From positions 509,045 to 573,044 of the forward strand of contig NZ_FKLA01000008.1 of the NCBI RefSeq assembly GCF_900078395.1: DNA of 64,000 nt. Reading direction: 5' to 3'. Both the position numbers and the translations under genes were made by a program. This stretch comes from Anaerotruncus rubiinfantis (GTDB taxonomy: Bacteria; Bacillota; Clostridia; Oscillospirales; Ruminococcaceae). Position 1 is the stretch's first letter. The number at the start of each line of letters is the position of its first letter. The notes below the pieces were generated by a model. That model did no database searches, was not told the DNA's origin, and worked only from the letters and a program-made list of their open reading frames with translations. This document shows, one piece after another, positions 1 through 64,000 of the stretch.

Positions 1-1
1 G

Positions 2-709
2 ATGGCCATGGATCGCAAAATTCAGGCGGTTGTCACGGGTCCGATCAACAAGGAATCGATCAATCTGGCCGATCACCATTACAGTGGCCACACGGAGATC
101 TTTGCCGATTATACCCATACTCCAGATTATGCGATGCTGTTGATCGGTCAAAACCTCAAGGTCATTCATGTGACAACACATTGTTCGATGCGGGACGCAT
201 GCGATTACATTAAACACGACCGCGTGCTGTCTGTGATCAAATTGGCGGATGAAGGGATGCGCCTTTTGGGAAATGGGAACCCCAAAATCGCGGTCGCGGG
301 ACTGAACGCGCACAGCTCTGAAAACGGCCTGTTCGGCTGGGAGGAAGAAAAAGAGATTATCCCGGCGATCGAGGATGCCCGGAAGGTGGGAATTTGTGTG
401 GATGGTCCGGTTCCGCCAGACACGGTATTTGTGAAATGTGCGGCGGGGCAATACGATATTGTAGTCGCTATGTATCATGACCAGGGACACATTCCTTTGA
501 AGCTAAGCGGATTTAAACTGGATTTGGAAACCAACCGCTATTCCTCTCTCAGTGGTGTAAACTGTACGATTGGGCTGCCGATCATCCGTTCTTCTGTAGA
601 TCATGGTACCGCTTATGGGAAAGCCGGCGAGGGCCGTGCCAATGAAGAAAGTATGATGGACGCCATTCAAACCGGAATCATTATGGCAAAAAACAAATTT
701 GATTTGTAA
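2..709 (+). CDS. pdxA2: PdxA-family 4-phospho-sugar-acid dehydrogenase (5' truncated)
   Basis: NAD-dependent oxidative decarboxylase of the PdxA family. About 235 residues are present, while the family usually has about 330, so the N-terminal third lies upstream of the window. The three expected metal-ligand histidines are visible, in GHTEIFA, GLNAHSSENG and YHDQGHIPLK. PdxA proper acts in pyridoxal phosphate synthesis. PdxA2 paralogues oxidise 4-phospho-D-threonate or 4-phospho-D-erythronate and are encoded beside a DUF1537 kinase. Such a kinase lies two genes downstream, so the catabolic PdxA2 role is inferred. It is the first visible gene of a tight three-gene operon. Confidence 0.85.
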   Translation: MAMDRKIQAVVTGPINKESINLADHHYSGHTEIFADYTHTPDYAMLLIGQNLKVIHVTTHCSMRDACDYIKHDRVLSVIKLADEGMRLLGNGNPKIAVAGLNAHSSENGLFGWEEEKEIIPAIEDARKVGICVDGPVPPDTVFVKCAAGQYDIVVAMYHDQGHIPLKLSGFKLDLETNRYSSLSGVNCTIGLPIIRSSVDHGTAYGKAGEGRANEESMMDAIQTGIIMAKNKFDL

Positions 710-721
710 GGGATGCAGGAT

Positions 722-1789
722 ATGAATCAAAAAACAATGTGTGGAGTTTTGAAAGAAAGTCCGGCTCCCGGTGCAGTTTACCGCACCGACCTGCCGGTTC
801 CCAAAGTAGGTCCCAATGACATTCTGGTCAAGATTCGTGCAGTTGCTATCTGTGGCACGGATCTACATATTATGGAATGGAACGCTTATGCATCCGAACG
901 CGTACCGGCCCCAATGGTATTCGGGCATGAATTTTCTGGCGATATTGTTGAGGTTGGCTCAAATGTAACTGAGTTCAAGGTGGGTGATCGGATTGCGGCC
1001 GAGACGCATATCCCTTGCAACCACTGCCAGCAATGCGTAACCGGTCACCGTCATATTTGCGAAAATATGAAGATCATCGGCGTGCATGTACCTGGCGCGT
1101 TTGCTGAGTACATCTCTATTCCGCAGGATTGCGCCTATAAAATAGCCGACAGCGTCAGCTATAAAATGGGAGCGATGCTGGAGCCCATGGGCGTCGGCGT
1201 TCATGGTGTTTCTGTTGCTGATGTGGAAGACAAAAATGTTGTGATTTTTGGTTGTGGTCCGATTGGCCTAATGGCGATTGGTGCGGCTAAGGTTTGGGGT
1301 GCGAAAAAGATTGTTGCCGTTGACGTATTTGACGACAAGTTGGAAATTGCCAAAAAAATGGGCGCGGCTGTCTGCGTAAACTCCAAGTTCCAAGTAGCCA
1401 CGGAAATCATTCCAAAGGCATTTGACGGTGCATATGCCGATGTTGTGATCGATTATACAGGCGCAAATTCGGCCATTTTACAGGGACTTGCCTCTGTTAA
1501 AAAGGGTGGGAAAATGGTTCTGGTGGGATTGACAAATAAAGAATTAAGTCTCGATTTGTCAAACCAGATCATTTATAAGGAGCTGACGATCGTTGGCGTA
1601 ACAGGCCGGCTGATGTATCAAACCTGGAAAGAGTGTGAAGAAATTCTGGAATCTGACGACTTTCATTTAGACGCCGTGGTAGGCGGTATTTATCCGCTGG
1701 AATCATTTCAGTCCGCTTTTGATGACATTCAGGCTGGAAAGCCCGGAAAAATGATTTTAGTACCTAGGACATCACAAGATATTGAATGA
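722..1789 (+). CDS. Zinc-dependent medium-chain dehydrogenase (Tdh/sorbitol dehydrogenase-like)
   Basis: MDR-superfamily alcohol dehydrogenase of about 355 residues. The N-terminal domain shows the catalytic zinc motifs (CGTDLH, GHEFSGDIVEVG) and the structural zinc cysteine cluster (CNHCQQCVTGHRHIC). The Rossmann nucleotide site reads GCGPIGLMAIGAAK. An in-frame ATG at 713 exists, but the one at 722 sits 9 bases after AAGGG and is preferred. It lies between the PdxA-like dehydrogenase and a four-carbon acid sugar kinase, so it probably oxidises the free sugar acid or polyol at the start of that pathway. The actual substrate cannot be read from sequence. Confidence 0.85.
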   Translation: MNQKTMCGVLKESPAPGAVYRTDLPVPKVGPNDILVKIRAVAICGTDLHIMEWNAYASERVPAPMVFGHEFSGDIVEVGSNVTEFKVGDRIAAETHIPCNHCQQCVTGHRHICENMKIIGVHVPGAFAEYISIPQDCAYKIADSVSYKMGAMLEPMGVGVHGVSVADVEDKNVVIFGCGPIGLMAIGAAKVWGAKKIVAVDVFDDKLEIAKKMGAAVCVNSKFQVATEIIPKAFDGAYADVVIDYTGANSAILQGLASVKKGGKMVLVGLTNKELSLDLSNQIIYKELTIVGVTGRLMYQTWKECEEILESDDFHLDAVVGGIYPLESFQSAFDDIQAGKPGKMILVPRTSQDIE

Positions 1790-1799
1790 GCATGCAAAA

Positions 1800-3083
1800 A
1801 TGGTACGGTTTTTAATTCTTGCAGATGATTTCACAGGAGCAATGGACACCGGCGTTCAGTTTTCGAAAAAGGGGTTTCGGACTTGGGTAACCGCCGAGCG
1901 CTTCCCGGATTTCAAATATCTGTTTTCTAAATATGACGTTTTGTCCATGGATTTGGAAACGCGGCATTTGACAAAAGAGGAAGCATATGCGGTTGTATAT
2001 CGGACTGCTTTGGCTGCCTACAAGGTAGGGGTTCGTCATTTTTATAAAAAAACGGACTCCGCTTTGCGTGGGAACATTGGAGCTGAATTATCCGCACTGC
2101 TAGATGCATCCAAAATGGATGTGCTGCACTTTGCTCCTGCTTTTCCTCAAAATGGACGTATCACAAAAAATGGGCTCCAGTATGTAAATGGGACACTTTT
2201 AGAAAACAGCGTTTTCGCAAAAGACCCCTTTGAGCCAATAAAATTCAGTAGTGTGTCAGATATCATTTTCCAACAAAGCAAAACACCTGTAATCCAGATT
2301 TCAGCCGATGGGAATTGGGGGAGCACAGATGTTTCTCCTACTCCTAAAATAGTTGTCTATGATGCCAGTACGGATGCTGATTTGGATAAAATTGGAGGTC
2401 GTGTCTTTAAGGAAGATGAGACGTGTGTTTTATCCGGATGCGCCGGATTTGCAGATGCTTTGTGCAGAATACTTCCCGATCAGATCAAACATCCCTTCTG
2501 TAGAAGCCCGGAAGAAACCGTGTTATTAGTGGCGGGAAGTGTAAATCAAATTACGATTGACCAAATGCAATATGCCAAAGAGATAGGTTATGCATCATTT
2601 ACTCTAACACCAGCACAAAAATACTCCTCAGATTTTGTACAAGGCGGAGAATGTGAAAGGTTAGCAAAGCAGATTGCAGATACGATTAAAAAACACAAAC
2701 GTGTGTTGATCGAGTCAGTCAGCGAAAGAAGCCAGTTGAATGTGGCGGATGCCTGCCAGAGAGACGGCTTTTTCATAAAAAAAATGCGGGGGCTTGTCTG
2801 CAAAAATATCAGCGAGTTGGTTGTCATGGTTTTCAAGCAGGTCAAGCTTGGAAGCCTGGCTGTATTCGGTGGTGATTCTCTTTACGAAACCATGAAACGG
2901 CTCGGAAGCAAAGGAATAGAACCACAGATGGAGTTGTCTTCTGGTGTGGTGGTGTCTATGTCGCAAGTAAATGATCAGCCGTTTTGTGTGATATCGAAGT
3001 CTGGAGGACTTGGTACCTTAGAGCTCGCGGAACAAATCGATCGATTTATGGCAGAATCTAGGGATGCAAATTATTTCCAATAA
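1800..3083 (+). CDS. Four-carbon acid sugar kinase (DUF1537 family)
   Basis: Kinase of the DtnK/OtnK family, which phosphorylates D-threonate, erythronate or related four-carbon acids. The family N-terminal signature FLILADDFTGAMDTGVQF is present, as is KKTDSALRGNIGAEL. The C-terminal nucleotide-binding domain has VAGSVNQIT and a GGLGTLE segment. Length is about 427 residues, normal for the family. A TTG at 1782 is in frame, but the ATG at 1800 fits the usual N-terminus better. It overlaps or abuts the preceding dehydrogenase. Together with the PdxA-like enzyme it would form kinase plus decarboxylating dehydrogenase, giving dihydroxyacetone phosphate. Substrate choice (threonate or erythronate) is undetermined. 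Confidence 0.85.
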   Translation: MVRFLILADDFTGAMDTGVQFSKKGFRTWVTAERFPDFKYLFSKYDVLSMDLETRHLTKEEAYAVVYRTALAAYKVGVRHFYKKTDSALRGNIGAELSALLDASKMDVLHFAPAFPQNGRITKNGLQYVNGTLLENSVFAKDPFEPIKFSSVSDIIFQQSKTPVIQISADGNWGSTDVSPTPKIVVYDASTDADLDKIGGRVFKEDETCVLSGCAGFADALCRILPDQIKHPFCRSPEETVLLVAGSVNQITIDQMQYAKEIGYASFTLTPAQKYSSDFVQGGECERLAKQIADTIKKHKRVLIESVSERSQLNVADACQRDGFFIKKMRGLVCKNISELVVMVFKQVKLGSLAVFGGDSLYETMKRLGSKGIEPQMELSSGVVVSMSQVNDQPFCVISKSGGLGTLELAEQIDRFMAESRDANYFQ

Positions 3084-3269
3084 CGGAAAAAGTATTTTCA
3101 GACAGCCGCGCTGCACACGATTTTTGTCACAGAATGAATGTTTGGCGTTTTTGAAGCTGATTTTCTATTGTCATTACGGAATAATGCTATAAAAAGAAGT
3201 GCATCAAAAGAGCGGAAGATGCGGTGCCTTCCCACAATCGTACATTTTAAATCAGGTGGAGAGCGACAT

Positions 3270-3309
3270 AAAAACAGGGGTGAGAAAATGACTCTCGCCC
3301 CTGTTTTTA
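3270..3309 (+). terminator. Rho-independent terminator after the sugar-acid operon
   Basis: A roughly 14-bp stem (AAAACAGGGGTGAG with a G-U-tolerant complement) and a short A-rich loop are followed by a T run. It ends the operon of 2-3083. The 3084-3269 interval has no convincing gene. Confidence 0.7.
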
Positions 3310-3319
3310 TATCGCGATA

Positions 3320-3347
3320 TCCTCCAGTTCCAATTGGAACTGGAGGA
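3320..3347. repeat. 28-bp perfect palindrome
   Basis: A perfect 28-bp palindrome centred on CCAATTGG, with arms TCCTCCAGTTCC. A T run follows, and directly before it is a second 12-bp palindrome (ATATCGCGATAT, 3309-3320). It could be a second terminator cruciform or an operator. No adjacent gene decides between these. Confidence 0.5.
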
Positions 3348-3444
3348 ATTTTTTGTATGTCAGATTCCATGATTTGTGGCATACTGTTTCGTTAGATGTT
3401 AAGTATTTTTGCTATTAATCTAACCTTGATTCTAGTCTCTCAAC

Positions 3445-3503
3445 TCAAAAAACGAAAACCTTGCGAATCGGCTAGATAAGCCAATTTACAAGGTTTTCGT
3501 TCT
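3445..3503 (-). terminator. Terminator of the tRNA operon
   Basis: On the minus strand a 13-bp stem (AACGAAAACCTTG and its complement) encloses an inner hairpin and ends in a T6 run. It lies just beyond tRNA-Ala. Confidence 0.75.
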
Positions 3504-3504
3504 G

Positions 3505-3580
<76 letters not shown>

Positions 3581-3585
3581 AGATA

Positions 3586-3661
3586 TGGTGATCCATCGGA
3601 GATTCGAACTCCGGACACCCTGATTAAAAGTCAGGTGCTCTGCCGGCTGAGCTAATGGATC
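3586..3661 (-). tRNA. tRNA-Lys (anticodon TTT)
   Basis: A 76-nt cloverleaf with encoded CCA. The anticodon stem CCTGA/TCAGG holds loop CTTTTAA, giving anticodon TTT (lysine). Acceptor GATCCAT pairs with ATGGATC, and the T-arm is CGGAG-TTCGAAT-CTCCG. It is five bases upstream of tRNA-Ala and co-transcribed with it. Confidence 0.95.
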
Positions 3662-3705
3662 ATTCTGCGCAGTCAGAACAGAAGCACTCTGTACGACGCT
3701 AGATT

Positions 3706-3734
3706 ATTATAGCAAACAGAGGAGGGCTTGTCAA
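3706..3734 (-). promoter_or_regulatory. Sigma-A promoter of the tRNA-Lys/Ala operon
   Basis: The minus strand reads TTGACA, a 17-bp spacer and TATAAT: a perfect consensus promoter about 45 bases upstream of tRNA-Lys. Confidence 0.88.
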
Positions 3735-3859
3735 CTATTTTGCCAGAATTTTTTACAGAAAACTGATTTGACAAATCCCGACAGAAAAACCCTAGTGACA
3801 AAAATTATAAAAAGGGGTAAAATAAGAACATATATTCGGCTTGACGGGAGATGAGCTGT

Positions 3860-5899
3860 ATGGCAAATGCGCAGCAGGACATCCGTGCACTGCGCGGTGT
3901 AGGCGAGCAGCGCGCACAAACGCTGCAAAAGCTTGGCGTCAGGACTGTTGGAGACCTGTTGATGCATTACCCGCGCGGGTATATCGACCTGTCCAAACCC
4001 TGTGAAATCGCTGCCGCACCGCTTGAGACGCCATGCTCGGTGCTGGCGACAGTGATCAAAAAACACGGAGAGGCGCGTCTGCGCGGAGGGCTCAAGCTCT
4101 ATAAGATCACAGTCGCGGATGATTCCGGATCGATGACGCTTATTTTTTATAATGCCAAATTTACTGTTGACGCGTTGGAATATGATGTTCCATATCTTTT
4201 TTACGGAAGGGTCGAAGGCAACCTTCTGCGCCGTACAATGAATGCGCCTCAGGTTTATCCGGCGCGGGCGGACCGCCCCTATCTTCCGGTTTATCCGCTG
4301 ACGCAGGGGCTCTCTGCAAAGGTGTTGACCGGATTGGTGGAACAGGCGCTCTCACAGAATCCGCAGCTGCCGGAGGTGCTTCCGAAACCAATCAGGGAAC
4401 GTTACGGGTTGGATGGCATCATGGAGGCAATTCGGGGAATCCATCTGCCCGCGTGTACAGAAGCTTTGGAACGAGCGAAAAAACGGCTCATCTTCGAAGA
4501 ACTCTTTACGCTTGCCGTGGGCGTGGGGATGCTGAAAACGCGTGCGCAGACCTGCCGGGCGGCCTCGATGCAGCCGCATTCATTGCAGAAATTTTATGAT
4601 GCGTTGCCGTTTACCCTGACCGGTGCGCAACAGCGCGCGATCGGCGACCTGACAATGGATATGCAGCGCACAGTCCCGGCAAACCGCCTGGTCCAGGGAG
4701 ACGTCGGATCGGGAAAGACGATGGTTGCCGCGGCGGGAGCCTATTTTGCATTCCTATCGGGCGCACAGTCAGCCATTATGGCTCCTACCGAACTGTTGGC
4801 ACGGCAGCATTATGAGGGACTTTTACCGCTCCTGTCCGGGCTTGGGATGCGGGTCGGACTGCTTACCGGATCGATGCCGCCTGCACAAAAGCGGGAGATG
4901 CACGCGAAGCTGGCGGCAGGAGAGATCGACCTCTGTGTCGGGACCCATGCGCTTCTTTCACATGGGGTGGAATTTCAAAATCTTGCACTGGTCGTCACTG
5001 ATGAACAGCATCGGTTTGGCGTCGCGCAGCGCGCCGCGCTTCAGCAGAAGGGTCGGCATGCGCATACGCTGGTCATGTCAGCCACGCCGATCCCACGCAC
5101 TTTGGCGCTTATGGTTTATGGGGAACTGGATATCTCGGTGATTGATGAGCTGCCGCCAAACCGCAAACCGATTATGACCTACAAGATCAGCTCAGGAAAG
5201 CGCGACAGGGCGTTCAGTTTCATCCGGAAACATCTGGATCAGGGTTTGCAGGCATATATTGTCTGTCCCCTGATTGAAGCGGGTGAGGAGCAGACCGGCA
5301 TGCAGGCCGCGAGCGATTACGTCCTGTCGCTGGCTTCGGGTGCGTTTTCCGGTTACACGGTGGGGCTTTTGCATGGGAAGATGAAGGCAGCCGATAAAGA
5401 TCGGACGATGTCCGATTTTAAGGATGGGAAAATCCAGCTTTTGGTTTCCACCACTGTGGTGGAGGTGGGAGTGGACGTGCCGAACGCGGTGATCATGATG
5501 GTCGAGAACGCCGAACGCTTTGGCCTGAGCCAGCTGCATCAGCTGCGCGGACGGGTTGGGCGCGGCAGGGCGCAAAGCTACTGCATTCTGCTTTCCGACA
5601 GCCGCAGTCCGGATACGCTGGACCGGCTTCAGATGCTCTGCCGCTCGCAGAGCGGTTTCGAGCTGGCCGAATACGACTTGAAAACGCGCGGTCCGGGAAA
5701 TTTCCTCGGCCAGCAGCAGCATGGCCTGCCGCAGCTGCGTATCGCGGACCTTTCCACCGACGTGCGCCAGGTGGAAGAAGCGCAGGAGGCGGCGCGGATC
5801 GTGCTGGCGCAGGATCCAGCACTCGAAGCGCCGGAACACGCCGCGCTCAAAACCGCCGTTGAACGAATGATGGATGCCGTTGGGGACAGGCCCAATTGA
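3860..5899 (+). CDS. recG: ATP-dependent DNA helicase RecG
   Basis: Superfamily 2 helicase that remodels stalled forks and Holliday junctions. Length is about 679 residues, normal for RecG. An N-terminal wedge/OB domain (first 250 residues) precedes Walker A GDVGSGKT near residue 280, the DEQH box (TDEQHRFGV) and motif III SATPIPRT. Motif VI is QLRGRVGRG, and the RecG C-terminal signature KTRGPGNFLGQQQHG follows. The ATG at 3860 is 9 bases after GGGAG and is preferred to an in-frame ATG at 3851. It stands alone, between the divergent tRNA operon and a GC-rich intergenic stretch. Confidence 0.97.
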   Translation: MANAQQDIRALRGVGEQRAQTLQKLGVRTVGDLLMHYPRGYIDLSKPCEIAAAPLETPCSVLATVIKKHGEARLRGGLKLYKITVADDSGSMTLIFYNAKFTVDALEYDVPYLFYGRVEGNLLRRTMNAPQVYPARADRPYLPVYPLTQGLSAKVLTGLVEQALSQNPQLPEVLPKPIRERYGLDGIMEAIRGIHLPACTEALERAKKRLIFEELFTLAVGVGMLKTRAQTCRAASMQPHSLQKFYDALPFTLTGAQQRAIGDLTMDMQRTVPANRLVQGDVGSGKTMVAAAGAYFAFLSGAQSAIMAPTELLARQHYEGLLPLLSGLGMRVGLLTGSMPPAQKREMHAKLAAGEIDLCVGTHALLSHGVEFQNLALVVTDEQHRFGVAQRAALQQKGRHAHTLVMSATPIPRTLALMVYGELDISVIDELPPNRKPIMTYKISSGKRDRAFSFIRKHLDQGLQAYIVCPLIEAGEEQTGMQAASDYVLSLASGAFSGYTVGLLHGKMKAADKDRTMSDFKDGKIQLLVSTTVVEVGVDVPNAVIMMVENAERFGLSQLHQLRGRVGRGRAQSYCILLSDSRSPDTLDRLQMLCRSQSGFELAEYDLKTRGPGNFLGQQQHGLPQLRIADLSTDVRQVEEAQEAARIVLAQDPALEAPEHAALKTAVERMMDAVGDRPN

Positions 5900-5982
5900 C
5901 GCGGCCTGCCCGGTTCAGCCGTACAGCCTGCGCTGTCCGGCATTCGCCGGAGCGCGCCGACGGCGCGACGGCCGCTCGAAGG

Positions 5983-6028
5983 GGGCCGCAGGCCCCCTTC
6001 GGAACGGGCCGCAGGCCCCCTTCGGAAC
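5983..6028. repeat. Tandem 23-bp GC-rich repeat
   Basis: Two exact head-to-tail copies of a 23-bp unit, each with a GGGCCGCAGGCCC palindromic core. A third partial unit may follow. The surrounding 5900-6150 is extremely GC-rich with several overlapping short open frames in all phases and no convincing gene. Confidence 0.7.
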
Positions 6029-6150
6029 CCCCGCAGGGAGCCGTCTGCGACGGCCCGCCGCCAAAAGCGGCGGATGAGGTACAAGGAGTGCCTGCGGCAC
6101 GATTTGAGCCTTTCACTTTGGAAGGAAGGGGGCCGTGGGGAAGGACGAGG

Positions 6151-6193
6151 AGCACGAAAGACTTGCGGACGGGAGCCGCAAGTCTTTCGTGCT
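6151..6193. terminator. Bidirectional terminator between recG and the NTF2-like gene
   Basis: A perfect 18-bp stem starting AGCACGAAAGACTTGCGG with a 7-base loop. It abuts the stop codon of the minus-strand gene. Confidence 0.75.
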
Positions 6194-6532
6194 TCAGAGT
6201 GGGTAAATATTGAGGCGTTTGATTTTTCCTTCGCTGTCGATTTCGGAAAGGAAGGCGGTGACCGGAACGACTTTGCCGTTATAGGTGATGAAATACCAGA
6301 CGGTAGTGTCGTTGAGGTGTTTCACTGAAGTGATCCGGAATGGGCCGCCATTAAAGCCGAATTTATGATGGAACATCATTTCGATGGCCATTTTCCCTTC
6401 GAGATGCAGGGTATCCTGCCCTACTTTGATGAGCGAGGAATCGTGCAGTACGCCGTAATCGTTAAAGAGGTCCGCAAGGCAAGCGCAGTTGCCTTCCTGC
6501 ATGCAGTGGATATATTGTTCGAGAATTTTCAT
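6194..6532 (-). CDS. Small NTF2-like/SnoaL-like fold protein
   Basis: A 112-residue protein starting MKILEQYIHCMQEGN. AAAGGAG lies 10 bases before the ATG. The pattern fits the NTF2-like/SnoaL superfamily: an N-terminal helix with an acidic loop (LADLFNDYGVLHD), then alternating strands ending TAFLSEIDSEGKIKRLNIYPL. Members include ketosteroid isomerases, bile-acid 7-alpha-dehydratase and many non-enzymes. No catalytic residue set can be assigned. It is 19 bases downstream of the SDR gene on the same strand, so the two are probably co-transcribed and act on one substrate. Confidence 0.6.
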   Translation of the reverse strand: MKILEQYIHCMQEGNCACLADLFNDYGVLHDSSLIKVGQDTLHLEGKMAIEMMFHHKFGFNGGPFRITSVKHLNDTTVWYFITYNGKVVPVTAFLSEIDSEGKIKRLNIYPL

Positions 6533-6551
6533 CGTTCGGATGCTCCTTTCC

Positions 6552-7325
6552 TTAAATCTGTTCCGAGCGCAGCAGCGCGTCAATGCCGCCGTCCACAAAG
6601 AGAATGATACCGTTGATCCCGCTTGCTTCCTTTGAGGCAAGGAAACAGATGCCGTTGGCGATTTCGACCGCATCGAGGAATTCCCGGCGGCCGTACCGGG
6701 TGGGGATCGGGATCAGCAGCGCGGCATCCATCTGCGCGGCGGTCATACTCTGGGTCATGGGGGTGGTGGTGTTGCCGGGCGCGACCGCGTTAATCCGCAG
6801 CCCGTCCGCAGCCCAGGAGGGCGAAACCCGGCGCACCCATTTGGCGAGCGCGCGTTTGGAGGAGCTGTAAGCGGATGGGGCCAATTCGCGCGGGAGGTCT
6901 TTGGCAAATTCCATCGCGCGTTCTTCATCCATGACATTGGCGAGCATGTCGACCCAGTCCATCCGTACCGTCATATTGGTGATCGAGTTGGAGGAGGTGA
7001 TGACACAGCATCCTTTTCTCATTTTGAGCAGATCGCGGACTCCTTCGGCCAATTGAACCGAAGCGAAAAAGTTGAGCGCGAAGATCACGGGGATCGGCGC
7101 GGTGGGGCCGACGCCTGCATTGCAGATCATTGCGTCGATGCCGTCCGGAAAACGCCGGTGGACTTCTGCGATGGCGCCTTTTCGGCCTTCCGGGGTGGAA
7201 AGGTCGGCGGTGTAATCGCCGCCCTTGTAGTCAATATTGAATACCTCATGCCCTTGTTCCTGCAATTTCTCTCGGGCAGCGGCACCGATGCCCGTCGTCG
7301 CGCCGGTCATGACATAGATTGCCAT
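6552..7325 (-). CDS. SDR oxidoreductase resembling 3-alpha-hydroxysteroid dehydrogenase/carbonyl reductase
   Basis: A 257-residue short-chain dehydrogenase. The nucleotide-binding motif is TGATTGIGAA, the NAG motif is CNAGVG, and the active-site YSSSK has SSNS as the likely catalytic serine region. The N-terminal DLSTPEGRKGAIAEV and C-terminal VDGGIDALLR resemble the Comamonas HsdA type more than FabG, judged from memory. It is preceded by GGAGG 9 bases before the ATG. It is probably co-transcribed with the NTF2-like gene. Steroid or bile-acid activity is a hypothesis; other carbonyl substrates are equally possible. Confidence 0.75.
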   Translation of the reverse strand: MAIYVMTGATTGIGAAAREKLQEQGHEVFNIDYKGGDYTADLSTPEGRKGAIAEVHRRFPDGIDAMICNAGVGPTAPIPVIFALNFFASVQLAEGVRDLLKMRKGCCVITSSNSITNMTVRMDWVDMLANVMDEERAMEFAKDLPRELAPSAYSSSKRALAKWVRRVSPSWAADGLRINAVAPGNTTTPMTQSMTAAQMDAALLIPIPTRYGRREFLDAVEIANGICFLASKEASGINGIILFVDGGIDALLRSEQI

Positions 7326-7556
7326 TGATGCATTCCTCCATTCTATGAATGATAATAATTTATTGGATGCTTTTAGATTATCATCCGTTTTTTAAATTGT
7401 CAATTTTAATATTTCTTTCACAATCGGTATTTAATGCGCTTTGATGGAGCTTTTAATGAGATTTTAGTTGATTCGAATTGATAAAAAATTATCTTATACA
7501 AATATGGTATATTTTAAAGGGCCATTCTTTGGAAACTCGCACAAAACAAAGGAAAA

Positions 7557-7576
7557 GCCAGCCGGAAACGGCTGGC
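7557..7576. terminator. Short GC hairpin
   Basis: GCCAGCC-GGAAAC-GGCTGGC lies in the AT-rich 7326-7655 gap upstream of the SDR gene. It lacks a clear T run, so it may be a terminator remnant. Confidence 0.4.
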
Positions 7577-7621
7577 AATCTATATAAAAATGAAAGAAAT
7601 TTTTCTCCATGCTGCAACATA

Positions 7622-7651
7622 AAACTCCCCGGCCAATCGGTCGGGGAGTTT
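7622..7651 (-). terminator. Terminator of the F420-ligase-like gene
   Basis: A 10-bp stem, AAACTCCCCG and its complement. On the minus strand it is followed by TTTTAT, five bases after the stop codon of the upstream gene. Confidence 0.7.
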
Positions 7652-7655
7652 GGTT

Positions 7656-8402
7656 TTACGCTTTGCGGATGACGCCCATAGGGGTTTGTTCGCTGCACTG
7701 GCCAAGGGGGTTGTCCTTGAGAATTTTGCAGAGCAGGCCGCGGTCGATTGATTTGTCCGAGGTGCCGAGGATCTGTCCCTCGAGGTCGTTGATGTCGGTG
7801 ATGGCAACCGGGTGCCCGATTTTTTTTGCGATATCGGCGGCCACCTCGTCCGGCTTGTCCGGGCCGAGGACGACATATTCATTATATGGCGGAAGGGTAA
7901 AATCACAGGGCCCGTCGATACTGCGCGCCTTGTAGCCGGCAATATTGTAGAACCATCCGCGGATACCGAACAGCTTACCAACGGCGGAAACCGCCGCCGC
8001 AAAAAGGATGCGGATAGTACCGCATTCCCGCAGGGCCATTTCCATGGTTTCGGGCATCGCGAGGCCGATGCCATAGGGGGTGCGCAGAACAAAACGGCTT
8101 AAAAACCGCGCCAACGGGCGGGGATGGATGTCCTTCAGGGGGATGGCGCGTTTCTGGGTGCAGGCGACCGCTTTCTCGGTGATGAAAAGGATGTCGCCAT
8201 CCTGCAGGACCGGGGAGCCATACTTGTCCGCAACCTCAACAATGTTGTCCGCATCGGTGATGACATGGGTTTTGATGCAGAGCCTGCGGTAATCCACACC
8301 GTCCACTGTGATGACTTCGTTCTTCTCCGGATTTACCACATATCCGGCCGCCGCTTCCGGCTGCCCGGCGGCTTGGTTTGCTTCATTGACTTCGTTTGCC
8401 AT
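7656..8402 (-). CDS. Coenzyme F420:L-glutamate ligase-like (CofE-domain) protein
   Basis: A 248-residue protein that resembles the CofE fold family found in many F420-lacking Firmicutes. Supporting stretches are an N-terminal low-complexity leader (A/E/Q rich, residues 1-25), the core IKTHVITDADNIVEV, DGDILFITEKAVACTQKR and the family-like IGHPVAITDINDLEGQILG. CofE adds glutamates to F420-0 in methanogens and actinobacteria. No other F420 gene is in the window, so the substrate here is unknown. It is monocistronic with its own terminator. Confidence 0.7.
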   Translation of the reverse strand: MANEVNEANQAAGQPEAAAGYVVNPEKNEVITVDGVDYRRLCIKTHVITDADNIVEVADKYGSPVLQDGDILFITEKAVACTQKRAIPLKDIHPRPLARFLSRFVLRTPYGIGLAMPETMEMALRECGTIRILFAAAVSAVGKLFGIRGWFYNIAGYKARSIDGPCDFTLPPYNEYVVLGPDKPDEVAADIAKKIGHPVAITDINDLEGQILGTSDKSIDRGLLCKILKDNPLGQCSEQTPMGVIRKA

Positions 8403-8507
8403 TTAAAACGCCTGCCTTACCAATTTATTCATATCGCTATTCTGGAATGAAAACATTCAAATTATACAATAAAGGGCCTGTCCCGTCAATTCCCGGCGTC
8501 CGCTGCT

Positions 8508-9368
8508 TCAGACTTCAGACCCCACCACCTTGTCCCGCCGCACACACCAGAGCGTGATAGTGACGATGACAATTACACCGCCGCACAGCGCAAATGCGCC
8601 GGGCCGTTCGCCGGTCACGAGGAACACCCAGACCGGGTTTAGGAGCGGTTCCACCGCGTCGAGCAGGGAACAGGCGAGCGGAGGACAGCTTTTGAGCGCA
8701 CAGCCGTATAGGATATATGGGATGCCGAGCTGGAAGATGCCGAGAACGAGGATCGAGAAGATGGAAGCGGAGTTCAGCGGCGTGTCAAAGACAAACATCA
8801 AGGGGATGCCAATGAATGCCGAGACGAACTGCCCGAGCAGGATGCCGCTCATCCGTTCCTCCATATTCGCGCGGCTGTTCACCAAAAACATGCAGCCGAA
8901 GCCAAGGCCCGCGCCGATCGCAAGCAGATTCCCGATCAGGCTGCCGAGGTCGAGCTGGTCAAAAAAGAAGAGCGCGATGCCGCCCATCGTAGCTGCGACT
9001 GTGAAAATATCGGCGCGTGAAAAACGCTGATGGAACAGCAGCGCGGAAAGAATCATGACGAAAACCGGCGCGGTGAACTGCAAAACGATCGCATTCGCGG
9101 CGGTGGTGAGCTTGGTTGCGCTGACAAATGCAAACATAACGACCACCATGAGCGACGCGCTCGCCAGGGAATAGTGATTGACCCGCACGCGCAGCCGGGA
9201 AAACCGCATATAGATCAGGACGCAGAAGCCGGCGATCAGGCTGCGCCAGCCGGTGATGACCAACGGGTTCCAGGGCAGCAGCTTGATAAAGAGCCCGGAG
9301 ATACTCCAAAGCCCCGCGCAGGCGCACATCATCAGCATGCCTTTTTTCTGTTCGTCGAGCGCTTTCAT
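8508..9368 (-). CDS. DMT-superfamily (EamA) transporter
   Basis: A 286-residue integral membrane protein with about ten hydrophobic segments and two EamA repeats (MLMMCACAGLWSISGLFIKL and IGNLLAIGAGLGFGCMFLVN), typical of drug/metabolite exporters. AGGGG eight bases before the ATG at 9368 favours this start over one 36 bases upstream. The substrate cannot be inferred. It is divergent from the acyltransferase cluster. Confidence 0.85.
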   Translation of the reverse strand: MKALDEQKKGMLMMCACAGLWSISGLFIKLLPWNPLVITGWRSLIAGFCVLIYMRFSRLRVRVNHYSLASASLMVVVMFAFVSATKLTTAANAIVLQFTAPVFVMILSALLFHQRFSRADIFTVAATMGGIALFFFDQLDLGSLIGNLLAIGAGLGFGCMFLVNSRANMEERMSGILLGQFVSAFIGIPLMFVFDTPLNSASIFSILVLGIFQLGIPYILYGCALKSCPPLACSLLDAVEPLLNPVWVFLVTGERPGAFALCGGVIVIVTITLWCVRRDKVVGSEV

Positions 9369-9647
9369 CAAAAAATCCCCTGCCATTCTGCAATTCACAA
9401 ACATAGTCTAATACTACCGTAATTGCATGGAAAAAACAAGCCGTACTAGAAAATTCCACTTTATTATTTGGCAGGTTCTGTGTATAATAGTAATATCATG
9501 CGCGGCCCTGTTGGGGACGGTTTCTGTTTCAAGGCAAAAGCGCTCCCCTCGGATGGCGGCGGGGCTTATCCGGCGCACTGGTTTTTGCCGCCGCTGCGGT
9601 GTAGATTGTTCTGCCGCCTGTTCATGCGGGCGGTCAAGGAGAAATAA

Positions 9648-11057
9648 ATGGTTTTTGCAAATCTGCTGTTCCTGTATCTGTTTTTGCCGCTGAATTTGCT
9701 GTTTTACTTTCTTTCCCAAAAAATTGTATACCGCAACCTGGTACTGGTCTGCTTCTCATTCCTATTTTATGCGTGGGGCGAGCCGGTCTGGGTTTTTTTG
9801 CTTATGACCTCGGCCGCGTTTGACTATATGCATGGGCGGCTCATCGAACGGTACCGTGGTTCCTGGGTGGCGAAAGCGGCGGTCGTTTCGTCGCTCTGTC
9901 TCAATCTGGGACTGCTTATCACCTTCAAATACAGTGGATTTCTGGTGCAGAATCTGAACGCTATTCTGGGGACGGCGTTCCCGGTTCCCGCGTTTGCATT
10001 GCCGATCGGCATCTCGTTTTACACCTTCCAGACCATTTCCTATGTCATCGACGTCTATCGCGGAGACACCAAGGCGCAGCAGAACCCAGTTTACTACCTG
10101 CTTTACCTTTCGATGTACCATCAGCTGGTGGCGGGGCCAGTTGTGCGCTACGCCGACGTGGCGAGTGAAATACGGCACCGCACCGTCGACGCCGCAAGCT
10201 TTTCCGAAGGCGCGACGCGGCTTATCTATGGGCTGTGCAAAAAGGTAATCGTCGCAAACGCGGCTGGAAAGCTGGTGGATCAGTATATGGGCGCTGGGCT
10301 TTCGGGCCTTTCGGTGGCGGGGGCCTGGTTCGGCGCACTCATGTTTACGCTGCAGATCTATTACGATTTTTCCGGCTATTCCGATATGGCCATCGGACTT
10401 GGACGGATGTTCGGTTTTCATTATAAGGAGAACTTCAACTATCCCTACATCGCGAAATCAGCCACCGAGTTTTGGCGCAGGTGGCATATTTCGCTCTCCT
10501 CGTTTTTCCGGGATTATGTCTATATTCCGCTCGGCGGCAACCGCAAGCATCAGTACCTGAACCTTCTGGCGGTGTGGTTTTTGACCGGTTTCTGGCACGG
10601 AGCAAGCTGGAATTTCATTCTGTGGGGACTTTATTTCGGCTTTTTCATCGCGCTGGAAAAGAAATTTTTGCTGGGGATTTTGCAGCGGCTCCCGGCCGTT
10701 GTCCAGCATCTTTATCTGTTATTGATCGCGGTTGTCGGATGGGTGCTTTTCTATTTCACCGACATGAAACGGCTGGGCGGCTACCTTTCGGTGATGTTCG
10801 GCCTTTCGGGAAACCGGCTGTGGGACAGCCAGGTCGAAATCACCCTGCTCAACAACCTTTTCTGGCTGATTTTGGCGGTCGTGTTCTGCCTGCCGATTGT
10901 CAAGGAAATCAAGCGGGAGGTGAGTGAGCGGATGAATGCGGGCCGCATCCAGGTCGCCCTGTGCGGGCAGGCGTTCATAAACCTGGCGCTGCTGCTTATC
11001 TGCACCGCCCAGCTTGTTGGGCAGAGCTACAATCCGTTTCTTTACTATCGATTCTAA
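9648..11057 (+). CDS. MBOAT-family membrane O-acyltransferase (AlgI/DltB-like)
   Basis: A 469-residue polytopic membrane protein with the MBOAT core: the YFWRRWHISLSSFFRDYVYIPLGG-type segment at about residues 280-310 and the invariant-histidine motif FWHGASWNFILWG near residue 320. AAGGAG lies six bases before the ATG. The family transfers acyl (often acetyl) groups from the cytoplasm to cell-surface or exported polysaccharides. The next gene encodes the partner DHHW/AlgJ-like protein, so an exopolysaccharide or wall-polymer O-acetylation system is inferred. The acceptor glycan is unknown because no glycosyltransferases are nearby. Confidence 0.93.
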   Translation: MVFANLLFLYLFLPLNLLFYFLSQKIVYRNLVLVCFSFLFYAWGEPVWVFLLMTSAAFDYMHGRLIERYRGSWVAKAAVVSSLCLNLGLLITFKYSGFLVQNLNAILGTAFPVPAFALPIGISFYTFQTISYVIDVYRGDTKAQQNPVYYLLYLSMYHQLVAGPVVRYADVASEIRHRTVDAASFSEGATRLIYGLCKKVIVANAAGKLVDQYMGAGLSGLSVAGAWFGALMFTLQIYYDFSGYSDMAIGLGRMFGFHYKENFNYPYIAKSATEFWRRWHISLSSFFRDYVYIPLGGNRKHQYLNLLAVWFLTGFWHGASWNFILWGLYFGFFIALEKKFLLGILQRLPAVVQHLYLLLIAVVGWVLFYFTDMKRLGGYLSVMFGLSGNRLWDSQVEITLLNNLFWLILAVVFCLPIVKEIKREVSERMNAGRIQVALCGQAFINLALLLICTAQLVGQSYNPFLYYRF

Positions 11058-11081
11058 AATCCTTCCGACTGGAGATACCGC

Positions 11082-12776
11082 ATGAGAGACCGCAACAAAA
11101 AATCAGAACCATATCGCTACCGGCCGCCTGCCGCAGGCGGATCGCCGCGTGTGGCGCGCCCGGAGGATACGCGGGAACGGTATTATCTGCTGATCCGATT
11201 AAAGCTTTCCATGGAATGGCTGCGGCGGGTTTCCTGGGTGAATATCGCTGTGTTCCTATGTGTGCTGGGGATGTTTTTCCTGGGTGGGATCTTCCTGCCG
11301 AAACCGGAATTTTCTCAGGTCGAGAAACGGGATCTTGCCAAGCTCCCGGAATTTTCGGCAGAAACACTGTTTTCCGGGGAATATACCCGCGGGTTGGAAA
11401 CTTACTTCGCGGACACCTTCCCGCTGCGCGAATGGTTTGTAAGTTTTTCCGCTGTGATCGATGAAGCGCACGGCATCCGGAAGGACGATGTGCGTATCGT
11501 GCATAACGGCGGCATGAATGAGGTCCAGGATGTGCCAGTCACAGCGTCCGGCGACGCCAAAGCGCCTGCTCAGCCGGAAACGGACGCCGTTTCCGCCGCC
11601 GAAGCGTCTTCGGGGGCTTTTGCGCCGTCCGAAACGGATATGCCCGAGAGCAGCGCACCGGAATCTCCGGCGCCTTCCGAACCGGCCGCGCCCCAGGACG
11701 ACGGCACGGGTGAAGCGAGCACGATCAGCAATGGCATCCTGGTTTATAAGGGCCGGGCGATGTCGCTCTTCGGCGGGCTGCCCGCCAACGGCGAATGGTA
11801 TGCGCAGGTTCTGAATGCCTATCACGAGGAACTGCCGGATGTGCAGATTTATAATATGGTGATCCCGACGGCGGGCGAGTTCTATGTACCGGAACGGTAC
11901 CGCGACCTCACCCAGAGCCAGAAGGCGATGATTGACCACATCTACAGTACGCTCGACCCGGCGATCAAACAGGTGGATGCCTGGACGAAGCTTGCCGAGC
12001 ACACCAGCGAATATATCTATTTCCGTACTGACCACCACTGGACCGGGCTGGGCGCTTATTATGCCTACACCGCTTTCTGCGAACAGGCAGGCTTTGAACC
12101 GCTTTCGGTCAGTGACTTTGAAACGCGCAGGCTCACCGATTTTATCGGCACCATGTATGCGCAGACGCAGGATTCCACACTGCTCAAAGAACCGGATTAT
12201 GTGGACTATTATCTTTTCAAACAGCCATACACGGCCGAACGGTTCATGCCAAACGCGCCGTATTATCCGATCCGGCACAACCTGTGGGGCGAATATGCGC
12301 AGAGCCCAAACAGTTATTCGGTTTTCCTGCAGGGTGATTTCCCGCTGATCCAGGTGCATACAGGCATCCCGAACGGACGCAAAATCATGGTGGTCAAGGA
12401 ATCGTTCGGCAATGCGTTCGCGCCCTTTTTGATCAATCACTACGAAGAAGTTTATATCGTTGACCAGAGGTACTTCCAGCTTGGCGCGGTCGATTTCATC
12501 AGGGAACATGGAATCAACGAGCTTGTCTTTGCCAACAACACCTTTGCGGCATGCACACCGTACCACATCCGCTGCATTGACAACCTGCGGCATCAGGTCT
12601 TTGTCCCGCCGGCGCCGGAACCCGCAAAGGAAGAACCTGCTGAACTCAAAACGGAGGAAAAGCCGAAAAAGCAGCAGATGGAGAAATCCTCCTCCGAAGT
12701 GCAGCCGGACGATGAGGAAGAGATGGACGACCGAGAACGGTCTGCCAAAAAGAAGAAGAACATGGACGGCGGATAA
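11082..12776 (+). CDS. DHHW-motif (AlgJ/SGNH-like) surface acylation protein
   Basis: A 564-residue membrane-anchored extracytoplasmic protein. A basic cytoplasmic N-terminus precedes one membrane segment at about residues 48-68 (VNIAVFLCVLGMFFLGGIF). A low-complexity A/P/S/E linker spans about residues 145-215, and the catalytic-type domain carries TDHHWTGLGAYYAY near residue 316 and VVKESFGNAFAPF near residue 437. The C-terminal 50 residues are a charged E/K tail. The DHHW/AlgJ family completes acyl transfer begun by an MBOAT partner, here the gene 24 bases upstream. The linker and tail are unusually long and may span the thick wall. Confidence 0.88.
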   Translation: MRDRNKKSEPYRYRPPAAGGSPRVARPEDTRERYYLLIRLKLSMEWLRRVSWVNIAVFLCVLGMFFLGGIFLPKPEFSQVEKRDLAKLPEFSAETLFSGEYTRGLETYFADTFPLREWFVSFSAVIDEAHGIRKDDVRIVHNGGMNEVQDVPVTASGDAKAPAQPETDAVSAAEASSGAFAPSETDMPESSAPESPAPSEPAAPQDDGTGEASTISNGILVYKGRAMSLFGGLPANGEWYAQVLNAYHEELPDVQIYNMVIPTAGEFYVPERYRDLTQSQKAMIDHIYSTLDPAIKQVDAWTKLAEHTSEYIYFRTDHHWTGLGAYYAYTAFCEQAGFEPLSVSDFETRRLTDFIGTMYAQTQDSTLLKEPDYVDYYLFKQPYTAERFMPNAPYYPIRHNLWGEYAQSPNSYSVFLQGDFPLIQVHTGIPNGRKIMVVKESFGNAFAPFLINHYEEVYIVDQRYFQLGAVDFIREHGINELVFANNTFAACTPYHIRCIDNLRHQVFVPPAPEPAKEEPAELKTEEKPKKQQMEKSSSEVQPDDEEEMDDRERSAKKKKNMDGG

Positions 12777-12791
12777 ATTCCGAAAAAGGGG

Positions 12792-13856
12792 GTGCGCGCC
12801 ATGTGCAAAGCAAAGAGAACTGTAATCCTGTTGCTTTCGGCGATGCTGGTTTTGGGCGGGTGCGCCTCTGGCACAGCTGAAATGCGGCAGATTTCGGTGA
12901 AGATCACCCGCAGCCTGACCATGCAGGTGAGTGAAAAGGACGCGATGGTGCGTGAGGAGGCGGAGCGCTTCGCTGCGCGGGTTTCTGAATTGAGCGGCGG
13001 GATGCTCGAAATCGAGGTGCAAAGCGGTTTTCCAGATCATGAAACGGTGGCGTCGGGAGAGGCGGATTTCGCGTTCCTCAGCAACATTCAGATGGCGCAG
13101 GCGAACAGCCTGTTCGGGATGCTTTCGCTGCCGTTTACCTATGACGACTATAACCATATGAGCATTGCGCTCAATTCGGAGGAGATGCTCACGCTGCTGA
13201 CCGACCGGCTTGCCGGCACCAATCTGCTGCCGCTGATGGCGCTCTATAACGGTACCTCCTGCCTGGTCACCAATCGTGGGGAGCTGCGGGTGCCTTCTGA
13301 TTTTCGGGATCTGGCAATTGCGATGCGCACCGACAACGCTGAAAAAATCCGAATGTTTGAGGTGCTTGGCGCACGGGTGCTGCCGTATTCGCATACCTCG
13401 CTCGTGCCAATGCTTGGGCAGGAGGTGGAAATCCTGCCGGATGATTTGACCAAGCCCGGCGACCTTGTCACGATCGATACGATTGAAGTTGACCTCGAAC
13501 AGGCGCTCCAGCTGCTGTCCGATCCTGATTCGCTCTATTTGATCCGTACCTTCCACAATCTTTCGCCGCTCTGGCTGGTGGCCAATCAGGAGGCCTTCGC
13601 AAGCCTTTCCGCATGGGAACAGGCAGTGGTGCGCGAAGGCTTGGCTGGGTTGCTGGCGCAGATGGAACTGCGGCGGGAAGGGCGCGACCGGGAACTTCTT
13701 GCGCAGATGGTGAATATGGGGATCGAAATTGTGGACATCGAACGACCGGAAATCGGCGTGGCGATTTATGGCTCGAGCGGGACCGGGACCGACAAATACA
13801 CGCCGCCTGCCGCGTTCGACCGGCGGGTCTACCAGATGATTCAGAACTTTTCATAA
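12792..13856 (+). CDS. TRAP-type (DctP-like) substrate-binding lipoprotein
   Basis: A 354-residue protein with a lipoprotein signal peptide (VILLLSAMLVLGGCASG, lipobox LGGC). Its body resembles TRAP transporter periplasmic receptors (DctP): AERFAARVSELSGGMLEIEV, GEADFAFLSNIQ and the C-terminal DRELLAQMVNMGIEIVDI. No DctQ or DctM membrane partner is nearby. It follows the DHHW gene by 15 bases, so it probably belongs to the acylation operon. It may have been recruited as an extracellular binding protein rather than for transport. The membrane partner could be encoded elsewhere. Confidence 0.75.
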   Translation: MRAMCKAKRTVILLLSAMLVLGGCASGTAEMRQISVKITRSLTMQVSEKDAMVREEAERFAARVSELSGGMLEIEVQSGFPDHETVASGEADFAFLSNIQMAQANSLFGMLSLPFTYDDYNHMSIALNSEEMLTLLTDRLAGTNLLPLMALYNGTSCLVTNRGELRVPSDFRDLAIAMRTDNAEKIRMFEVLGARVLPYSHTSLVPMLGQEVEILPDDLTKPGDLVTIDTIEVDLEQALQLLSDPDSLYLIRTFHNLSPLWLVANQEAFASLSAWEQAVVREGLAGLLAQMELRREGRDRELLAQMVNMGIEIVDIERPEIGVAIYGSSGTGTDKYTPPAAFDRRVYQMIQNFS

Positions 13857-13882
13857 AAAACAGCCGCTTTGCGGCTGTTTTT
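13857..13882 (+). terminator. Terminator of the surface acylation operon
   Basis: AAAACAGCCGC-TTT-GCGGCTGTTTT, followed by further T residues, directly after the stop codon. Confidence 0.85.
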
Positions 13883-13927
13883 TCGCACTGGGCAGGGCGC
13901 GCAATCAGCATGTATCCGCCTGCGTGA

Positions 13928-13974
13928 AAACTAAAGACAGGAGGCTGCCTACGGCAGCCTCCTGTCTTTAGTTT
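13928..13974. terminator. Very strong bidirectional hairpin
   Basis: A perfect 22-bp stem with a 3-base loop (TAC), A/T-flanked on both sides, directly behind the stop codon of the convergent PBP gene. It probably terminates both directions. Confidence 0.85.
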
Positions 13975-13976
13975 GA

Positions 13977-16193
13977 TTAATCTTCGTCGTCAATGATCTT
14001 GAGATCGTCCTTATCTTCCTTTTCCTTCTGCTTCAACCGGAGCGCGCGCCGCTCGGCGGGAGTGAGATCGTCGAGGTCAATCGAGTCGGTGACATCCGAA
14101 TGGAGCGTGCAGGTGCCTGGCATGTAGGATTCCTTATACCATCCGATAGCAGTGGTTGGGCAGGTGTCGAGCGCCAAGTCGCCGCTTTCGGTGCAGTAGG
14201 CCTTCTCAACCACATTGCCCCAGACAGGGAACTGCTGAACTTCGAGCCCTTCGTGCAGCGGTCCCATAACCGCTTTGAAAACGAGCGGCGGCGGGTAGCT
14301 GGAATAGCGGATGCGTTCCGGGGTGTCGTAGCCCATCCAGACAGCGCAGACATAATAGGGCGTGCAGCCGATAAACCACTGGTCGCGGTCGTCGTCGGTG
14401 GTTCCAGTCTTGCCTGCAACCGGCATGGTGGAAAATTTTGCACCCGCGCCGGTTCCGTAAGGCCCGGTGGTGACCCGCTGCATCAGTTTGTTGACGATGG
14501 TGGCGGTTTCCGGGGTGATGACCCGGCGCGGCGTAATGTCGCGCTCAAGGATCGTTTCTCCGTTCGCGTCGAGCACCTTGGTGTAGGCATATGGCTTGGT
14601 GAAATAACCGCCGTTCGCGTATATCTGGTAAGCGCCCGCCATTTCAAGCGCCGAGACGCCGTTGGTGAGCCCGCCGAGCGCCATCGGGAAGAGATCGACG
14701 TCTCCGAGAATCCGTCCGTCGACCACCTGCCGTTCAACCAGCGTTTCCATGCCGAGCTTGTCGTGCAGGAAATCGAAAGCGCGGCGGGGGGTTATGATCT
14801 CGATCAGCTTGACCGGGATGGTGTTGGTTGAGCGCTGGATCGCTTCATCGATGGTGATCGGCCCCAGGTAACGGCCATAATGGTTGACCGGCCAGTCCTT
14901 GTCGTTGAGTTTGATGGGGGAGTCCTCCAGCTTGGTGGACCAGGTGACCACATCGTTTTCGATCGCCTGCAGATAGGCGGAGATCGGCTTGATCGACGAT
15001 CCGCACTGGCGCAGCGACTGGGTAGCGCGGTTGAGCGCGCGGGAATATTCCTTCTCACCGATGCCGCCCGCGACCGCGAGCACCTTACCGTTTGGATCGG
15101 TGACCACACAGGCCGACTGCGGGTATTCTTCATTGTAGACGGTCTGAGGGAAGTTCGCGACATCTTTATAATAGGCCGAAAGGCTGTCCTGCATCTGCTG
15201 GTTTACAGTCGCATAGATGCGGTAACCGCCGTTAAAGACCTGGCTCTGCGCATAAGCGTAAGTGTAGCCTTTTTCCGATACCAGATCGGCGATTACCTCC
15301 TCGATGAGATGGTCGACAAAATCACTGTAGATAATATTCTTTTTGGCGTAGGCGATGTCCTTTTGGAAAACGAGTTTCTCATTGACAGCATCCTCGTATT
15401 CCTTGTCATTCAGATAGCCCTGGTCGTGCATCTCCGCAAGGATATGCTCCTGACGCTCCTTGTTGTCATCGGGGTTTACAAACGGGTCATACCGGCCGGG
15501 AAACTGGGTGATGCCGATGATGGCTGCCGATTCAGCTACCGAAAGCTCGTTTACATCCTTACCGAAATAGGTATTGGCGGCCGCCTGCACGCCGTAGCAG
15601 GAGTTCGCATAGTAGACGGTATTGAGGTAGGCCTCCAGGATCTGCTGTTTGGAATAGCGTTTTTCTAGGTTCAGCGCGCGGAAGATCTCCTGCACCTTGC
15701 GCTCAATGCGCAGGTCATCATCCCCGGTGACATTCTTGACCACCTGCTGGGTGATGGTCGAACCGCCCTGCTGGGTGTTATAGATGGGGACAAAGAGGTT
15801 CACGAATGCACCAAAGGTGCGCTTCCAGTCGACGCCCTGATGCTCCCAGAAGCGCTTGTCCTCAATTGCGACCAGTGCTTCGACCATGTGCTCAGGAATC
15901 TCATCGTAGGATACCCATATCCGGTTTTCCGCGGTCTGCAGGCTCTGCAGTTCGTAAGGTTCACCGGTCGCCGGGTCATCGGCATAGATGATGGTGGTGT
16001 ATTTGAGCGGGAGGTTGTCGAGGCTGACCTGGTCGTCCGAATTGATGTAGCGCAGGATATAGACGGTCAATACCGAAGCCACGATACAGCCAGTGATGAT
16101 ACCGACCATGATAAGCGCAGCAATCACGCGGCCAATGTTGGCAAACGTCCCTTTGACGATGCTGCCAACAGAATATTTTTTGTTAGACCCCAT
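13977..16193 (-). CDS. Class A penicillin-binding protein (PBP1A-type glycosyltransferase/transpeptidase)
   Basis: A 738-residue bifunctional peptidoglycan synthase anchored by one membrane segment (about residues 23-50). The glycosyltransferase domain has EDKRFWEHQGVDWKR and GGSTITQQVVKN. The transpeptidase motifs are SSIK (active-site serine, after QCG), STN and KTGTTDDDRDQW. The C-terminal tail is highly charged (K/D/E). It polymerises and crosslinks wall glycan outside the membrane. The gene is monocistronic on the minus strand. Its upstream region carries the 121-bp tandem repeat, which may affect expression. Confidence 0.95.
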   Translation of the reverse strand: MGSNKKYSVGSIVKGTFANIGRVIAALIMVGIITGCIVASVLTVYILRYINSDDQVSLDNLPLKYTTIIYADDPATGEPYELQSLQTAENRIWVSYDEIPEHMVEALVAIEDKRFWEHQGVDWKRTFGAFVNLFVPIYNTQQGGSTITQQVVKNVTGDDDLRIERKVQEIFRALNLEKRYSKQQILEAYLNTVYYANSCYGVQAAANTYFGKDVNELSVAESAAIIGITQFPGRYDPFVNPDDNKERQEHILAEMHDQGYLNDKEYEDAVNEKLVFQKDIAYAKKNIIYSDFVDHLIEEVIADLVSEKGYTYAYAQSQVFNGGYRIYATVNQQMQDSLSAYYKDVANFPQTVYNEEYPQSACVVTDPNGKVLAVAGGIGEKEYSRALNRATQSLRQCGSSIKPISAYLQAIENDVVTWSTKLEDSPIKLNDKDWPVNHYGRYLGPITIDEAIQRSTNTIPVKLIEIITPRRAFDFLHDKLGMETLVERQVVDGRILGDVDLFPMALGGLTNGVSALEMAGAYQIYANGGYFTKPYAYTKVLDANGETILERDITPRRVITPETATIVNKLMQRVTTGPYGTGAGAKFSTMPVAGKTGTTDDDRDQWFIGCTPYYVCAVWMGYDTPERIRYSSYPPPLVFKAVMGPLHEGLEVQQFPVWGNVVEKAYCTESGDLALDTCPTTAIGWYKESYMPGTCTLHSDVTDSIDLDDLTPAERRALRLKQKEKEDKDDLKIIDDED

Positions 16194-16310
16194 TCGGTAG
16201 AATCCTCCTTACAGATGAGCGCAATGCAGAGACCTTTTTTACTGGGATTACATATCTATAGAATAGTATGCCATAAAACAGAGAAAAATGGATGATGCAT
16301 TTGCATATGG

Positions 16311-16552
16311 GATATTCTCCCGCAAGAGCGAAGCGCGCGGCGGGAGAATTGCGCGCTGGGGCGGGAGCGCCAAAGGCGCGGATCGTCCCGCGCATAGCGG
16401 TATAATAACCGCATTGGAAAAAGGCCATGCGGATATTCTCCCGCAAGAGCGAAGCGTGCGGCGGGAGAATTGCGCACTGGGGCGGGAGCGCCAAAGGCGC
16501 GGATCGTCCCGCGCCTAGCGGTATAATAACCGCATTGAAAAAAGGCCATGCG
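16311..16552. repeat. Two tandem copies of a 121-bp palindrome-rich repeat
   Basis: Copy 1 starts at 16311 and copy 2 at 16432. They are about 95% identical. Each unit holds an inverted pair (TTCTCCCGC with GCGGGAGAA), a GGCGCGGATCGTCCCGCGC segment and GCGGTATAATAACCGC. The unit is not obviously coding. It occupies the intergenic space upstream of the minus-strand class A PBP gene and resembles a dispersed intergenic repeat family. Confidence 0.85.
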
Positions 16553-16563
16553 GTTATTATACC
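16520..16563. repeat. 16-bp perfect inverted repeat closing the tandem array
   Basis: GGTATAATAACCGCAT and its exact complement are separated by 12 bases (TGAAAAAAGGCC). Both arms carry TATAAT-like or ATTATA sequences. It could be a cruciform, a divergent promoter pair or a mobile-repeat end. Confidence 0.6.
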
Positions 16564-16736
16564 ACAGAATAAAGGTAAAGTGTTACAGTTTTTTAAACGA
16601 ATGAGGCAGGCGCTTCGGAAAAACAAAAACAGGGAACCGCTTACTGAATATTTTACCTAAACAGTGTGCAAAATATTGTAAATCAATTCATCCAAATGGA
16701 TTTTTGGCCGATCCCGGAATGAGGTGTAGTTTTAAG

Positions 16737-17075
16737 ATGCGTAATGCAGTGATATTGACGCTTGTAGGAATTCTGGTGGTGTCCCTGATCACAATCGGAG
16801 TCGCCTATGCGGTGCCGCAGACGGTTCCGCCAGAGATGACCTCCTCCAGCATGCCTGAACCGCCGCCGATTGAAGATACCACGGGGTATCCATATCTTCT
16901 GCGCAATTATGAAGGGAAGCTGGCGGTATTTACCGATGATCTTGTGCAGCCGGACATGGTGTTCGACGTATATGTCCGCACCCTGCCGGAACTCGACCAG
17001 CAGGAGCTGCAACGGGGCGTGCGGGTGCAGAGCTATGAGGAGCTCACCGCGCTGATTGAGGATTATATCAGCTAG
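16737..17075 (+). CDS. Small membrane-anchored protein, BofC C-terminal-like
   Basis: A 112-residue protein with an N-terminal transmembrane or uncleaved signal segment (residues 3-24, AVILTLVGILVVSLITIGVAYA) and a proline/serine-rich stalk. The small outer domain runs YLLRNYEGKLAVFTDD to LRGVRVQSYEELTALIEDYIS-like. This pattern is common in spore-forming Clostridia and resembles the BofC C-terminal domain. A role in sporulation or cell-envelope signalling is inferred only. GAGGTG lies ten bases before the ATG. A hairpin (CCAACCAC...GTGGTTGG, 17076-17099) follows the stop. Confidence 0.65.
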   Translation: MRNAVILTLVGILVVSLITIGVAYAVPQTVPPEMTSSSMPEPPPIEDTTGYPYLLRNYEGKLAVFTDDLVQPDMVFDVYVRTLPELDQQELQRGVRVQSYEELTALIEDYIS

Positions 17076-17106
17076 CCAACCACAACATCTGGTGGTTGGA
17101 GACAGA

Positions 17107-17203
17107 TGTAACCGCTTTGTAATCTTTCCCTTGTTTTTGTTACTATTTTGTTACCGCTTTGTAATCTAAAAAGGCGGATTTTATCCCTTGCGTATCATAT
17201 AAT
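17107..17203 (+). promoter_or_regulatory. Pho-box-like array and promoter of a small RNA
   Basis: TGTWAY hexamers occur at 17107, 17118, 17138, 17149 and 17160, with exact 11-bp spacing inside each group. This is the layout bound by OmpR/PhoB-type response regulators. A TATAAT at 17198-17203 lacks a good -35 (CGGATT at 17175), as expected for an activator-dependent promoter. The 18-bp segment from 17108 recurs almost exactly at 17150. Confidence 0.55.
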
Positions 17204-17209
17204 AAAAAC

Positions 17210-17329
17210 AGGTTAAGACTTCAATTACTTGAAAGTCTTCCTCCTGAAAAATCAGTTTTGAAAAATGCGTAAGGTCTGATCAGCCTTAACTCCCCACAAT
17301 TAAGCGGTTGTACGAGCAGCCGCTTTTTT
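17210..17329 (+). ncRNA. Putative small regulatory RNA with anti-SD loop and intrinsic terminator
   Basis: About 120 nt without a coding frame. GTTAAG (17212) can pair with CTTAAC (17285), closing a junction. A hairpin GACTTCAA/TTGAAAGTC (17217-17237) is followed by single-stranded CTTCCTCCT (17237-17245), which is complementary to Shine-Dalgarno sequences. A 9-bp stem AAGCGGTTG/CAGCCGCTT plus T6 (17302-17329) is a clean intrinsic terminator. I do not recognise it as 6S, SRP or a known riboswitch. Confidence 0.55.
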
Positions 17330-17342
17330 GCTGCCATTTTTC

Positions 17343-17380
17343 CGAAAACCGCCGGGCCTGATAGGGTCCGGCGGTTTTCA
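17343..17380 (+). terminator. GC-rich hairpin with T run
   Basis: AAAACCGCCGG pairs with its complement across an 11-base loop and is followed by CATT. It is either a second terminator behind the small RNA or an end structure of the adjacent IS200 remnant. Confidence 0.45.
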
Positions 17381-17396
17381 TTATGACTTTCGCTAA

Positions 17397-17575
17397 GAAA
17401 AGGATAAACGGAAAAGAATAGAAATTATAGAGTGGCGTATGATGCCCGACCACATCTATCTGCTCCTCCGTATACCGTCAAAGCAGAGTGCGTCGCAAAT
17501 CATGGGATATCTAAAAGGAAAAAGTGCAATGATGATGTTTGAGCGGCATGCAAATCTAAAGTACATACCACCGTG
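17397..17575 (+). pseudogene. IS200/IS605 TnpA transposase fragment
   Basis: The translation EIIEWRMMPDHIYLLLRIPS through GYLKGKSAMMMFERHANLKY is the central part of the HUH transposase TnpA. The metal-binding HxH is changed to HIY. The N-terminus is stopped upstream, and the catalytic-tyrosine C-terminal half is missing, replaced by unrelated sequence. It is an inactive remnant, with a terminator-like hairpin behind it at 17591-17617. Confidence 0.85.
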
Positions 17576-17590
17576 GCTTGAACAAAGTGA

Positions 17591-17617
17591 AAGCCAGCGT
17601 CTTTTAGGCGCTGGCTT
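17591..17617 (+). terminator. Hairpin after the IS200 remnant
   Basis: AAGCCAGCG-TCTTTTAG-GCGCTGGCTT followed by a pyrimidine-rich tail. The remaining 17618-17714 has only a small CGAAGGG/CCCTTCG hairpin near 17694, behind the amidase stop. Confidence 0.5.
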
Positions 17618-17714
17618 CTCTTATGGCCTTATAGACGGCCCCTCATGCCACCCATCTTAAGGGTGTAATGACTGTAAAATAACTGGCGGCTGCGAAGGGT
17701 GGCAGCCCTTCGTG

Positions 17715-20510
17715 TCAATCCCCGAAGTAGGCGAGCACCGCATCCGCGACGGCGTTCGCGTAGCGGTACATGGCCTGTTCATTTGCAATCTCCTCGTACT
17801 CGGACGGGTTGCAGATGTAACCCGATTCGATCAGCACGGCGGGCCGCGCGGTCATCATCGTGACCCGGTACCAGGACCACTGGGCCCACCGCAGCTTGCG
17901 GCCGGTGTCCTGCGAAAGGTTTTCTCCAATCGCCTGCGCGAAGGGTTCCGACTGGCTGTTGTAATAATAAACCTCAATGCCCGAAACGTCATTGGAATCG
18001 ACGTTCTCTCCGAGTGAATTGTGATGGCTCGAGATGAATACGTCCGCGTCGAGCGTCTCGGCGAGCTGGATACGGTCGTTCAGGGTCATTGTCTCATCCG
18101 CCTGGGCCACATGGACCTCGGCGCCGAGTGCCGCAAAGCGGCTTTGCAGGGCGTAGGAATTTGCAAGGTTGAGGGTCTTTTCCATCGGGCCCGTCTCACC
18201 CGGAATACCAAGCGCCCCGGGGTCGGTGCCGCCGTGACCCGGATCGAGCAGGATGGTTACGCCCGCGAGCGGTGTGGCGGTGTCTTTGAGGAGCGCCGGC
18301 TTTTTGCGCAGATAAATAATGGTATCGTCGTTTTCGAACTGAACGTCCCAACCGAGCAGGTCGACGCCCTGGGCCAGGGTGAAGGTCAGCGTAAGACTCT
18401 GATCCTCACCGATTTCACTGTCGATCGATTCGCAGAGTTGGCTTTCGAGCCCCTTGGCATTGAGCTTTTCAAAACCTGTGATGTTCTGTAGGGTCACGGT
18501 GAGCTTCCCATCCACGAGCTCGCCTTTGAAGTATGGCCGCGCCGTGCCGGTAAGAATGATCTTTTCGCCCTTTGGCACGCGTGAAAGCGAGATGGCGGTG
18601 ACATTGTTTTGCGCGGTCACGGCGCCTTCCGGGATATCGACGCTCGATTTGGGGACGTAGTCGCCTGTAACCAGCTTGTAATAGCCGCCGCGTGGGTTTT
18701 CGGCAATCTCCACGACGCAGTCCTTTTTCAGCAGGGTGGAATAATCGCCGTCGTCCTTGCCGTTTTGGCTGATGGGCGAGAAGTTTTTCATCTTTGCGAC
18801 CGGGACAATCCCTTCGCCGGTTACGAAGACCTCGCCCGCCGACTGCTGGGAGGAATTCATGCCCGCATAGTTGAGGTTATAGGTGATGGGCCCCAGTTTT
18901 TTGACCTGTCCGGCAACCGCGACAGAGGAAAGGTCAAGCGTGGCTTGGTAGGTCATTGCAATGCCGTTCTGGCTCGCGGCGGAAAGCGGTTCAAGCGTTT
19001 GGGTGAGCCCGCCGACCGAGGCGGTCACAGTGCCACCCGCCGGTGCGACGCAGGAAAGCTTGAGCACGTCGCCGTCAAGCACAACTTCGGCAGCGGACGG
19101 GTAGAGGTCGGATTTCTGGATGGAATCGATCGTCGCGACGGCGCCGGATGGCTGCGGGCGTACGATCGTCACAGTTTTGGTGGCGCCGCCCTGCGAAAAG
19201 GAATAGGTATTGGTTCCATAGGGGACGTTCACAAGCAGTCCCCAAAGCCCTGTTTGGGGACTGCGGGAAACCTCCTGCCCGTTATAGAGAAGCGGCTGAG
19301 AGGGATCGGAGGTGCCGGTGATAAAATACTTGTCATAGGAGGTGGTGAGCCGTTGGGCCGGCCGGGTCACCGCAAAGGTCTGGGGATAGCTGAGATCCGG
19401 CATCATTGCGGACGGTTCCTGCGCGAAGGTGGCCGCAACCGAATAGGCGGCGACCCGCGCCTCGGTGTTCAGCGCGCCATAGTTGCTGACCACCACGCCG
19501 TCGGCGTTATGCTGGCGTTCGAGAAAAAGTCCGTTGTCGATCACATGCAGGAAGGCGGTGCCGTCGTCCACCGCATGCAGCGGGTAGTAGGCGGCAGAAC
19601 CGCTGTCCGCACAGCGCAGATCCCAGGCGGAAAGTTCGGCCGCATAGGCCGCCGCGTCGTTCACGGTGGAGGCCGGGACAACCGGCACCACAAAATCGAG
19701 ATCGCCGTTTTGCAGCGGCAGGGCGGAAAGATCGCGCATCCCGTTTTCCGGCAGGACCGCGCCGCTGTTCACCACCAGCCCAAGCCGCTGGCTGTCCTTG
19801 TGCTTTACCGCGTCATGGGCGTACCCCACAGCATTGGCAAGGTCTTTCGCATAGTCCTGCGCGTCGTACGCCTCGGAATCCACTCCGCTGAGCAGCACGC
19901 CCGCGACGTCATAGTTGGCGGTCAGCTCTTCGGTGATTTTGCCGACCAGTTTCTGCACGCCGGTTTCTGCGGGATTGAGCCTGCCCGCCGAGACCCAGGA
20001 TGGGTTCTTTGCGGCGGGGGAATCGGTGGAAACTTCGGCCGCAAGGTGAAATGGATTGACGACCGCGTAGATCTGAATATTCTTTTCCTTGCAGATGTTG
20101 ACCAGGTATTTGAGCGGGTCGAAGAAGGTGAATTTTCCCTGTTCGCCGGTCCAGAAAGCGCTCGACGGCAGGATGGAGGAGCGGTAGAAGGCGTCGCCCT
20201 GCGGCGAAGCTTCAAAAAAAATGGCGTTGTAGCCGTAGGTTTTGGCAAAAGTGGCGAGCTCGTCGAGTTCGTCCTGCAGGATCTTTGCCGGAAGGCCGGG
20301 AGCGCTGGGGAAATCGGCGTTGTCCTGCGTGCGCACGGTCAGCGCGCGCAGCTCCCCCTGCGGGGCAGGGATGCCGTCGGGATAGGTCTTGCGGGGAATC
20401 TCCCCGAAAAAGAGCTCGCTGGCGGCGAGCACTGTAACGGTCAAAAGGACGGTCGCCAGCGAAACGGCCAGCGTGCGCCAGATGACGTGTCTTTTTGAAT
20501 GATTCATCAT
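17715..20510 (-). CDS. GHL10 domain / N-acetylmuramoyl-L-alanine amidase fusion
   Basis: A 931-residue exported protein. An N-terminal membrane segment (residues 13-32) precedes a glycoside-hydrolase-like family 10 domain (ELRALTVRTQDNADF, YGYNAIFFEASPQGDAFYRS, IYAVVNPFHLA; about 50-400). Beta-rich linker domains span about 400-740. A C-terminal Amidase_3 domain carries the zinc ligands in LLDPGHGGTDPGALG, the glutamate in METLNLA-like sequence and SSHHNS. It cleaves peptide stems from muramic acid. The N-terminal domain may bind or cut glycan. AAGGA lies eight bases before the ATG. Confidence 0.9.
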   Translation of the reverse strand: MMNHSKRHVIWRTLAVSLATVLLTVTVLAASELFFGEIPRKTYPDGIPAPQGELRALTVRTQDNADFPSAPGLPAKILQDELDELATFAKTYGYNAIFFEASPQGDAFYRSSILPSSAFWTGEQGKFTFFDPLKYLVNICKEKNIQIYAVVNPFHLAAEVSTDSPAAKNPSWVSAGRLNPAETGVQKLVGKITEELTANYDVAGVLLSGVDSEAYDAQDYAKDLANAVGYAHDAVKHKDSQRLGLVVNSGAVLPENGMRDLSALPLQNGDLDFVVPVVPASTVNDAAAYAAELSAWDLRCADSGSAAYYPLHAVDDGTAFLHVIDNGLFLERQHNADGVVVSNYGALNTEARVAAYSVAATFAQEPSAMMPDLSYPQTFAVTRPAQRLTTSYDKYFITGTSDPSQPLLYNGQEVSRSPQTGLWGLLVNVPYGTNTYSFSQGGATKTVTIVRPQPSGAVATIDSIQKSDLYPSAAEVVLDGDVLKLSCVAPAGGTVTASVGGLTQTLEPLSAASQNGIAMTYQATLDLSSVAVAGQVKKLGPITYNLNYAGMNSSQQSAGEVFVTGEGIVPVAKMKNFSPISQNGKDDGDYSTLLKKDCVVEIAENPRGGYYKLVTGDYVPKSSVDIPEGAVTAQNNVTAISLSRVPKGEKIILTGTARPYFKGELVDGKLTVTLQNITGFEKLNAKGLESQLCESIDSEIGEDQSLTLTFTLAQGVDLLGWDVQFENDDTIIYLRKKPALLKDTATPLAGVTILLDPGHGGTDPGALGIPGETGPMEKTLNLANSYALQSRFAALGAEVHVAQADETMTLNDRIQLAETLDADVFISSHHNSLGENVDSNDVSGIEVYYYNSQSEPFAQAIGENLSQDTGRKLRWAQWSWYRVTMMTARPAVLIESGYICNPSEYEEIANEQAMYRYANAVADAVLAYFGD

Positions 20511-20535
20511 CGTTTCATTCCTTCAATCGATTTGT

Positions 20536-20754
20536 TCAAAGCGAAAAATCCGATTTATCAAATTTCGGCAGTGCGTTCGGGCGCTTTGGGACCCGTTTGA
20601 GCGGAGCATATTGGTATTTCCTGCAGGAGTCGTACGGATTGCTGACCCCTTTTTTTTCACAGAGCACCGTCTTGCCGTCCCGCGTGAGGAAACCGTATTT
20701 GCAGTATTCGCATGCCGGTGGAATTTCTTTAGAGAACAACGATAGTTTACCCAT
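20536..20754 (-). CDS. 72-residue cysteine-rich conserved hypothetical protein
   Basis: A small soluble protein with a possible zinc site: CEYCKYG, then CEKKG and CRKYQY (CxxC...C...C). GGAGG lies six bases before the ATG. The C-terminus is basic and proline-rich. It sits between the amidase and the YlbJ-like gene on the same strand. Function unknown. Confidence 0.7.
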   Translation of the reverse strand: MGKLSLFSKEIPPACEYCKYGFLTRDGKTVLCEKKGVSNPYDSCRKYQYAPLKRVPKRPNALPKFDKSDFSL

Positions 20755-20823
20755 TTTGAACCTCCGCGATTTTTGAAATCATATCGTTACAATTATACCG
20801 TATGTTTTCGACAATTTCTATGG

Positions 20824-21912
20824 CTAATTATGAATTCTCCCGCGCTGCGGCAGGATGAGGATGGTGCACATCGCGATGAGGCATGCGCAGGTGAAGAGCA
20901 TGTTCGGTGTGGCCTGCGGTACCGGACGGGAGACCATTGCGCCCGCGGCCAGCTCTGCGGGAGGGATAAGCCGGTAGCCGAGCGCGGCCAGCAGGCTGGT
21001 GATGCCGCCGTGCAGGAGACGCGACCGGTAAAATTTACCGAAGGAAATTTCCGTTTCGGTCGGAAAACAGCTCTTTACCTGGAAGATGATGCTTATGGAG
21101 GAAAAGGAAACCAGGAACGCGCAGAGCACAAATCCCTGGAAGGTGTGCAGCCCGGCCGCGGCGATGCAACCGTTTGTGACTTCAAGCAGCCCAGTGAGCG
21201 CCGCTGAAAAAAAGCGTTCCCCAAGCGCCGGGAAAAAGGAGGCCAGGACTCCGGTGAGCAGCCGGAAAACGCCGAATGCGTCGAGCAGCGCCGCCAGCGC
21301 GGAAAAGGCCACCACAAACGCGCAGATGCCGATCATCCCGGCGGCCGCGCCGCGCACACTCTCGACAAACGCATCTTTGGAAGGCGTTTGCAAAACCGGC
21401 GGAAGCCGGATGTTTCCACCGTGAAAATGCAGGAATCCTACCGTGAGCGATGAAAGAAGCTGCGCGCCGAGCAGTACCAGCCCGGCGGTCCTGCTGCCGA
21501 GCATCCCCGCTCCGACGGCGGAGATGAGAAACGAAGGCCCAGCATTCACACAGAAACAGAGCGCGCGCTCGGCGGTATCGCGGCTGATCTCCCGACGCGC
21601 GAGCATTTCGGAGAGCATCTGCGCGCCGACCGGGAAGCCGCCCACAAAACTCATCAGCAGCACCGAGCCAAGTCGTTCGGGAAGCCCCATCGGCCGGGTG
21701 ATGAGGCCGACGCAGCGGCTAAGCAGGGGCCCGGCCGAAGTGCGGGAGATGAGCCCTGCCAGAATCATAAATGGAAAGAGCGATGGGATCAGCACGTTTG
21801 CGCAGTTTAAAAGGCCCGTGCGCACTCCGGCGCAGACCTCCTGCGTCTTCCACAAAAGCCCCGCGGCCGCCACCGCCGCGAGCGCCGTCCAAACCCATCC
21901 GTACCGTTTCAT
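20824..21912 (-). CDS. ylbJ: Sporulation integral membrane protein YlbJ-like (Gate domain)
   Basis: A 362-residue polytopic membrane protein. LNCANVLIPSLFPFMILAGL, GFPVGAQMLSEM and CVNAGPSFLISAVGAGMLG match the nucleoside-recognition/Gate family that includes YlbJ and SpoIIIAE-type spore membrane proteins. YlbJ is needed for spore cortex formation in Bacillus. The ATG at 21912 follows GGAGG by eight bases. An upstream in-frame ATG at 21945 has no SD. It is divergent from yqfC, so two sporulation units meet here. Confidence 0.85.
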   Translation of the reverse strand: MKRYGWVWTALAAVAAAGLLWKTQEVCAGVRTGLLNCANVLIPSLFPFMILAGLISRTSAGPLLSRCVGLITRPMGLPERLGSVLLMSFVGGFPVGAQMLSEMLARREISRDTAERALCFCVNAGPSFLISAVGAGMLGSRTAGLVLLGAQLLSSLTVGFLHFHGGNIRLPPVLQTPSKDAFVESVRGAAAGMIGICAFVVAFSALAALLDAFGVFRLLTGVLASFFPALGERFFSAALTGLLEVTNGCIAAAGLHTFQGFVLCAFLVSFSSISIIFQVKSCFPTETEISFGKFYRSRLLHGGITSLLAALGYRLIPPAELAAGAMVSRPVPQATPNMLFTCACLIAMCTILILPQRGRIHN

Positions 21913-22031
21913 TCCCAACGCCTCCACCGCCTCATAAATTCCCATGTTTTTTAATAGATATGAAGAGAAGCGTACAAGAATGACCGGGACGTTCCCACTT
22001 GCGCGAACAGGCCCGTATGGAGGAATCGGAT

Positions 22032-22328
22032 ATGTTTAAAAAGAAACGCGGACAGGAGCAGCGGCCCACCTTCGCCGACCAGCTCACCCGGCTGACCGGG
22101 CTGCCGGTCGACGTGGTGGAGGGGCTTCCGGAAATCGAGCTGCTGGGGAATAAGGAAGCGGTGATCGAGCACTGCCAGGGGGTGCTTGAATATAACGATA
22201 AGGTCATCCGGCTCAATACCGGCAAGCTGAACCTCAAATTTACCGGCAGAAACCTGCAGCTCAAAAGTATGACCGACAGCAGTGTGGTGGTGGAGGGTTA
22301 TTTCACTTCCATCGAATTCACAAATTAG
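22032..22328 (+). CDS. yqfC: Sporulation protein YqfC
   Basis: A 98-residue YabP/YqfC-family protein (LTGLPVDVVEGLPEIELLGN, CQGVLEYNDKVIRLNTG, LQLKSMTDSSVVVEGYFTSI). The family is sigma-E dependent and works with YqfD in spore coat or cortex development. GGAGG lies eight bases before the ATG at 22032. It is directly followed by yqfD. Confidence 0.93.
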   Translation: MFKKKRGQEQRPTFADQLTRLTGLPVDVVEGLPEIELLGNKEAVIEHCQGVLEYNDKVIRLNTGKLNLKFTGRNLQLKSMTDSSVVVEGYFTSIEFTN

Positions 22329-22341
22329 GGGGCCGGCCGCT

Positions 22342-23565
22342 TTGTACATCGTGAAACTGCTGCGCTTTTTGCGCGGCTATGTGCGTTTTTTTGCACGCGG
22401 CGGTTCGATAGAACGGTTTATCAACCTCTGTGCGCACCACGGCATCCCGACCTGGGGATGCCGCAAGACCGAGGAGCATTTCACCGGGTACACCTCCGCG
22501 AACGGCTACCGCCGGATGCACCGCCTCTCCCGGAAAGCGGGCGTACGCCTGCGCGTGGGCGAACGGCACGGCCTGCCGTTTCTGACCTTCCGTTACCGCA
22601 GGAGGATCGGCATCACGGCAGGCGCGGTCCTGTTCGCGCTGGCGATGCTCCTGTCCCAGCAGTTCATCTGGGTGGTGCAGGTAGAAGGCAACGAATCTGT
22701 GGATACACAGCTTTTGCAGAATGCGCTTTCGGAGGCGGGTGTTCGCCGCGGAGTGCTCAAGCACAATGTGGATACCGGATTTGTGGGGCGGGAGATGATG
22801 CTCCGGGTGGATGATCTGTCGTTTGCAGCCGTCTATCTGCATGGCACGACCGCGACGCTGGTGGTGCGCGAACGGGCGAAGCCCCCGCGGAAGATCGACA
22901 CCGGCGTGCCGGCGAACGTCGTGGCGTCGCAGGACGGGCAGATCAAGCGGATGGAGGTGACCGACGGGGTCGCGGTCTGCAAGGCCGGGGACGCGGTGCG
23001 CGCGGGCGACCTGATTGTGAGTGGCGTATACGAGGACCGCTGGGGCCTCACGCACTTTATGCGCGCGAACGCGAAGGTGATTGCGCATGTGCCGCAGTCG
23101 CTCGAGGTGCAGGTGCCGCTTTTGCAGGAACAGGTGCGGCAGACCGGAAAAGTGACCCGCCGCCGGTATCTGGAGGTGATGGGCCTTCGGGTTCCGCTCT
23201 TTCTTTATCATGGGCTGGAGGGGGACTATAAGCTCGAGCAGACCTGTCTGCATCCGACGGTGTTTGGGATGGAGCTGCCGTTCGAGATATCTCGGGAGAC
23301 TTATATTTTCTACGAACGCGACGAACAGGAGATCAGCCCCGAGCTTGCGCTGCGGATGGCCGAGCGGGAGCTGCTCAAAAAAGAACAGGCCGCTTGGGGG
23401 GATGCAATCCTCATGCGGCAGGCTGCGGCCTCTACCGAAAACGGCATACTGACCCTGCGGGGGGAGTACGTCGTGGAGGTGGATATTGCTGAACAGGTGG
23501 AGATTCCGGTTCACGACCGAAAGAACCTGGAGGACCCGAAACCGATCCGAGAAGGCGGATATTAG
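22342..23565 (+). CDS. yqfD: Sporulation protein YqfD
   Basis: A 407-residue membrane protein of the YqfD family: an N-terminal LLRFLRGYVRFFARGGSIERF motif, one membrane segment (GITAGAVLFALAMLLSQQFIWV, about residues 93-114) and a large outer domain (VEGNESVDTQLLQNALSEAGV onward). It is required for sporulation in Bacillus. The TTG at 22342 lies nine bases after GGGGG, and a GTG follows at 22351. A gap of 13 bases to yqfC implies co-transcription. Confidence 0.92.
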   Translation: MYIVKLLRFLRGYVRFFARGGSIERFINLCAHHGIPTWGCRKTEEHFTGYTSANGYRRMHRLSRKAGVRLRVGERHGLPFLTFRYRRRIGITAGAVLFALAMLLSQQFIWVVQVEGNESVDTQLLQNALSEAGVRRGVLKHNVDTGFVGREMMLRVDDLSFAAVYLHGTTATLVVRERAKPPRKIDTGVPANVVASQDGQIKRMEVTDGVAVCKAGDAVRAGDLIVSGVYEDRWGLTHFMRANAKVIAHVPQSLEVQVPLLQEQVRQTGKVTRRRYLEVMGLRVPLFLYHGLEGDYKLEQTCLHPTVFGMELPFEISRETYIFYERDEQEISPELALRMAERELLKKEQAAWGDAILMRQAAASTENGILTLRGEYVVEVDIAEQVEIPVHDRKNLEDPKPIREGGY

Positions 23566-23620
23566 GGAAAAATAACTAGGGAAGTTTCACAAAATATTCA
23601 TAAATTTATGTGAAATATGC

Positions 23621-23649
23621 TTGTTATCTTTCCGACAATTTGCTATACT
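23621..23649 (+). promoter_or_regulatory. Sigma-A promoter upstream of phoH
   Basis: TTGTTA, a 17-bp spacer and TATACT, about 80 bases before phoH. Just upstream (23585-23615) an AT-rich inverted repeat TTTCACA...TGTGAAA may terminate yqfD or act as an operator. Confidence 0.65.
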
Positions 23650-23732
23650 GTTAAATGGAAACGCAGAGATACGCCAGCACTGTGAAAAAACGGTGAAATC
23701 TGGCGGGCTTCCAAAAGGATGGATTAAAAAAC

Positions 23733-24710
23733 ATGATCGAACAGTTGGTAGATATCGACCGCATGGAACATGCGCTGGCGCTTTTTGGGAGCTTCGACGA
23801 AAATGTGCGGCTGATCGAACAGGAATACAGTGTAACGGTCACTTGCCGAGGCACCGAAATCAAGGTGTTTGGCGATGAGGAAAAGGTTTCGCTCGCGGTG
23901 CGCGCGATCACCGGCCTGCTTTCGCTCATCAACAAAGGCGAGGCAATCACCGAGCAGAATGTGCGCTATGTCATGGCCATGGTGAGCGAGGGCACCGAGG
24001 AAAAAGTCGCGGCGCTTTCGGACGACGTGGTCTGCATCACGACGGCGGGCAAGCCGGTCAAGGCGAAAACTCTTGGACAGAAGAAATATATCCAGGCCAT
24101 CCGTGAAAATACCATCACGCTGGGCGTCGGCCCGGCCGGCACCGGAAAGACCTATCTTGCGGTGGCGATGGCGGTGCGGGCTTTCCGCGCGCATGAGATT
24201 AACCGGATTATCCTGACCCGCCCGGCGGTCGAAGCGGGCGAAAAGCTCGGCTTTCTGCCGGGCGATCTGCAGAACAAGGTCGACCCGTATCTGCGGCCGC
24301 TTTATGACGCGCTGTTCGATATGCTCGGCGCGGAGAATTTCCAGAAATATGTCGAGCGCCAGCAGATCGAGGTTGCGCCGCTCGCCTACATGCGCGGGCG
24401 CACGCTCGACGACAGCTTCATCATCCTCGATGAGGCGCAGAACACCACGCCCGAACAGATGAAGATGTTTCTGACCCGCCTGGGCTTTAATTCCAAGGCG
24501 ATCATCACCGGCGACGTGACCCAGATCGACCTGCCTGACCCGCGCCGTTCCGGGCTTGTGGAAGCGGTGAAAGTCCTGAAAGGCGTAGACGGCATTGCGG
24601 TTATCCACTTTACCGAAAAGGATGTCGTGCGCCATCACCTGGTGCAGGAGATCATCAAAGCATATGAAAAATATTATCACGCGAACGCCCACCAGAGGCG
24701 GCCCGGATGA
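23733..24710 (+). CDS. phoH: PhoH-family ATPase
   Basis: A 325-residue PhoH-like protein with an N-terminal KH-like region (residues 1-100), Walker A GPAGTGKT near residue 133, and Walker B in SFIILDEAQNTT with the PhoH signature TPEQMKMFLTRLG. It is a predicted RNA-linked ATPase/helicase. It opens the block phoH-ybeY-dgkA-era-yqzL-recO-mutS2. The HD-domain gene pgpH (yqfF), which commonly lies between phoH and ybeY, is absent. Confidence 0.95.
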   Translation: MIEQLVDIDRMEHALALFGSFDENVRLIEQEYSVTVTCRGTEIKVFGDEEKVSLAVRAITGLLSLINKGEAITEQNVRYVMAMVSEGTEEKVAALSDDVVCITTAGKPVKAKTLGQKKYIQAIRENTITLGVGPAGTGKTYLAVAMAVRAFRAHEINRIILTRPAVEAGEKLGFLPGDLQNKVDPYLRPLYDALFDMLGAENFQKYVERQQIEVAPLAYMRGRTLDDSFIILDEAQNTTPEQMKMFLTRLGFNSKAIITGDVTQIDLPDPRRSGLVEAVKVLKGVDGIAVIHFTEKDVVRHHLVQEIIKAYEKYYHANAHQRRPG

Positions 24711-24796
24711 TGCGTATATCAATCAGCAGGCATGACGTGCGCCGATGCAAAAAACACTGCGCGGCGGGAAAAATACAAGGAGGGCAATCAAACAAA

Positions 24797-25306
24797 ATGG
24801 CAGAGAGTATCAAGGTCCTGATTTCAAACAGACAGAAAGAAGTGAAAATCCCCAGCGGTATCCGTTTGCTGATCAGGCGTTGCTGCCATGCGGTTTTGCT
24901 TTCGGAGGATTTTCACGAGAACGCGGAGGTGAGCGTCAGCTTTGTGACCGACGAACAGATCCGTCAGCTCAACAAGGAATTCCGCGATAAGGATATGCCG
25001 ACCGACGTGCTTTCCTTCCCGCTCGGGGAGAACGGCGTCTACGACCGCAATATGGAAACCGGCGCGCTGCAGTTGGGGGATATCGTCATCTCGATCGAAC
25101 GCGCGTTTGCACAGGCGCGGATGTATGGGCACACCCTGCAGCGGGAGATCGGTTTCCTGACTGTGCATTCGATGCTGCACCTGCTCGGTTATGATCACGA
25201 GGCGGGCGGGCTCGAACAGGTGCGCATGCGCGAGAAGGAGGAGAGCATCCTTGCAAGCCTCGGGCTGCGCCGGGATGCAAGCTACGTGCTCGACGAGGAT
25301 GAATAA
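24797..25306 (+). CDS. ybeY: Endoribonuclease YbeY (rRNA maturation factor)
   Basis: A 169-residue zinc endoribonuclease with the metal motif HSMLHLLGYDHE near residue 123 and the family motif DVLSFPL. It matures 16S rRNA 3' ends and takes part in ribosome quality control. The ATG at 24797 is behind AAGGAGGG (12-base spacing). Its stop overlaps the start of the next gene. Confidence 0.95.
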   Translation: MAESIKVLISNRQKEVKIPSGIRLLIRRCCHAVLLSEDFHENAEVSVSFVTDEQIRQLNKEFRDKDMPTDVLSFPLGENGVYDRNMETGALQLGDIVISIERAFAQARMYGHTLQREIGFLTVHSMLHLLGYDHEAGGLEQVRMREKEESILASLGLRRDASYVLDEDE

Positions 25307-25799
25307 CAGGATTCGCAGCCTGGCCAAAAGCTTTGCCTGCGCCGCGTCAGGGATGAAATATTGTGTGCTCTGCGAGCGAAACTTCCGCATCCACCTGGTC
25401 GCGACGGCCTACGTGCTGGCGCTGGCGCTGCTGATCGATGTGGACGGGACGGATTTTGCAATTTTGCTTTTGACTGCTGGGGCCGTGATCGTCATGGAGA
25501 TGGTCAACACGGCGGTGGAGGCGGTGGTGGACCTTGCGTCGCCGCAGGTGCATCCGCTCGCGCGGGTAGCCAAAGATGTGGCGGCGGGTGCGGTGCTTGT
25601 CGCGGCGTCGGTCAGCGTCGGGATCGGCTGTTCGCTGCTCTGGCGTCCCGCGAAGCTGCTGCTGCTCGCAAAAGCGGCGCTGGCGGCTCCGCCCGCCCTC
25701 GCCGCGTTCGTTTTGTCCGCCGCGTTTTCGGTCTGGTTTATCTTCTACAGCGGACAGCGCAAGGACGCCGGTACAAAAGAATCCGGCAGCTCCAAATGA
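25299..25799 (+). CDS. dgkA: DgkA-family kinase (undecaprenol/diacylglycerol kinase)
   Basis: A 166-residue membrane kinase with three to four membrane helices and the catalytic segment EMVNTAVEAVVDL. In Firmicutes this family usually phosphorylates undecaprenol to feed wall synthesis. It starts with an ATGAATAA overlap with the ybeY stop. The C-terminal extension after about residue 110 is hydrophobic and longer than in short homologues. Confidence 0.9.
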   Translation: MNNRIRSLAKSFACAASGMKYCVLCERNFRIHLVATAYVLALALLIDVDGTDFAILLLTAGAVIVMEMVNTAVEAVVDLASPQVHPLARVAKDVAAGAVLVAASVSVGIGCSLLWRPAKLLLLAKAALAAPPALAAFVLSAAFSVWFIFYSGQRKDAGTKESGSSK

Positions 25800-25810
25800 A
25801 AGGAAAATTT

Positions 25811-26722
25811 ATGAATTATACGGAACCTCAGTATGAGACAAAATCGGCGTTCGTTGCCATTGTCGGCAAGCCGAACGTGGGAAAATCGAGCCTTCTCAAC
25901 GCGTTGGTCGGGGAAAAGGTGGCGATCGTCTCGAATAAGCCGCAGACCACCCGCACCCGGATCACCGGCGTGCTGACAAAGGACGACACCCAGTTCGTGT
26001 TCATCGATACGCCGGGCCTGCACAAGCCTCGCACCAAGCTTTCCGAATATATGAACCAGCAGGTGACCGACAGCGTCGCGGACGTGGATGTCGCCGTTCT
26101 GGTGGTCGAACCCATGGGGGAAATCCACAAGGCCGAACAGGATCTGATCGCATCCTTTAAAACGCAGCGCATCCCGGCGATCCTCGCGATCAACAAGATC
26201 GACACCGTCAGCGCAAAAGAAAAGCTGATGAGCCGGATTCTGGCCTTTTCACAGGCATATGATTTTGAGGCGATCGTGCCGATTTCGGCGCTTCGCGGGG
26301 ACGCGGTGGACGAGCTGCTCGGAGAGCTTGCGAAATTCGCGGCCCCGTCGCCGTTTTTCTTTGACGCGGACACGCTGACCGATCAGCCCGAACGGGTGAT
26401 CGTGGCGGAAATCGTGCGGGAGAAGCTGCTGCGGAGCCTGCGCGAGGAAATCCCGCATGGCACGGCGGTCGCGGTGGAACGAATGAAGGAACGCGAAGGC
26501 GGCGGTATCTTGGACATCGAGGTGCAGATCTACTGTGAAAAAGATTCCCACAAGGGAATGATCATTGGCAAGGGCGGAGAGATGCTCAAAAAAGTCGGTT
26601 CGCAGGCGCGCGAGGATATCGAGCGGTTTTTGGGCTGCAAGGTGAACCTCAAGTGCTGGGTCAAGGTCCGGGAGGACTGGCGCAACCGCGAAAACATCAT
26701 CCGTTCGTTCGGATACAACTAA
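25811..26722 (+). CDS. era: GTPase Era
   Basis: A 303-residue Ras-like GTPase needed for 30S maturation. G1 is GKPNVGKSS, G3 DTPG, G4 NKID and G5 SAL. The KH domain is visible as GMIIGKGGEMLKKVG. AAAGGA lies seven bases before the ATG. An upstream-extended open frame exists only because it shadows dgkA. Confidence 0.97.
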   Translation: MNYTEPQYETKSAFVAIVGKPNVGKSSLLNALVGEKVAIVSNKPQTTRTRITGVLTKDDTQFVFIDTPGLHKPRTKLSEYMNQQVTDSVADVDVAVLVVEPMGEIHKAEQDLIASFKTQRIPAILAINKIDTVSAKEKLMSRILAFSQAYDFEAIVPISALRGDAVDELLGELAKFAAPSPFFFDADTLTDQPERVIVAEIVREKLLRSLREEIPHGTAVAVERMKEREGGGILDIEVQIYCEKDSHKGMIIGKGGEMLKKVGSQAREDIERFLGCKVNLKCWVKVREDWRNRENIIRSFGYN

Positions 26723-26832
26723 AATTTCGTTTGTCAAGTCCAAATTGTTGGAAAGCCTGATAGACTTTCCCTCTGATATCGTCCGTTGCATCGGAAAAGA
26801 TAATCCCAACAAGATGTTGGAGGGATGTCCCG

Positions 26833-27015
26833 ATGGAACAGAACGCACAGAACGCTTACGAACAGTTTTTGCAGACCGGAAAGGTATCCGATTATCTGCG
26901 CTATACTGAGATTTTGCATTCCGGCGCATCGGGCGTACCGGTGCCGCCGCATCCGACGGGAGAACACAGTGCATATTACGACCGACGCGATCGTTCTGCG
27001 GGAGCGCGCGGTTGA
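26833..27015 (+). CDS. yqzL: YqzL-family small protein
   Basis: A 60-residue protein. AYEQFLQTGKVSDYLRYTEI matches the YqzL pattern of small proteins found between era and recO in Clostridia. GGAGG lies nine bases before the ATG. It overlaps the recO start by 47 bases, suggesting translational coupling. The C-terminal half (rich in G, P, R) is longer than usual. Function unknown. Confidence 0.7.
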   Translation: MEQNAQNAYEQFLQTGKVSDYLRYTEILHSGASGVPVPPHPTGEHSAYYDRRDRSAGARG

Positions 27016-27724
27016 CGAGTTCGACAGCGTGCTCACTTTGCTTTCGAAGGAACGTGGAATCATATCAGCTTACGCACGGGGAGCCAGGAAGCCGCGCGCA
27101 GCCCTCAGGGCCTGCGCGGAGCTGCTTAGCTACTCGTGTTTTGTGCTGTTTGAAAACCGGCAGAAGTATACGGTGGACAAAGCGGATCTGAACCGGATGT
27201 TCATGGGGGTGCGCGGCGATGTGGAAAAGCTTTCGCTCGCATCGTATTTCTGCCAGCTCACGGCGGAGGTCGCCCCGCATGAGGAAAATGCGGAAGGCTA
27301 TCTGCGTCTTCTCCTAAACAGCCTGCACCTGCTCGACCGGGACAAACGTACCTGCGTCTTCATCAAACCGGTTTACGAGCTGAGGCTCCTTACAATGGCG
27401 GGTTTCATGCCCAACCTTGTAGGATGCTGTTCCTGTGGGAACTACGAGGCGGAGCGGATGCTTTTTCTGCCGCGGCTTTCGCAGATTATCTGTGGGGACT
27501 GCGCGCCCGAAACACTTCCGGAAAATGAAATCGCGGTGCCGCTTTCCAAAAGCGTGCTGGCTGCGATGCGGCATATCATCTATGCGGATTTTGGGAAACT
27601 GTTCGGTTTTACCGTCTCCGACGAGACGCAGCAGAACCTGAATGAAATCACCCAGCACTATGTGATGGTGCAGCTTGACAAACGCTTCGACACGCTGGAT
27701 TTTTATCTGGCCATGAGAGGATAG
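26969..27724 (+). CDS. recO: DNA repair protein RecO
   Basis: A 251-residue RecO: N-terminal OB fold (TTDAIVLRERAVDEFDSVLTLLSKERG), the helical body, and a four-cysteine zinc site (CCSCGNYE...ICGDC). RecO loads RecA through RecR. recR is about 26 kb downstream. The GTG at 26969 has GGGAG six bases upstream and lies inside yqzL. Confidence 0.93.
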   Translation: MHITTDAIVLRERAVDEFDSVLTLLSKERGIISAYARGARKPRAALRACAELLSYSCFVLFENRQKYTVDKADLNRMFMGVRGDVEKLSLASYFCQLTAEVAPHEENAEGYLRLLLNSLHLLDRDKRTCVFIKPVYELRLLTMAGFMPNLVGCCSCGNYEAERMLFLPRLSQIICGDCAPETLPENEIAVPLSKSVLAAMRHIIYADFGKLFGFTVSDETQQNLNEITQHYVMVQLDKRFDTLDFYLAMRG

Positions 27725-27728
27725 ACAG

Positions 27729-30110
27729 ATGGATAAATATTGCAGAGCAATTGAACTCGATAAGATTTTAAACCGGCTCGCGCAGCACTGCGGCTGCGCG
27801 GACAGCAAAGACGCCGCGCTGGCAATCGCGCCGGCGTACGAGCTGCGGGACGCGAAACGCCTTTTGCAACTCACGGTCGATGCAAATACCTTGACCAACC
27901 GGTACGGCACACCGTCGATCGGCTCGGTTGAAAACTGCGGCGCGGCGTTAAAGCGCGCACAGGTCGGCGCGCGGCTTTCGCCGCGCGAACTGCTGGATGT
28001 GGCAAGGGTGCTGCGCGCGATCGAAACGATTGAACGCTGGCACGACCAGCTCGAAGGCGAGCCGACCAGTCTGGAAGGGCTCCTTTCGTCGGTGATCGCG
28101 CTGCCGACCCTTTATCGCGGCATCACGACTGCGATCCTGTCGGAGGAGGAGATCTCCGACCGCGCGAGCCCGGAACTGGCGGATATACGCCGCAAAATCC
28201 GGCAGGCCGGCGCGAAAGCCCGCGAGGTGCTCGATAAAATGGTGCGCTCGGCCACCTATCAAAAGTATTTGCAGGAGAATATCATCACCCAGCGCGACGG
28301 GCGTTTTGTCGTACCGGTCAAGATCGAATACCGGGGCGAGGTCAAGGGGCTTGTACACGACACCTCCGGCTCCGGCTCAACCGTGTTCATCGAACCGATG
28401 GCGGTGGTTGAGGCGAATAACGAGATCCGTATCCTGCAAAATAAGGAACAGCTTGAGATTGATCGGATCCTTTCGGAGCTGTCCGCGCAGGTTGGCGGCT
28501 GCGCCGACAGCATCGCGGGAAGTTACGAGGCGATTGTGGAGCTGGATCTCTATTTTGCCAAAAGCCGCCTTGCGGATGAGATGCGCGCGACCATCCCCGT
28601 ATTCAACGAAAACGGGGTCGTGAATCTCAAAAAGGCGCGGCATCCGCTGCTCGACCAGAAGAAGGTCGTTCCGATCGATCTGCGGCTCGGCGACGGATTC
28701 GATACGCTGGTTGTTACCGGCCCAAACACCGGAGGCAAGACGGTTGCGATCAAGACGCTCGGTTTGCTCGCAATGATGGCCCAGTGCGGGCTGATGCTGC
28801 CCGTCTCGGACGGGAGTACCCTGCCGGTTTATGAGAAGCTGCTGGTCGATATCGGTGACGAACAGAGCATTGAGCAGAGCCTTTCCACCTTTTCGGCGCA
28901 CATGACCAACATCATCCGCATCCTTGCCGAAGCGAATGAAGATTCTCTTGTGCTGCTCGATGAGCTCGGAGCGGGCACCGACCCGGTCGAAGGCGCGGCG
29001 CTTGCCGTTGCGATCATCGAACAGCTGCGGGAGCAGGGCGCGCGGATCGTCGCAACCACCCACTATGCCGAAATCAAGATGTACGCGCTCAACACCGATG
29101 GCGTCGAGAACGCCTGCTGTGAATTTGACGTGGCCACCCTGCGGCCGACCTACCGGCTGCTGATTGGCGTACCGGGGCGTTCGAACGCTTTCGCGATCAG
29201 CGAACGGCTTGGACTGCCCGAAGCGGTGATCGAGAACGCAAAATCCCATGTCTCGAACGAGAACGCACGGTTTGAGGATGTGGTCAGCCAGCTGGAAGGC
29301 ACCCGGCAGGAGCTCGAACGCGAGCGTAAGCTCGCTGAGAGTCAGCGGGTCGCGGCGCAGCGCACGAGCGAGGAGGCTGACAGGCTCCGGAAAAACGCGG
29401 AAAATGAACGGGAACGAGAGCTCGAGCGGGCGCGGGTGCAGGCGCGGGGCATTGTCGAGCAGGTGAACGCCCAGGCGGAAAAGCTGCTCGATGAGCTGGA
29501 AGAACTGCGCAAGCAGAAGGACAGCGAGGACTTTAAGGAGCGGATCGCCCAGACAAAGATATCCTTCAAGGCGGATATGCGCAAACTCCAGGATCTGGCC
29601 GACCCGGTCACCCGCAAGAACCCGGAAAACTATGTGCCGCAGCGGCCGCTTAAACGCGGCGATACGGTGCGGCTTATTTCGCTTAACAAAGAAGGCATCC
29701 TGCTTTCCGCCCCGGACGGGCAGGGCTTTGTCAACGTGCAGGCGGGCATTATCAAGACCAAGGTGCACCAGAGCGAGGTGCGCCTCGTTGACAACAAGGA
29801 TAAGCGGGTCACTTTGAATAATTCCAGCGTGAACACCCGCAGCGTGACCTCCAAGGCGAAGCGGGAGGTCAAAACGGAGGTTGACCTGCGCGGCATGACC
29901 GTTGGAGAGGCTTTGATGGAGCTTGACCGGTATCTCGACGGCGCGGTGCTTTCGGGCGTGACAACCGTCACAATTATCCACGGGAAAGGCACCGGAGCCC
30001 TGCGTGCGGCCGTACAGGAGCACCTCAAAAAACACAGGAGCGTCAAGCGGTTCCGTATGGGCGTCTATGGGGAAGGCGAATCAGGCGTGACGGTGGCGGA
30101 ACTCAAATAG
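27729..30110 (+). CDS. mutS2: MutS2/RqcU (Smr-domain ATPase)
   Basis: A 793-residue MutS2 with ABC-type Walker A GPNTGGKT near residue 331, signature/Walker B LVLLDELGAGTDPVEG, a coiled coil at about 515-640, and a C-terminal Smr domain (VDLRGMTVGEAL near 717, IHGKGTGALR near 748). Family roles are suppression of recombination and rescue of collided ribosomes. It starts four bases after recO. Confidence 0.96.
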   Translation: MDKYCRAIELDKILNRLAQHCGCADSKDAALAIAPAYELRDAKRLLQLTVDANTLTNRYGTPSIGSVENCGAALKRAQVGARLSPRELLDVARVLRAIETIERWHDQLEGEPTSLEGLLSSVIALPTLYRGITTAILSEEEISDRASPELADIRRKIRQAGAKAREVLDKMVRSATYQKYLQENIITQRDGRFVVPVKIEYRGEVKGLVHDTSGSGSTVFIEPMAVVEANNEIRILQNKEQLEIDRILSELSAQVGGCADSIAGSYEAIVELDLYFAKSRLADEMRATIPVFNENGVVNLKKARHPLLDQKKVVPIDLRLGDGFDTLVVTGPNTGGKTVAIKTLGLLAMMAQCGLMLPVSDGSTLPVYEKLLVDIGDEQSIEQSLSTFSAHMTNIIRILAEANEDSLVLLDELGAGTDPVEGAALAVAIIEQLREQGARIVATTHYAEIKMYALNTDGVENACCEFDVATLRPTYRLLIGVPGRSNAFAISERLGLPEAVIENAKSHVSNENARFEDVVSQLEGTRQELERERKLAESQRVAAQRTSEEADRLRKNAENERERELERARVQARGIVEQVNAQAEKLLDELEELRKQKDSEDFKERIAQTKISFKADMRKLQDLADPVTRKNPENYVPQRPLKRGDTVRLISLNKEGILLSAPDGQGFVNVQAGIIKTKVHQSEVRLVDNKDKRVTLNNSSVNTRSVTSKAKREVKTEVDLRGMTVGEALMELDRYLDGAVLSGVTTVTIIHGKGTGALRAAVQEHLKKHRSVKRFRMGVYGEGESGVTVAELK

Positions 30111-30116
30111 GTTCGC

Positions 30117-30145
30117 TTTACAGCCTATGGAATTTGTGTTATGAT
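30117..30145 (+). promoter_or_regulatory. Sigma-A promoter
   Basis: TTTACA, a 17-bp spacer and TATGAT, directly after mutS2 and before the 99-residue hypothetical gene. Confidence 0.7.
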
Positions 30146-30197
30146 ATATTTGGTAACGTATAATTTTACAAATTTAAGATAGATGGAGAGATGTATA

Positions 30198-30497
30198 TTG
30201 GAAAAGAAGATTACAAAACCAGGCACGCTCCAGTTTAAGGGCCGTCCGCTGGTGCGCTGTGACAAGACGATCTATTATGGGGACATGGGCGACAAATATG
30301 TCGCAATGCTCCAGATCCTCGGTGAAGAAAAGGTCGGGGAGGAGCTGCTCCCCAGCAAGGTTTCTGTGCAGATCTGGTCGACTGACGACGAACTGCGCCC
30401 GCGTGACCGCGTGATCAAAAAAACCGAGAAGAGCAACCTCTACGACGCGCTCAACATCGCTTCGATCTGGCTGGAACGCCAGCTCGACCAGAAATAA
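30198..30497 (+). CDS. Conserved hypothetical protein (about 99 residues)
   Basis: A soluble protein beginning LEKKITKPGTLQFKGRPLVR. The TTG at 30198 sits seven bases after GGAGAG. An ATG at 30183 is in frame but lacks an SD. Beta-rich with a C-terminal helix (NLYDALNIASIWLERQL). The sequence has the feel of a conserved clostridial protein, but no domain is recognised. It has its own promoter and terminator. Confidence 0.75.
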   Translation: MEKKITKPGTLQFKGRPLVRCDKTIYYGDMGDKYVAMLQILGEEKVGEELLPSKVSVQIWSTDDELRPRDRVIKKTEKSNLYDALNIASIWLERQLDQK

Positions 30498-30504
30498 AAA
30501 GAAG

Positions 30505-30540
30505 AAATGCCGGGAAGCCTTGTGCTTCCCGGCATTTTTT
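30505..30540 (+). terminator. Intrinsic terminator
   Basis: A 14-bp stem, AAATGCCGGGAAGC, with a 5-base loop and a T6 tail. Confidence 0.9.
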
Positions 30541-30553
30541 ATCGTCCGATTCC

Positions 30554-30796
30554 TCAGTCAGCCGCCCCTTCTGCAATCTGCGGACGGTCGGTCAGTCCGA
30601 GCAGATAGTCCTGTGTCACAAGAAAGTACGCGGAGAATTTTTCAAGTTCTTCGGTGGATACGGTCGCTTTGCCGTTGGTGAGGTCCTCGATGTGCTTTTC
30701 ACTGACATTCAGAGCCATTGCGAGCGCACGCGGGGTGAGCTCCTCCTTTTGCGTCAACAGCAGCAGCCGTTCGCCAAAGGTTTTTCTGCTAAACAT
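30554..30796 (-). CDS. Small HTH (XRE-like) regulator
   Basis: An 80-residue protein with a helix-turn-helix (LTPRALAMALNVSEKHIEDLTNGKATVSTEELEKFSAYF cut across residues 20-58) and the repressor-type ending TQDYLLGLTD. AGGAGG lies ten bases before the ATG. It stands alone, so its target is unknown. Confidence 0.75.
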   Translation of the reverse strand: MFSRKTFGERLLLLTQKEELTPRALAMALNVSEKHIEDLTNGKATVSTEELEKFSAYFLVTQDYLLGLTDRPQIAEGAAD

Positions 30797-30972
30797 GGTA
30801 AAAGTTCCTCCTCAGATCTTTGCCTGATACAATCTCAACCGCCAGAGAGCAAGCCCGGCGATTTATTAAGAACAGTATAGCACAAGATACGATCGATCGT
30901 TTATGATAAAACACATTTTTGTAGGGATGCACAATCCCTGCCAAATGTTCTGGTATTTTTGCTACTTTGCCG

Positions 30973-31707
30973 TCAGATGACAAACCCGCCATTGGGGCTG
31001 ATGACCTGTCCGGTGAGGAAACCAGCCGCGTCCGAGCAGAGATAACAGATCAGCGAAGCCACATCGGCGGGCGTGCCGACTTTCCCGAGCGGCGTTTCCT
31101 CGCGCAGCGCCTCCAGCGCGGCTGCGTCGAGCTGTGCGTTCATTTCCGTGGCGATGAGGCCGGGCGCCACGCAGTTGACCGTGATCCCGGAGGGGCCTAC
31201 CTCCTTGGCCAATGCCTTGGTGAAGCCGATGACCGCTGATTTTGCCGCAGAATAGTGCACTTCGCAGGAGGCGCCCGCGATCCCCCACATTGAGGAGAGG
31301 TTCACGATCCGGCCTTCGTGGCGTCGGATCATCTGCGGCAGGACGCACTGGCAGGTGTGAAACATCCCGGTCACGTTTACCGCGAACATCCGCTCCCACT
31401 CGCTGGCGGTGAGGTCGGTGAAGAGCTTCTGCTGGGCGATGCCGGCGTTGTTGACCAGCAGATCGATGTGCCCGAAATCCACGGTGGCTTTTTGCACCAT
31501 CGCCTCGACTGCGGCCCGGTCGCTCACATCGGCCTGATAGACAGCCGCGTCGCAGCCGAGCGCCGCGAGTTCCGAAAGCAGGGATTTTGCCGCATCCTTT
31601 CGGGCATGATAATTGGCGGCCACCCGGTAACCTGCCCGCGCGAACTGCAAAGCGGTTTCGCGCCCGATGCCTCGGGAAGCCCCGGTGATGAGCACCGTTT
31701 TCGCCAT
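30973..31707 (-). CDS. FabG-like short-chain dehydrogenase/reductase
   Basis: A 244-residue SDR: TGASRGIG, DVSDRA, NNAG, SSMWG with the catalytic serine, YSAAK and NGGFVI at the end. It is most like 3-oxoacyl-ACP reductases. It is not in a fatty-acid cluster, so an accessory reductase role is possible. The ATG at 31707 follows GAGGTG by nine bases. It lies just downstream of the IreB gene on the same strand. Confidence 0.85.
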   Translation of the reverse strand: MAKTVLITGASRGIGRETALQFARAGYRVAANYHARKDAAKSLLSELAALGCDAAVYQADVSDRAAVEAMVQKATVDFGHIDLLVNNAGIAQQKLFTDLTASEWERMFAVNVTGMFHTCQCVLPQMIRRHEGRIVNLSSMWGIAGASCEVHYSAAKSAVIGFTKALAKEVGPSGITVNCVAPGLIATEMNAQLDAAALEALREETPLGKVGTPADVASLICYLCSDAAGFLTGQVISPNGGFVI

Positions 31708-31760
31708 CTTACAAAACACCTCACAAACAAAAGCTCCCGCCATTTGACGGGAGCCGGGAT

Positions 31761-32006
31761 TCAATCGTTCAGGTAGCTTTTCACCAATAGTTGCAACAGC
31801 TCGTCGCGGTCGATTTTACGGATAAGCGCGCGTGCGTTGTTGTGCGTGGTGATATAGGTGGGGTCCTCCGAAAGGATGTAACCCACGATCTGGTTGATGG
31901 GATTGTATCCTTTTTGGCGCAGCGCGTCGTAAACCGCGGTGAGGATTTCCTTGAGCTGCTTTTCCTTATCCTCATGGATCGAAAAGGATATCGTTGGCTC
32001 GTGCAT
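31761..32006 (-). CDS. ireB: IreB-family regulatory phosphoprotein
   Basis: An 81-residue UPF0297/IreB protein ([54 protein letters not shown]). In Enterococcus IreB is phosphorylated by the PASTA kinase IreK and controls cephalosporin resistance. AAAGGGG lies seven bases before the ATG. The usual neighbour ruvX is not here. Confidence 0.9.
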
Positions 32007-32144
32007 TACATCACCCCTTTCTGTTCGATTTGATATTTCCATTTTACAACAAAATTCGCCGCATGGCAATATGGACATGTAAATTTCACTGAGTTATTGT
32101 ATGATGAAACTGTTAAGAATATGCGAAACGCTGCCGCGCGGCGA

Positions 32145-32184
32145 TTGACAGGCATTTCCGGGGATGGTATAGTTTGGTCAAACG
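32145..32184 (+). promoter_or_regulatory. Promoter and possible operator of the GntR gene
   Basis: TTGACA, a 17-bp spacer and TATAGT (32145-32173), overlapped at the end by an inverted repeat GTTTG-GT-CAAAC (32173-32184) that could mediate autoregulation. Confidence 0.7.
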
Positions 32185-32214
32185 GTGCGAAGCCGGAACA
32201 CGGAGGGATTACAC

Positions 32215-32883
32215 TTGGAAGGAAAAACGCTTGCGCAGAAGGCCGCGGATGAGCTGGTGCGGCTCATCCGGGAACAAGGCAGCGCGCCAGGCGACAAACT
32301 GCCGAACGAATACGAACTATCGGCGCTGTTGGGTGTCGGGCGCAATACGGTACGCGAAGCGGTACGGATGCTCGCCTCGCGCAACATCGTGGACATCCGG
32401 CAGGGCGCCGGAACCTTTGTTTCAGAGAAGATGGGGATCGCGGACGACCCGTTGGGCTTCACGCTGATTGAGGACCGGCGCAGGCTGGTGGCGGATCTTT
32501 TGCAGGTGCGCTGCATCATCGAGCCGCAGCTCGCGGCACTCGCTGCCCAGAACGCCACCGCGCAGGATATCGGCGAGCTTGAGCGGCGATGCGGCGAAAC
32601 CGAGGAGCTTATCGTGGCGAGAACGGATTTTTCCGACGCGGACCGCGCGTTCCATGTGCAGATTGCGCGGTGCAGCCACAATCTGGTCATGTCGAACCTT
32701 CTGCCGGTTATCAGCGCGGGTGTGACTTTTTTTGCCGCGCAGACCGAACGGGAGTTTGAACAGACGGTCGCCGCCCACCGCAAAATTTTCGAAGCGATCC
32801 GGGACCGGCGCGGCAGCGACGCGCAGCAGGCGATGCAGTTTCATCTGCTCTTCAACCAGAACCGCTTCCTCGATGCGAAATAG
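32215..32883 (+). CDS. FadR-subfamily GntR transcriptional regulator
   Basis: A 222-residue regulator with a winged helix (residues 1-70; LPNEYELSALLGVGRNTVREAVRML) and an FCD ligand domain with metal-binding-type residues (D/H in DADRAFHVQIARCSHN, HRKIFEAI). The TTG at 32215 is seven bases after GGAGGG. It is directly upstream of the FAD/FAD/DUF1667 operon. Two identical palindromes there make it the likely repressor of that operon. Confidence 0.88.
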   Translation: MEGKTLAQKAADELVRLIREQGSAPGDKLPNEYELSALLGVGRNTVREAVRMLASRNIVDIRQGAGTFVSEKMGIADDPLGFTLIEDRRRLVADLLQVRCIIEPQLAALAAQNATAQDIGELERRCGETEELIVARTDFSDADRAFHVQIARCSHNLVMSNLLPVISAGVTFFAAQTEREFEQTVAAHRKIFEAIRDRRGSDAQQAMQFHLLFNQNRFLDAK

Positions 32884-32887
32884 CCTT

Positions 32888-32926
32888 TTTTGCCCATTGG
32901 GAATTTTTCATTCCCAATGGGCAAAA
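32888..32926 (+). terminator. Terminator of the GntR gene
   Basis: A perfect 17-bp stem starting TTTTGCCCATTGGGAAT with a 5-base loop. Its 3' arm abuts the first operator copy. Confidence 0.8.
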
Positions 32927-32940
32927 TCATAGGATGATTT
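32924..32940. promoter_or_regulatory. GntR operator candidate, copy 1
   Basis: AAATCATAGGATGATTT: 7-bp perfect arms around AGG. It is identical to the copy 121 bp downstream. Confidence 0.6.
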
Positions 32941-33007
32941 CACTTTTCCTGTTTTGCCGCTCAATTTATAAAAAGCCTGTTATATAAGCGAAAAAGAAAA
33001 AATCCAC

Positions 33008-33061
33008 TTGACATAAGGTACATGAAGTGTTATATATAACTTATAAATCATAGGATGATTT
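33008..33061 (+). promoter_or_regulatory. Promoter and GntR operator copy 2 of the oxidoreductase operon
   Basis: TTGACA (33008), a 17-bp spacer and TATATA (33031) make a strong promoter. The palindrome AAATCATAGGATGATTT at 33045-33061 lies at the predicted start site, so binding would block transcription. Confidence 0.75.
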
Positions 33062-33073
33062 GGAGGCGGTCGG

Positions 33074-34525
33074 ATGGAATCATTTGATGTGTTAATCATC
33101 GGCGCGGGCGTGATTGGCAGCGCTGTGGCGCGGGAGCTGACCCGCTGCAAGCTCAAAATCGGCGTGCTCGAAAAGAACAGGGATGTCTGCTTTGAAACGA
33201 GCGGACGCAATTCCGCCGTATTGCACGGCGGGTTTGCTTATGATACCGGGACGCTCAAGGCGCGGCTCTGCGTGGAGGGGAATCGGGAGTTCGACGCGGC
33301 GGCCAGGGAGCTCGACGTGCCGTATAAACGCACCGGGAAGGTATTGGTGGGCAATACGCCCGAGGACCGTGAACGGCTTTTGCAGACGATTGAAACGGGG
33401 CGCGTGAACGGTGCGTCCGGTCTTTCGATGATCGATAAAAAGCGGCTGCACGAACTGGTTCCGGCGGTTGTTGGCGAGTTTGCCATGCTTTCCGAGACAA
33501 GCGGTATCCTTGACCCGTTCCAATATGCGGTCGCGCTCGCGGAGAACGCCTGCATGAACGGCGCGAAATTCTTCTTCGATCACGAAGTAAATAGTCTTGC
33601 ACGGGAAGAAAACGCCTGGACGGTGCAGACCAGCCGCGGCGTGCTGCGTGCCCGATGGGTGGTCAATGCGGCGGGGCTCGGCTGCGGGAAGGTGTCTGAC
33701 ATGCTCGGGATCAAAGGCTACCGCATCCTCGGTTCGCGTGGCACCTACATCGTGCTTGACAAGCGCACCGGTTCGCTCTTGCCGATGCCGGTCTATCCGG
33801 TGCCAAGCAACACCTATATGGGGATTCACGTTACGCCTACAGTCGACGGGAATGTCATTGTCGGGCCGGACGCCGAATACATTGACGATTTTTCCTATTA
33901 TGGCGTGCCACAAAAGAATATCGATTATCTCGCCAAGAGTGCGTCCGATCTCTGGCCCTGTATCCGAAAGCCCGATTATATCCGTACATACGCGGGCATC
34001 CTGCCCAAATGGGTGACAGAAGACGGCGTGATCCACGACTTCACCATTGAAGTGCGCGACGACCTTGCGCCGAATGCCGTGAATCTTGTCGGGATCGAGT
34101 CGCCGGGCCTCACCGCCGCGCTGCCGATCGCCCGTCACGCGATCGGGCTGATCGCCGCGCGTGAACGGCTGCAACCAAATCCGGCCTTCAACCCGCGTCG
34201 CAAGGGGATCGTCCGGTTCGCGGAAAAGTCCCCGGAAGAACAGGCTGCGCTGGTCGCGGAGAACCCGGATTACGGAGAGATCATCTGCCGCTGCGAAAAG
34301 ATCACCCGGGCGGAGATTTTACAGGCGGTGCACAACCCCCTCGGCACGGACACGATGGCAGGCGTCAAATACCGCACCCGGTCGATGATGGGCCGCTGTC
34401 AGGGCGGCTACTGTCAGATGCGCATCGCGCAGATTCTGGAGGAGGAGCTGGGCAAACGCCCCGAAGAGGTGCTCTATGCGCGCACCGGTTCCGAAATCTT
34501 CACGGGGAAGGTGAGGGAAGCATGA
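33074..34525 (+). CDS. GlpA-like FAD-dependent dehydrogenase with [2Fe-2S] domain
   Basis: A 483-residue flavoprotein. The FAD-binding motif GAGVIGSAVARELTR is at the N-terminus, followed by a DAO-type oxidase fold. A C-terminal BFD-like iron-sulfur domain has the cysteine pattern CRCEKIT...CQGGYC (about residues 415-460). The layout matches anaerobic glycerol-3-phosphate dehydrogenase GlpA and related 2-hydroxyacid dehydrogenases. GGAGG lies seven bases before the ATG. It is the first gene of a three-gene operon with overlapping junctions. The substrate is not established. Confidence 0.85.
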   Translation: MESFDVLIIGAGVIGSAVARELTRCKLKIGVLEKNRDVCFETSGRNSAVLHGGFAYDTGTLKARLCVEGNREFDAAARELDVPYKRTGKVLVGNTPEDRERLLQTIETGRVNGASGLSMIDKKRLHELVPAVVGEFAMLSETSGILDPFQYAVALAENACMNGAKFFFDHEVNSLAREENAWTVQTSRGVLRARWVVNAAGLGCGKVSDMLGIKGYRILGSRGTYIVLDKRTGSLLPMPVYPVPSNTYMGIHVTPTVDGNVIVGPDAEYIDDFSYYGVPQKNIDYLAKSASDLWPCIRKPDYIRTYAGILPKWVTEDGVIHDFTIEVRDDLAPNAVNLVGIESPGLTAALPIARHAIGLIAARERLQPNPAFNPRRKGIVRFAEKSPEEQAALVAENPDYGEIICRCEKITRAEILQAVHNPLGTDTMAGVKYRTRSMMGRCQGGYCQMRIAQILEEELGKRPEEVLYARTGSEIFTGKVREA

Positions 34526-35760
34526 TGCAAAAGAAGGACGTCATCATCATCGGCGCGGGCCCGGCGGGGCTTGCCGCGGCCGTTGCGCTCCATAAAAAAG
34601 GGGTGCGGGACATCCTGCTGCTCGAACGGGAGAAAACGCCAGGGGGCATCCTGCGTCAGTGTATCCATGACGGCTTTGGGCTGACCCGGTTTAAAACCTC
34701 CCTGTCCGGCCCGGAATATGCGCAGCACTTTACTGATGAGGCCGAAACGCTCGAAATTCGCTGCATCACCGGCGCGACGGTGCTTTCGGTCACGCGGGAC
34801 AAGGTGGTGACCGCCGTTTCACGGGAAGGGCTGCAAAGCTGGCATGCGAAAGCAGTGGTTCTGGCGATGGGATGCCGGGAGCGCACCCGCGGCGCGCTGG
34901 CGATCCCGGGAGAACGCCCGGCGGGCGTGTTCACCGCGGGCGTTGCGCAGAGTTATATCAATCTTCATAACCGGATGATCGGCAGGCGGGCCGTCATCTT
35001 GGGATCGGGCGACATCGGCATGATCATGGCGCGCCGCCTCACACTGGAGGGCGTGCAGGTGGCGGGGGTTTTTGAAATCCAGCCGTATGCGAGCGGCCTG
35101 CCGCGCAATGTCGAGCAATGTCTCAATGATTACGGCATTCCGTTGTATTTAAGCCGTACGGTTACCGATGTCCACGGCCGGGCGCGGCTGACCGGCGTAA
35201 CCGTTTCGCAGGTGGACGAGAACCTGCGGCCAATCCCCGGCACGGAACAGGATTATGAATGCGATACCCTGATCCTTTCGGTGGGACTCATCCCGGAGAA
35301 TGAGCTTTCGCTCGATGCGGGTATTGCGCTGGATCCGCGCACCCGGGGAGCAGTGGTCGATGAGCATCTGATGACCGGTGTGGATGGCATTTTCGCGGCG
35401 GGGAACGTCCTGCATGTGCACGACCTCGTGGATTTTGTTTCGCTCGAGGCGGAATCGCTGGCCGATTCGGTGGCCGGGTATCTCACGCACGGCGGCCTTC
35501 CGGCCTGTCCGCTCGCGGTGAAGGCCGATGAAAACATCGGCTATACAGTGCCGCAGAAGATCAGTGGAAAATCGGATTTCACCTTGTCGCTGCGGGTAAA
35601 AAAGCCGATGCGCGACTGTGAGATCCAACTCATCCAGACGGGCAGGACGGTGAAAACCGTCCGGATGCGCAATGCGCTCCCAGCCGAGATGATCCGTATC
35701 CCGGTGGAAAAGGAACAGCTCTCGGAGGATGGGGAACTGGAGGTGTGTATCGTATGCTGA
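34522..35760 (+). CDS. FAD/NAD(P)-dependent oxidoreductase (thioredoxin-reductase-like fold)
   Basis: A 412-residue pyridine-nucleotide disulfide-family flavoprotein: GAGPAGLAAAVALHKKG for FAD, CRERTRGALAIPGERPAGVF, NAD site GSGDIGMIMARRL, and GIFAAGNVLHVHDLVDF near the C-terminus. It overlaps the preceding stop by four bases and pairs with the GlpA-like gene as an electron-transfer partner. It lacks the redox-active CxxC of true thioredoxin reductases. Confidence 0.85.
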   Translation: MMQKKDVIIIGAGPAGLAAAVALHKKGVRDILLLEREKTPGGILRQCIHDGFGLTRFKTSLSGPEYAQHFTDEAETLEIRCITGATVLSVTRDKVVTAVSREGLQSWHAKAVVLAMGCRERTRGALAIPGERPAGVFTAGVAQSYINLHNRMIGRRAVILGSGDIGMIMARRLTLEGVQVAGVFEIQPYASGLPRNVEQCLNDYGIPLYLSRTVTDVHGRARLTGVTVSQVDENLRPIPGTEQDYECDTLILSVGLIPENELSLDAGIALDPRTRGAVVDEHLMTGVDGIFAAGNVLHVHDLVDFVSLEAESLADSVAGYLTHGGLPACPLAVKADENIGYTVPQKISGKSDFTLSLRVKKPMRDCEIQLIQTGRTVKTVRMRNALPAEMIRIPVEKEQLSEDGELEVCIVC

Positions 35761-36116
35761 TGGAATATACCTGTATCATCTGTCCAAACGGGTGTGGTCT
35801 TGAAGCGGAGATCGTGGACGGAAAAATTCGTTCCATCAAAGGCGCGCGCTGTGAGCGTGGCCGGATGTATATCGAACAGGAACTGTCCGACCCGCAACGC
35901 AACATCGCCACATCGGTGCTGGTGGAAGGCGGGACGCTGCCGCTTTGCAGCGTGCGGCTGTCCGGCCCAATCCCCAAGGGGAAGATTTTTGACGTGATGG
36001 CGGAAATTCGCGCGGCCCGTCTTACCGCACCAGTCAAGGCTGGAACGGTCGTGCTTGGAAATGTTCTGGGCCTTGGCCGCGACGTGATTGCCACCAAAAA
36101 TATACCGGCTGGATAA
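35754..36116 (+). CDS. DUF1667 cysteine-rich protein
   Basis: A 120-residue DUF1667 protein with four N-terminal cysteines (CIICPNGCGLEAEI...GARCERGRMYIEQE) that could hold an iron-sulfur cluster or zinc. It is always seen with the two flavoproteins upstream in this kind of operon (family knowledge), probably as a third subunit. It overlaps the upstream stop. Confidence 0.85.
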   Translation: MLMEYTCIICPNGCGLEAEIVDGKIRSIKGARCERGRMYIEQELSDPQRNIATSVLVEGGTLPLCSVRLSGPIPKGKIFDVMAEIRAARLTAPVKAGTVVLGNVLGLGRDVIATKNIPAG

Positions 36117-36156
36117 AAAATCCCCGGAGCGGCATTTTTGCCGTTCCGGGGATTTT
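36117..36156. terminator. Bidirectional terminator
   Basis: An 18-bp stem (AAAATCCCCGGAGCGGCA) with a TTTT loop, between the DUF1667 gene and the convergent GntR gene. Confidence 0.85.
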
Positions 36157-36170
36157 CTGTGATTTCGGGG

Positions 36171-36872
36171 TCAGCGCCCGTCCTCCTCGGCGCAGGGAAG
36201 AAAATACTGCGGACAGTCCTCCAAAATCCGCTGCTCGTCGGCCTTATAGCGTGCCACGTGGTTTTGGATCTCCCGCACGGCGACCTGGGCGTTGCGGCTT
36301 TTGAAGGCTTCGAGGATCAGCTCGTGTTCCGCAACCGCATGAGGAGCGCTCAGGCTTTGCAGGCAAAGACAGCGCATGATGTTGTACTGCCCGAGCAGGC
36401 GGGACATCGCCTCATAGATGCGCCCGGAGCAGGCGATCCGGAAGATGGCGGCATGGAAAGCGTTATCCAGCTCGATCAGCTGCTCATAGTTTTCCTGCTC
36501 CAGATAGAATTTCTGCATGTAGAGGTTGTTTTCCAGCTCCTGCAGGTCTTTCTGCGTGGCAAGCCCGCACGCGGTTTCGGTCATGGCCGATTCGAGGATA
36601 TACCGCGCGCGTTTGGCCTCATCGATCAGGCTGGTATCGATGAGCGAGACGCGGCTGCCGCGCTGTGGGAGTACGTCCACCAAGCGCAGCCGCGACAGAT
36701 AGGAGAGCGCCTCCCGCACAGGGGTCCGGCTCACGCCAAGAATCTGCGAAAGGGCCGATTCATTGATCGGCTGCCCGGGTTTCAGGATCAGGTGCAGGAT
36801 ATTGTGATGCAGAACCCGGAAAGCGTAATCCCCCGCCGGTTCCCGGGGGCGGCGTTCGAGAAGCGTCAGCAT
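36171..36872 (-). CDS. GntR-family (FCD) regulator
   Basis: A 233-residue regulator: wHTH with ALSQILGVSRTPVREALSYLSR and an FCD domain (ELDNAFHAAIFRIACSGR, AVAEHELILEAFKSRN). A promoter on the minus strand (TTGACA at 36934-36939, 18-bp spacer, TATAAT at 36910-36915) lies 40-60 bases upstream. The effector is unknown. It is one of three GntR genes within 6 kb around sugar-acid genes. Confidence 0.88.
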   Translation of the reverse strand: MLTLLERRPREPAGDYAFRVLHHNILHLILKPGQPINESALSQILGVSRTPVREALSYLSRLRLVDVLPQRGSRVSLIDTSLIDEAKRARYILESAMTETACGLATQKDLQELENNLYMQKFYLEQENYEQLIELDNAFHAAIFRIACSGRIYEAMSRLLGQYNIMRCLCLQSLSAPHAVAEHELILEAFKSRNAQVAVREIQNHVARYKADEQRILEDCPQYFLPCAEEDGR

Positions 36873-36909
36873 AATTATGAGGGCCCTCCCAGATTGGTTT
36901 TAATGATTT

Positions 36910-36939
36910 ATTATAAACCGGCGGGAATCCGCCTGTCAA
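36910..36939 (-). promoter_or_regulatory. Promoter of the minus-strand GntR gene
   Basis: TTGACA, an 18-bp spacer and TATAAT, read on the minus strand. Confidence 0.75.
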
Positions 36940-37089
36940 CCGGCGGGGGGAAGGGCGCGAGTTTTTTCAAAATGTGTCTAAATTGTAAATAGCGGTGGAA
37001 GCGTTGGAAAAATGGCCGGATATCCGTGTGGGACTGTGGGATACGAGGCAAAAACATCGAAAAAATAGACAGGATATCTCCGCAAAAAA

Positions 37090-37164
37090 TTGACAGAATT
37101 TACAAAAATCTATAAAATCGATGATACATATTGCGAAAACTTCTCATTCATGCTAGCATGCTAG
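37090..37164 (+). promoter_or_regulatory. Promoter and palindromic operator of the third GntR gene
   Basis: TTGACA (37090), a 17-bp spacer and TAAAAT (37113). Downstream is the perfect palindrome CTAGCATGCTAG (37153-37164), a likely operator in the leader. Confidence 0.65.
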
Positions 37165-37199
37165 TTGAAGGATTCTTTAGAAGCAATGGGGGAACAGGG

Positions 37200-37982
37200 A
37201 TGAATCTGACAGTCTACCCATCCCTGCCGTCCGAACCGGCGGGGGAATATGTCTACCGTGTGCTGCGCAAGAACATCCTGGCCGGGAACCTCCTGCCGGG
37301 CGAATGCCTTGGCCCAACAGAGATCGGCAAACTGCTGCAGGTCAGCCGCACGCCGCTGCAAAGCGCGTCAGTGCGTTTGATGACCGAAGGCTTGCTCAAA
37401 ATTTATCCGCAGCGCGGGTCGTATGTGTCGCGGATCGATATGAAACGGGTTTATGAGGCAACCTGCATGCGCAACCTGCTCGAACAGGCGGCGATGCGCG
37501 TCCTCTGTACCGAGGGCATCGGCCGGGAAGGCCTGATGCAGCTGCAGGCGAACCTGATCCAGCAGAACTTCAGTTTTGAGCAAAAGCAGACCTGCGACGT
37601 CTTCGAACTGGATAACGCTTTCCATGAGCTGCTGTTTTCGCTTGCCGGCATGTCTCTCGCAAACGAAGCGCTGCAGAGTATTTCGGCCGACCAGTACCGG
37701 GTGCGGCTTTTGAAACTGCAGGCGCGGTTTCGCTGGGAACAGACGGTCGCCGAACATACCGGGATCATCGCCGCGATCCAGGCAAGAGACGTGGAAGCCG
37801 GGCTTCTGCGCAGCAATGAACATCTTTCCCGGATTTCCTGGGATCTGGAAACGATCCATGAGCAGCATCCGGATTATTTTGAAAACTGGGAGAGCTTCCC
37901 GCCGCGCGCCTTTTGCAAACGCCGGGAAAGCTTCTACACAATCTATCGCAACAGCGATGATAACGCCGCGCTGGAAGACTGA
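37200..37982 (+). CDS. GntR-family regulator next to uxuA
   Basis: A 260-residue FCD-type regulator ([33 protein letters not shown]). The recognition-helix region reads [11 protein letters not shown], where most relatives have RTPVREAL. An in-frame ATG at 37131 lies upstream, but 37200 better matches the family N-terminus. It is 106 bases upstream of uxuA on the same strand and is a plausible uronate-responsive regulator of it. Confidence 0.85.
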
Positions 37983-38088
37983 ACTTTCGGGATATAAAAA
38001 CGTCGAAAATGAGCCGCAGACAACTGAGAAGGTCATACCGGCCTTCGGCTGGAGCTCTACAAATATAAAAAACAGAGGTGCTTGCAAA

Positions 38089-39165
<1,077 letters not shown>

Positions 39166-39182
39166 GAAAGAAGGCAATCATT

Positions 39183-40202
39183 GTGAAAGCAGTTAAAATT
39201 CCGGAGCCTTGGAAGGTGGAGCTGGTTGAGCTCCCGAAACCGGAACCCAAACAGGGCGAGGCACTTTTAAAGGTGCATATGGCGGGTATCTGCGGCTCGG
39301 ATATCGGGGCATTCCGCGGCGCCAACAGCCTGGTGAGTTATCCGCGTGTGATCGGCCATGAAATCGCGGGGGAGATCCTTTCGATCCCGCAGGACAACAA
39401 AAAGGGCCTCAAACCGGGAGACAAGGTGATCGTGGATCCATATCTCTACTGCGGGGAGTGCTATCCCTGTTCTATCGGGCGCACCAACTGCTGTACCAGC
39501 CTGCGTGTACTGGGCGTGCATATCGAGGGCGGCATGGCGGAGTATTTCACCCACCCGGCGGATATGCTTGTGAAGGTTCCGGATGACATGGAGTGGGAGC
39601 TGATCCCGCTGGCTGAACCGCTGACCATCGCGCTGCATGGCTTGCATCGCGCGCAGTTGAAAGCCGGCGAGCATATCGCCATCTCCGGCGCGGGACCGAT
39701 CGGGCTGCTGGCCGCGATGGGCGCGCTCCATTACGGCGCGGAGCCGATCCTGATTGACCTGGTCGAGGAGCGCCTGCAGATGGCGCGGGAATTGGGGGTG
39801 CGCTGCACTGTTAACCTGGCCAAGGAGAATCTGGAAGAGAAGATCGAGGAATACACGAATGGTCGTATGGCGCAGGTAGCGATGGAAGCGTCTGGCGCAA
39901 AGCCCGCGATCCTCAATGCCTTCAATATTGTGGCAAACGCGGGCCGCGTCATCCTGACTGGCTGGCCGAAGGACGCCACCGAGATCGACACCGGCCTTTT
40001 CACCCGCAAAGAGCTTGATGTCCGCGGTGCGCGCACCAGCGCGGGCGAATTCGAGGAGGCAGTGGAGCTGATCTATACAGGCAAGGTGGACGCGCGCGGG
40101 ATCCTCACCAAGGTGATTTCGCTCGAGGAAGCTCCTGAAACGATCATCGACATCGAAAAAAATCCCGGCGATTATCTGAAAGTCAACGTCCGGATGAACT
40201 GA
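39183..40202 (+). CDS. Zinc-binding alcohol dehydrogenase (RspB-like)
   Basis: A 339-residue MDR dehydrogenase: catalytic zinc CGSDIGAF and GHEIAGEI, structural zinc cysteines CGECYPCSIGRTNCC, nucleotide site GAGPIGLLAAMGA. It starts with GTG 17 bases after uxuA. RspB-like enzymes occur beside mannonate dehydratases; here it could replace UxuB by interconverting fructuronate and mannonate, an inference from position. Confidence 0.85.
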   Translation: MKAVKIPEPWKVELVELPKPEPKQGEALLKVHMAGICGSDIGAFRGANSLVSYPRVIGHEIAGEILSIPQDNKKGLKPGDKVIVDPYLYCGECYPCSIGRTNCCTSLRVLGVHIEGGMAEYFTHPADMLVKVPDDMEWELIPLAEPLTIALHGLHRAQLKAGEHIAISGAGPIGLLAAMGALHYGAEPILIDLVEERLQMARELGVRCTVNLAKENLEEKIEEYTNGRMAQVAMEASGAKPAILNAFNIVANAGRVILTGWPKDATEIDTGLFTRKELDVRGARTSAGEFEEAVELIYTGKVDARGILTKVISLEEAPETIIDIEKNPGDYLKVNVRMN

Positions 40203-40217
40203 TCCGGGAAACGGGAA

Positions 40218-40256
40218 GGGCGGACGGCCGCAGAGATGCGGCTGTCCGCCCTGTTT
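40218..40256 (+). terminator. Terminator of the uxuA operon
   Basis: GGGCGGACGGCCGCA, loop GAGA, complement with one G-U pair, then GTTTTT. Confidence 0.88.
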
Positions 40257-40264
40257 TTGCGCGC

Positions 40265-40306
40265 AAAAAAGGGCCGTTCCCAAACTTTTGGTTTGGGGAC
40301 GGCCCT
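40265..40306 (-). terminator. Terminator of pheST
   Basis: The minus strand reads a 16-bp stem AGGGCCGTCCCCAAAC with a 5-base loop and a T6 tail. Confidence 0.88.
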
Positions 40307-40321
40307 CCCGTTTTCCGGTGA

Positions 40322-42703
40322 TCAGCTTCGGATTTCCGCGCCCAGGTTTTTCAGGGCCTTGAGCACCCGTTTGATGGCCGCGTCGGCTTCCTCGTCGGTG
40401 AGGGTGCGGTCGGCAGCGCGCAGGGTCAGGCTGTAGGCGACGCTCTTTTTGCCTTTGGCAACCTGTTCACCTCGATAGACGTCGAACAGGCCCACATGCT
40501 CGAGGATATTGCCGACCGCCGAACGGATGGCCTTTTCGAGCGAGGCGACCGGAGTCTCGTCATCGCAGATGAGCGCGAGATCGCGGGTGGAAGCAGGGAA
40601 CTTTGGCAGCGGGCTGTAACCTTCCTCCGGAGCGACATGCCCGAATAGGAGCATTTCGTCGAGGCAGGCGATGTAGGCGCGCGTGCCGATCTGATAGTTC
40701 TCACAGACCGCCGGATGCACTTCCCCGACCATACCGAGCAGTGTGCCGTCAAGCGTGACCTTCGCGCAGCGTCCGGGATGGTAAGACGGATGGTCCTTGC
40801 AGGCTTCATATTCCACGCTTTTTATACCCAGCGCCTTGAACATCGTTTCGAGGATACCCTTGAGCGAGAAGAAGTCATGTTCCTCGCCGTACATGCCGAT
40901 GGTGACGAACGGGCGTTCCTCTGGAAGATCCTGGCCATCTTTCGGGAGGTAGACGTTGCCGATTTCGTAGAGCGCGGCGGACTTGTTGCGGTTGTTGTAG
41001 TTGCGGGAGAGCACCTCAAGCATCGACGGCACCACGGTGGTGCGCATGACGCTGGTGTCTTCGCCAAGTGGATTCTGGATCACCACGCAGTTGCGGTATT
41101 CGCTCTGCGCGGGCAGGCGGATCTTGTCGTAATATTTGGGGCTGATGAACGAATAGGTGGAGACTTCATAGAGTCCCTGCGCCTGTAGAATCTGATTGAT
41201 TGCGCGCTCAAATTTCTGTTCTGGGGTATATTTTCCGTTTGCCACGCCACGGATCGCGGTGGACGGGATCTTGTCATAGCCGTAAAAACGCGCGACCTCC
41301 TCGGAGATATCCGCTTTGTGTTCGAGATCGAGTCGGAAAGAGGGCGGGATCACACAGCCATCCTCGAATCTGCATCCGAGCCGCGTCAAAATACGGCGCA
41401 TCTCTTCCTCCGCGACTTCGATGCCGATGAAGCGGTTGATCCACGCGGGATCGAACGGGATGCGGCGCGGTTCGTGATCCGAGTTGTCCACGTCGATCAT
41501 GCCGCCGATCACCTCGCCTGCGCCGAGTAGCTCGCAGAGCTCGCAGGCGCGTTCGACTGCCGGAATGCAGGTAGCCGGGTCGAGCTGTTTTTCAAAGCGG
41601 CTGGAGGCTTCGGTGCGCATACCGAGCTTTTTGGCGGTAGTGCGAACCGACGCGCCATTGAAGCATGCCGACTCGAAAACGATCATATTGGTGTCGTCCA
41701 TGATGCCGCTCATTTCGCCGCCCATGACGCCCGCGACTGCGGAAGGTTTCTTCGCGTCGGCAATGGCGAGCATGTCGGAGGTGAGGGTGCGTTCCACCCC
41801 ATCCAGGGTCATGATCTGTTCGCCGTCTTTTGCGCGCCGCACGATGATCTCGCCGCCCTCGACATACTTGTGGTCGAAGGCGTGCATCGGCTGGCCGTAT
41901 TCGAGCATGACGTAGTTGGTGATATCGACGATATTGTTGATCGGGCGTACGCCGCAGGCACGCAGACGCTCGCGCAGCCAGCGCGGGGACGGTTCGATTT
42001 TGATGTTCTTGACCATCCGGGCGACATAGCGCGGGCAGAGGTCGGGCGCTTCCACCTTGACCGAAAGATAGCGGCTGATATCGTCGGTCGTGTGTTTCAC
42101 GACCGGAGCAGGAAGGTTGAGCGGCTTATCGAAGGTGATGGCCGCCTCGCGCGCAAGACCGGCGACTGACATGCAGTCGGGACGGTTGGAGGTGATCTCG
42201 AACTCGACGCAGGTGTCATTGAGCCCGATCGCGCTCTGGATGTCCTGTCCAGGTTTCATATCCGGCTCCTCGAGAATGAAGATGCCGTCCTCAATCGCAT
42301 ATGGAAAATCGTGAGCAGTGAGCCCGAGCTCGGAAAGTGAGCAGAGCATGCCATTGCTTTCCACGCCGCGCAGTTTGCCCTTTTTGATGTGTTTGCCGCC
42401 GGGCAGGTCCGAGTCATGCAGCGCGGTGGGGACATAGTCCCCCTGTTTGACGTTCTGGGCACCGGTGACGATCTGAACAGGTTCTCCAGCGCCGACGTCC
42501 ACCTGGCAGATGAACATGTGATCGGAATCTGGATGCCGGACGATTTCAGTCACCTTGCCGACCACCACGTTGCGGATTCCGCTGCCCTCGGTTTCCCAGC
42601 CTTCCACCTTGGAGCCGGACATGGTCATCGCTTCCGCGAAAGCACGCGGCGCGGCGTCCCGGACATCCACATAATCATAAAGCCATCTCATTGACAGATT
42701 CAT
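40322..42703 (-). CDS. pheT: Phenylalanine-tRNA ligase beta subunit
   Basis: A 793-residue PheT with all usual domains: N-terminal B1, the tRNA-binding EMAP-like domain (VVGKVTEIVRHPDSDHMFICQ, about residues 40-155), B3/B4, B5, the catalytic-like core, and a C-terminal FDX-ACB domain (PKFPASTRDLALICDD). It forms the alpha2-beta2 enzyme with PheS, 45 bases upstream, under a T-box. Confidence 0.97.
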   Translation of the reverse strand: MNLSMRWLYDYVDVRDAAPRAFAEAMTMSGSKVEGWETEGSGIRNVVVGKVTEIVRHPDSDHMFICQVDVGAGEPVQIVTGAQNVKQGDYVPTALHDSDLPGGKHIKKGKLRGVESNGMLCSLSELGLTAHDFPYAIEDGIFILEEPDMKPGQDIQSAIGLNDTCVEFEITSNRPDCMSVAGLAREAAITFDKPLNLPAPVVKHTTDDISRYLSVKVEAPDLCPRYVARMVKNIKIEPSPRWLRERLRACGVRPINNIVDITNYVMLEYGQPMHAFDHKYVEGGEIIVRRAKDGEQIMTLDGVERTLTSDMLAIADAKKPSAVAGVMGGEMSGIMDDTNMIVFESACFNGASVRTTAKKLGMRTEASSRFEKQLDPATCIPAVERACELCELLGAGEVIGGMIDVDNSDHEPRRIPFDPAWINRFIGIEVAEEEMRRILTRLGCRFEDGCVIPPSFRLDLEHKADISEEVARFYGYDKIPSTAIRGVANGKYTPEQKFERAINQILQAQGLYEVSTYSFISPKYYDKIRLPAQSEYRNCVVIQNPLGEDTSVMRTTVVPSMLEVLSRNYNNRNKSAALYEIGNVYLPKDGQDLPEERPFVTIGMYGEEHDFFSLKGILETMFKALGIKSVEYEACKDHPSYHPGRCAKVTLDGTLLGMVGEVHPAVCENYQIGTRAYIACLDEMLLFGHVAPEEGYSPLPKFPASTRDLALICDDETPVASLEKAIRSAVGNILEHVGLFDVYRGEQVAKGKKSVAYSLTLRAADRTLTDEEADAAIKRVLKALKNLGAEIRS

Positions 42704-42748
42704 ATTGTTAAGCCTCCGTAAATTTCAAAATGGTTCTTGCCCGCGGAT

Positions 42749-43768
42749 TTAAAACTGGCTCAGAAACCGGACGTCGTTTTCATAGAAGAGCCGCAGGTCG
42801 TCGATGTTGTAACGGCGCATGACGATCCGCTCGAGTCCCATGCCGAACGCGAAGCCGCTGTACTCCTCCGGATCGATCCCACAGTTTGAAAGCACCTTCG
42901 GATGCACCATGCCGCAGCCGAGGATCTCGATCCAGCCTTCGCCCTTACAGAGCCGGCAGCCTTCGCCGTGACAGGCGAAGCACTGGAAGTCCATCTCGGC
43001 GGAAGGTTCGGTGAACGGGAAGTGGTGCGGACGGAAACGCACGACCGATTCCTCGCCGTATAGCCGCTTGACAAACATCTCAAGGGTCCCTTTGAGGTCG
43101 GCCATGGTGATCCCCTTGTCGACAACCAGCCCTTCAATCTGATGGAACAGCGGGGAATGGGTTGCATCGACGGCGTCCGAGCGATAGACACGTCCGGGGG
43201 AGATGATGCGGATGGGGGGCTTTTGCTTTTCCATGGTGCGCACCTGCACCGGGGAAGTCTGGGAACGCAGAAGGACGTTGTCCGAGATGTAGAAGGTGTC
43301 CTGCGTGTCCCGCGCGGGGTGGTCCTTCGGGATGTTGAGCGCTTCAAAGTTATAATAGTCGAGCTCGACCTCGGGGCCCTCCGCGATCGAGAAGCCCATG
43401 CCGAGGAAGATTTCCTTGATCTCGTCGAGCACCTTGGAAAGCGGGTGCGCTTTGCCCAGCGGCGCGGCCTTTCCAGGCATGGTCACGTCGAGCTTTTCCG
43501 CCTCGAGCTTTTTCTCAAGCATCGCGGCCTTCAGAGCCGCGGCTTTCTCATCGATCAGCGCTTCGATCGAAGTGCGCACTTCGTTTGCAAACGCGCCGAC
43601 CTTCGGGCGCTCCTCGGCGGAGAGGGATCCCATCTGCTTTAAGATCGCGGTGAGCTCGCCTTTTTTCCCCAGATACCTGACGCGCAGTTCATCGAGCGCC
43701 TTGGGGTCGGAAACATCGGCCAAAGCCTTTGCTGCCTGCTCTTTGATGTTTTGCAGAGCGTTTAACAT
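42749..43768 (-). CDS. pheS: Phenylalanine-tRNA ligase alpha subunit
   Basis: A 339-residue class II synthetase subunit: N-terminal coiled coil (residues 1-85), motif 1 region ([21 protein letters not shown]), motif 2 ([25 protein letters not shown]), and motif 3 ([16 protein letters not shown]). AAAGGATG lies eight bases before the ATG. It is first in the pheST operon behind a T-box leader. Confidence 0.97.
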
Positions 43769-43797
43769 AGCTGTATCATCCTTTACATCGTTTTAAA

Positions 43798-44063
43798 AAA
43801 TAAAAAAAGCCGTCCGTCCGCAAAGGGACGAACAGCATTCAAGCCAATCCGTGGTACCACCCAAATTTCCGCCTTGTATCGCAAAACGGACACTTCTGCG
43901 CAGGATAACGGCTGCGGGCCGTCGCCGCCTACTGTTGTTTCAGCAGCACCGCTCACGGGTGAACTTCACAAAATGGAGCATTCCGGTTTGCTTTCAGCCG
44001 GTGACAAACCTCTCTGGAGCAGCTCCGGGTTTTGTTACTCTCCCGGTCGTCGCGTTATAACTA
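43798..44063 (-). promoter_or_regulatory. T-box riboswitch leader of pheST
   Basis: The minus strand carries the T-box GGGTGGTACCACGG in its antiterminator region, followed by a terminator hairpin (GTCCCTTTGCGGACG) with a T7 run about 30 bases before pheS. The leader is about 265 nt. Uncharged tRNA-Phe is the expected ligand given the downstream gene. Confidence 0.93.
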
Positions 44064-44069
44064 GATTTT

Positions 44070-44098
44070 ACTATAACATGTTCCCCATTCAAATGCAA
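44070..44098 (-). promoter_or_regulatory. Promoter of the pheST T-box transcript
   Basis: The minus strand reads TTGCAT, a 17-bp spacer and TATAGT. Confidence 0.75.
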
Positions 44099-44159
44099 GG
44101 GGTATTTTTGCATGTTCCGGCACGCGGCGGTTTTCTTCCCGCACTGCGGGCGAAAAAGA

Positions 44160-45029
44160 CTAGAGACTCTTGGAAATGCTCTTCAGGTATTCCCGGAACC
44201 CGTCCCCAATTTCAGGATGGGCAAGCCCCACTTCGACGATGGCCTGCAGGATGCCGAGCTTGTTGCCCATGTCGTAGCGGACGCCTTCATATTCGACGCC
44301 CATCATGTCGCCGCGTTTTGCAAAAGCGCGCATCGCGTCGGTGAGCTGGATTTCGCCGTTGCGGGAAGGGGGGGTCTGTTCGATCAGTTCGAAGATGTCC
44401 GGGGTCAGCACGCAGCGGCCGAGGATGGCAAAATTGGAAAGAATCTCAGACGGGAGCGGCTTTTCGATCATGTCGAACACCTGGTAGACGCGGTCCTGAA
44501 CCTGCTTGACGTCAAGCGTGCAATAGCTCGGAAGCAGTTCGGCCGCCACCGGCTTGATGCCGACGACGCTTTTGCCGTACTGCTCGTTGACGGCCATCAG
44601 CTGGCCGATCGCGGGCTTTTCCGAAATGATGACGTCGTCGCCGTAAAGGACGGCAAACGGTTCGCTGCCGACAAAGGATTTCGCACACCAGACCGCGTGG
44701 CCGAGCCCGCGGGTTTCCTTTTGGCGGACATATTGGATGTTCGCCAGATGCGCGAGCGAGACCACCGTATCGTAAAGATCCTGTTTGCCGGAAGAAAGCA
44801 GTTTTTCCTCAAGTTCCGGCGCATGGTCAAAGTGATCCTCAATGAGACTCTTGCCGCGGTTGGTGATGATCAGGATGTCCTCGATGCCGGAAGCGACCGC
44901 TTCCTCGACGATATACTGAATCGCGGGCTTGTCCACAATGGGGAGCATCTCCTTCGGGACAGCTTTGGATGCGGGAAGCACCCGGGTGCCGAGCCCAGCG
45001 GCGGGGATAACTGCTTTGCGTACCTTCAC
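44160..45029 (-). CDS. galU: UTP-glucose-1-phosphate uridylyltransferase
   Basis: A 289-residue GalU/GtaB: AAGLGTRVLPASKAVPKEMLPI at the N-terminus, VLYGDDVIIS, EKP motif (FDMIEKPLPSE), and GVRYDMGNKLGIL. It makes UDP-glucose for glycolipids, teichoic acids and polysaccharides. It is the same strand as, and downstream of, the RING/zinc-ribbon membrane gene. Confidence 0.96.
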   Translation of the reverse strand: MKVRKAVIPAAGLGTRVLPASKAVPKEMLPIVDKPAIQYIVEEAVASGIEDILIITNRGKSLIEDHFDHAPELEEKLLSSGKQDLYDTVVSLAHLANIQYVRQKETRGLGHAVWCAKSFVGSEPFAVLYGDDVIISEKPAIGQLMAVNEQYGKSVVGIKPVAAELLPSYCTLDVKQVQDRVYQVFDMIEKPLPSEILSNFAILGRCVLTPDIFELIEQTPPSRNGEIQLTDAMRAFAKRGDMMGVEYEGVRYDMGNKLGILQAIVEVGLAHPEIGDGFREYLKSISKSL

Positions 45030-45062
45030 GAATAACCCTCCGTAATTTTCAAATCTTCCTTT

Positions 45063-46094
45063 TTAAACGGCGACAATGCCCGCGATGAGGAAGCAGACCA
45101 TAAAATAGCATGCAATGACGCTGCCAAGCACCGCGATGACAGCCGCCCGGCTGGTGCGCCCGCGGTATGCCAGTTCGTCGACATAGGCGCGGTCATCCGC
45201 AACCTGCCCGTTCTGATCGAGAAACCGGGCGCGGATATTTTTCACGCTGCGCAGGACGAACCCCATATAGAAGCGATTGGCAAACGCTGCAAAAGCAATC
45301 GAGATGCCGAAGGTGAAATAGCGCATATACGGGAGAACCGCCCAGGCCCACAGGTTGGTCTGCGGGATGAATTCCGCAGGCATGATACCCATGCTGATAT
45401 CTTCTATATTGGCTAAAATAAAAGCGGTATATTCCGGCATGACGAAGAAAGTGGGAATCTGGGTCAGTACGACGAGGCCCAGAAGCAGGCCGCCGAAGAA
45501 ATACATCTTGCGGTAGAAGAAATAGAGGAAATTGAAGATGAGTGCGCAGAAATTGAAGCTGACCGGCGAACCTTCCGCCATTTTTTTAAAACGCGGAAGA
45601 AAGTACTGGGAATTTTCCCCGATAAACAGCGCCGCATCCCGCGCGGTAACGCCGTCGATTTCCTCTTCCGGGGAAAGTCCGCCAAACGCCAGGGTATAAG
45701 CGTTCTGGAAGGGCGTCTGCGCGCTGCCGAACCCATTCGCCCCATAGGGCGGCGGGGCCTGCCGGGGCTGCACGGCGGGGCCTTTGAGCGGCGCGCCGCA
45801 AATCTGGCAGAAAAGACCGGTCGTTGGGTTGTGCGCCCCGCAGGCGGGGCAGGCCGTGCTGTCTCCGGAAGCGGCCCCGGCTTTTGGTCCTTGGGCGGAC
45901 CGGTCCTCCTGCCGGCCGCCTTCCGGTTGCCAGGTATGTCCTTTGATATGCAGTTCGTCCAGGGCGCAGTGGCCAAGCTGCCGATAGCATTCGCGGTGAT
46001 GGGGGGCGCCGCAGATTGGGCACACCACGATATCGTCATCATCCGTGAAGCGTTTCTTGCACACCGGGCAATGAACACCTGTATAGTTTGCCAA
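45063..46094 (-). CDS. Prokaryotic RING-finger / zinc-ribbon membrane protein
   Basis: A 343-residue protein. An N-terminal prokaryotic RING-like zinc domain (CPVCKKRFTDDDDIVVCPIC then HHRECY), a second zinc ribbon (CPACGAHN...FCQICGAP, about residues 80-105), and a glycine/proline linker precede a C-terminal membrane part of four helices (YRKMYFFGGLLLGLVVL onward), DUF2628-like. Function unknown. It could be a membrane scaffold with a metal-bound binding domain. It is monocistronic or followed by galU. Confidence 0.75.
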   Translation of the reverse strand: MANYTGVHCPVCKKRFTDDDDIVVCPICGAPHHRECYRQLGHCALDELHIKGHTWQPEGGRQEDRSAQGPKAGAASGDSTACPACGAHNPTTGLFCQICGAPLKGPAVQPRQAPPPYGANGFGSAQTPFQNAYTLAFGGLSPEEEIDGVTARDAALFIGENSQYFLPRFKKMAEGSPVSFNFCALIFNFLYFFYRKMYFFGGLLLGLVVLTQIPTFFVMPEYTAFILANIEDISMGIMPAEFIPQTNLWAWAVLPYMRYFTFGISIAFAAFANRFYMGFVLRSVKNIRARFLDQNGQVADDRAYVDELAYRGRTSRAAVIAVLGSVIACYFMVCFLIAGIVAV

Positions 46095-46237
46095 AAGATC
46101 AACTCCTGAGATAGAATTCCAATCGAATGCCGATACTTCTAAAATCTCATAATACAGAAAGATACTGGAAATTTCAAGGGCGTAATTATGAACATTTCGT
46201 ATTGGGGCCCGGGAAAGCCTGCGGGAACAAGATTTTC

Positions 46238-46266
46238 TTTACATTTTACGGGGAAAATACTATAAT
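46238..46266 (+). promoter_or_regulatory. Promoter of prfB
   Basis: TTTACA, a 17-bp spacer and TATAAT, about 50 bases before the prfB start. Confidence 0.8.
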
Positions 46267-46316
46267 ATTTGCGTATATGAATTTTGCTAGATTTTAACAA
46301 GGAATGGTGCAACGGA

Positions 46317-47450
46317 ATGTTACAATTTGAAGAACTGCGGCTGCGGCTGGAGGGGCATAAGGACGAGCTTGCCGACCTGGCGCAGGCGATCGGTTACGAA
46401 GGGCTCAGGCGCAAGCTGGCCGAGCTGGAGGAAAAGACCACTGTCCCTGGCTTCTGGAACGACGTGGAAAAATCCCAGCAGAACCAGCTCGAGACCGCCA
46501 AGGTCCGCGCCAAGCTGGAGGGCTGCGACGGGCTCGGCCGCCTTTACGATGACACGCTGACCCTCATCGAGCTGGCTAATGAGGAGGAGGACGAGTCGGT
46601 CTATCCGGAAGCGCTGGCGGATGTGGAAAAATTTGAACAGGAGCTGGAGACCCAGAAGCTTTCGACCCTGCTGACCGGCGAATACGATGCGAACAACGCA
46701 ATCCTCACCTTCCATGCGGGCGCGGGCGGCACCGAGGCGCAGGACTGGGCCCAGATGCTTTACCGGATGTATACCCGATGGTCCGAGCGCCATGGCTATA
46801 AATATCGAATTCTTGATTATCTCGACGGGGATGAGGCTGGCATCAAGAGCGCGTCGATCCTGATCGAAGGCACCAACGCTTACGGCTTCCTGCGTTCCGA
46901 ATCGGGCGTGCACCGGCTGGTGCGCGTCTCGCCATTCGATGCGTCCGGCCGGCGGCACACCTCGTTCGCGTCGCTCGAGGTCATCCCCGAGCTGCCGGAT
47001 GACAAGACAGTGGAAATTGACCCTGAGGATATCAAGATGGAAGTGTTCCGTTCGTCCGGCGCGGGCGGCCAGCACATCAATAAAACCTCCTCGGCGGTGC
47101 GCCTCATCCATATCCCGACCGGCATCGTGGTCTCCTGCCAGAATGAGCGCAGCCAGTTCCAGAACCGCGAGATGTGTATGAAGATGCTGACCGCGAAGCT
47201 GGTGGAAATCAAGGAGCGCGAGCACCTCGAAAACATCAACGAGATCAAGGGCGAGCAGATGCAGATTGCGTGGGGCTCGCAGATCCGTTCTTATGTGTTC
47301 ATGCCTTACACCCTGGCCAAAGACCACCGCACCGGTTTTGAGATGGGCAACATCAATGCGGTGATGGACGGCGACCTCGATGGATTTATCAACGCCTACC
47401 TCAAGGCGGCGAGCCTCGGCACGCTCGGCAGCGGCGGCGCGGACGACTGA
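46317..47450 (+). CDS. prfB: Peptide chain release factor 2
   Basis: A 377-residue RF2 with the GGQ loop (SSGAGGQHINKTSSAVRL) and, before it, the SPF-type codon-recognition motif (RVSPFDASGRRHTSF). The reading frame is uninterrupted from the N-terminus, so the programmed +1 frameshift with in-frame UGA found in most prfB genes is absent. A TTG at 46284 would add 11 residues, but 46317 (MLQFEELRLRLEGHK) matches the family start. Confidence 0.95.
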   Translation: MLQFEELRLRLEGHKDELADLAQAIGYEGLRRKLAELEEKTTVPGFWNDVEKSQQNQLETAKVRAKLEGCDGLGRLYDDTLTLIELANEEEDESVYPEALADVEKFEQELETQKLSTLLTGEYDANNAILTFHAGAGGTEAQDWAQMLYRMYTRWSERHGYKYRILDYLDGDEAGIKSASILIEGTNAYGFLRSESGVHRLVRVSPFDASGRRHTSFASLEVIPELPDDKTVEIDPEDIKMEVFRSSGAGGQHINKTSSAVRLIHIPTGIVVSCQNERSQFQNREMCMKMLTAKLVEIKEREHLENINEIKGEQMQIAWGSQIRSYVFMPYTLAKDHRTGFEMGNINAVMDGDLDGFINAYLKAASLGTLGSGGADD

Positions 47451-47478
47451 TCGGATGACGAAATTGGGGGAAAGCGGT

Positions 47479-47892
47479 ATGTGGGCGGTCTATGCGGTTG
47501 GCTCGGCGGTGTTTGCTGCGCTGACCTCGATCCTGGCAAAGATCGGCATTGAAAATGTAAACTCAAACCTGGCCACCGCCATCCGGACAGTGGTGGTGCT
47601 GGTGCTCGCGTGGGGGATGGTGTTCCTGACCGGAAGCCAGAGCGGCATCAAGGATATTTCCCAGAAAAGTATGCTGTTCCTGGTGCTTTCCGGGCTTGCG
47701 ACCGGGCTTTCCTGGCTCTGCTACTACAGAGCGCTGCAGATTGGGCAAGCGAGCAAGGTGGTCCCGATTGACAAATGCAGCGTGATCATCACGCTGGTGA
47801 TGGCCTTTCTCATCCTGCATGAGCCGTTCACCGTGAAGGCGCTGATCGGATCGTTCCTGATCCTGGCGGGCACCCTGTTTATGGTACTGTAA
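47479..47892 (+). CDS. Single-domain EamA membrane protein
   Basis: A 137-residue protein with four to five hydrophobic helices and one EamA repeat (VGSAVFAALTSILAKIGIENV, LSGLATGLSWLCYYRALQIG). Half-size EamA proteins dimerise. Some carry undecaprenyl-linked sugars or amines. GGGGGA lies before the ATG at 47479. It follows prfB by 28 bases and ends in its own terminator. Confidence 0.8.
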   Translation: MWAVYAVGSAVFAALTSILAKIGIENVNSNLATAIRTVVVLVLAWGMVFLTGSQSGIKDISQKSMLFLVLSGLATGLSWLCYYRALQIGQASKVVPIDKCSVIITLVMAFLILHEPFTVKALIGSFLILAGTLFMVL

Positions 47893-47903
47893 TAAAAATT
47901 GCA

Positions 47904-47941
47904 CAAAGGCTCTCCGGCCTTTTCTGGCCGGAGAGCCTTTG
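47904..47941 (+). terminator. Intrinsic terminator
   Basis: A 16-bp stem, CAAAGGCTCTCCGGCC, with a 6-base loop. Confidence 0.85.
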
Positions 47942-47987
47942 TATATTTTCCGGCGGTTTCGGTCAACCTGAAACTGGGTGATAAAAT

Positions 47988-49601
47988 ATGGGAAAAAGAG
48001 CAATTTCAATCTATGTGGCGCTCGTCTTGATGTTCACGGGGCTGCTTTGCCGGATGTATATGCTTTCCGCGCAAGGGGATCTGCTCGCTTCGGCGGCGCA
48101 TAGCCAGAGCACCTATCTTCTGGACGTAGACCGGACCCGCGGACTTATTTACGACTGTAATTTAAAGCCTTTGGTGGCCCAGAAGAAACGGACGGTGGCC
48201 GCGGTGCTGCCGTCGCCGGAGGCAAACGCCGCGCTCACAGTCGCAATCCGCGAGGAAGGCGAACAGTTCGATTTCGACCCGCAGGCGCAGAAGCCGTACA
48301 CTGTACCTCTGGAGGAGGCTTCGGTCTATGCGAAAAATGTGGATATGTTCGACGTGGTACAGCGGTATTCGGACGGGCAGCTCGCTCCGCACATCATCGG
48401 TTACCTGAATCCTGAAAAGACCGATGGCGCTGCGGGGATCGAGATGGCTTACAACGATCTGCTGCGGCAGTATGACGGCAGCTTGCAGCTGCGGTATACG
48501 CTCGATGCGGTCGGCCGTACGATGTCGACCATGGCGCCTGAGGTGGTGAAAAACAACTACGAGAGCGATGGCGGCGTGGTGCTGACCCTAGACGCGGACA
48601 TCCAGTGGGCGGCGCAGTATGCGATGCGGGAGGTGGAAAAAGGAGCGGCGGTTGTGATGGATGTGGAAAACGGGAACATCTTGGCTTCTGTTTCGATGCC
48701 CGCTTATGATCCAAACGATCTGGCGGCCAGCCTCAAGGACCCGGACAGCCCGTTCGTCAACCGTGCGTTTTCGCAGTACAGCGTCGGCTCTACCTTCAAG
48801 CTTGTGACCGCTGCGGCAGCGCTTGAATCTGGGATCGGACGTTTTGCGCCTTATAACTGCGAAGGATATATCGATGTGGACGGACATATCTTTTACTGCC
48901 ACTGGCGCAACGGCCACGGCGAGATCGACATGAAAAAAGCGGTCGAGGTTTCCTGCAACCCGTTTTTTATCAATCTGGGGCTTGAAACAGGCGGAAAGCG
49001 GATCGTTTCAATGGCTCGTGACATCGGATTTACCCGCGCCGCGCAGTTCACCGACGACATCAAAACCCAGAGCGGCACCCTTCCGGACGAAGCGGAACTC
49101 GAGAACCCTGCAGCGGTTGCAAACCTTTCGTTTGGACAAGGAAGCCTGACCGCGACGCCGGTGCAGATCGCGCAGATGATCTGCACCGTGGCAAACGGCG
49201 GCTACGCGGTCACGCCGCGGCTGGTGGAGGGGTTTACCGACAACGGCCGCACCATCTATGAGCATGCGACTGCCTATGCGCCGAACAGGGTTTTTTCAAA
49301 GCGCACCTCGGACATCCTGCGGGAATTTCTCGTGGGAAATGTGGAGAACGGCAGCGGCAGGCCGGCCAAGCCGAATTACAGCACGGCGGGCGGAAAGACC
49401 GCTTCGGCGCAGACCGGCATCTACCGCACCCCGGGCGATGAGGACAGCGAGATCGTACACGCCTGGTTCGCGGGATATTTCCCTGCGGAATCGCCAAAAT
49501 ATGCGATTGCCGTGCTGGTGGAGGGCGGCGAATCCGGACAGGACGTGGCGGGTCCTATCTTTAAGCGGATCGCGGATGGGATTTACCTTTCAAAATCCTG
49601 A
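47988..49601 (+). CDS. Class B penicillin-binding protein (transpeptidase), altered KTG motif
   Basis: A 537-residue monofunctional PBP with an N-terminal membrane anchor (residues 4-24). The dimerisation-type domain contains RGLIYDCNLKPLV. The transpeptidase has active-site SVGSTFKL, SCN and a third motif KTASAQTG in place of the usual KTGTAQTG. It has no PASTA domains. It is probably a SpoVD/FtsI-like cell-wall crosslinking enzyme. The Gly-to-Ala and Thr-to-Ser changes at the beta3 motif are unusual and could alter beta-lactam binding. It has no close operon partner. Confidence 0.9.
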   Translation: MGKRAISIYVALVLMFTGLLCRMYMLSAQGDLLASAAHSQSTYLLDVDRTRGLIYDCNLKPLVAQKKRTVAAVLPSPEANAALTVAIREEGEQFDFDPQAQKPYTVPLEEASVYAKNVDMFDVVQRYSDGQLAPHIIGYLNPEKTDGAAGIEMAYNDLLRQYDGSLQLRYTLDAVGRTMSTMAPEVVKNNYESDGGVVLTLDADIQWAAQYAMREVEKGAAVVMDVENGNILASVSMPAYDPNDLAASLKDPDSPFVNRAFSQYSVGSTFKLVTAAAALESGIGRFAPYNCEGYIDVDGHIFYCHWRNGHGEIDMKKAVEVSCNPFFINLGLETGGKRIVSMARDIGFTRAAQFTDDIKTQSGTLPDEAELENPAAVANLSFGQGSLTATPVQIAQMICTVANGGYAVTPRLVEGFTDNGRTIYEHATAYAPNRVFSKRTSDILREFLVGNVENGSGRPAKPNYSTAGGKTASAQTGIYRTPGDEDSEIVHAWFAGYFPAESPKYAIAVLVEGGESGQDVAGPIFKRIADGIYLSKS

Positions 49602-49608
49602 CGGCGGC

Positions 49609-49637
49609 TTGTCTTTGCAGCTAAAATATGGTATGAT
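49609..49637 (+). promoter_or_regulatory. Promoter of degV
   Basis: TTGTCT, a 17-bp spacer and TATGAT. Confidence 0.6.
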
Positions 49638-49674
49638 ATATTGGATAGAATGACTGCCTGAGGAGGGCGAGCCG

Positions 49675-50541
49675 ATGCGAAATTACCTCGTTGTCACCGA
49701 TTCCAATGCGGATCTGGTTCCCGGATATGCGGCCGCGAACGACGTCATTGAGATGGAGCTGACCTATACCCTGGATGACAAAACTTATTACTGCAACGAT
49801 CCGGCGCTTTCCCGTCCGGAGTTTTATGCCCGGATGCGGGCCGGCAAGATGCCGATCACCGCACAGATCAATCTGGAGAGCGCGAAAGCGATCATGGGGC
49901 CCGCGCTCGAAGCTGGAAACGACCTGCTTTGCGTGATGTTTTCGTCGGCGCTTTCCGGCACTTACAACAGTGTGCGGCTGGCGGCGGAGGAGCTCGCGCA
50001 GGAGCATCCTGAGGCGAAGATCATCGTCCTGGATAGCTTGGCTGCTTCGGCAGGGCAGGGGATGCTGGTGGCGCGCGCGGTCGGCTACAAGGCACAGGGA
50101 TTGACAATCGACGAAGCGGCGCGGCGCCTGCGCGCGGATATTCCACATCTGGCGCACCTGTTCACGGTGGACGACCTGAACCACCTGCACCGCGGCGGCC
50201 GCGTCTCGGCCGCGACAGCGCTTTTCGGCACGATGCTCGGCATCAAGCCAGTGCTGCACGTCGACGACGAAGGGCGTCTCGTCCCAACCGGCAAGGTGCG
50301 CGGCCGGCGCGCTTCGCTGCTTGCGCTGGTGGACGGGATGGAACAGCAGATCGACCGGGAACGCTGCGACTGCTTCGCCCTGAGCCATGGAGACTGCATT
50401 GATGACGCGCAGTTTGTGGCGGACGAGGTCTGCAAACGCTTTGGCCTGAAAAACTACACGATCAGCTATGTCGGCCCGACGGTCGGCGCGCATTCCGGTC
50501 CTGGGACTGTGGCGCTCTTTTTCTATGCAAAATATAAATAG
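49675..50541 (+). CDS. DegV-family fatty-acid-binding protein
   Basis: A 288-residue DegV protein: VVTDSNADLVPGYAAAND, SSALSGTYNSVRLAAEEL, FTVDDLNHLHRGGRVSAATALFG. The family (FakB-type) binds fatty acids and can hand them to FakA kinase. Its stop overlaps the next small lipoprotein gene. Confidence 0.92.
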   Translation: MRNYLVVTDSNADLVPGYAAANDVIEMELTYTLDDKTYYCNDPALSRPEFYARMRAGKMPITAQINLESAKAIMGPALEAGNDLLCVMFSSALSGTYNSVRLAAEELAQEHPEAKIIVLDSLAASAGQGMLVARAVGYKAQGLTIDEAARRLRADIPHLAHLFTVDDLNHLHRGGRVSAATALFGTMLGIKPVLHVDDEGRLVPTGKVRGRRASLLALVDGMEQQIDRERCDCFALSHGDCIDDAQFVADEVCKRFGLKNYTISYVGPTVGAHSGPGTVALFFYAKYK

Positions 50542-50881
50542 GCGATCCACATTGATAAAGTGGATGGCAGCGCTGTTTACGGCGCTGATGCTGCTCGCGG
50601 GATGCGATGCGCCGGGAAAGGACGAGGGCCGCTACCATGCGGTCTATGCGGTCGCCGCGACCTTTCCGGAACGCGAACGGGACGAAATCGTGATCCGCAA
50701 CGGCTGGTCCGCGCAGTATTGTGAGAATCCGGACGGCGTGTGGCTTCTGATGGCGGATGGCGAAGAGCCGTTTCTATTCACCGGGCCGTGCTGGCTGGTG
50801 CGCGGGCCACAGGCAAAGGATTACCCGGCCTACTGTGTGACAACCGGCTGGACGGTAGCGGGAATTCTTGCGGAAGAATGA
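50525..50881 (+). CDS. Small putative lipoprotein
   Basis: A 118-residue protein with a lipoprotein signal (MAALFTALMLLAGC, lipobox LAGC). The body has no recognised domain: EIVIRNGWSAQYCENPDGVW and CWLVRGPQAKDYPAYCVTTGW with three cysteines. The start is uncertain. The ATG at 50525 overlaps degV; TTG at 50552 is an alternative. Probably co-transcribed with degV. Confidence 0.6.
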   Translation: MQNINRRSTLIKWMAALFTALMLLAGCDAPGKDEGRYHAVYAVAATFPERERDEIVIRNGWSAQYCENPDGVWLLMADGEEPFLFTGPCWLVRGPQAKDYPAYCVTTGWTVAGILAEE

Positions 50882-50890
50882 AATCCGTAG

Positions 50891-50919
50891 TTGAAATCGT
50901 AGCTTTCCTGTGCTATAAT
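50891..50919 (+). promoter_or_regulatory. Promoter of the SRP RNA
   Basis: TTGAAA, a 17-bp spacer and TATAAT, about 30 bases upstream of the SRP RNA stem. Confidence 0.85.
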
Positions 50920-50944
50920 ATTCTGGCTATGTAAAATCAGCATG

Positions 50945-51094
50945 ATCCATGTGTGCCCAGACATGCGGGTATGCGGGTCCTGTGCGACAGAGCGCCGTGA
51001 ACCATGTCAGGCGGGGAACCGAGCAGCATTAAGCGGTTTGTGATGTGCGCCGCAGGTAATCTGCATGTCCGCATTTGTGGGCACACATTTTTGT
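50945..51094 (+). ncRNA. ffs: Signal recognition particle RNA
   Basis: About 145 nt directly upstream of dnaX, a common SRP RNA location. The ends pair (GTGTGCCCAGACATGCGG with CCGCATTTGTGGGCACAC). The conserved Ffh-binding tip reads ACCATGTCAGGCGGGGAACC then GAGCAGCATTAAGC, with a GGAA tetraloop flanked by CGG/CCG. It lacks the long Alu-like extension of Bacillus scRNA. An open frame from 51004 through here is only an artefact of the dnaX frame. Confidence 0.9.
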
Positions 51095-51123
51095 GTCAAA
51101 AAACCGGAACGGAGGTGGGAGGA

Positions 51124-52719
51124 ATGTATCAGGCCCTTTACCGCAAATGGCGGCCGAAGGACTTTGAGGATGTGGTTGGACAGGATCATATCACCGTAAC
51201 CCTCAAAAATGAGGTGGCTTCGGGAAAATTCTCCCACGCCTATCTGTTCACCGGTTCGCGCGGCACCGGCAAAACCACCTGTTCGAAGATCATTGCCAAG
51301 GCGGTCAACTGCCTGCATCCGGTCGATGGAAACCCCTGCAACGAATGCGAGATCTGCCGCGGCATTGATGAGGGTTCGATCCTCGACGTGGTTGAAATCG
51401 ACGCGGCCAGCAACAACGGCGTTGACAACATCCGCCAGCTGCGCGAAGAGGCGTATTTCATGCCTTCGGTGGCAAAATACCGAGTGTACATCCTCGACGA
51501 GTGCCACATGCTTTCGGCCGGCGCGGTCAACGCCCTGCTGAAAATTTTGGAGGAACCGCCGGAGCATGTCATCTTCATCCTGGCGACCACCGAAATCCAC
51601 AAGGTGCTTCCGACCATCCTGTCCCGCTGCCAGCGGTTTGACTTTAAACGTATCAAATCCCGCACGATTGCCGACCGGCTTTTGTATGTGGCCGGGGAGG
51701 AGGGCTTTTTGCTCACGGACGACGCGGCGCTCCTGATCGCCCGCCTTTCGGACGGCGGCATGCGCGATGCGCTTTCGCTGCTCGACCTGTGCACCTCTTA
51801 CACCGGTGAGATCAACGTGCGGACGGTGACTGAAGCGGCCGGGCTTGCCGGGCAGGGGCATCTGTTCGATCTCGCTGCCGCCGCGATTGCGAAGGATCCC
51901 ACCGCCGCCTTGCGCACCGTCGAGGCGCTCAGCGAAAATTCGGTGGACTTCGCGCGGCTCACAGAGCAGCTTGTGGGGCATTTTCGCAACTTGATGCTTG
52001 TGAAAACGGTGAAGGAGCCGGAGGAGCTTGTGCAGGCGACGCCGGAGGATCTCGAACGCCTGCGTACGCAGGCGAAAGGGATCACCCTGCCGCAGGTGCT
52101 CATGGCGATCGACCTTCTGCAGGAGACGATGGGGAAAATTTCCCGTACCGCCTTTAAACGCACCGAATTTGAGATGGCGCTTATCCGCCTTTGCGATCAA
52201 CAGCTTGGAGGCGGCCTGGAGGGCGTACTCGACCGACTGGAGAAGCTCGAACGCGCGGTGCGCACAGGCGTGCGGCCCGCGGCGCCGGAGCAGCCGGAGG
52301 CGGCAGCGAAGCCCGCGCAGGCCGGCGAAACGGCGAATTTGTCCGGGCAGGCGGCAGCGCCAAGCGCGCCAAAACCGGGAACCTCCGAAGTGATGCCGTT
52401 TCCCGACTGGGCGAAGGTGCTTTCCGAGCTGCAGCCGCACAACGGCGCGCTCTACGGCGCGATGATCGATTCGCGGGCGTATACGAGCGGCGACCTGATG
52501 CTGATCGACTGCGCGAACGACATGTTCCGCCAGCTTTTACGCACCAGCATCGCGGCAAAGGAGAGCTTGCGTGACGCGATCCTCGCGGTCACCGGCCGCA
52601 AATACAATCTGGGACCCTATAATCCCCAAAAGCACACCGTCGCCCAGAAAACGGACGACCCGCTCGAGGGACTTTTGAAGAAGGCGAGCGAACTGAACGT
52701 TCCGCTCGAACTCAAGTAA
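51124..52719 (+). CDS. dnaX: DNA polymerase III gamma/tau subunit
   Basis: A 531-residue clamp-loader subunit: MYQALYRKWRPKDFEDVVGQ, Walker A GSRGTGKT near residue 45, four-cysteine zinc site (CNECEICRGI), DECHMLSAGAVNALLKILEEPP, and a sensor SRCQRFDF. An alanine/proline/glutamate-rich tau linker (about 370-430) precedes the C-terminal domain. GGAGG lies before the ATG. It is in an operon with ybaB and recR. Confidence 0.96.
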   Translation: MYQALYRKWRPKDFEDVVGQDHITVTLKNEVASGKFSHAYLFTGSRGTGKTTCSKIIAKAVNCLHPVDGNPCNECEICRGIDEGSILDVVEIDAASNNGVDNIRQLREEAYFMPSVAKYRVYILDECHMLSAGAVNALLKILEEPPEHVIFILATTEIHKVLPTILSRCQRFDFKRIKSRTIADRLLYVAGEEGFLLTDDAALLIARLSDGGMRDALSLLDLCTSYTGEINVRTVTEAAGLAGQGHLFDLAAAAIAKDPTAALRTVEALSENSVDFARLTEQLVGHFRNLMLVKTVKEPEELVQATPEDLERLRTQAKGITLPQVLMAIDLLQETMGKISRTAFKRTEFEMALIRLCDQQLGGGLEGVLDRLEKLERAVRTGVRPAAPEQPEAAAKPAQAGETANLSGQAAAPSAPKPGTSEVMPFPDWAKVLSELQPHNGALYGAMIDSRAYTSGDLMLIDCANDMFRQLLRTSIAAKESLRDAILAVTGRKYNLGPYNPQKHTVAQKTDDPLEGLLKKASELNVPLELK

Positions 52720-52743
52720 ACAATATTTGGAGGAATCATAAAG

Positions 52744-53094
52744 ATGAAAGCAAGGCTTCCGAAAGGCATGGGCGGCGGCGCCCCGAACAATATGAACGCA
52801 ATGATCCGTCAGGCGCAGAAGATCCAGGAGGATATGCGCAAGAAACAGGAAGAACTGGCAGAGATGGACTTCAAAACCACCGCTGGCGGCGGCATGGTGG
52901 AAGTGACCATCAGCGGCAAGAAAGAGCTCAAGGAGCTGATCCTCAAACCGGAAGTGGTCAATCCGGACGACATCGAGATGCTGCAGGACCTGATCATGGC
53001 TGCGGTCAACGAAGCGATCCGCACGGTGGAGGATACAACCAACGCCGAAATGGACAAAATCGCGGGCGGGCTGAACGTTCCGGGCGTGGTTTAA
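52744..53094 (+). CDS. ybaB: YbaB/EbfC nucleoid-associated protein
   Basis: A 116-residue YbaB family DNA-binding protein (MIRQAQKIQEDMRKKQEELAEM, GGGMVEVTISGKKELKEL, DLIMAAVNEAI). It lies between dnaX and recR, the conserved order. GGAGG lies ten bases before the ATG. Confidence 0.95.
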   Translation: MKARLPKGMGGGAPNNMNAMIRQAQKIQEDMRKKQEELAEMDFKTTAGGGMVEVTISGKKELKELILKPEVVNPDDIEMLQDLIMAAVNEAIRTVEDTTNAEMDKIAGGLNVPGVV

Positions 53095-53106
53095 CCTTTC
53101 AAAGAG

Positions 53107-53706
53107 ATGACATACAATGTAATACCGCTGACAAAACTGATCGAACAGTTTGAACGGCTGCCCGGCATTGGCCGCAAAAGTGCGCAGCGCCTGGCGTTTC
53201 ATGTCCTGTCGCTGCCGCGGGAGAAGGCGCAGGAATTTGCGGATGCGATTTTGGAAGCGCATGACAAGATTAAAAAATGCAAAATCTGTCAAAGCTTAAC
53301 CGAGAGCGAGGTCTGCCCGATCTGTTCGGATACGGCCCGTGACCGCGGCATCGTCTGTGTGGTGGAAAACTCCCAGGACGTGATCGCTTTTGAGCGCACC
53401 CGTGAATATCATGGGCTTTATCATGTGCTGCATGGGCTCATTTCCCCGATGGACGGGGTCGGGCCGGATCAGCTCTACATCAAGGAACTGCTTTCCCGCA
53501 TGGGGTCCGGCGAGATCGCCGAGGTGGTCATGGCCACCAATCCGACCGTCGAAGGCGAAGCCACCGCGATGTATATCGCGCGGCTTTTAAAACCGATGGG
53601 TGTGAAGGTGACCCGGCTTGCCTATGGCATTCCGGTGGGCGGGAATCTCGAATACGCGGATGAAGTGACCCTTTACCGTGCGCTCGAAGGCAGAAGCGAG
53701 ATATGA
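53107..53706 (+). CDS. recR: Recombination protein RecR
   Basis: A 199-residue RecR: HhH motif (LPGIGRKSAQRLAFHVL), C4 zinc finger (CKICQSLTESEVCPIC), and Toprim domain (CVVENSQDVIAFERT, ATNPTVEGEATAMYIARLL). It works with RecO in RecA loading. Confidence 0.97.
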   Translation: MTYNVIPLTKLIEQFERLPGIGRKSAQRLAFHVLSLPREKAQEFADAILEAHDKIKKCKICQSLTESEVCPICSDTARDRGIVCVVENSQDVIAFERTREYHGLYHVLHGLISPMDGVGPDQLYIKELLSRMGSGEIAEVVMATNPTVEGEATAMYIARLLKPMGVKVTRLAYGIPVGGNLEYADEVTLYRALEGRSEI

Positions 53707-53716
53707 GGGAATTTGG

Positions 53717-54115
53717 ATGTCAAAACTAGAAGGACGCGGCGCTGAAGAGCTCAAACGGATTGTCAAGTTCGGGATCACCGGCGTGGGGAACACGTTGGTG
53801 GATATGGCCGTCGGCGCGCTGCTTTTGTTTCTCGGCGTGAACGTCTACGCATCGAAATGCGTGGGCTACTGTGCCGGGATGCTCAACAGCTACCTGATCA
53901 ACCGGAAGTGGACCTTCCAGACGAAGGACCGGTTCTTCAGCCTGCAGATGGTGCGTTTTATCGCCACCAACCTGATCGTCCTGGCGGTTAGTATGGTGCT
54001 CATCAAGGTGTTCGTGGAATTTTTGGCACTGAGTGATCTTTGGGCAATGTTGATTTCCACCTGCTGCACGATGGCGCTCAATTTCATCATCAGCCGGCTG
54101 TGGGTATTCAAATGA
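53717..54115 (+). CDS. GtrA-family membrane protein
   Basis: A 132-residue protein with four hydrophobic helices of the GtrA family (FGITGVGNTLVDMAVGALL, GMLNSYLINRKWTF, NFIISRLWVF), implicated in flipping lipid-linked sugars or transport. GAGGG lies 8-10 bases before the ATG. It is co-directional and close to recR. Confidence 0.88.
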   Translation: MSKLEGRGAEELKRIVKFGITGVGNTLVDMAVGALLLFLGVNVYASKCVGYCAGMLNSYLINRKWTFQTKDRFFSLQMVRFIATNLIVLAVSMVLIKVFVEFLALSDLWAMLISTCCTMALNFIISRLWVFK

Positions 54116-54156
54116 CAAAACTGCGCATCCGCGCATGACAGAAGGAGGGGAGCCTA

Positions 54157-54624
54157 TTGGAACGCGCTTCCACCAAAACGATCACCTTAAACCGCAAGGC
54201 GCGGCATGAATATTTTGTGGAGGACAGCTTTGAAGCCGGGATCGAACTCTGCGGCACCGAAGTGAAGTCGTTGCGCAAAGGCTCCTGCAACTTGAAGGAC
54301 AGCTGGTGCGACATCGATCACGGGGAGCTTTACATCAAGCAGATGCACATTTCCCCCTATGAGCAGGGCAATATCTTCAACCGGGATCCTTACCGGCCGC
54401 GAAAACTCCTGATGCACCGGCGTGAGATCGCCAAACTTGCGGCGCTCGTGGCTCAGCAGGGTTATACGCTGATCCCTTTGTCTCTCTATTTCAAAGATTC
54501 CAAGGTGAAGGTGCAGCTGGGACTCTGCAAAGGCAAAAAACTGCACGACAAACGCGACGATATGGCACGTCGCGACGCGCAGCGTGACATTGACCGCGCT
54601 CTGCGCGATAGACAAAGAAATTAA
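54157..54624 (+). CDS. smpB: SsrA-binding protein SmpB
   Basis: A 155-residue SmpB: KTITLNRKARHEYFVED, GIELCGTEVKSLRKGSCNLKDSW, and the C-terminal basic tail (KLHDKRDDMARRDAQRDIDR). It recruits tmRNA to stalled ribosomes. The TTG at 54157 follows GGAGGGGAG. The tmRNA gene lies 44 bases downstream. Confidence 0.96.
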   Translation: MERASTKTITLNRKARHEYFVEDSFEAGIELCGTEVKSLRKGSCNLKDSWCDIDHGELYIKQMHISPYEQGNIFNRDPYRPRKLLMHRREIAKLAALVAQQGYTLIPLSLYFKDSKVKVQLGLCKGKKLHDKRDDMARRDAQRDIDRALRDRQRN

Positions 54625-54668
54625 TTTCTGCTATAATAAATCCGGAGGATGACTGCCATCCTCTTTAT

Positions 54669-55016
54669 GGGGTCGTAAAGGTTTCGACGGGGATTCTGAA
54701 GTATGAGTAGCGAGTAGAGGAGCATGACCTCTATAAAACATGACGTTTTTAAAGTAAACGACAACGATACTTTAGCTTTTGCGGCTTAATTAAGCCGTCG
54801 TCCTACCGCGGAGTACCACGGCCGCGGATAGGGCGTCGATTAGTGGTGAACGATCTTGCGGAGCGGCCTCGTACGCATGATTGTATCAGGGGATACCGAG
54901 CTGCGTAGCCTGTCGGCTGGCGACGCGGCAAGGGAATTTTAAAAAACCGACTGCACTCGGAGAAACTTATATGGACGGGTTTTCGGACAGGGGTTCGATT
55001 CCCCTCGGCTCCACCA
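54669..55016 (+). ncRNA. ssrA: Transfer-messenger RNA (ssrA)
   Basis: A 348-nt tmRNA with encoded CCA. The tRNA-like ends pair (GGGGTCG with CGGCTCC), with GGTTTCGACGG near the 5' end and the T-arm GGTTCGATTCCCC. The tag frame 54755-54787 encodes NDNDTLAFAA followed by TAA. The resume codon may be the preceding GTA or a one-codon-shifted alanine-like position. It is the integration target of the prophage: sequence after 55016 is element DNA. Confidence 0.95.
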
Positions 55017-56569
55017 CTTACATCCGAGTATCTTTCCGAACCTTCCCTTGCAGGAAGATCGGAAGGGTACTCGGAATTTTTATTGTGCAAAATAATATTT
55101 AGATTGATTGTCACGTCGGCAGAGTCGTCGTAACAAATTACCTTGTCCACAAATATTTCAATCGCTTCCCGCTGCGTAGAAGTTGGGAGTGTGGAAAGAT
55201 TTTGATATTTTTTGAGTGACGCAACGATATTCTCCAAAGGCATAATATCCCTGTTGGATTCATTTTCGCTTTTATGCAGTTCTTCCAAAAGCTCATTTTT
55301 TAGAGTTTCCAGTTCCACCAATCGCCCTTTAGTGGTTGTGGTAAATATGCCGCTTTCGATAGCCTGCATAATATTATCGATTTTAGCAGATACGTCGGTC
55401 AGTTTGCTTTTTAAGAATTTCTGACTATCTGAAATTTCGGCTTTCGATTTCTCCTGCGAATCAAAAAGTTTTTGCGCAACCTCCGGGAGTTTCTTTTCTG
55501 AAAACACTTCATTTTCTAAATATTCGATAACTGTAGACTCGACACGGTGGCTGGCAACAGCCCGCTTGTCGCAAGTGCGCTTTCTTTTTCTGGTAGCGCA
55601 GACATAAAAATAGTCGTAGCTACCTTTTTTATTTCTGGCGCTCTCTCCGACCATAGATCCGCCGCACTTCCCACAAACAACTTTTCCAGACAAAAGATAA
55701 TCATGCTTTGCCTTGCCCGCACCGGGCCGACCAACGTTCGTTCTTTTCTTGTTTTGCACTTTGTAAAAAAGATCAGTGTCAATGATAGCCGGTATTCCAC
55801 CTGGAATGCGAATAATTTCTTCGTCGGCTTTGTTTGCGTGGGTATTTCGCGGCCCCGATCGTCCATAGCTGGCAGAACGATTGTAAATAAAATTTCCTAT
55901 ATATTTTTCGTTCCTAAGAATATCAGATAAACTATTTTTACCAAAGCTTGTACCGCGTTTCGTTTTATATCCCAACGAATTTAAGCGATCAATAATTTTA
56001 GAATATCCCTCGCCGTTGGCGTACATTGTGAAAATGATCTTTACCGCCTCAGCTTCATGTTCGTTAACGATATAGGTATTATCGGATGCGAGGTCATAGC
56101 CAAGGGGAGGGGTTCCTCCTGTATGCTTGCATTGAAGGGCTGTTTCCCGCAAGCCTTTCATAGTTTCACGCGCGAGATTCTTTGAATAATATTCACTCAT
56201 TCCTTCGAGCACCGATTCCAAAATGATGCTTTCGGGGCTGTCGTCAAGATTTTCCAACACAGAGCACAGACGAATTCCGCAGCGCTTCAATTTTCTTTTA
56301 TAATAGGCGTGGTCGTATCTGTCCCGGCTGAACCTATCCAGCTTATGGATAATCACTGCCTCAAAAATGCTATCTTCTGCATCGTTCATCATCCGCAAGA
56401 ACTCGGGGCGCTTGTCGCTGGTCGCAGACTGCGCCTTATCCGCATATATTTTGATAACTTCAAGATCGTGCTTTTCTGCATAGTCTTGACAGGCTCTCAC
56501 CTGTGCGTCGATACTTTCATCCCTCTGGTTGTCCGAACTAAACCGGGCATAGATTACTGCCTTTTTCAT
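54803..56569 (-). CDS. Large serine recombinase (phage integrase), C-terminus fused into ssrA antisense
   Basis: 588 residues as integrated. The N-terminal resolvase domain has YARFSSDNQRDESIDAQ with the catalytic serine, and KLDRFSRDRYD. Next come the recombinase domain (ETMKGLRETALQ, PPLGYDL) and a zinc ribbon (CGKCGG...CDKRAV). A coiled coil lies at about 380-450. GGAGG lies five bases before the ATG. The last ~70 residues (from AEGNRTPVRKP onward) are encoded by the antisense of ssrA, so the natural C-terminus in the free phage must differ. It catalyses integration at ssrA and, with a directionality factor, excision. Confidence 0.93.
   Translation of the reverse strand: MKKAVIYARFSSDNQRDESIDAQVRACQDYAEKHDLEVIKIYADKAQSATSDKRPEFLRMMNDAEDSIFEAVIIHKLDRFSRDRYDHAYYKRKLKRCGIRLCSVLENLDDSPESIILESVLEGMSEYYSKNLARETMKGLRETALQCKHTGGTPPLGYDLASDNTYIVNEHEAEAVKIIFTMYANGEGYSKIIDRLNSLGYKTKRGTSFGKNSLSDILRNEKYIGNFIYNRSASYGRSGPRNTHANKADEEIIRIPGGIPAIIDTDLFYKVQNKKRTNVGRPGAGKAKHDYLLSGKVVCGKCGGSMVGESARNKKGSYDYFYVCATRKRKRTCDKRAVASHRVESTVIEYLENEVFSEKKLPEVAQKLFDSQEKSKAEISDSQKFLKSKLTDVSAKIDNIMQAIESGIFTTTTKGRLVELETLKNELLEELHKSENESNRDIMPLENIVASLKKYQNLSTLPTSTQREAIEIFVDKVICYDDSADVTINLNIILHNKNSEYPSDLPAREGSERYSDVSGGAEGNRTPVRKPVHISFSECSRFFKIPLPRRQPTGYAARYPLIQSCVRGRSARSFTTNRRPIRGRGTPR
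54992..55016. other. Prophage attachment site (attL, within the ssrA 3' end)
   Basis: The tmRNA gene remains intact up to CCA, and phage-type sequence and a recombinase begin immediately after. The crossover therefore lies in or next to the T-arm/acceptor segment. The matching attR is beyond the window, so the core length is unknown. Confidence 0.6.
55024..55082. terminator. Imperfect long hairpin behind ssrA
   Basis: CCGAGTATCTTTCCGAACC pairs imperfectly with a copy of its complement ending GGTACTCGG and is followed by AATTTTTATT. It can terminate ssrA rightward, yet lies inside the recombinase frame. Confidence 0.6.
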
Positions 56570-56694
56570 AATACCCTCCAAAATTTTCAGAACGATTACT
56601 ATATCTGTTAAATGCTAAACCTGATTCAGCACAATGTCTTGTGTCAATCCCTAAATCCACCAATATTATTTGCCATTATCGTGTAAAACTTCCA

Positions 56695-56724
56695 TTGACG
56701 AATAACAACTGTTAGTAGTAAAAT
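56695..56724 (+). promoter_or_regulatory. Promoter upstream of the CRISPR-repeat ORF
   Basis: TTGACG, an 18-bp spacer and TAAAAT. The region upstream (56570-56690) is AT-rich and holds nothing else recognised. Confidence 0.65.
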
Positions 56725-56735
56725 CAAATCATAAA

Positions 56736-56749
56736 AGAACATACGTTCT
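56736..56749. promoter_or_regulatory. LexA (SOS) box
   Basis: AGAACATACGTTCT matches the Gram-positive LexA consensus GAAC-N4-GTTC. It lies just downstream of the promoter's predicted start, where LexA would block transcription. Confidence 0.7.
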
Positions 56750-56774
56750 ACATTTCAAAGAAAGGATTGACGAC

Positions 56775-57056
56775 ATGAGCAAACAGAGCTATAAAGACAT
56801 CCAAAGTGATGCGCCTGCACGCCATATTTCTATCCACGCGCCCCGTGGAGAGAGGCGCGACACGTACCGCGATGCTGATAACTTAATGCCCTTGACCGAC
56901 ACAGAACGAGAATGGCTTATTGCGGTTGGCAGGGCACAACATAAACGGCATTCAGACGTTACTTATCTTTTGGCGGTTCTGGAGGAATATCTAGAGCTTT
57001 CAGAAGATTCAGAGCTCGTTTTTGATCTTCCGGAGAATGACTGCGGAACCAAATAA
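56775..57056 (+). CDS. Small prophage ORF containing a CRISPR-repeat-like segment
   Basis: 93 residues. AAAGGA lies eight bases before the ATG, so translation is likely. Residues 18-29 (ISIHAPRGERRD) are exactly the translation of a 36-bp type I-C-like CRISPR repeat on the opposite strand. The remainder (LTDTEREWLIAVGRAQ onward, acidic C-terminus) matches nothing I recognise. Its 3' end overlaps the convergent repressor gene by 98 bases. LexA-controlled expression is inferred from the box upstream. Confidence 0.55.
   Translation: MSKQSYKDIQSDAPARHISIHAPRGERRDTYRDADNLMPLTDTEREWLIAVGRAQHKRHSDVTYLLAVLEEYLELSEDSELVFDLPENDCGTK
56826..56861 (-). repeat. Solitary type I-C-like CRISPR repeat
   Basis: On the minus strand 36 bases begin GTCGCGCC and end GGGCGCGTGGATAGAAAT. 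The CGCGCC/GGCGCG stem and the GTGGAT(T/A)GAAAT 3' handle follow the type I-C repeat layout. The loop is about three bases longer than usual. There is only one copy, with no spacer or second repeat within several hundred bases, so it is not an array. Confidence 0.65.
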
Positions 57057-57315
57057 GAGCTTCACGCATTTCAGGATTCTTCAAAAGCTCGTCGTCCTCT
57101 GTGGCGGCGGGCTTGTTTTTTATGTCTGTATTGCCCAGGAGATAATCGGTCGACACGCCGAAGTATGCTGCTATCTTTTGGACAGTATCAGATTTAGGAA
57201 CCTTCCCTATCCGCCAATTTGTTACATTGGATTTGCTTATTCCTAGATCCATAACCAGCTTCGTTGGGGTAATGCCAGCATCAGAACATAATGAACTGAG
57301 AATATCAAAAAACAT
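56959..57315 (-). CDS. XRE-family phage repressor (CI-like)
   Basis: A 118-residue protein with an N-terminal HTH (ITPTKLVMDLGISKSNVTNW across residues 15-34), then VPKSDTVQKIAAYFGVSTDYLLGNTD and a helical C-terminal tail. GGAGG lies seven bases before the ATG. It lies left of, and reads away from, an operator-bearing rightward promoter. It is the likely lysogeny repressor. No RecA-cleavable peptidase domain is seen, so induction must act in another way. Confidence 0.9.
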   Translation of the reverse strand: MFFDILSSLCSDAGITPTKLVMDLGISKSNVTNWRIGKVPKSDTVQKIAAYFGVSTDYLLGNTDIKNKPAATEDDELLKNPEMREALIWFRSHSPEDQKRALNLLKALDIPPEPPKDK

Positions 57316-57330
57316 GGGCGAACCTCCATA

Positions 57331-57359
57331 TTGACGAGTTCGATTTAGAGAACTATAAT
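57331..57359 (+). promoter_or_regulatory. Rightward promoter with operator in the spacer (site 1)
   Basis: TTGACG, spacer AGTTCGATTTAGAGAAC (exactly 17 bp), then TATAAT. The operator (AGTTCGATTTAGAGAACT, 57337-57354) fills the spacer. Nearly the same 29 bp recurs at 59669. Confidence 0.85.
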
Positions 57360-57405
57360 ATAATTAACAACACACAATTCATCCACGCGGAAAGGAGTTT
57401 GGAAT

Positions 57406-57651
57406 ATGGACAACAGAAAAGGGCGCTGCCCTGATTGCGCCAACTGCCCCAGCAATGATACATGTCGCCCCTCCGAAGAGGATCGTAAGAGACTGCAACA
57501 GTTATTTGATCAAGAAGAACAAGAGCCAGAAGAACAAAAACCCAAACTATCGTTCCCCGAGAAACATCCTGATTTCCCACTTTACCTTGCGCTGATAGCG
57601 TTAATAGCTTCTATTGCTGACCCTATTTTCAGGGCCCTAATAGGCTACTGA
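57406..57651 (+). CDS. Small cysteine-rich membrane protein
   Basis: An 81-residue protein with a CPDCANCPSNDTC cysteine cluster (residues 8-20, possible zinc site), an acidic Q/E-rich middle, and one C-terminal hydrophobic helix (YLALIALIASIADPIFRALIG). A GGAG-type SD lies before the ATG. It is the first gene of the operator-controlled rightward promoter. Function unknown. Confidence 0.7.
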   Translation: MDNRKGRCPDCANCPSNDTCRPSEEDRKRLQQLFDQEEQEPEEQKPKLSFPEKHPDFPLYLALIALIASIADPIFRALIGY

Positions 57652-57679
57652 TTGCTTGACTTCGAAAGGTGGTAATAAC

Positions 57680-57850
57680 TTGCTTAAAAGATTAAACCGT
57701 TTCTTTGATGAACGAAGCGACACGGAAAATATGGTATTCGCTACAATCATTACCACAATTAATATTGTGATGATCATATTCCAAGTGCTGTTTTTAACAA
57801 TCCTAGCGCCGCGATTAATACACTTATTGCTGTTAATATGCAGCACATAA
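57680..57850 (+). CDS. Small transmembrane protein
   Basis: 56 residues starting at TTG 57680 (AAAGGTGG seven bases upstream). One long hydrophobic helix (MVFATIITTINIVMIIFQVLFLTIL) follows a basic N-terminus. An in-frame ATG at 57656 has no SD. Its end overlaps the convergent gene. Confidence 0.55.
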   Translation: MLKRLNRFFDERSDTENMVFATIITTINIVMIIFQVLFLTILAPRLIHLLLLICST

Positions 57851-58160
57851 CACCCGCCTTCGCGGCAACGCTAGAATCTCTAGATGATTTTTCTTGTATC
57901 TTTGCAGAATGCAGATTTTCTAGGTATTCCATTATTGCATGCTTTCCTTCAAGAGAAATCGAAAATGTCGAACCGTTCCGTATGACGGAAGCATCCCCGT
58001 TAAAATGATGGTTAATGTAATCGGCCTTTTCAAGCGCATATAAAATTTCCTTTAACTCTAATTCGTCTACTTTTGGAAACCTTTCCTTTATGTCAGGGAA
58101 AGCTAAATTTTCATCTGATATTGTTTGTAAAATTGAATAGTATGTTTTGTCAAGATACAT
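57774..58160 (-). CDS. Unknown protein: helical domain plus C-terminal membrane anchor
   Basis: 128 residues. The N-terminal 80 residues (YYSILQTISDENLAFPDIKERF, ELKEILYALEKADYINHHF) look winged-helix-like. The C-terminal hydrophobic segment is MCCILTAISVLIAALGLLKTAL. AGGGG lies before the ATG. It is last in the leftward cargo block. A stem GCCCCGC-TTCG-GCGGGGC (58168-58186) lies just upstream. Confidence 0.65.
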   Translation of the reverse strand: MYLDKTYYSILQTISDENLAFPDIKERFPKVDELELKEILYALEKADYINHHFNGDASVIRNGSTFSISLEGKHAIMEYLENLHSAKIQEKSSRDSSVAAKAGVMCCILTAISVLIAALGLLKTALGI

Positions 58161-58194
58161 TCTGTCACCCCTGGCCCCGCTTCGGCGGGGCTTT

Positions 58195-58455
58195 TCATTT
58201 ATGCCTATAGAATATGGATACCCACACAAAAGAGACAATCCATAATGACCCCAAGTAAGTCGCAACAAGTCCCAAAATATGAACCCAGGAAAAGTTTATT
58301 GTCGCTACAATCGCCATAGCTATTAAAACTATAATCGATAGGACAGACAGAATAAATTTAACCACCTGGCTAAAAAATGCGCCTCTGCTTACCGTTGCAA
58401 TTGAAGCCACAGAAGCAGTTATGCAAACCGATATATAGATTAAAGGAATAGACAT
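58195..58455 (-). CDS. Small polytopic membrane protein
   Basis: 86 residues, three predicted membrane helices covering almost the whole protein (PLIYISVCITASVASIATV, VVKFILSVLSIIVLIAMAIV, ILGLVATYLGSLWIVSFVW). AAAGGA lies ten bases before the ATG. Third gene in the leftward cargo block. Function unknown. Confidence 0.65.
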   Translation of the reverse strand: MSIPLIYISVCITASVASIATVSRGAFFSQVVKFILSVLSIIVLIAMAIVATINFSWVHILGLVATYLGSLWIVSFVWVSIFYRHK

Positions 58456-58477
58456 GATTACACCGTCCTTTTTTGCG

Positions 58478-58969
58478 TTATCCCATGAAGTTTATATTTT
58501 TTGCAAACCAATCAGAATATTTCCAATATTGTTCTTCCGTGGTAATTAAATCTCCGTTTTGATCTCGCCAATTTAAATCTTCTATCATTTCATCCCGGAA
58601 AACCTGCCGCAAAGATTCGACCTCTTCGGCGGTATACATCACAGAGATAGAATCTAACAGATCGCGGTTGGCCTGGGACAACTCGTCACATTCTTTTTGC
58701 AAGGGGTCTAATTGGTTTTGTAAATCTGTGGCGAGAAAATAATAGTTTTCGGCGGCAGCGTAATTATAGTTGTTTAAATACAGGATATAGCCAAAGGCCG
58801 CGACGGTTAGAAGCAATATTAACATAAAGGTTCGAAACTTTAAAAATCGAGCTTTGCCAGATTGGTTAATAATCAGATAGCCTTTTCCGGCAAAACGATA
58901 TTGCCCGCAGCTTTTACAAAATTGATAATCATCGTCATTGTCAGCTCCGCACTTCCAACATTTTGTCAT
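58478..58969 (-). CDS. Zinc-ribbon membrane protein
   Basis: 163 residues. An N-terminal zinc ribbon (CWKCGADNDDDYQFCKSCGQ), one membrane helix (FMLILLLTVAAFGYILYL, about residues 48-65), then an outer helical, acidic domain (LQNQLDPLQKECDELSQANRDLLD). GGGAGGG lies before the ATG. Second gene in the leftward cargo block. Function unknown. Confidence 0.7.
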   Translation of the reverse strand: MTKCWKCGADNDDDYQFCKSCGQYRFAGKGYLIINQSGKARFLKFRTFMLILLLTVAAFGYILYLNNYNYAAAENYYFLATDLQNQLDPLQKECDELSQANRDLLDSISVMYTAEEVESLRQVFRDEMIEDLNWRDQNGDLITTEEQYWKYSDWFAKNINFMG

Positions 58970-59045
58970 GGATATGCCCTCCCGCCATTTCGCTATCATT
59001 GATTCATTTTAGTTTCGAATAGATTCAAGAGAAAAATTGCCAAAG

Positions 59046-59585
59046 TTATCTAACGCTTTCGATATGTCTCATAATAAAATTCCCCTGTGGATCTTTTAAA
59101 GCGAGAACGCCGCTTTCAAACAATTCTTGTAGCAAGTTCGCGTCAAATAATACAGATGAATATAGTATTTTTCTTACCTTACTCCACCACACATTAACTC
59201 CAATCATGGCCCCTAAAACAGATATGAACATACACAGCATCCAATTGGGTGCAGAAACAAATAAACAGATAGAAGAAAGCACCAAGACAACCGATAGGGA
59301 AATTAGGCCTTCGTGATAAAAGACGGTAACGATGATTGAAAGAAGAAAAAATGAGATGTAGACCCATGAGAGCTTTAAGACAAATATTGCTACGGACAAA
59401 AAACCGATGGAGCATAAATAAGGTAAAAACATTAAAAGTCTTGCGTTTTTACTGAGATAGCAAGCGGCATCGTTCATGCGTGATCTAGCATAACTGCTAA
59501 ATATTACCCGAACTTCCCCCGCCTTAATACTTCTTTGCATTTCAAGGAACGATTCAAAAGGAGTTCCGACCAAAGAATTTTCCAT
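59046..59585 (-). CDS. Polytopic membrane protein, first gene of the cargo block
   Basis: 179 residues. A soluble N-terminus (SFLEMQRSIKAGEVRVIFSSYARSRMND cut across 12-39), four to five hydrophobic helices (about 50-135), and a soluble C-terminus (LLQELFESGVLALKDPQGNFIM). GGAGG lies eight bases before the ATG. It starts beside the inverted operator copy at 59644. Function unknown. Confidence 0.7.
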   Translation of the reverse strand: MENSLVGTPFESFLEMQRSIKAGEVRVIFSSYARSRMNDAACYLSKNARLLMFLPYLCSIGFLSVAIFVLKLSWVYISFFLLSIIVTVFYHEGLISLSVVLVLSSICLFVSAPNWMLCMFISVLGAMIGVNVWWSKVRKILYSSVLFDANLLQELFESGVLALKDPQGNFIMRHIESVR

Positions 59586-59643
59586 GCTTCAAGCCTCCGT
59601 CATTTTTACTACATTTGTTGAAAATAATTGTTCATACAGCTAA

Positions 59644-59661
59644 AGTTCTCTAAATCGTACC
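59644..59661. promoter_or_regulatory. Inverted operator copy
   Basis: AGTTCTCTAAATCGTACC is the reverse-complement form of the 18-bp operator with three mismatches at one end. It lies between the second promoter and the leftward cargo block. Confidence 0.6.
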
Positions 59662-59668
59662 AAAACTC

Positions 59669-59697
59669 TTGACTGGTTCGATTTGGAGAACTATAAT
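59669..59697 (+). promoter_or_regulatory. Second rightward promoter with operator in the spacer (site 2)
   Basis: TTGACT, spacer GGTTCGATTTGGAGAAC (17 bp), then TATAAT: the same architecture as at 57331. It drives the early gene region. Downstream, 59700-60048 is a long leader with an 11-bp inverted repeat (TTTTCTCACAA...TTGTGAGAAAA near 59813-59860) and no convincing gene. Confidence 0.85.
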
Positions 59698-60048
59698 ATA
59701 ACTAAGCTATTAAACCCCACAAAAAACCAAGCCCCTCACTGGAGCGGTTATTCAGTTGGTTGGCACTTACAGAATAACATGTTTTTCGCGGTCGTTCAAT
59801 AGCTTTTCTCACAAAAATAAAAGCAACATTTGCGCAGATTGTGAGAAAACCCGTTTACGCTGCAATAAAGCTGCCGCAAAGGCACGATCTCACGGGCCAA
59901 GTGTTTTCGTCTGCTTCGCGGGCGTGGTTAACCCGCTTATGCGTCAACAAGATTTTAAATGACGTGCGGATACCGTGTGGTGCGCGGTATGTCTTTACGG
60001 CAACTTTATTGCAGCGTGGGCGATGACAACAAAAAGGAGGTGTTTACC

Positions 60049-60237
60049 ATCGTATCAGATTACTTTCTGGCTGAAATTGACCGTCAAAAGCGGCTGCAAA
60101 AATTGACCTATCGCGATATCGCGAAAAAAGCCGGAATCAATTATGGCACAATGCGCAAGTTCATGTGCGGCACATACAACGGCGATAACGAGCGAATCGC
60201 GGATCTGATCGCAGCCGTCCTAAAGATTGAGAGGTGA
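60049..60237 (+). CDS. Small HTH (Cro-like) regulator with apparent ATC start
   Basis: 62 residues: VSDYFLAEIDRQKRLQKL then YRDIAKKAGINYGTMRKFMCG, an HTH. A perfect AAAAAGGAGG (60031-60040) is followed after eight bases by ATC, with no ATG/GTG/TTG at that distance in frame. ATG codons at 59959 and 59989 are in frame but lack an SD. It is first of the early operon. Confidence 0.6.
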   Translation: MVSDYFLAEIDRQKRLQKLTYRDIAKKAGINYGTMRKFMCGTYNGDNERIADLIAAVLKIER

Positions 60238-60437
60238 AGAAAGTGGGAACGGAAAGCTGTATGGAACCCGATGTGTACACAAAGAAAATCAGGGTTTTGC
60301 TGGACTTGAAAACCGGGAAGGTTTTACGTGAAGAGCTCATAGACTGCGAGCCATACCCAAACACAATGCGGCTTTTCGCGGAATGTCTTGTCCGACATGG
60401 ATTCTTGGAGAAGATCAAGGAAGAATCCACGGCATGA
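60234..60437 (+). CDS. Small phage protein, unknown
   Basis: 67 residues, GTG start overlapping the previous stop (GTGA). A second GTG at 60243 is better spaced behind GAGAGG. YTKKIRVLLDLKTGKVLREEL looks beta-hairpin-like. Function unknown. Confidence 0.6.
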   Translation: MKKVGTESCMEPDVYTKKIRVLLDLKTGKVLREELIDCEPYPNTMRLFAECLVRHGFLEKIKEESTA

Positions 60438-60613
60438 TGAATGTATCAAAGCTGTTTATCCGTCTGCAAACCGAATGGCAGGATAGGCAGGAACAGGAAG
60501 CAAAGATCAAATGGCTGGAAGGAGAGCAACATGTTTTGGAAATCCCTGAGAACTCAAAACGAAAGGTTAAAAGCCGCTGGGAAAGCGCTCGCAGAAAAAT
60601 ACAAAACACTTGA
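60434..60613 (+). CDS. Small phage protein, unknown
   Basis: 59 residues, highly charged (QTEWQDRQEQEAKIKWLEGE), likely helical. Its ATG overlaps the previous stop (ATGA). The C-terminal third overlaps the next gene in another frame. Confidence 0.5.
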   Translation: MMNVSKLFIRLQTEWQDRQEQEAKIKWLEGEQHVLEIPENSKRKVKSRWESARRKIQNT

Positions 60614-60842
60614 AAAGGAAAACGACGAGTTAACAGCTAAAGCAAGGTCGCTAGAAGGTAATCTCAACTCCCTGAAAAACGTGGTAAAGGTCTGTAAAGA
60701 ACAGAAGTTTTGCGAGGTTTGCAAGTTCGGGGCAAGGCGAAAATGGAATGTATATATCCCTTTTGGCGGAATGCACGAATGCAGCGAAATGATATGCCTT
60801 AAAAATGTTTCATGCGAAGATTTTGAGAAGCAAGAGACTTGA
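60531..60842 (+). CDS. Coiled-coil, cysteine-containing phage protein
   Basis: 103 residues. AAGGAG lies six bases before the ATG. An N-terminal coiled coil (LKAAGKALAEKYKTLEKEND, residues 13-32 and on) is followed by cysteines (CKEQKFCEVCKFG...CSEMICLKNVSC) that could bind zinc. It overlaps the preceding gene by 83 bases. Confidence 0.65.
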   Translation: MFWKSLRTQNERLKAAGKALAEKYKTLEKENDELTAKARSLEGNLNSLKNVVKVCKEQKFCEVCKFGARRKWNVYIPFGGMHECSEMICLKNVSCEDFEKQET

Positions 60843-60868
60843 CGGACAAGCACCCCAAAAGAAAAAGG

Positions 60869-61288
60869 ATGGTGAAAGTGAACTACCTAAAAAAACTACG
60901 CGGACAGCGCCCGCAAAGAGAACTTGCCCGCACCCTGAAAATTCGCGTCCCGGACTACTCCCGATACGAAACCGGCAAAGCGAACCCCACGCCGGAGCAG
61001 ATGAAAGCCCTGTGTGAATTTCACTGCTGCAAAACCGGAGCGCTCTACGACCGTGAAGATTGGGACTATGACCTTATCGACCCCGTAAAGCCCCGTGAGA
61101 CGCGCAGAAGCGGGAAGGGCACAGGGATATTAAAATTCTCCGTGCGGCTCACAGAGGGGCTTGCAAACCGCATTCAGGAGCAGTGCAGGACATTGGGAAT
61201 GACGCAGGCGCAATACCTGAAACGCTGTGCTGACCTGATGGACAAGGAGTTGATCTCACATGAAGCTCTGCGACCATTACAAGAATGA
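60869..61288 (+). CDS. XRE-type HTH phage regulator
   Basis: 139 residues. The HTH is RPQRELARTLKIRVPDYSRY plus ETGKANPTPEQM, and a C-terminal ribbon-helix-helix-like part reads FSVRLTEGLANRIQEQCRTL. A GTG at 60878 or TTG at 60839 are alternative starts. It overlaps the next gene by 29 bases. Confidence 0.65.
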   Translation: MVKVNYLKKLRGQRPQRELARTLKIRVPDYSRYETGKANPTPEQMKALCEFHCCKTGALYDREDWDYDLIDPVKPRETRRSGKGTGILKFSVRLTEGLANRIQEQCRTLGMTQAQYLKRCADLMDKELISHEALRPLQE

Positions 61289-61496
61289 ATACTCCTGTCT
61301 GACCTGCCCATATCCGGCGGATACACTTCCCTGTGAAGAAAACGAACGCAAGATACAGAGTGAGCGGGATCGGCAATCCCGGAAAAGGCATTGGGAGGAT
61401 CGGACGGAGCATCACCGAAAATATTACGCGGCACACCGGGAAGAAGTGATTCGTAAAAACCGGGAGCGGCGGCAGAAAAGGAGGGGACAAGCATGA
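61260..61496 (+). CDS. Small cysteine/basic phage protein
   Basis: 78 residues: cysteines CDHYKNEYSCLTCPYPADTLPC at the start (possible zinc site) and a very basic, arginine-rich C-terminus (RKNRERRQKRRGQA). AAGGAG lies ten bases before the ATG. It could bind nucleic acid. Confidence 0.6.
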   Translation: MKLCDHYKNEYSCLTCPYPADTLPCEENERKIQSERDRQSRKRHWEDRTEHHRKYYAAHREEVIRKNRERRQKRRGQA

Positions 61497-61651
61497 CGGC
61501 GGACGGATTGTTTTGGATGATGTTTTTCGCGGCGTGGTGTCTGTATCTGGCAGTCAGCGCGGCGATTATGGAGAGCCTGATACCGTGGATAAAAAAGAAA
61601 CGCCCTGCGAGGCTGGCACCTCGACAGAGCGAACAAAGAAAATACCTTTAA
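61493..61651 (+). CDS. Small membrane protein (52 residues)
   Basis: ATG overlaps the previous stop (ATGA), and AGGAGGGG lies seven bases upstream. Residues 5-27 form one hydrophobic helix (GLFWMMFFAAWCLYLAVSAA), followed by a basic tail. Short and easily missed. Function unknown. Confidence 0.6.
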   Translation: MTADGLFWMMFFAAWCLYLAVSAAIMESLIPWIKKKRPARLAPRQSEQRKYL

Positions 61652-61684
61652 CCCCATTGTAAACATAGAAAGGCGGAAAGTCAA

Positions 61685-62158
61685 GTGTCATTGAAAAAAG
61701 TGAAGTACATAAATCGAAAAGCTCTGGCTATGATCTATCAGCTTCTTGCGAGCGACAACCAGCCGCCCGCAATTTATGAAGAAGAAAAGGCGTATTGGGT
61801 AACAAATGGATATGTTGTCTATGCATTCCGAAAGAACACATTTATTTTCAATCCAGCCATATTCAGGCCGTACGACATTGGGAGCTATATCGACCTCGTA
61901 AGAGAGAAGGCCACGACCGTAGTTCGCGTGAACAGTTTTCGTTCGTCAAGGAATGAAAAGGTAACGATTGCAAAACTCACCCCGGAAGATGGGAGCGAAT
62001 GCGCGGTTTACGTCAATAAGGAATATCTGGATTCCTTTTCGAAGGAGTGCATGTTTTTAACAACTGGCAATCCGCTTGATCCTATTTATGTAAAGTCCTT
62101 TTATGGAGAAGAATGCGGAATCATTCTGCCGATCAGGGTATCAAGTGAAGGCTGGTGA
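61685..62158 (+). CDS. Hypothetical phage protein
   Basis: 157 residues, GTG start behind an AAAGGCGGAAAG SD-like stretch. Beta-rich: YWVTNGYVVYAFRKNTFIFN, ECAVYVNKEYLDSF, CGIILPIRVSSEGW. No domain recognised. It may be a DNA-sliding-clamp-like fold, which is pure guesswork. Confidence 0.6.
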   Translation: MSLKKVKYINRKALAMIYQLLASDNQPPAIYEEEKAYWVTNGYVVYAFRKNTFIFNPAIFRPYDIGSYIDLVREKATTVVRVNSFRSSRNEKVTIAKLTPEDGSECAVYVNKEYLDSFSKECMFLTTGNPLDPIYVKSFYGEECGIILPIRVSSEGW

Positions 62159-62164
62159 AGTCAA

Positions 62165-62593
62165 GTGCAGGAAAACGGAATGCTGATCGGTGCAGATAGG
62201 TACGATGTACAATTGCGGGAACCGAAAATGACGAAATGCGCCCGCTGCGGGGAAGATGTACCGGAATATGAAACGGTCGAGATCGGCAAGGCTACCGTCT
62301 GCCGGGACTGCATAGCCGACTACTGCGACGATCTTTTCCCGGAGTATGGGCAACTCTACCTGAACGAAAATGCGAAACACTACATAGAAATCGAGAACAT
62401 CCCACTTGACAGCGACGACCTTTATTTGAACTGGTGGTTTCACAATCTCGAACGCACTGACCGGCTGCGGGTCTTGCAGGGGATATACCTTTTGGAATCC
62501 GCATCGGTCGGCGGAGAAGAGTTGAAGGAATGGGAAAGAGCCTTTGTCACCCAGTCGGATGACTGGATCGGTTTTGTAAAGGATCACGCATGA
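62165..62593 (+). CDS. Zinc-ribbon phage protein
   Basis: 142 residues with a C4 motif (CARCGEDVPEYETVEIGKATVCRDC cut at both ends) and an acidic helical C-terminus (NWWFHNLERTDRLRVLQGIY). GTG start at 62165; ATG at 62228 is an alternative. Function unknown. Confidence 0.6.
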   Translation: MQENGMLIGADRYDVQLREPKMTKCARCGEDVPEYETVEIGKATVCRDCIADYCDDLFPEYGQLYLNENAKHYIEIENIPLDSDDLYLNWWFHNLERTDRLRVLQGIYLLESASVGGEELKEWERAFVTQSDDWIGFVKDHA

Positions 62594-62629
62594 AAAGCGG
62601 GGTCGTTTTAGACGTAAAGGAGGATTAAG

Positions 62630-63388
62630 GTGTTGTTTCAAAAAACAATTCCACGGCTGAGAGCCGATGACATTGAAGTTAAGGTTAAAAAAGTTACGGC
62701 AAATGGCGCGATCGCGCTGCTCTACAAGACCGCCCGAACGGATATGAAAATATTGGATGAATGCGCCGGACCGGAAAACTGGCAGGACGAGTACCGCGAG
62801 ATCAAGGGCAACCTCTACTGTACGATCAAGGTGCGGAATCCTGAAACCGGCGAGTGGATCGGAAAGACCGATTGCGGTATTGAAAGCCGGGAGGACGATG
62901 AAGGAAACCAGAAAAAGGGAGAGGCATCGGACGCATTCAAGCGGGCGGGGTTTAAATGGGGAATTGGGAGGGAACTTTATACCGCGCCGTTCATCTTCCT
63001 GAATGTGCCAACGAAAAAGGTGGAAGGCAGTGGAAAACCACGGTATGAGCTGGAAAACACATTCGCACGATTTTCAGTGAAAAGCATTTCCTACGACGAT
63101 GACGGCGCAATTCGTTCGGTTGTAATCGTGGACGACAAGGGCAAACAGGTATTTCCGGTAGGAAAGCAGGAACCGAAAAAGCAGGATATGCGCGATAAGG
63201 TCACAATAGATCAGATCAACGAGCTTTCTTTTGAATTACAGCGCACGGGCTGGAATGTACAAGGCATGCTTGATTACATAAATAAGAAACTGGGATATAG
63301 CTATAAACGGATTGAGGATTTGACCTTTGCCGGTTACAAGTTTATTCTCCCTGCGCTGAAAGGCAAACCGGACAAGGCGGCGCAATGA
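62630..63388 (+). CDS. Rad52-family single-strand annealing protein
   Basis: 252 residues resembling phage Rad52/22-type annealing proteins: KKVTANGAIALLYKTARTDM, GNLYCTIKVRNPETGEWIGK, and GEASDAFKRAGFKWGIGREL. It anneals complementary strands in phage recombination. AAAGGAGG precedes the GTG start. It overlaps the NinB-like gene by four bases, so the two probably act together. Confidence 0.88.
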   Translation: MLFQKTIPRLRADDIEVKVKKVTANGAIALLYKTARTDMKILDECAGPENWQDEYREIKGNLYCTIKVRNPETGEWIGKTDCGIESREDDEGNQKKGEASDAFKRAGFKWGIGRELYTAPFIFLNVPTKKVEGSGKPRYELENTFARFSVKSISYDDDGAIRSVVIVDDKGKQVFPVGKQEPKKQDMRDKVTIDQINELSFELQRTGWNVQGMLDYINKKLGYSYKRIEDLTFAGYKFILPALKGKPDKAAQ

Positions 63389-63930
63389 AACGGATCAAGT
63401 TTGATGATGTGCGGACACAGCAGGATACTACCGGGATGTGGCTGATGCTTAGAATTCCCCCAGCCTTCCGTTTACCAGCGCGGGTACTTTGTGGGGAAAT
63501 AAATCCCGGTGAACTATACGTCGCAGAGATTAAGAAATTCAGGGAAAAGAGATCCTTAGATGCAAACGCCTACTTCTGGACACTCTGCGGGAAGCTGGCG
63601 GCAGTGACCGGTATTCCAAAGAATGAGATTTACCGTGAATACATTCGGGAAATCGGGGACAACTTCGACATTGTGCTTGTGAAGGCTGGGGATGTCGCGT
63701 CACGCAAAAAGCGCTGGGAGGCGCGCGGAATGGGATGGATCAGTGAGTTGGTTGGCCCTTCGGCAGTTCCGGGATATCTGGAAATTGCCGAATATTACGG
63801 TTCGTCGTCCTATGATTCAGCGCAAATGACCCGCTTGATTGATCTGGTGGTATTTGACTGCAAGGAGCAGGGAATTGAAACGGCGACGCCGGACGAACTG
63901 GCCCGGATGAAACGGGAGTGGAACCAATGA
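63385..63930 (+). CDS. NinB/Orf-like recombination mediator
   Basis: 181 residues matching the NinB (lambda Orf) family: KRSLDANAYFWTLCGKLAAV, NEIYREYIREIGDNFDIV, and YDSAQMTRLIDLVVFDCKEQ. It assists strand exchange with annealing proteins and SSB. ATG overlaps the previous stop, and its own stop overlaps the next start. Confidence 0.88.
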   Translation: MKRIKFDDVRTQQDTTGMWLMLRIPPAFRLPARVLCGEINPGELYVAEIKKFREKRSLDANAYFWTLCGKLAAVTGIPKNEIYREYIREIGDNFDIVLVKAGDVASRKKRWEARGMGWISELVGPSAVPGYLEIAEYYGSSSYDSAQMTRLIDLVVFDCKEQGIETATPDELARMKREWNQ

Positions 63931-64000
63931 GCAGGATGTCTAAAGCATGTGATATCCCGCCAAAGGTCAAAGCCATTGTTTGGGAGCGTGACGGGGGCTG
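63927..64000 (+). CDS. HNH endonuclease, N-terminus only (runs off the window)
   Basis: The visible 24 residues end in KVKAIVWERDGGC, the typical start of phage HNH nucleases. The catalytic part is beyond the window edge. Confidence 0.65.
   Translation, partial: MSRMSKACDIPPKVKAIVWERDGG

Follow-up and report, generated by a model that had tools for sequence, protein, structure and literature searches.

A solitary type I-C-like CRISPR repeat inside a small prophage gene as a putative RNA anti-CRISPR

Can an RNA anti-CRISPR be carried opposite the coding strand of a prophage gene? The question is raised by a 36-nt element in the window (the whole stretch of 64,000 nucleotides that was analysed), which reads on the minus strand as a solitary type I-C-like CRISPR repeat (56826..56861) and on the plus strand as part of a short ORF. 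The first-pass annotation had proposed such a role, noting that solitary phage repeats can act as RNA anti-CRISPRs. The available text of PMC10651486 bears this out: RNA anti-CRISPRs of this kind (Racrs), one of type I-C (RacrIC1) included, are established there, and 2,103 candidate solitary repeats are reported on viral sequences.

A single repeat near the left junction of a prophage

The window ends within a prophage located at the host tmRNA gene (54669..55016, plus strand). The 11 genomes of the nearest genus all match the window across the tmRNA (G796 in two pieces), and in all of them the similarity ends at 55014-55017; the tmRNA thus marks the left prophage junction. The next gene leftward of the repeat encodes a large serine recombinase (integrase; 54803..56581, minus strand), and to its right lies a phage HTH repressor (phrog_8, HTH_19; 56959..57315, minus strand), beyond which the rightward phage genes include Erf-like and NinB-like proteins. 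The serine integrase, the repressor, the tmRNA junction and the NinB-like and Erf-like genes together place the repeat on a mobile element. A phage repressor in IMG/VR (L010, 3974-4321) has the segment LLGNTDIKNKP that is also present in the window repressor, and the 523-aa ORF downstream of it resembles, by eye, a serine recombinase.

Two further pairs of repeats were seen in this region. A 37-bp direct repeat (57331-57367 and 59669-59705) is 89% identical between its copies, both of which contain GTTCGATTT-GAGAAC, and the first of which contains a promoter-like TTGACG-17-TATAAT; from their sequence, these may be paired repressor operators with early promoters. An inverted repeat of 28 nt (59857-59884 and 59990-60017, 89% complementary, 105 nt apart) has its second arm inside a small ORF (59959-60237).

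Read in the repeat sense, the minus-strand sequence of the element is GTCGCGCCTCTCTCCACGGGGCGCGTGGATAGAAAT. It opens with GTCGC, forms an 8-bp stem (5' arm CGCGCCTC, 56852..56859; 3' arm GGGGCGCG, 56837..56844; both on the minus strand) around a loop at 56845-56851, and carries GCGTGGATAGAAAT, which includes the equivalent of a crRNA 5' handle (TGGATAGAAAT, 56826..56836, minus strand). This minus-strand handle, UGGAUAGAAAU, is 11 nt long, the length of the handle that Cas5d leaves on type I-C crRNA according to the available text of PMC5965380. A stem closed by C-G pairs comes directly after GT, the 11-nt handle that succeeds it ends in GAAAT, and in both sequence and shape the element is very like a type I-C repeat. 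The stem first annotated here, CGCGCC/GGCGCG, is present, but the full stem comprises 8 bp, adding one G-U and one further C-G pair. The loop had rightly been described as long, at 7 nt versus 4-5 nt in four folded repeats of the nearest genus.

The minus-strand RNA of the element folds into the 8-bp stem and 7-nt loop at -14.6 kcal/mol, and 9 of 200 shuffled sequences were equally stable; the plus-strand fold is weaker (-12.0 kcal/mol; 12/200 shuffles). Within a 116-nt context neither strand has the repeat hairpin as its minimum-energy fold; in the longer RNA another fold competes with it. A chance match was ruled out: the 36-mer is the sole match in the window at up to 3 mismatches, none of 100 shuffles gave any match, and base composition alone predicts about 2e-5 occurrences of the degenerate type I-C motif GTCGC-N8-24-GCGTGGATWGAAAT per window, the stem not being required. 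No second repeat, full or partial, was found within 100 bp on either side, where the best 18-mer matches (9/18 and 10/18) compare with an average of 10.7 for shuffled flanks. An array or mini-array remnant is thereby ruled out within that distance, and the description of the element as a single type I-C-like copy with no second repeat nearby holds.

The surrounding ORF and its mosaic family

The element occupies, as claimed, 12 in-frame codons (18-29, encoding ISIHAPRGERRD) of a 93-aa ORF (56775..57056, plus strand) that starts between the integrase and the repressor and overlaps the repressor gene at its 3' end. Upstream lies a sigma-70-like promoter found by a promoter scan (TTGACG-18-TAAAAT, 10/12; 56695..56724, plus strand), followed by a ribosome-binding site that we recognized by reading of the sequence (gaaagga, 56760..56766, plus strand) ahead of the ATG at 56775. 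A terminator-like hairpin of 12 pairs with a T-run follows 28 bp past the ORF stop (57085..57114, plus strand), antisense within the repressor gene. The C-terminal domain is conserved between two homologue types (40-42% identity, 20 invariant columns), and this conservation, together with the ORF's own promoter-like site, ribosome-binding site and terminator-like hairpin, ruled out a spurious ORF. In a structure predicted from a six-sequence alignment (whole-model mean pLDDT 63), the C-terminal part is modelled as a helical hairpin (helices 42-54 and 59-75; blocks 41-70 with pLDDT 88-90), and the N-terminal 30 residues, repeat included, are modelled at low confidence (blocks 1-30, pLDDT 46-48).

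At least six other members of the family (P0001-P0006) were recovered from a set of 5.8 billion proteins, by a search that requires shared words and may thus miss distant relatives. All members begin with a constant 17-aa start, MSKQSYKDIQSDA-ARH, after which two kinds of cassette are found. The repeat-encoded cassette is present in the window ORF, P0001, P0002 and P0004; P0003, P0005 and P0006 carry, after a few variable residues, the longer cassette HxPVENIGNxGYNENAGIMGGQRPVxGGATCTD. Back-translation of the tail of the long cassette permits a half hairpin like GTCGCGCC...GGGGCGC, but the handle is gone; these three members thus retain the ORF and lose the handle. Five of the six possible combinations of two cassette kinds with three C-termini were seen. 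The first 34 residues, repeat included, are identical ahead of two different C-terminal domains (window and P0001 versus P0004), and since each cassette occurs with both related C-termini, the cassettes appear to recombine with the rest of the gene. The source name of P0006 is Anaerotruncus rubiinfantis (Oscillospiraceae in the NCBI taxonomy).

The padloc and phrogs profiles assigned no family to the window ORF, P0003 or P0004. Tad3 is an inhibitor of type I Thoeris. Residues 35-62 of the ORF (56877-56960) gave a Pfam match to this family at 14.5 bits, below the cut-off of 27, and the identity was not used. No relatives of the ORF were confirmed in viral_contigs (queries: window ORF and C-terminal alignment), where one match to P0004 (L011) was dropped as it sits in a 796-aa ORF of another phage. 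None were found in phage records or, with P0006 as query, in plasmid records. No relative reached E <= 0.001 in genomes of the order (394 searched), the family (396) or the genus (11), one of these searches listing two weak matches (E 0.49 and 0.63); these empty searches carry little weight, having no positive control.

Candidate roles of the repeat

Kinship to the host was judged from the DNA of 51004-54624, from dnaX to the gene preceding the tmRNA, and the nearest genomes among those searched were 11 of one genus (70-79% identity in matched pieces). Sampling of 394 genomes from the order of Butyricicoccus faecihominis, and of 197 from one family within it, led to this genus, such that a nearer one may exist. 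Cas8c/Csd1 scored above the curated cut-off in 5 of the 11 genomes. Four of these (G687, G728, G796 and G491) have arrays with GTGGATTGAAAT-type repeats, mostly of 32-33 nt, whose stem measures 7-8 bp and whose GTCGC...GCGTGGATWGAAAT frame is that of the element; the fifth (G801) has a single GTGGATTGAAAT-type repeat near the end of an 11-kb contig. In G687 (C1 and C2), two separate Cas8c genes were each seen near a long GTGGATTGAAAT array. The GGATAGAAAT variant that the element has is present in the arrays of 4 of the 197 genomes of the family sample. The best identity of the element to the array repeats of the nearest genus is 83% with gaps (G728 and G491). With Cas8c in 5 of 11 nearest-genus genomes, a type I-C target for the element in its host, as the first-pass annotation had suggested, is plausible; among the motif matches compared, no array repeat is identical to the element (86% at best).

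Either strand could in principle supply the active RNA, and one homologue, P0002, bears on the choice. It differs from the window ORF at 6 of 12 repeat residues versus 6 of 81 elsewhere (Fisher p = 0.0008), and the changes inside the repeat fall on 6 of the 8 stem-loop residues and on none of the 4 handle residues. The comparison of synonymous sites was replaced by constraints drawn from homologue protein sequences, and the stem test is accordingly a back-translation of a single protein with few sites, to which synonymous handle changes are invisible. On the minus strand, four of the eight stem pairs could be checked and all of them pair for any codons (3-25, T-A or T.G; 4-24, A-T or G.T; 5-23, T.G; 8-20, C-G), the first three including changed bases; pairs 6-22, 7-21, 9-19 and 10-18 are not fixed by back-translation. 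The plus strand, by contrast, can have only an A.C mismatch at pair 5-23. A minus-strand hairpin whose handle is fixed should give such a pattern, as far as one homologue and few sites can indicate. Protein databases show homologues with an intact ORF only, so decayed alleles would be invisible. The exact 36-mer was not found in viral_contigs, and neither was a GTTGTG...GTGTGGATWGAAAT repeat (one reading of P0002), which suggests that P0002 may represent drift rather than the repeat of another host.

The minus strand is also the coding strand of the repressor and integrase. The repeat starts 97 bp past the repressor stop, and a leftward transcript of the repressor would enter it in the repeat sense. 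A scan of 56500-57500 gave no minus-strand sigma-70-like promoter between the repressor start and the repeat; the only minus-strand promoter-like site there is at 56611, left of the repeat and just before the integrase. The scan gave no minus-strand terminator-like site between the repressor and the repeat, or between the repressor and the integrase. Given the 97-bp distance and the lack of a terminator-like site between them, repressor read-through would be the likeliest source of crRNA-sense RNA.

We therefore consider it credible, though still short of probable, that the element is a phage-borne solitary mimic of a type I-C repeat that works like an RNA anti-CRISPR. Leftward transcription of the repressor would continue past its stop codon and carry the repeat in the crRNA sense; the Cas5d of the host would bind or cut the hairpin; and the resulting RNA would tie up Cas proteins in dead complexes, which may protect the prophage of the lysogen or an incoming phage. 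The opposite strand would meanwhile encode an apparently flexible N-terminal tail of a small phage protein, tolerant of the repeat. As the promoter of the ORF would yield the repeat in antisense, the two strands may regulate each other. Several observations count against such a decoy: the strong promoter-like site drives the antisense strand of the repeat, no minus-strand promoter-like site lies near the repeat, long-cassette alleles lack the handle, the hairpin is not the minimum-energy fold in its 116-nt context, the loop exceeds that of the 33-nt genus repeats by 3 nt, and identity to the repeats compared is 86% at best.

A rival reading is a captured passenger: a stray type I-C repeat would have recombined into a mosaic phage gene, at its flexible N-terminal tail, and have been kept only as in-frame and harmless. 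The family is indeed mosaic, its constant 17-aa start being joined to two kinds of cassette and three C-termini; the handle is missing from the long cassettes; the repeat lies in a tail modelled at low confidence; no minus-strand promoter-like site is near; and the rapid protein change within the repeat is consistent with relaxed constraint. We regard capture as a real possibility. However, P0002 has kept the handle unchanged and the four checkable minus-strand pairs intact while 6 of 8 stem-loop residues changed, a pattern that simple decay does not predict, though it comes from few sites in one homologue. We thus favour a Racr-like decoy made by repressor read-through over a captured passenger repeat.

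The plus strand has promoter-like, ribosome-binding and terminator-like signals, and the ORF mRNA is thus the RNA most surely made. This mRNA carries the complement of the repeat and might pair with the repeats or handles of host pre-crRNA and block maturation, with which the unchanged handle residues of P0002 would also fit. Yet a gapped identity of at most 83% to the genus repeats makes a poor antisense match (the host's own repeat may differ), P0002 keeps minus-strand G-U pairing that antisense action does not need, and no precedent was seen in the literature among the matches listed, such that we hold antisense action to be improbable. The first-pass annotation had allowed for action either as RNA or as antisense to crRNA handles; the strand-specific comparison favours the former, the crRNA-like minus strand, over an antisense reading of the ORF mRNA. 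The chances are slimmer still that the repeat is a processing site within a repressor-integrase transcript, trimmed in a type I-C host so that lysogeny control senses immunity. Cas5d cuts type I-C repeats (available text of PMC5965380), and the repeat lies between the leftward repressor and integrase genes, where the scan gave no terminator-like site on the minus strand; against this, a minus-strand promoter-like site stands directly ahead of the integrase. Just as slight is the prospect that the peptide ISIHAPRGERRD itself is functional in the protein: it is read in frame, and P0001 and P0004 have it unchanged, but 6 of its 12 residues differ in P0002, other homologues have a different cassette, and its position in a tail modelled at a pLDDT of about 47 makes a peptide role less likely.

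Comparison with known repeats and RNA anti-CRISPRs

Measured against 98 distinct motif matches, the element is closest to a repeat on a viral contig (L072) and to the array repeat of genome G453 (L092), each at 86% identity with gaps. The search for relatives of the ORF gave one match in genome_contigs (L001); it comes from Butyricicoccus faecihominis, consists of a type I-C-like array and matches through the repeat. The element shares with the type I-C repeats of the nearest genus (G687, G728, G796 and G491) the GTCGC start, a 7-8 bp stem and the GCGTGGATTGAAAT end, whereas those repeats are mostly 32-33 nt long, are arrayed, have T in the handle where the element has A, and have loops of 4-5 nt. 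The length of 32-33 nt also prevails among the 98 motif matches (72 of them), and the three additional bases of the 36-nt element relative to the 33-nt genus repeats are in the loop.

Phage CRISPR mini-arrays, such as L046 and L073 in IMG/VR, likewise place type I-C-like repeats on viral contigs, but consist of two repeats and a spacer where the window has one repeat. Pairs of type I-C-like repeats one spacer apart were seen on the viral contigs L046, L073 and L076, in the last at the extreme contig end. Across IMG/VR, 66 stretches had a similar motif, 30 of which were dropped for further matches or degenerate copies within 400 bp. Of the 36 that looked solitary, 26 had a stem of at least 6 bp, and 19 of these 26 lay in a mechanically called ORF of at least 60 aa. 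Three cases are identical in sequence (L055, L058 and L075). In the 17 cases viewed, which cover the set, most ORFs look spurious by eye, so these stretches ground no claim of an intragenic class. On the IMG/VR contig L065, a solitary type I-C-like repeat (455-484) overlaps a 147-aa ORF at its 3' end, the two reading in one direction.

As described in the available text of PMC10651486, SRUFinder requires solitary repeat units (SRUs) to match a known CRISPR repeat with an identity of 90% or more and a score of 41.1 bits or more, using a library of 17,823 repeats, and the search masked confident predicted ORFs, intragenic matches being deemed probable false positives. Our element has no full or partial copy within 100 bp by our own 18-mer test; among the 98 motif matches compared it reaches 86% identity and 36.2 bits (the best blastn-short score at the site), and it lies within an ORF with a conserved C-terminal domain rather than between genes. 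We therefore call it Racr-like in its putative working and do not file it as an SRU. An element of this kind would be missed by a search that masks ORFs.

A wider proposal, which we regard as possible but doubtful, is that this DNA has a dual use, with the plus strand encoding a flexible protein tail, the minus strand giving a type I-C RNA anti-CRISPR in the 3' part of the repressor mRNA, the repeat being a swappable mosaic cassette, and intragenic Racrs forming a class that the published search missed. With the repeat as a swappable cassette of a mosaic family, phages could change the decoy and keep the protein. If true, real genes can conceal RNA anti-CRISPRs on their non-coding strand, and published counts made with ORFs masked are too low; Clostridia of the Anaerotruncus-Butyricicoccus neighbourhood would have a type I-C decoy, and a single DNA segment would, in nature, be under selection for a protein on one strand and for an RNA decoy on the other. 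If false, the locus offers a clean case of the capture of a CRISPR repeat by a coding gene.

The closest precedents are those set out in the available text of PMC10651486. There, RacrIF1 draws Cas6f and Cas7f into dead complexes, and RacrIC1 is a working type I-C decoy from a prophage of Bifidobacterium pseudocatenulatum, where it shares a transcript with an acrIC5 homologue and lies 11 nt downstream of it; RacrIC1 was tested there with PAO1::IC and phage JBD30. Near our element, no anti-CRISPR family was found among the scanned ORFs, which are some of the neighbouring ones. An intragenic or antisense Racr was not reported in the titles and abstract openings of the matches listed. The element has in common with RacrIC1 that it is a single type I-C-like prophage repeat with no spacer, a hairpin and a handle, and the corresponding CRISPR subtype is frequent in the nearest host genus. 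Unlike the Racrs described there, it lies inside a coding ORF, on the antisense strand. Solitary-repeat RNA anti-CRISPRs are thus already known, and the intragenic antisense placement is the new aspect relative to those described in that text.
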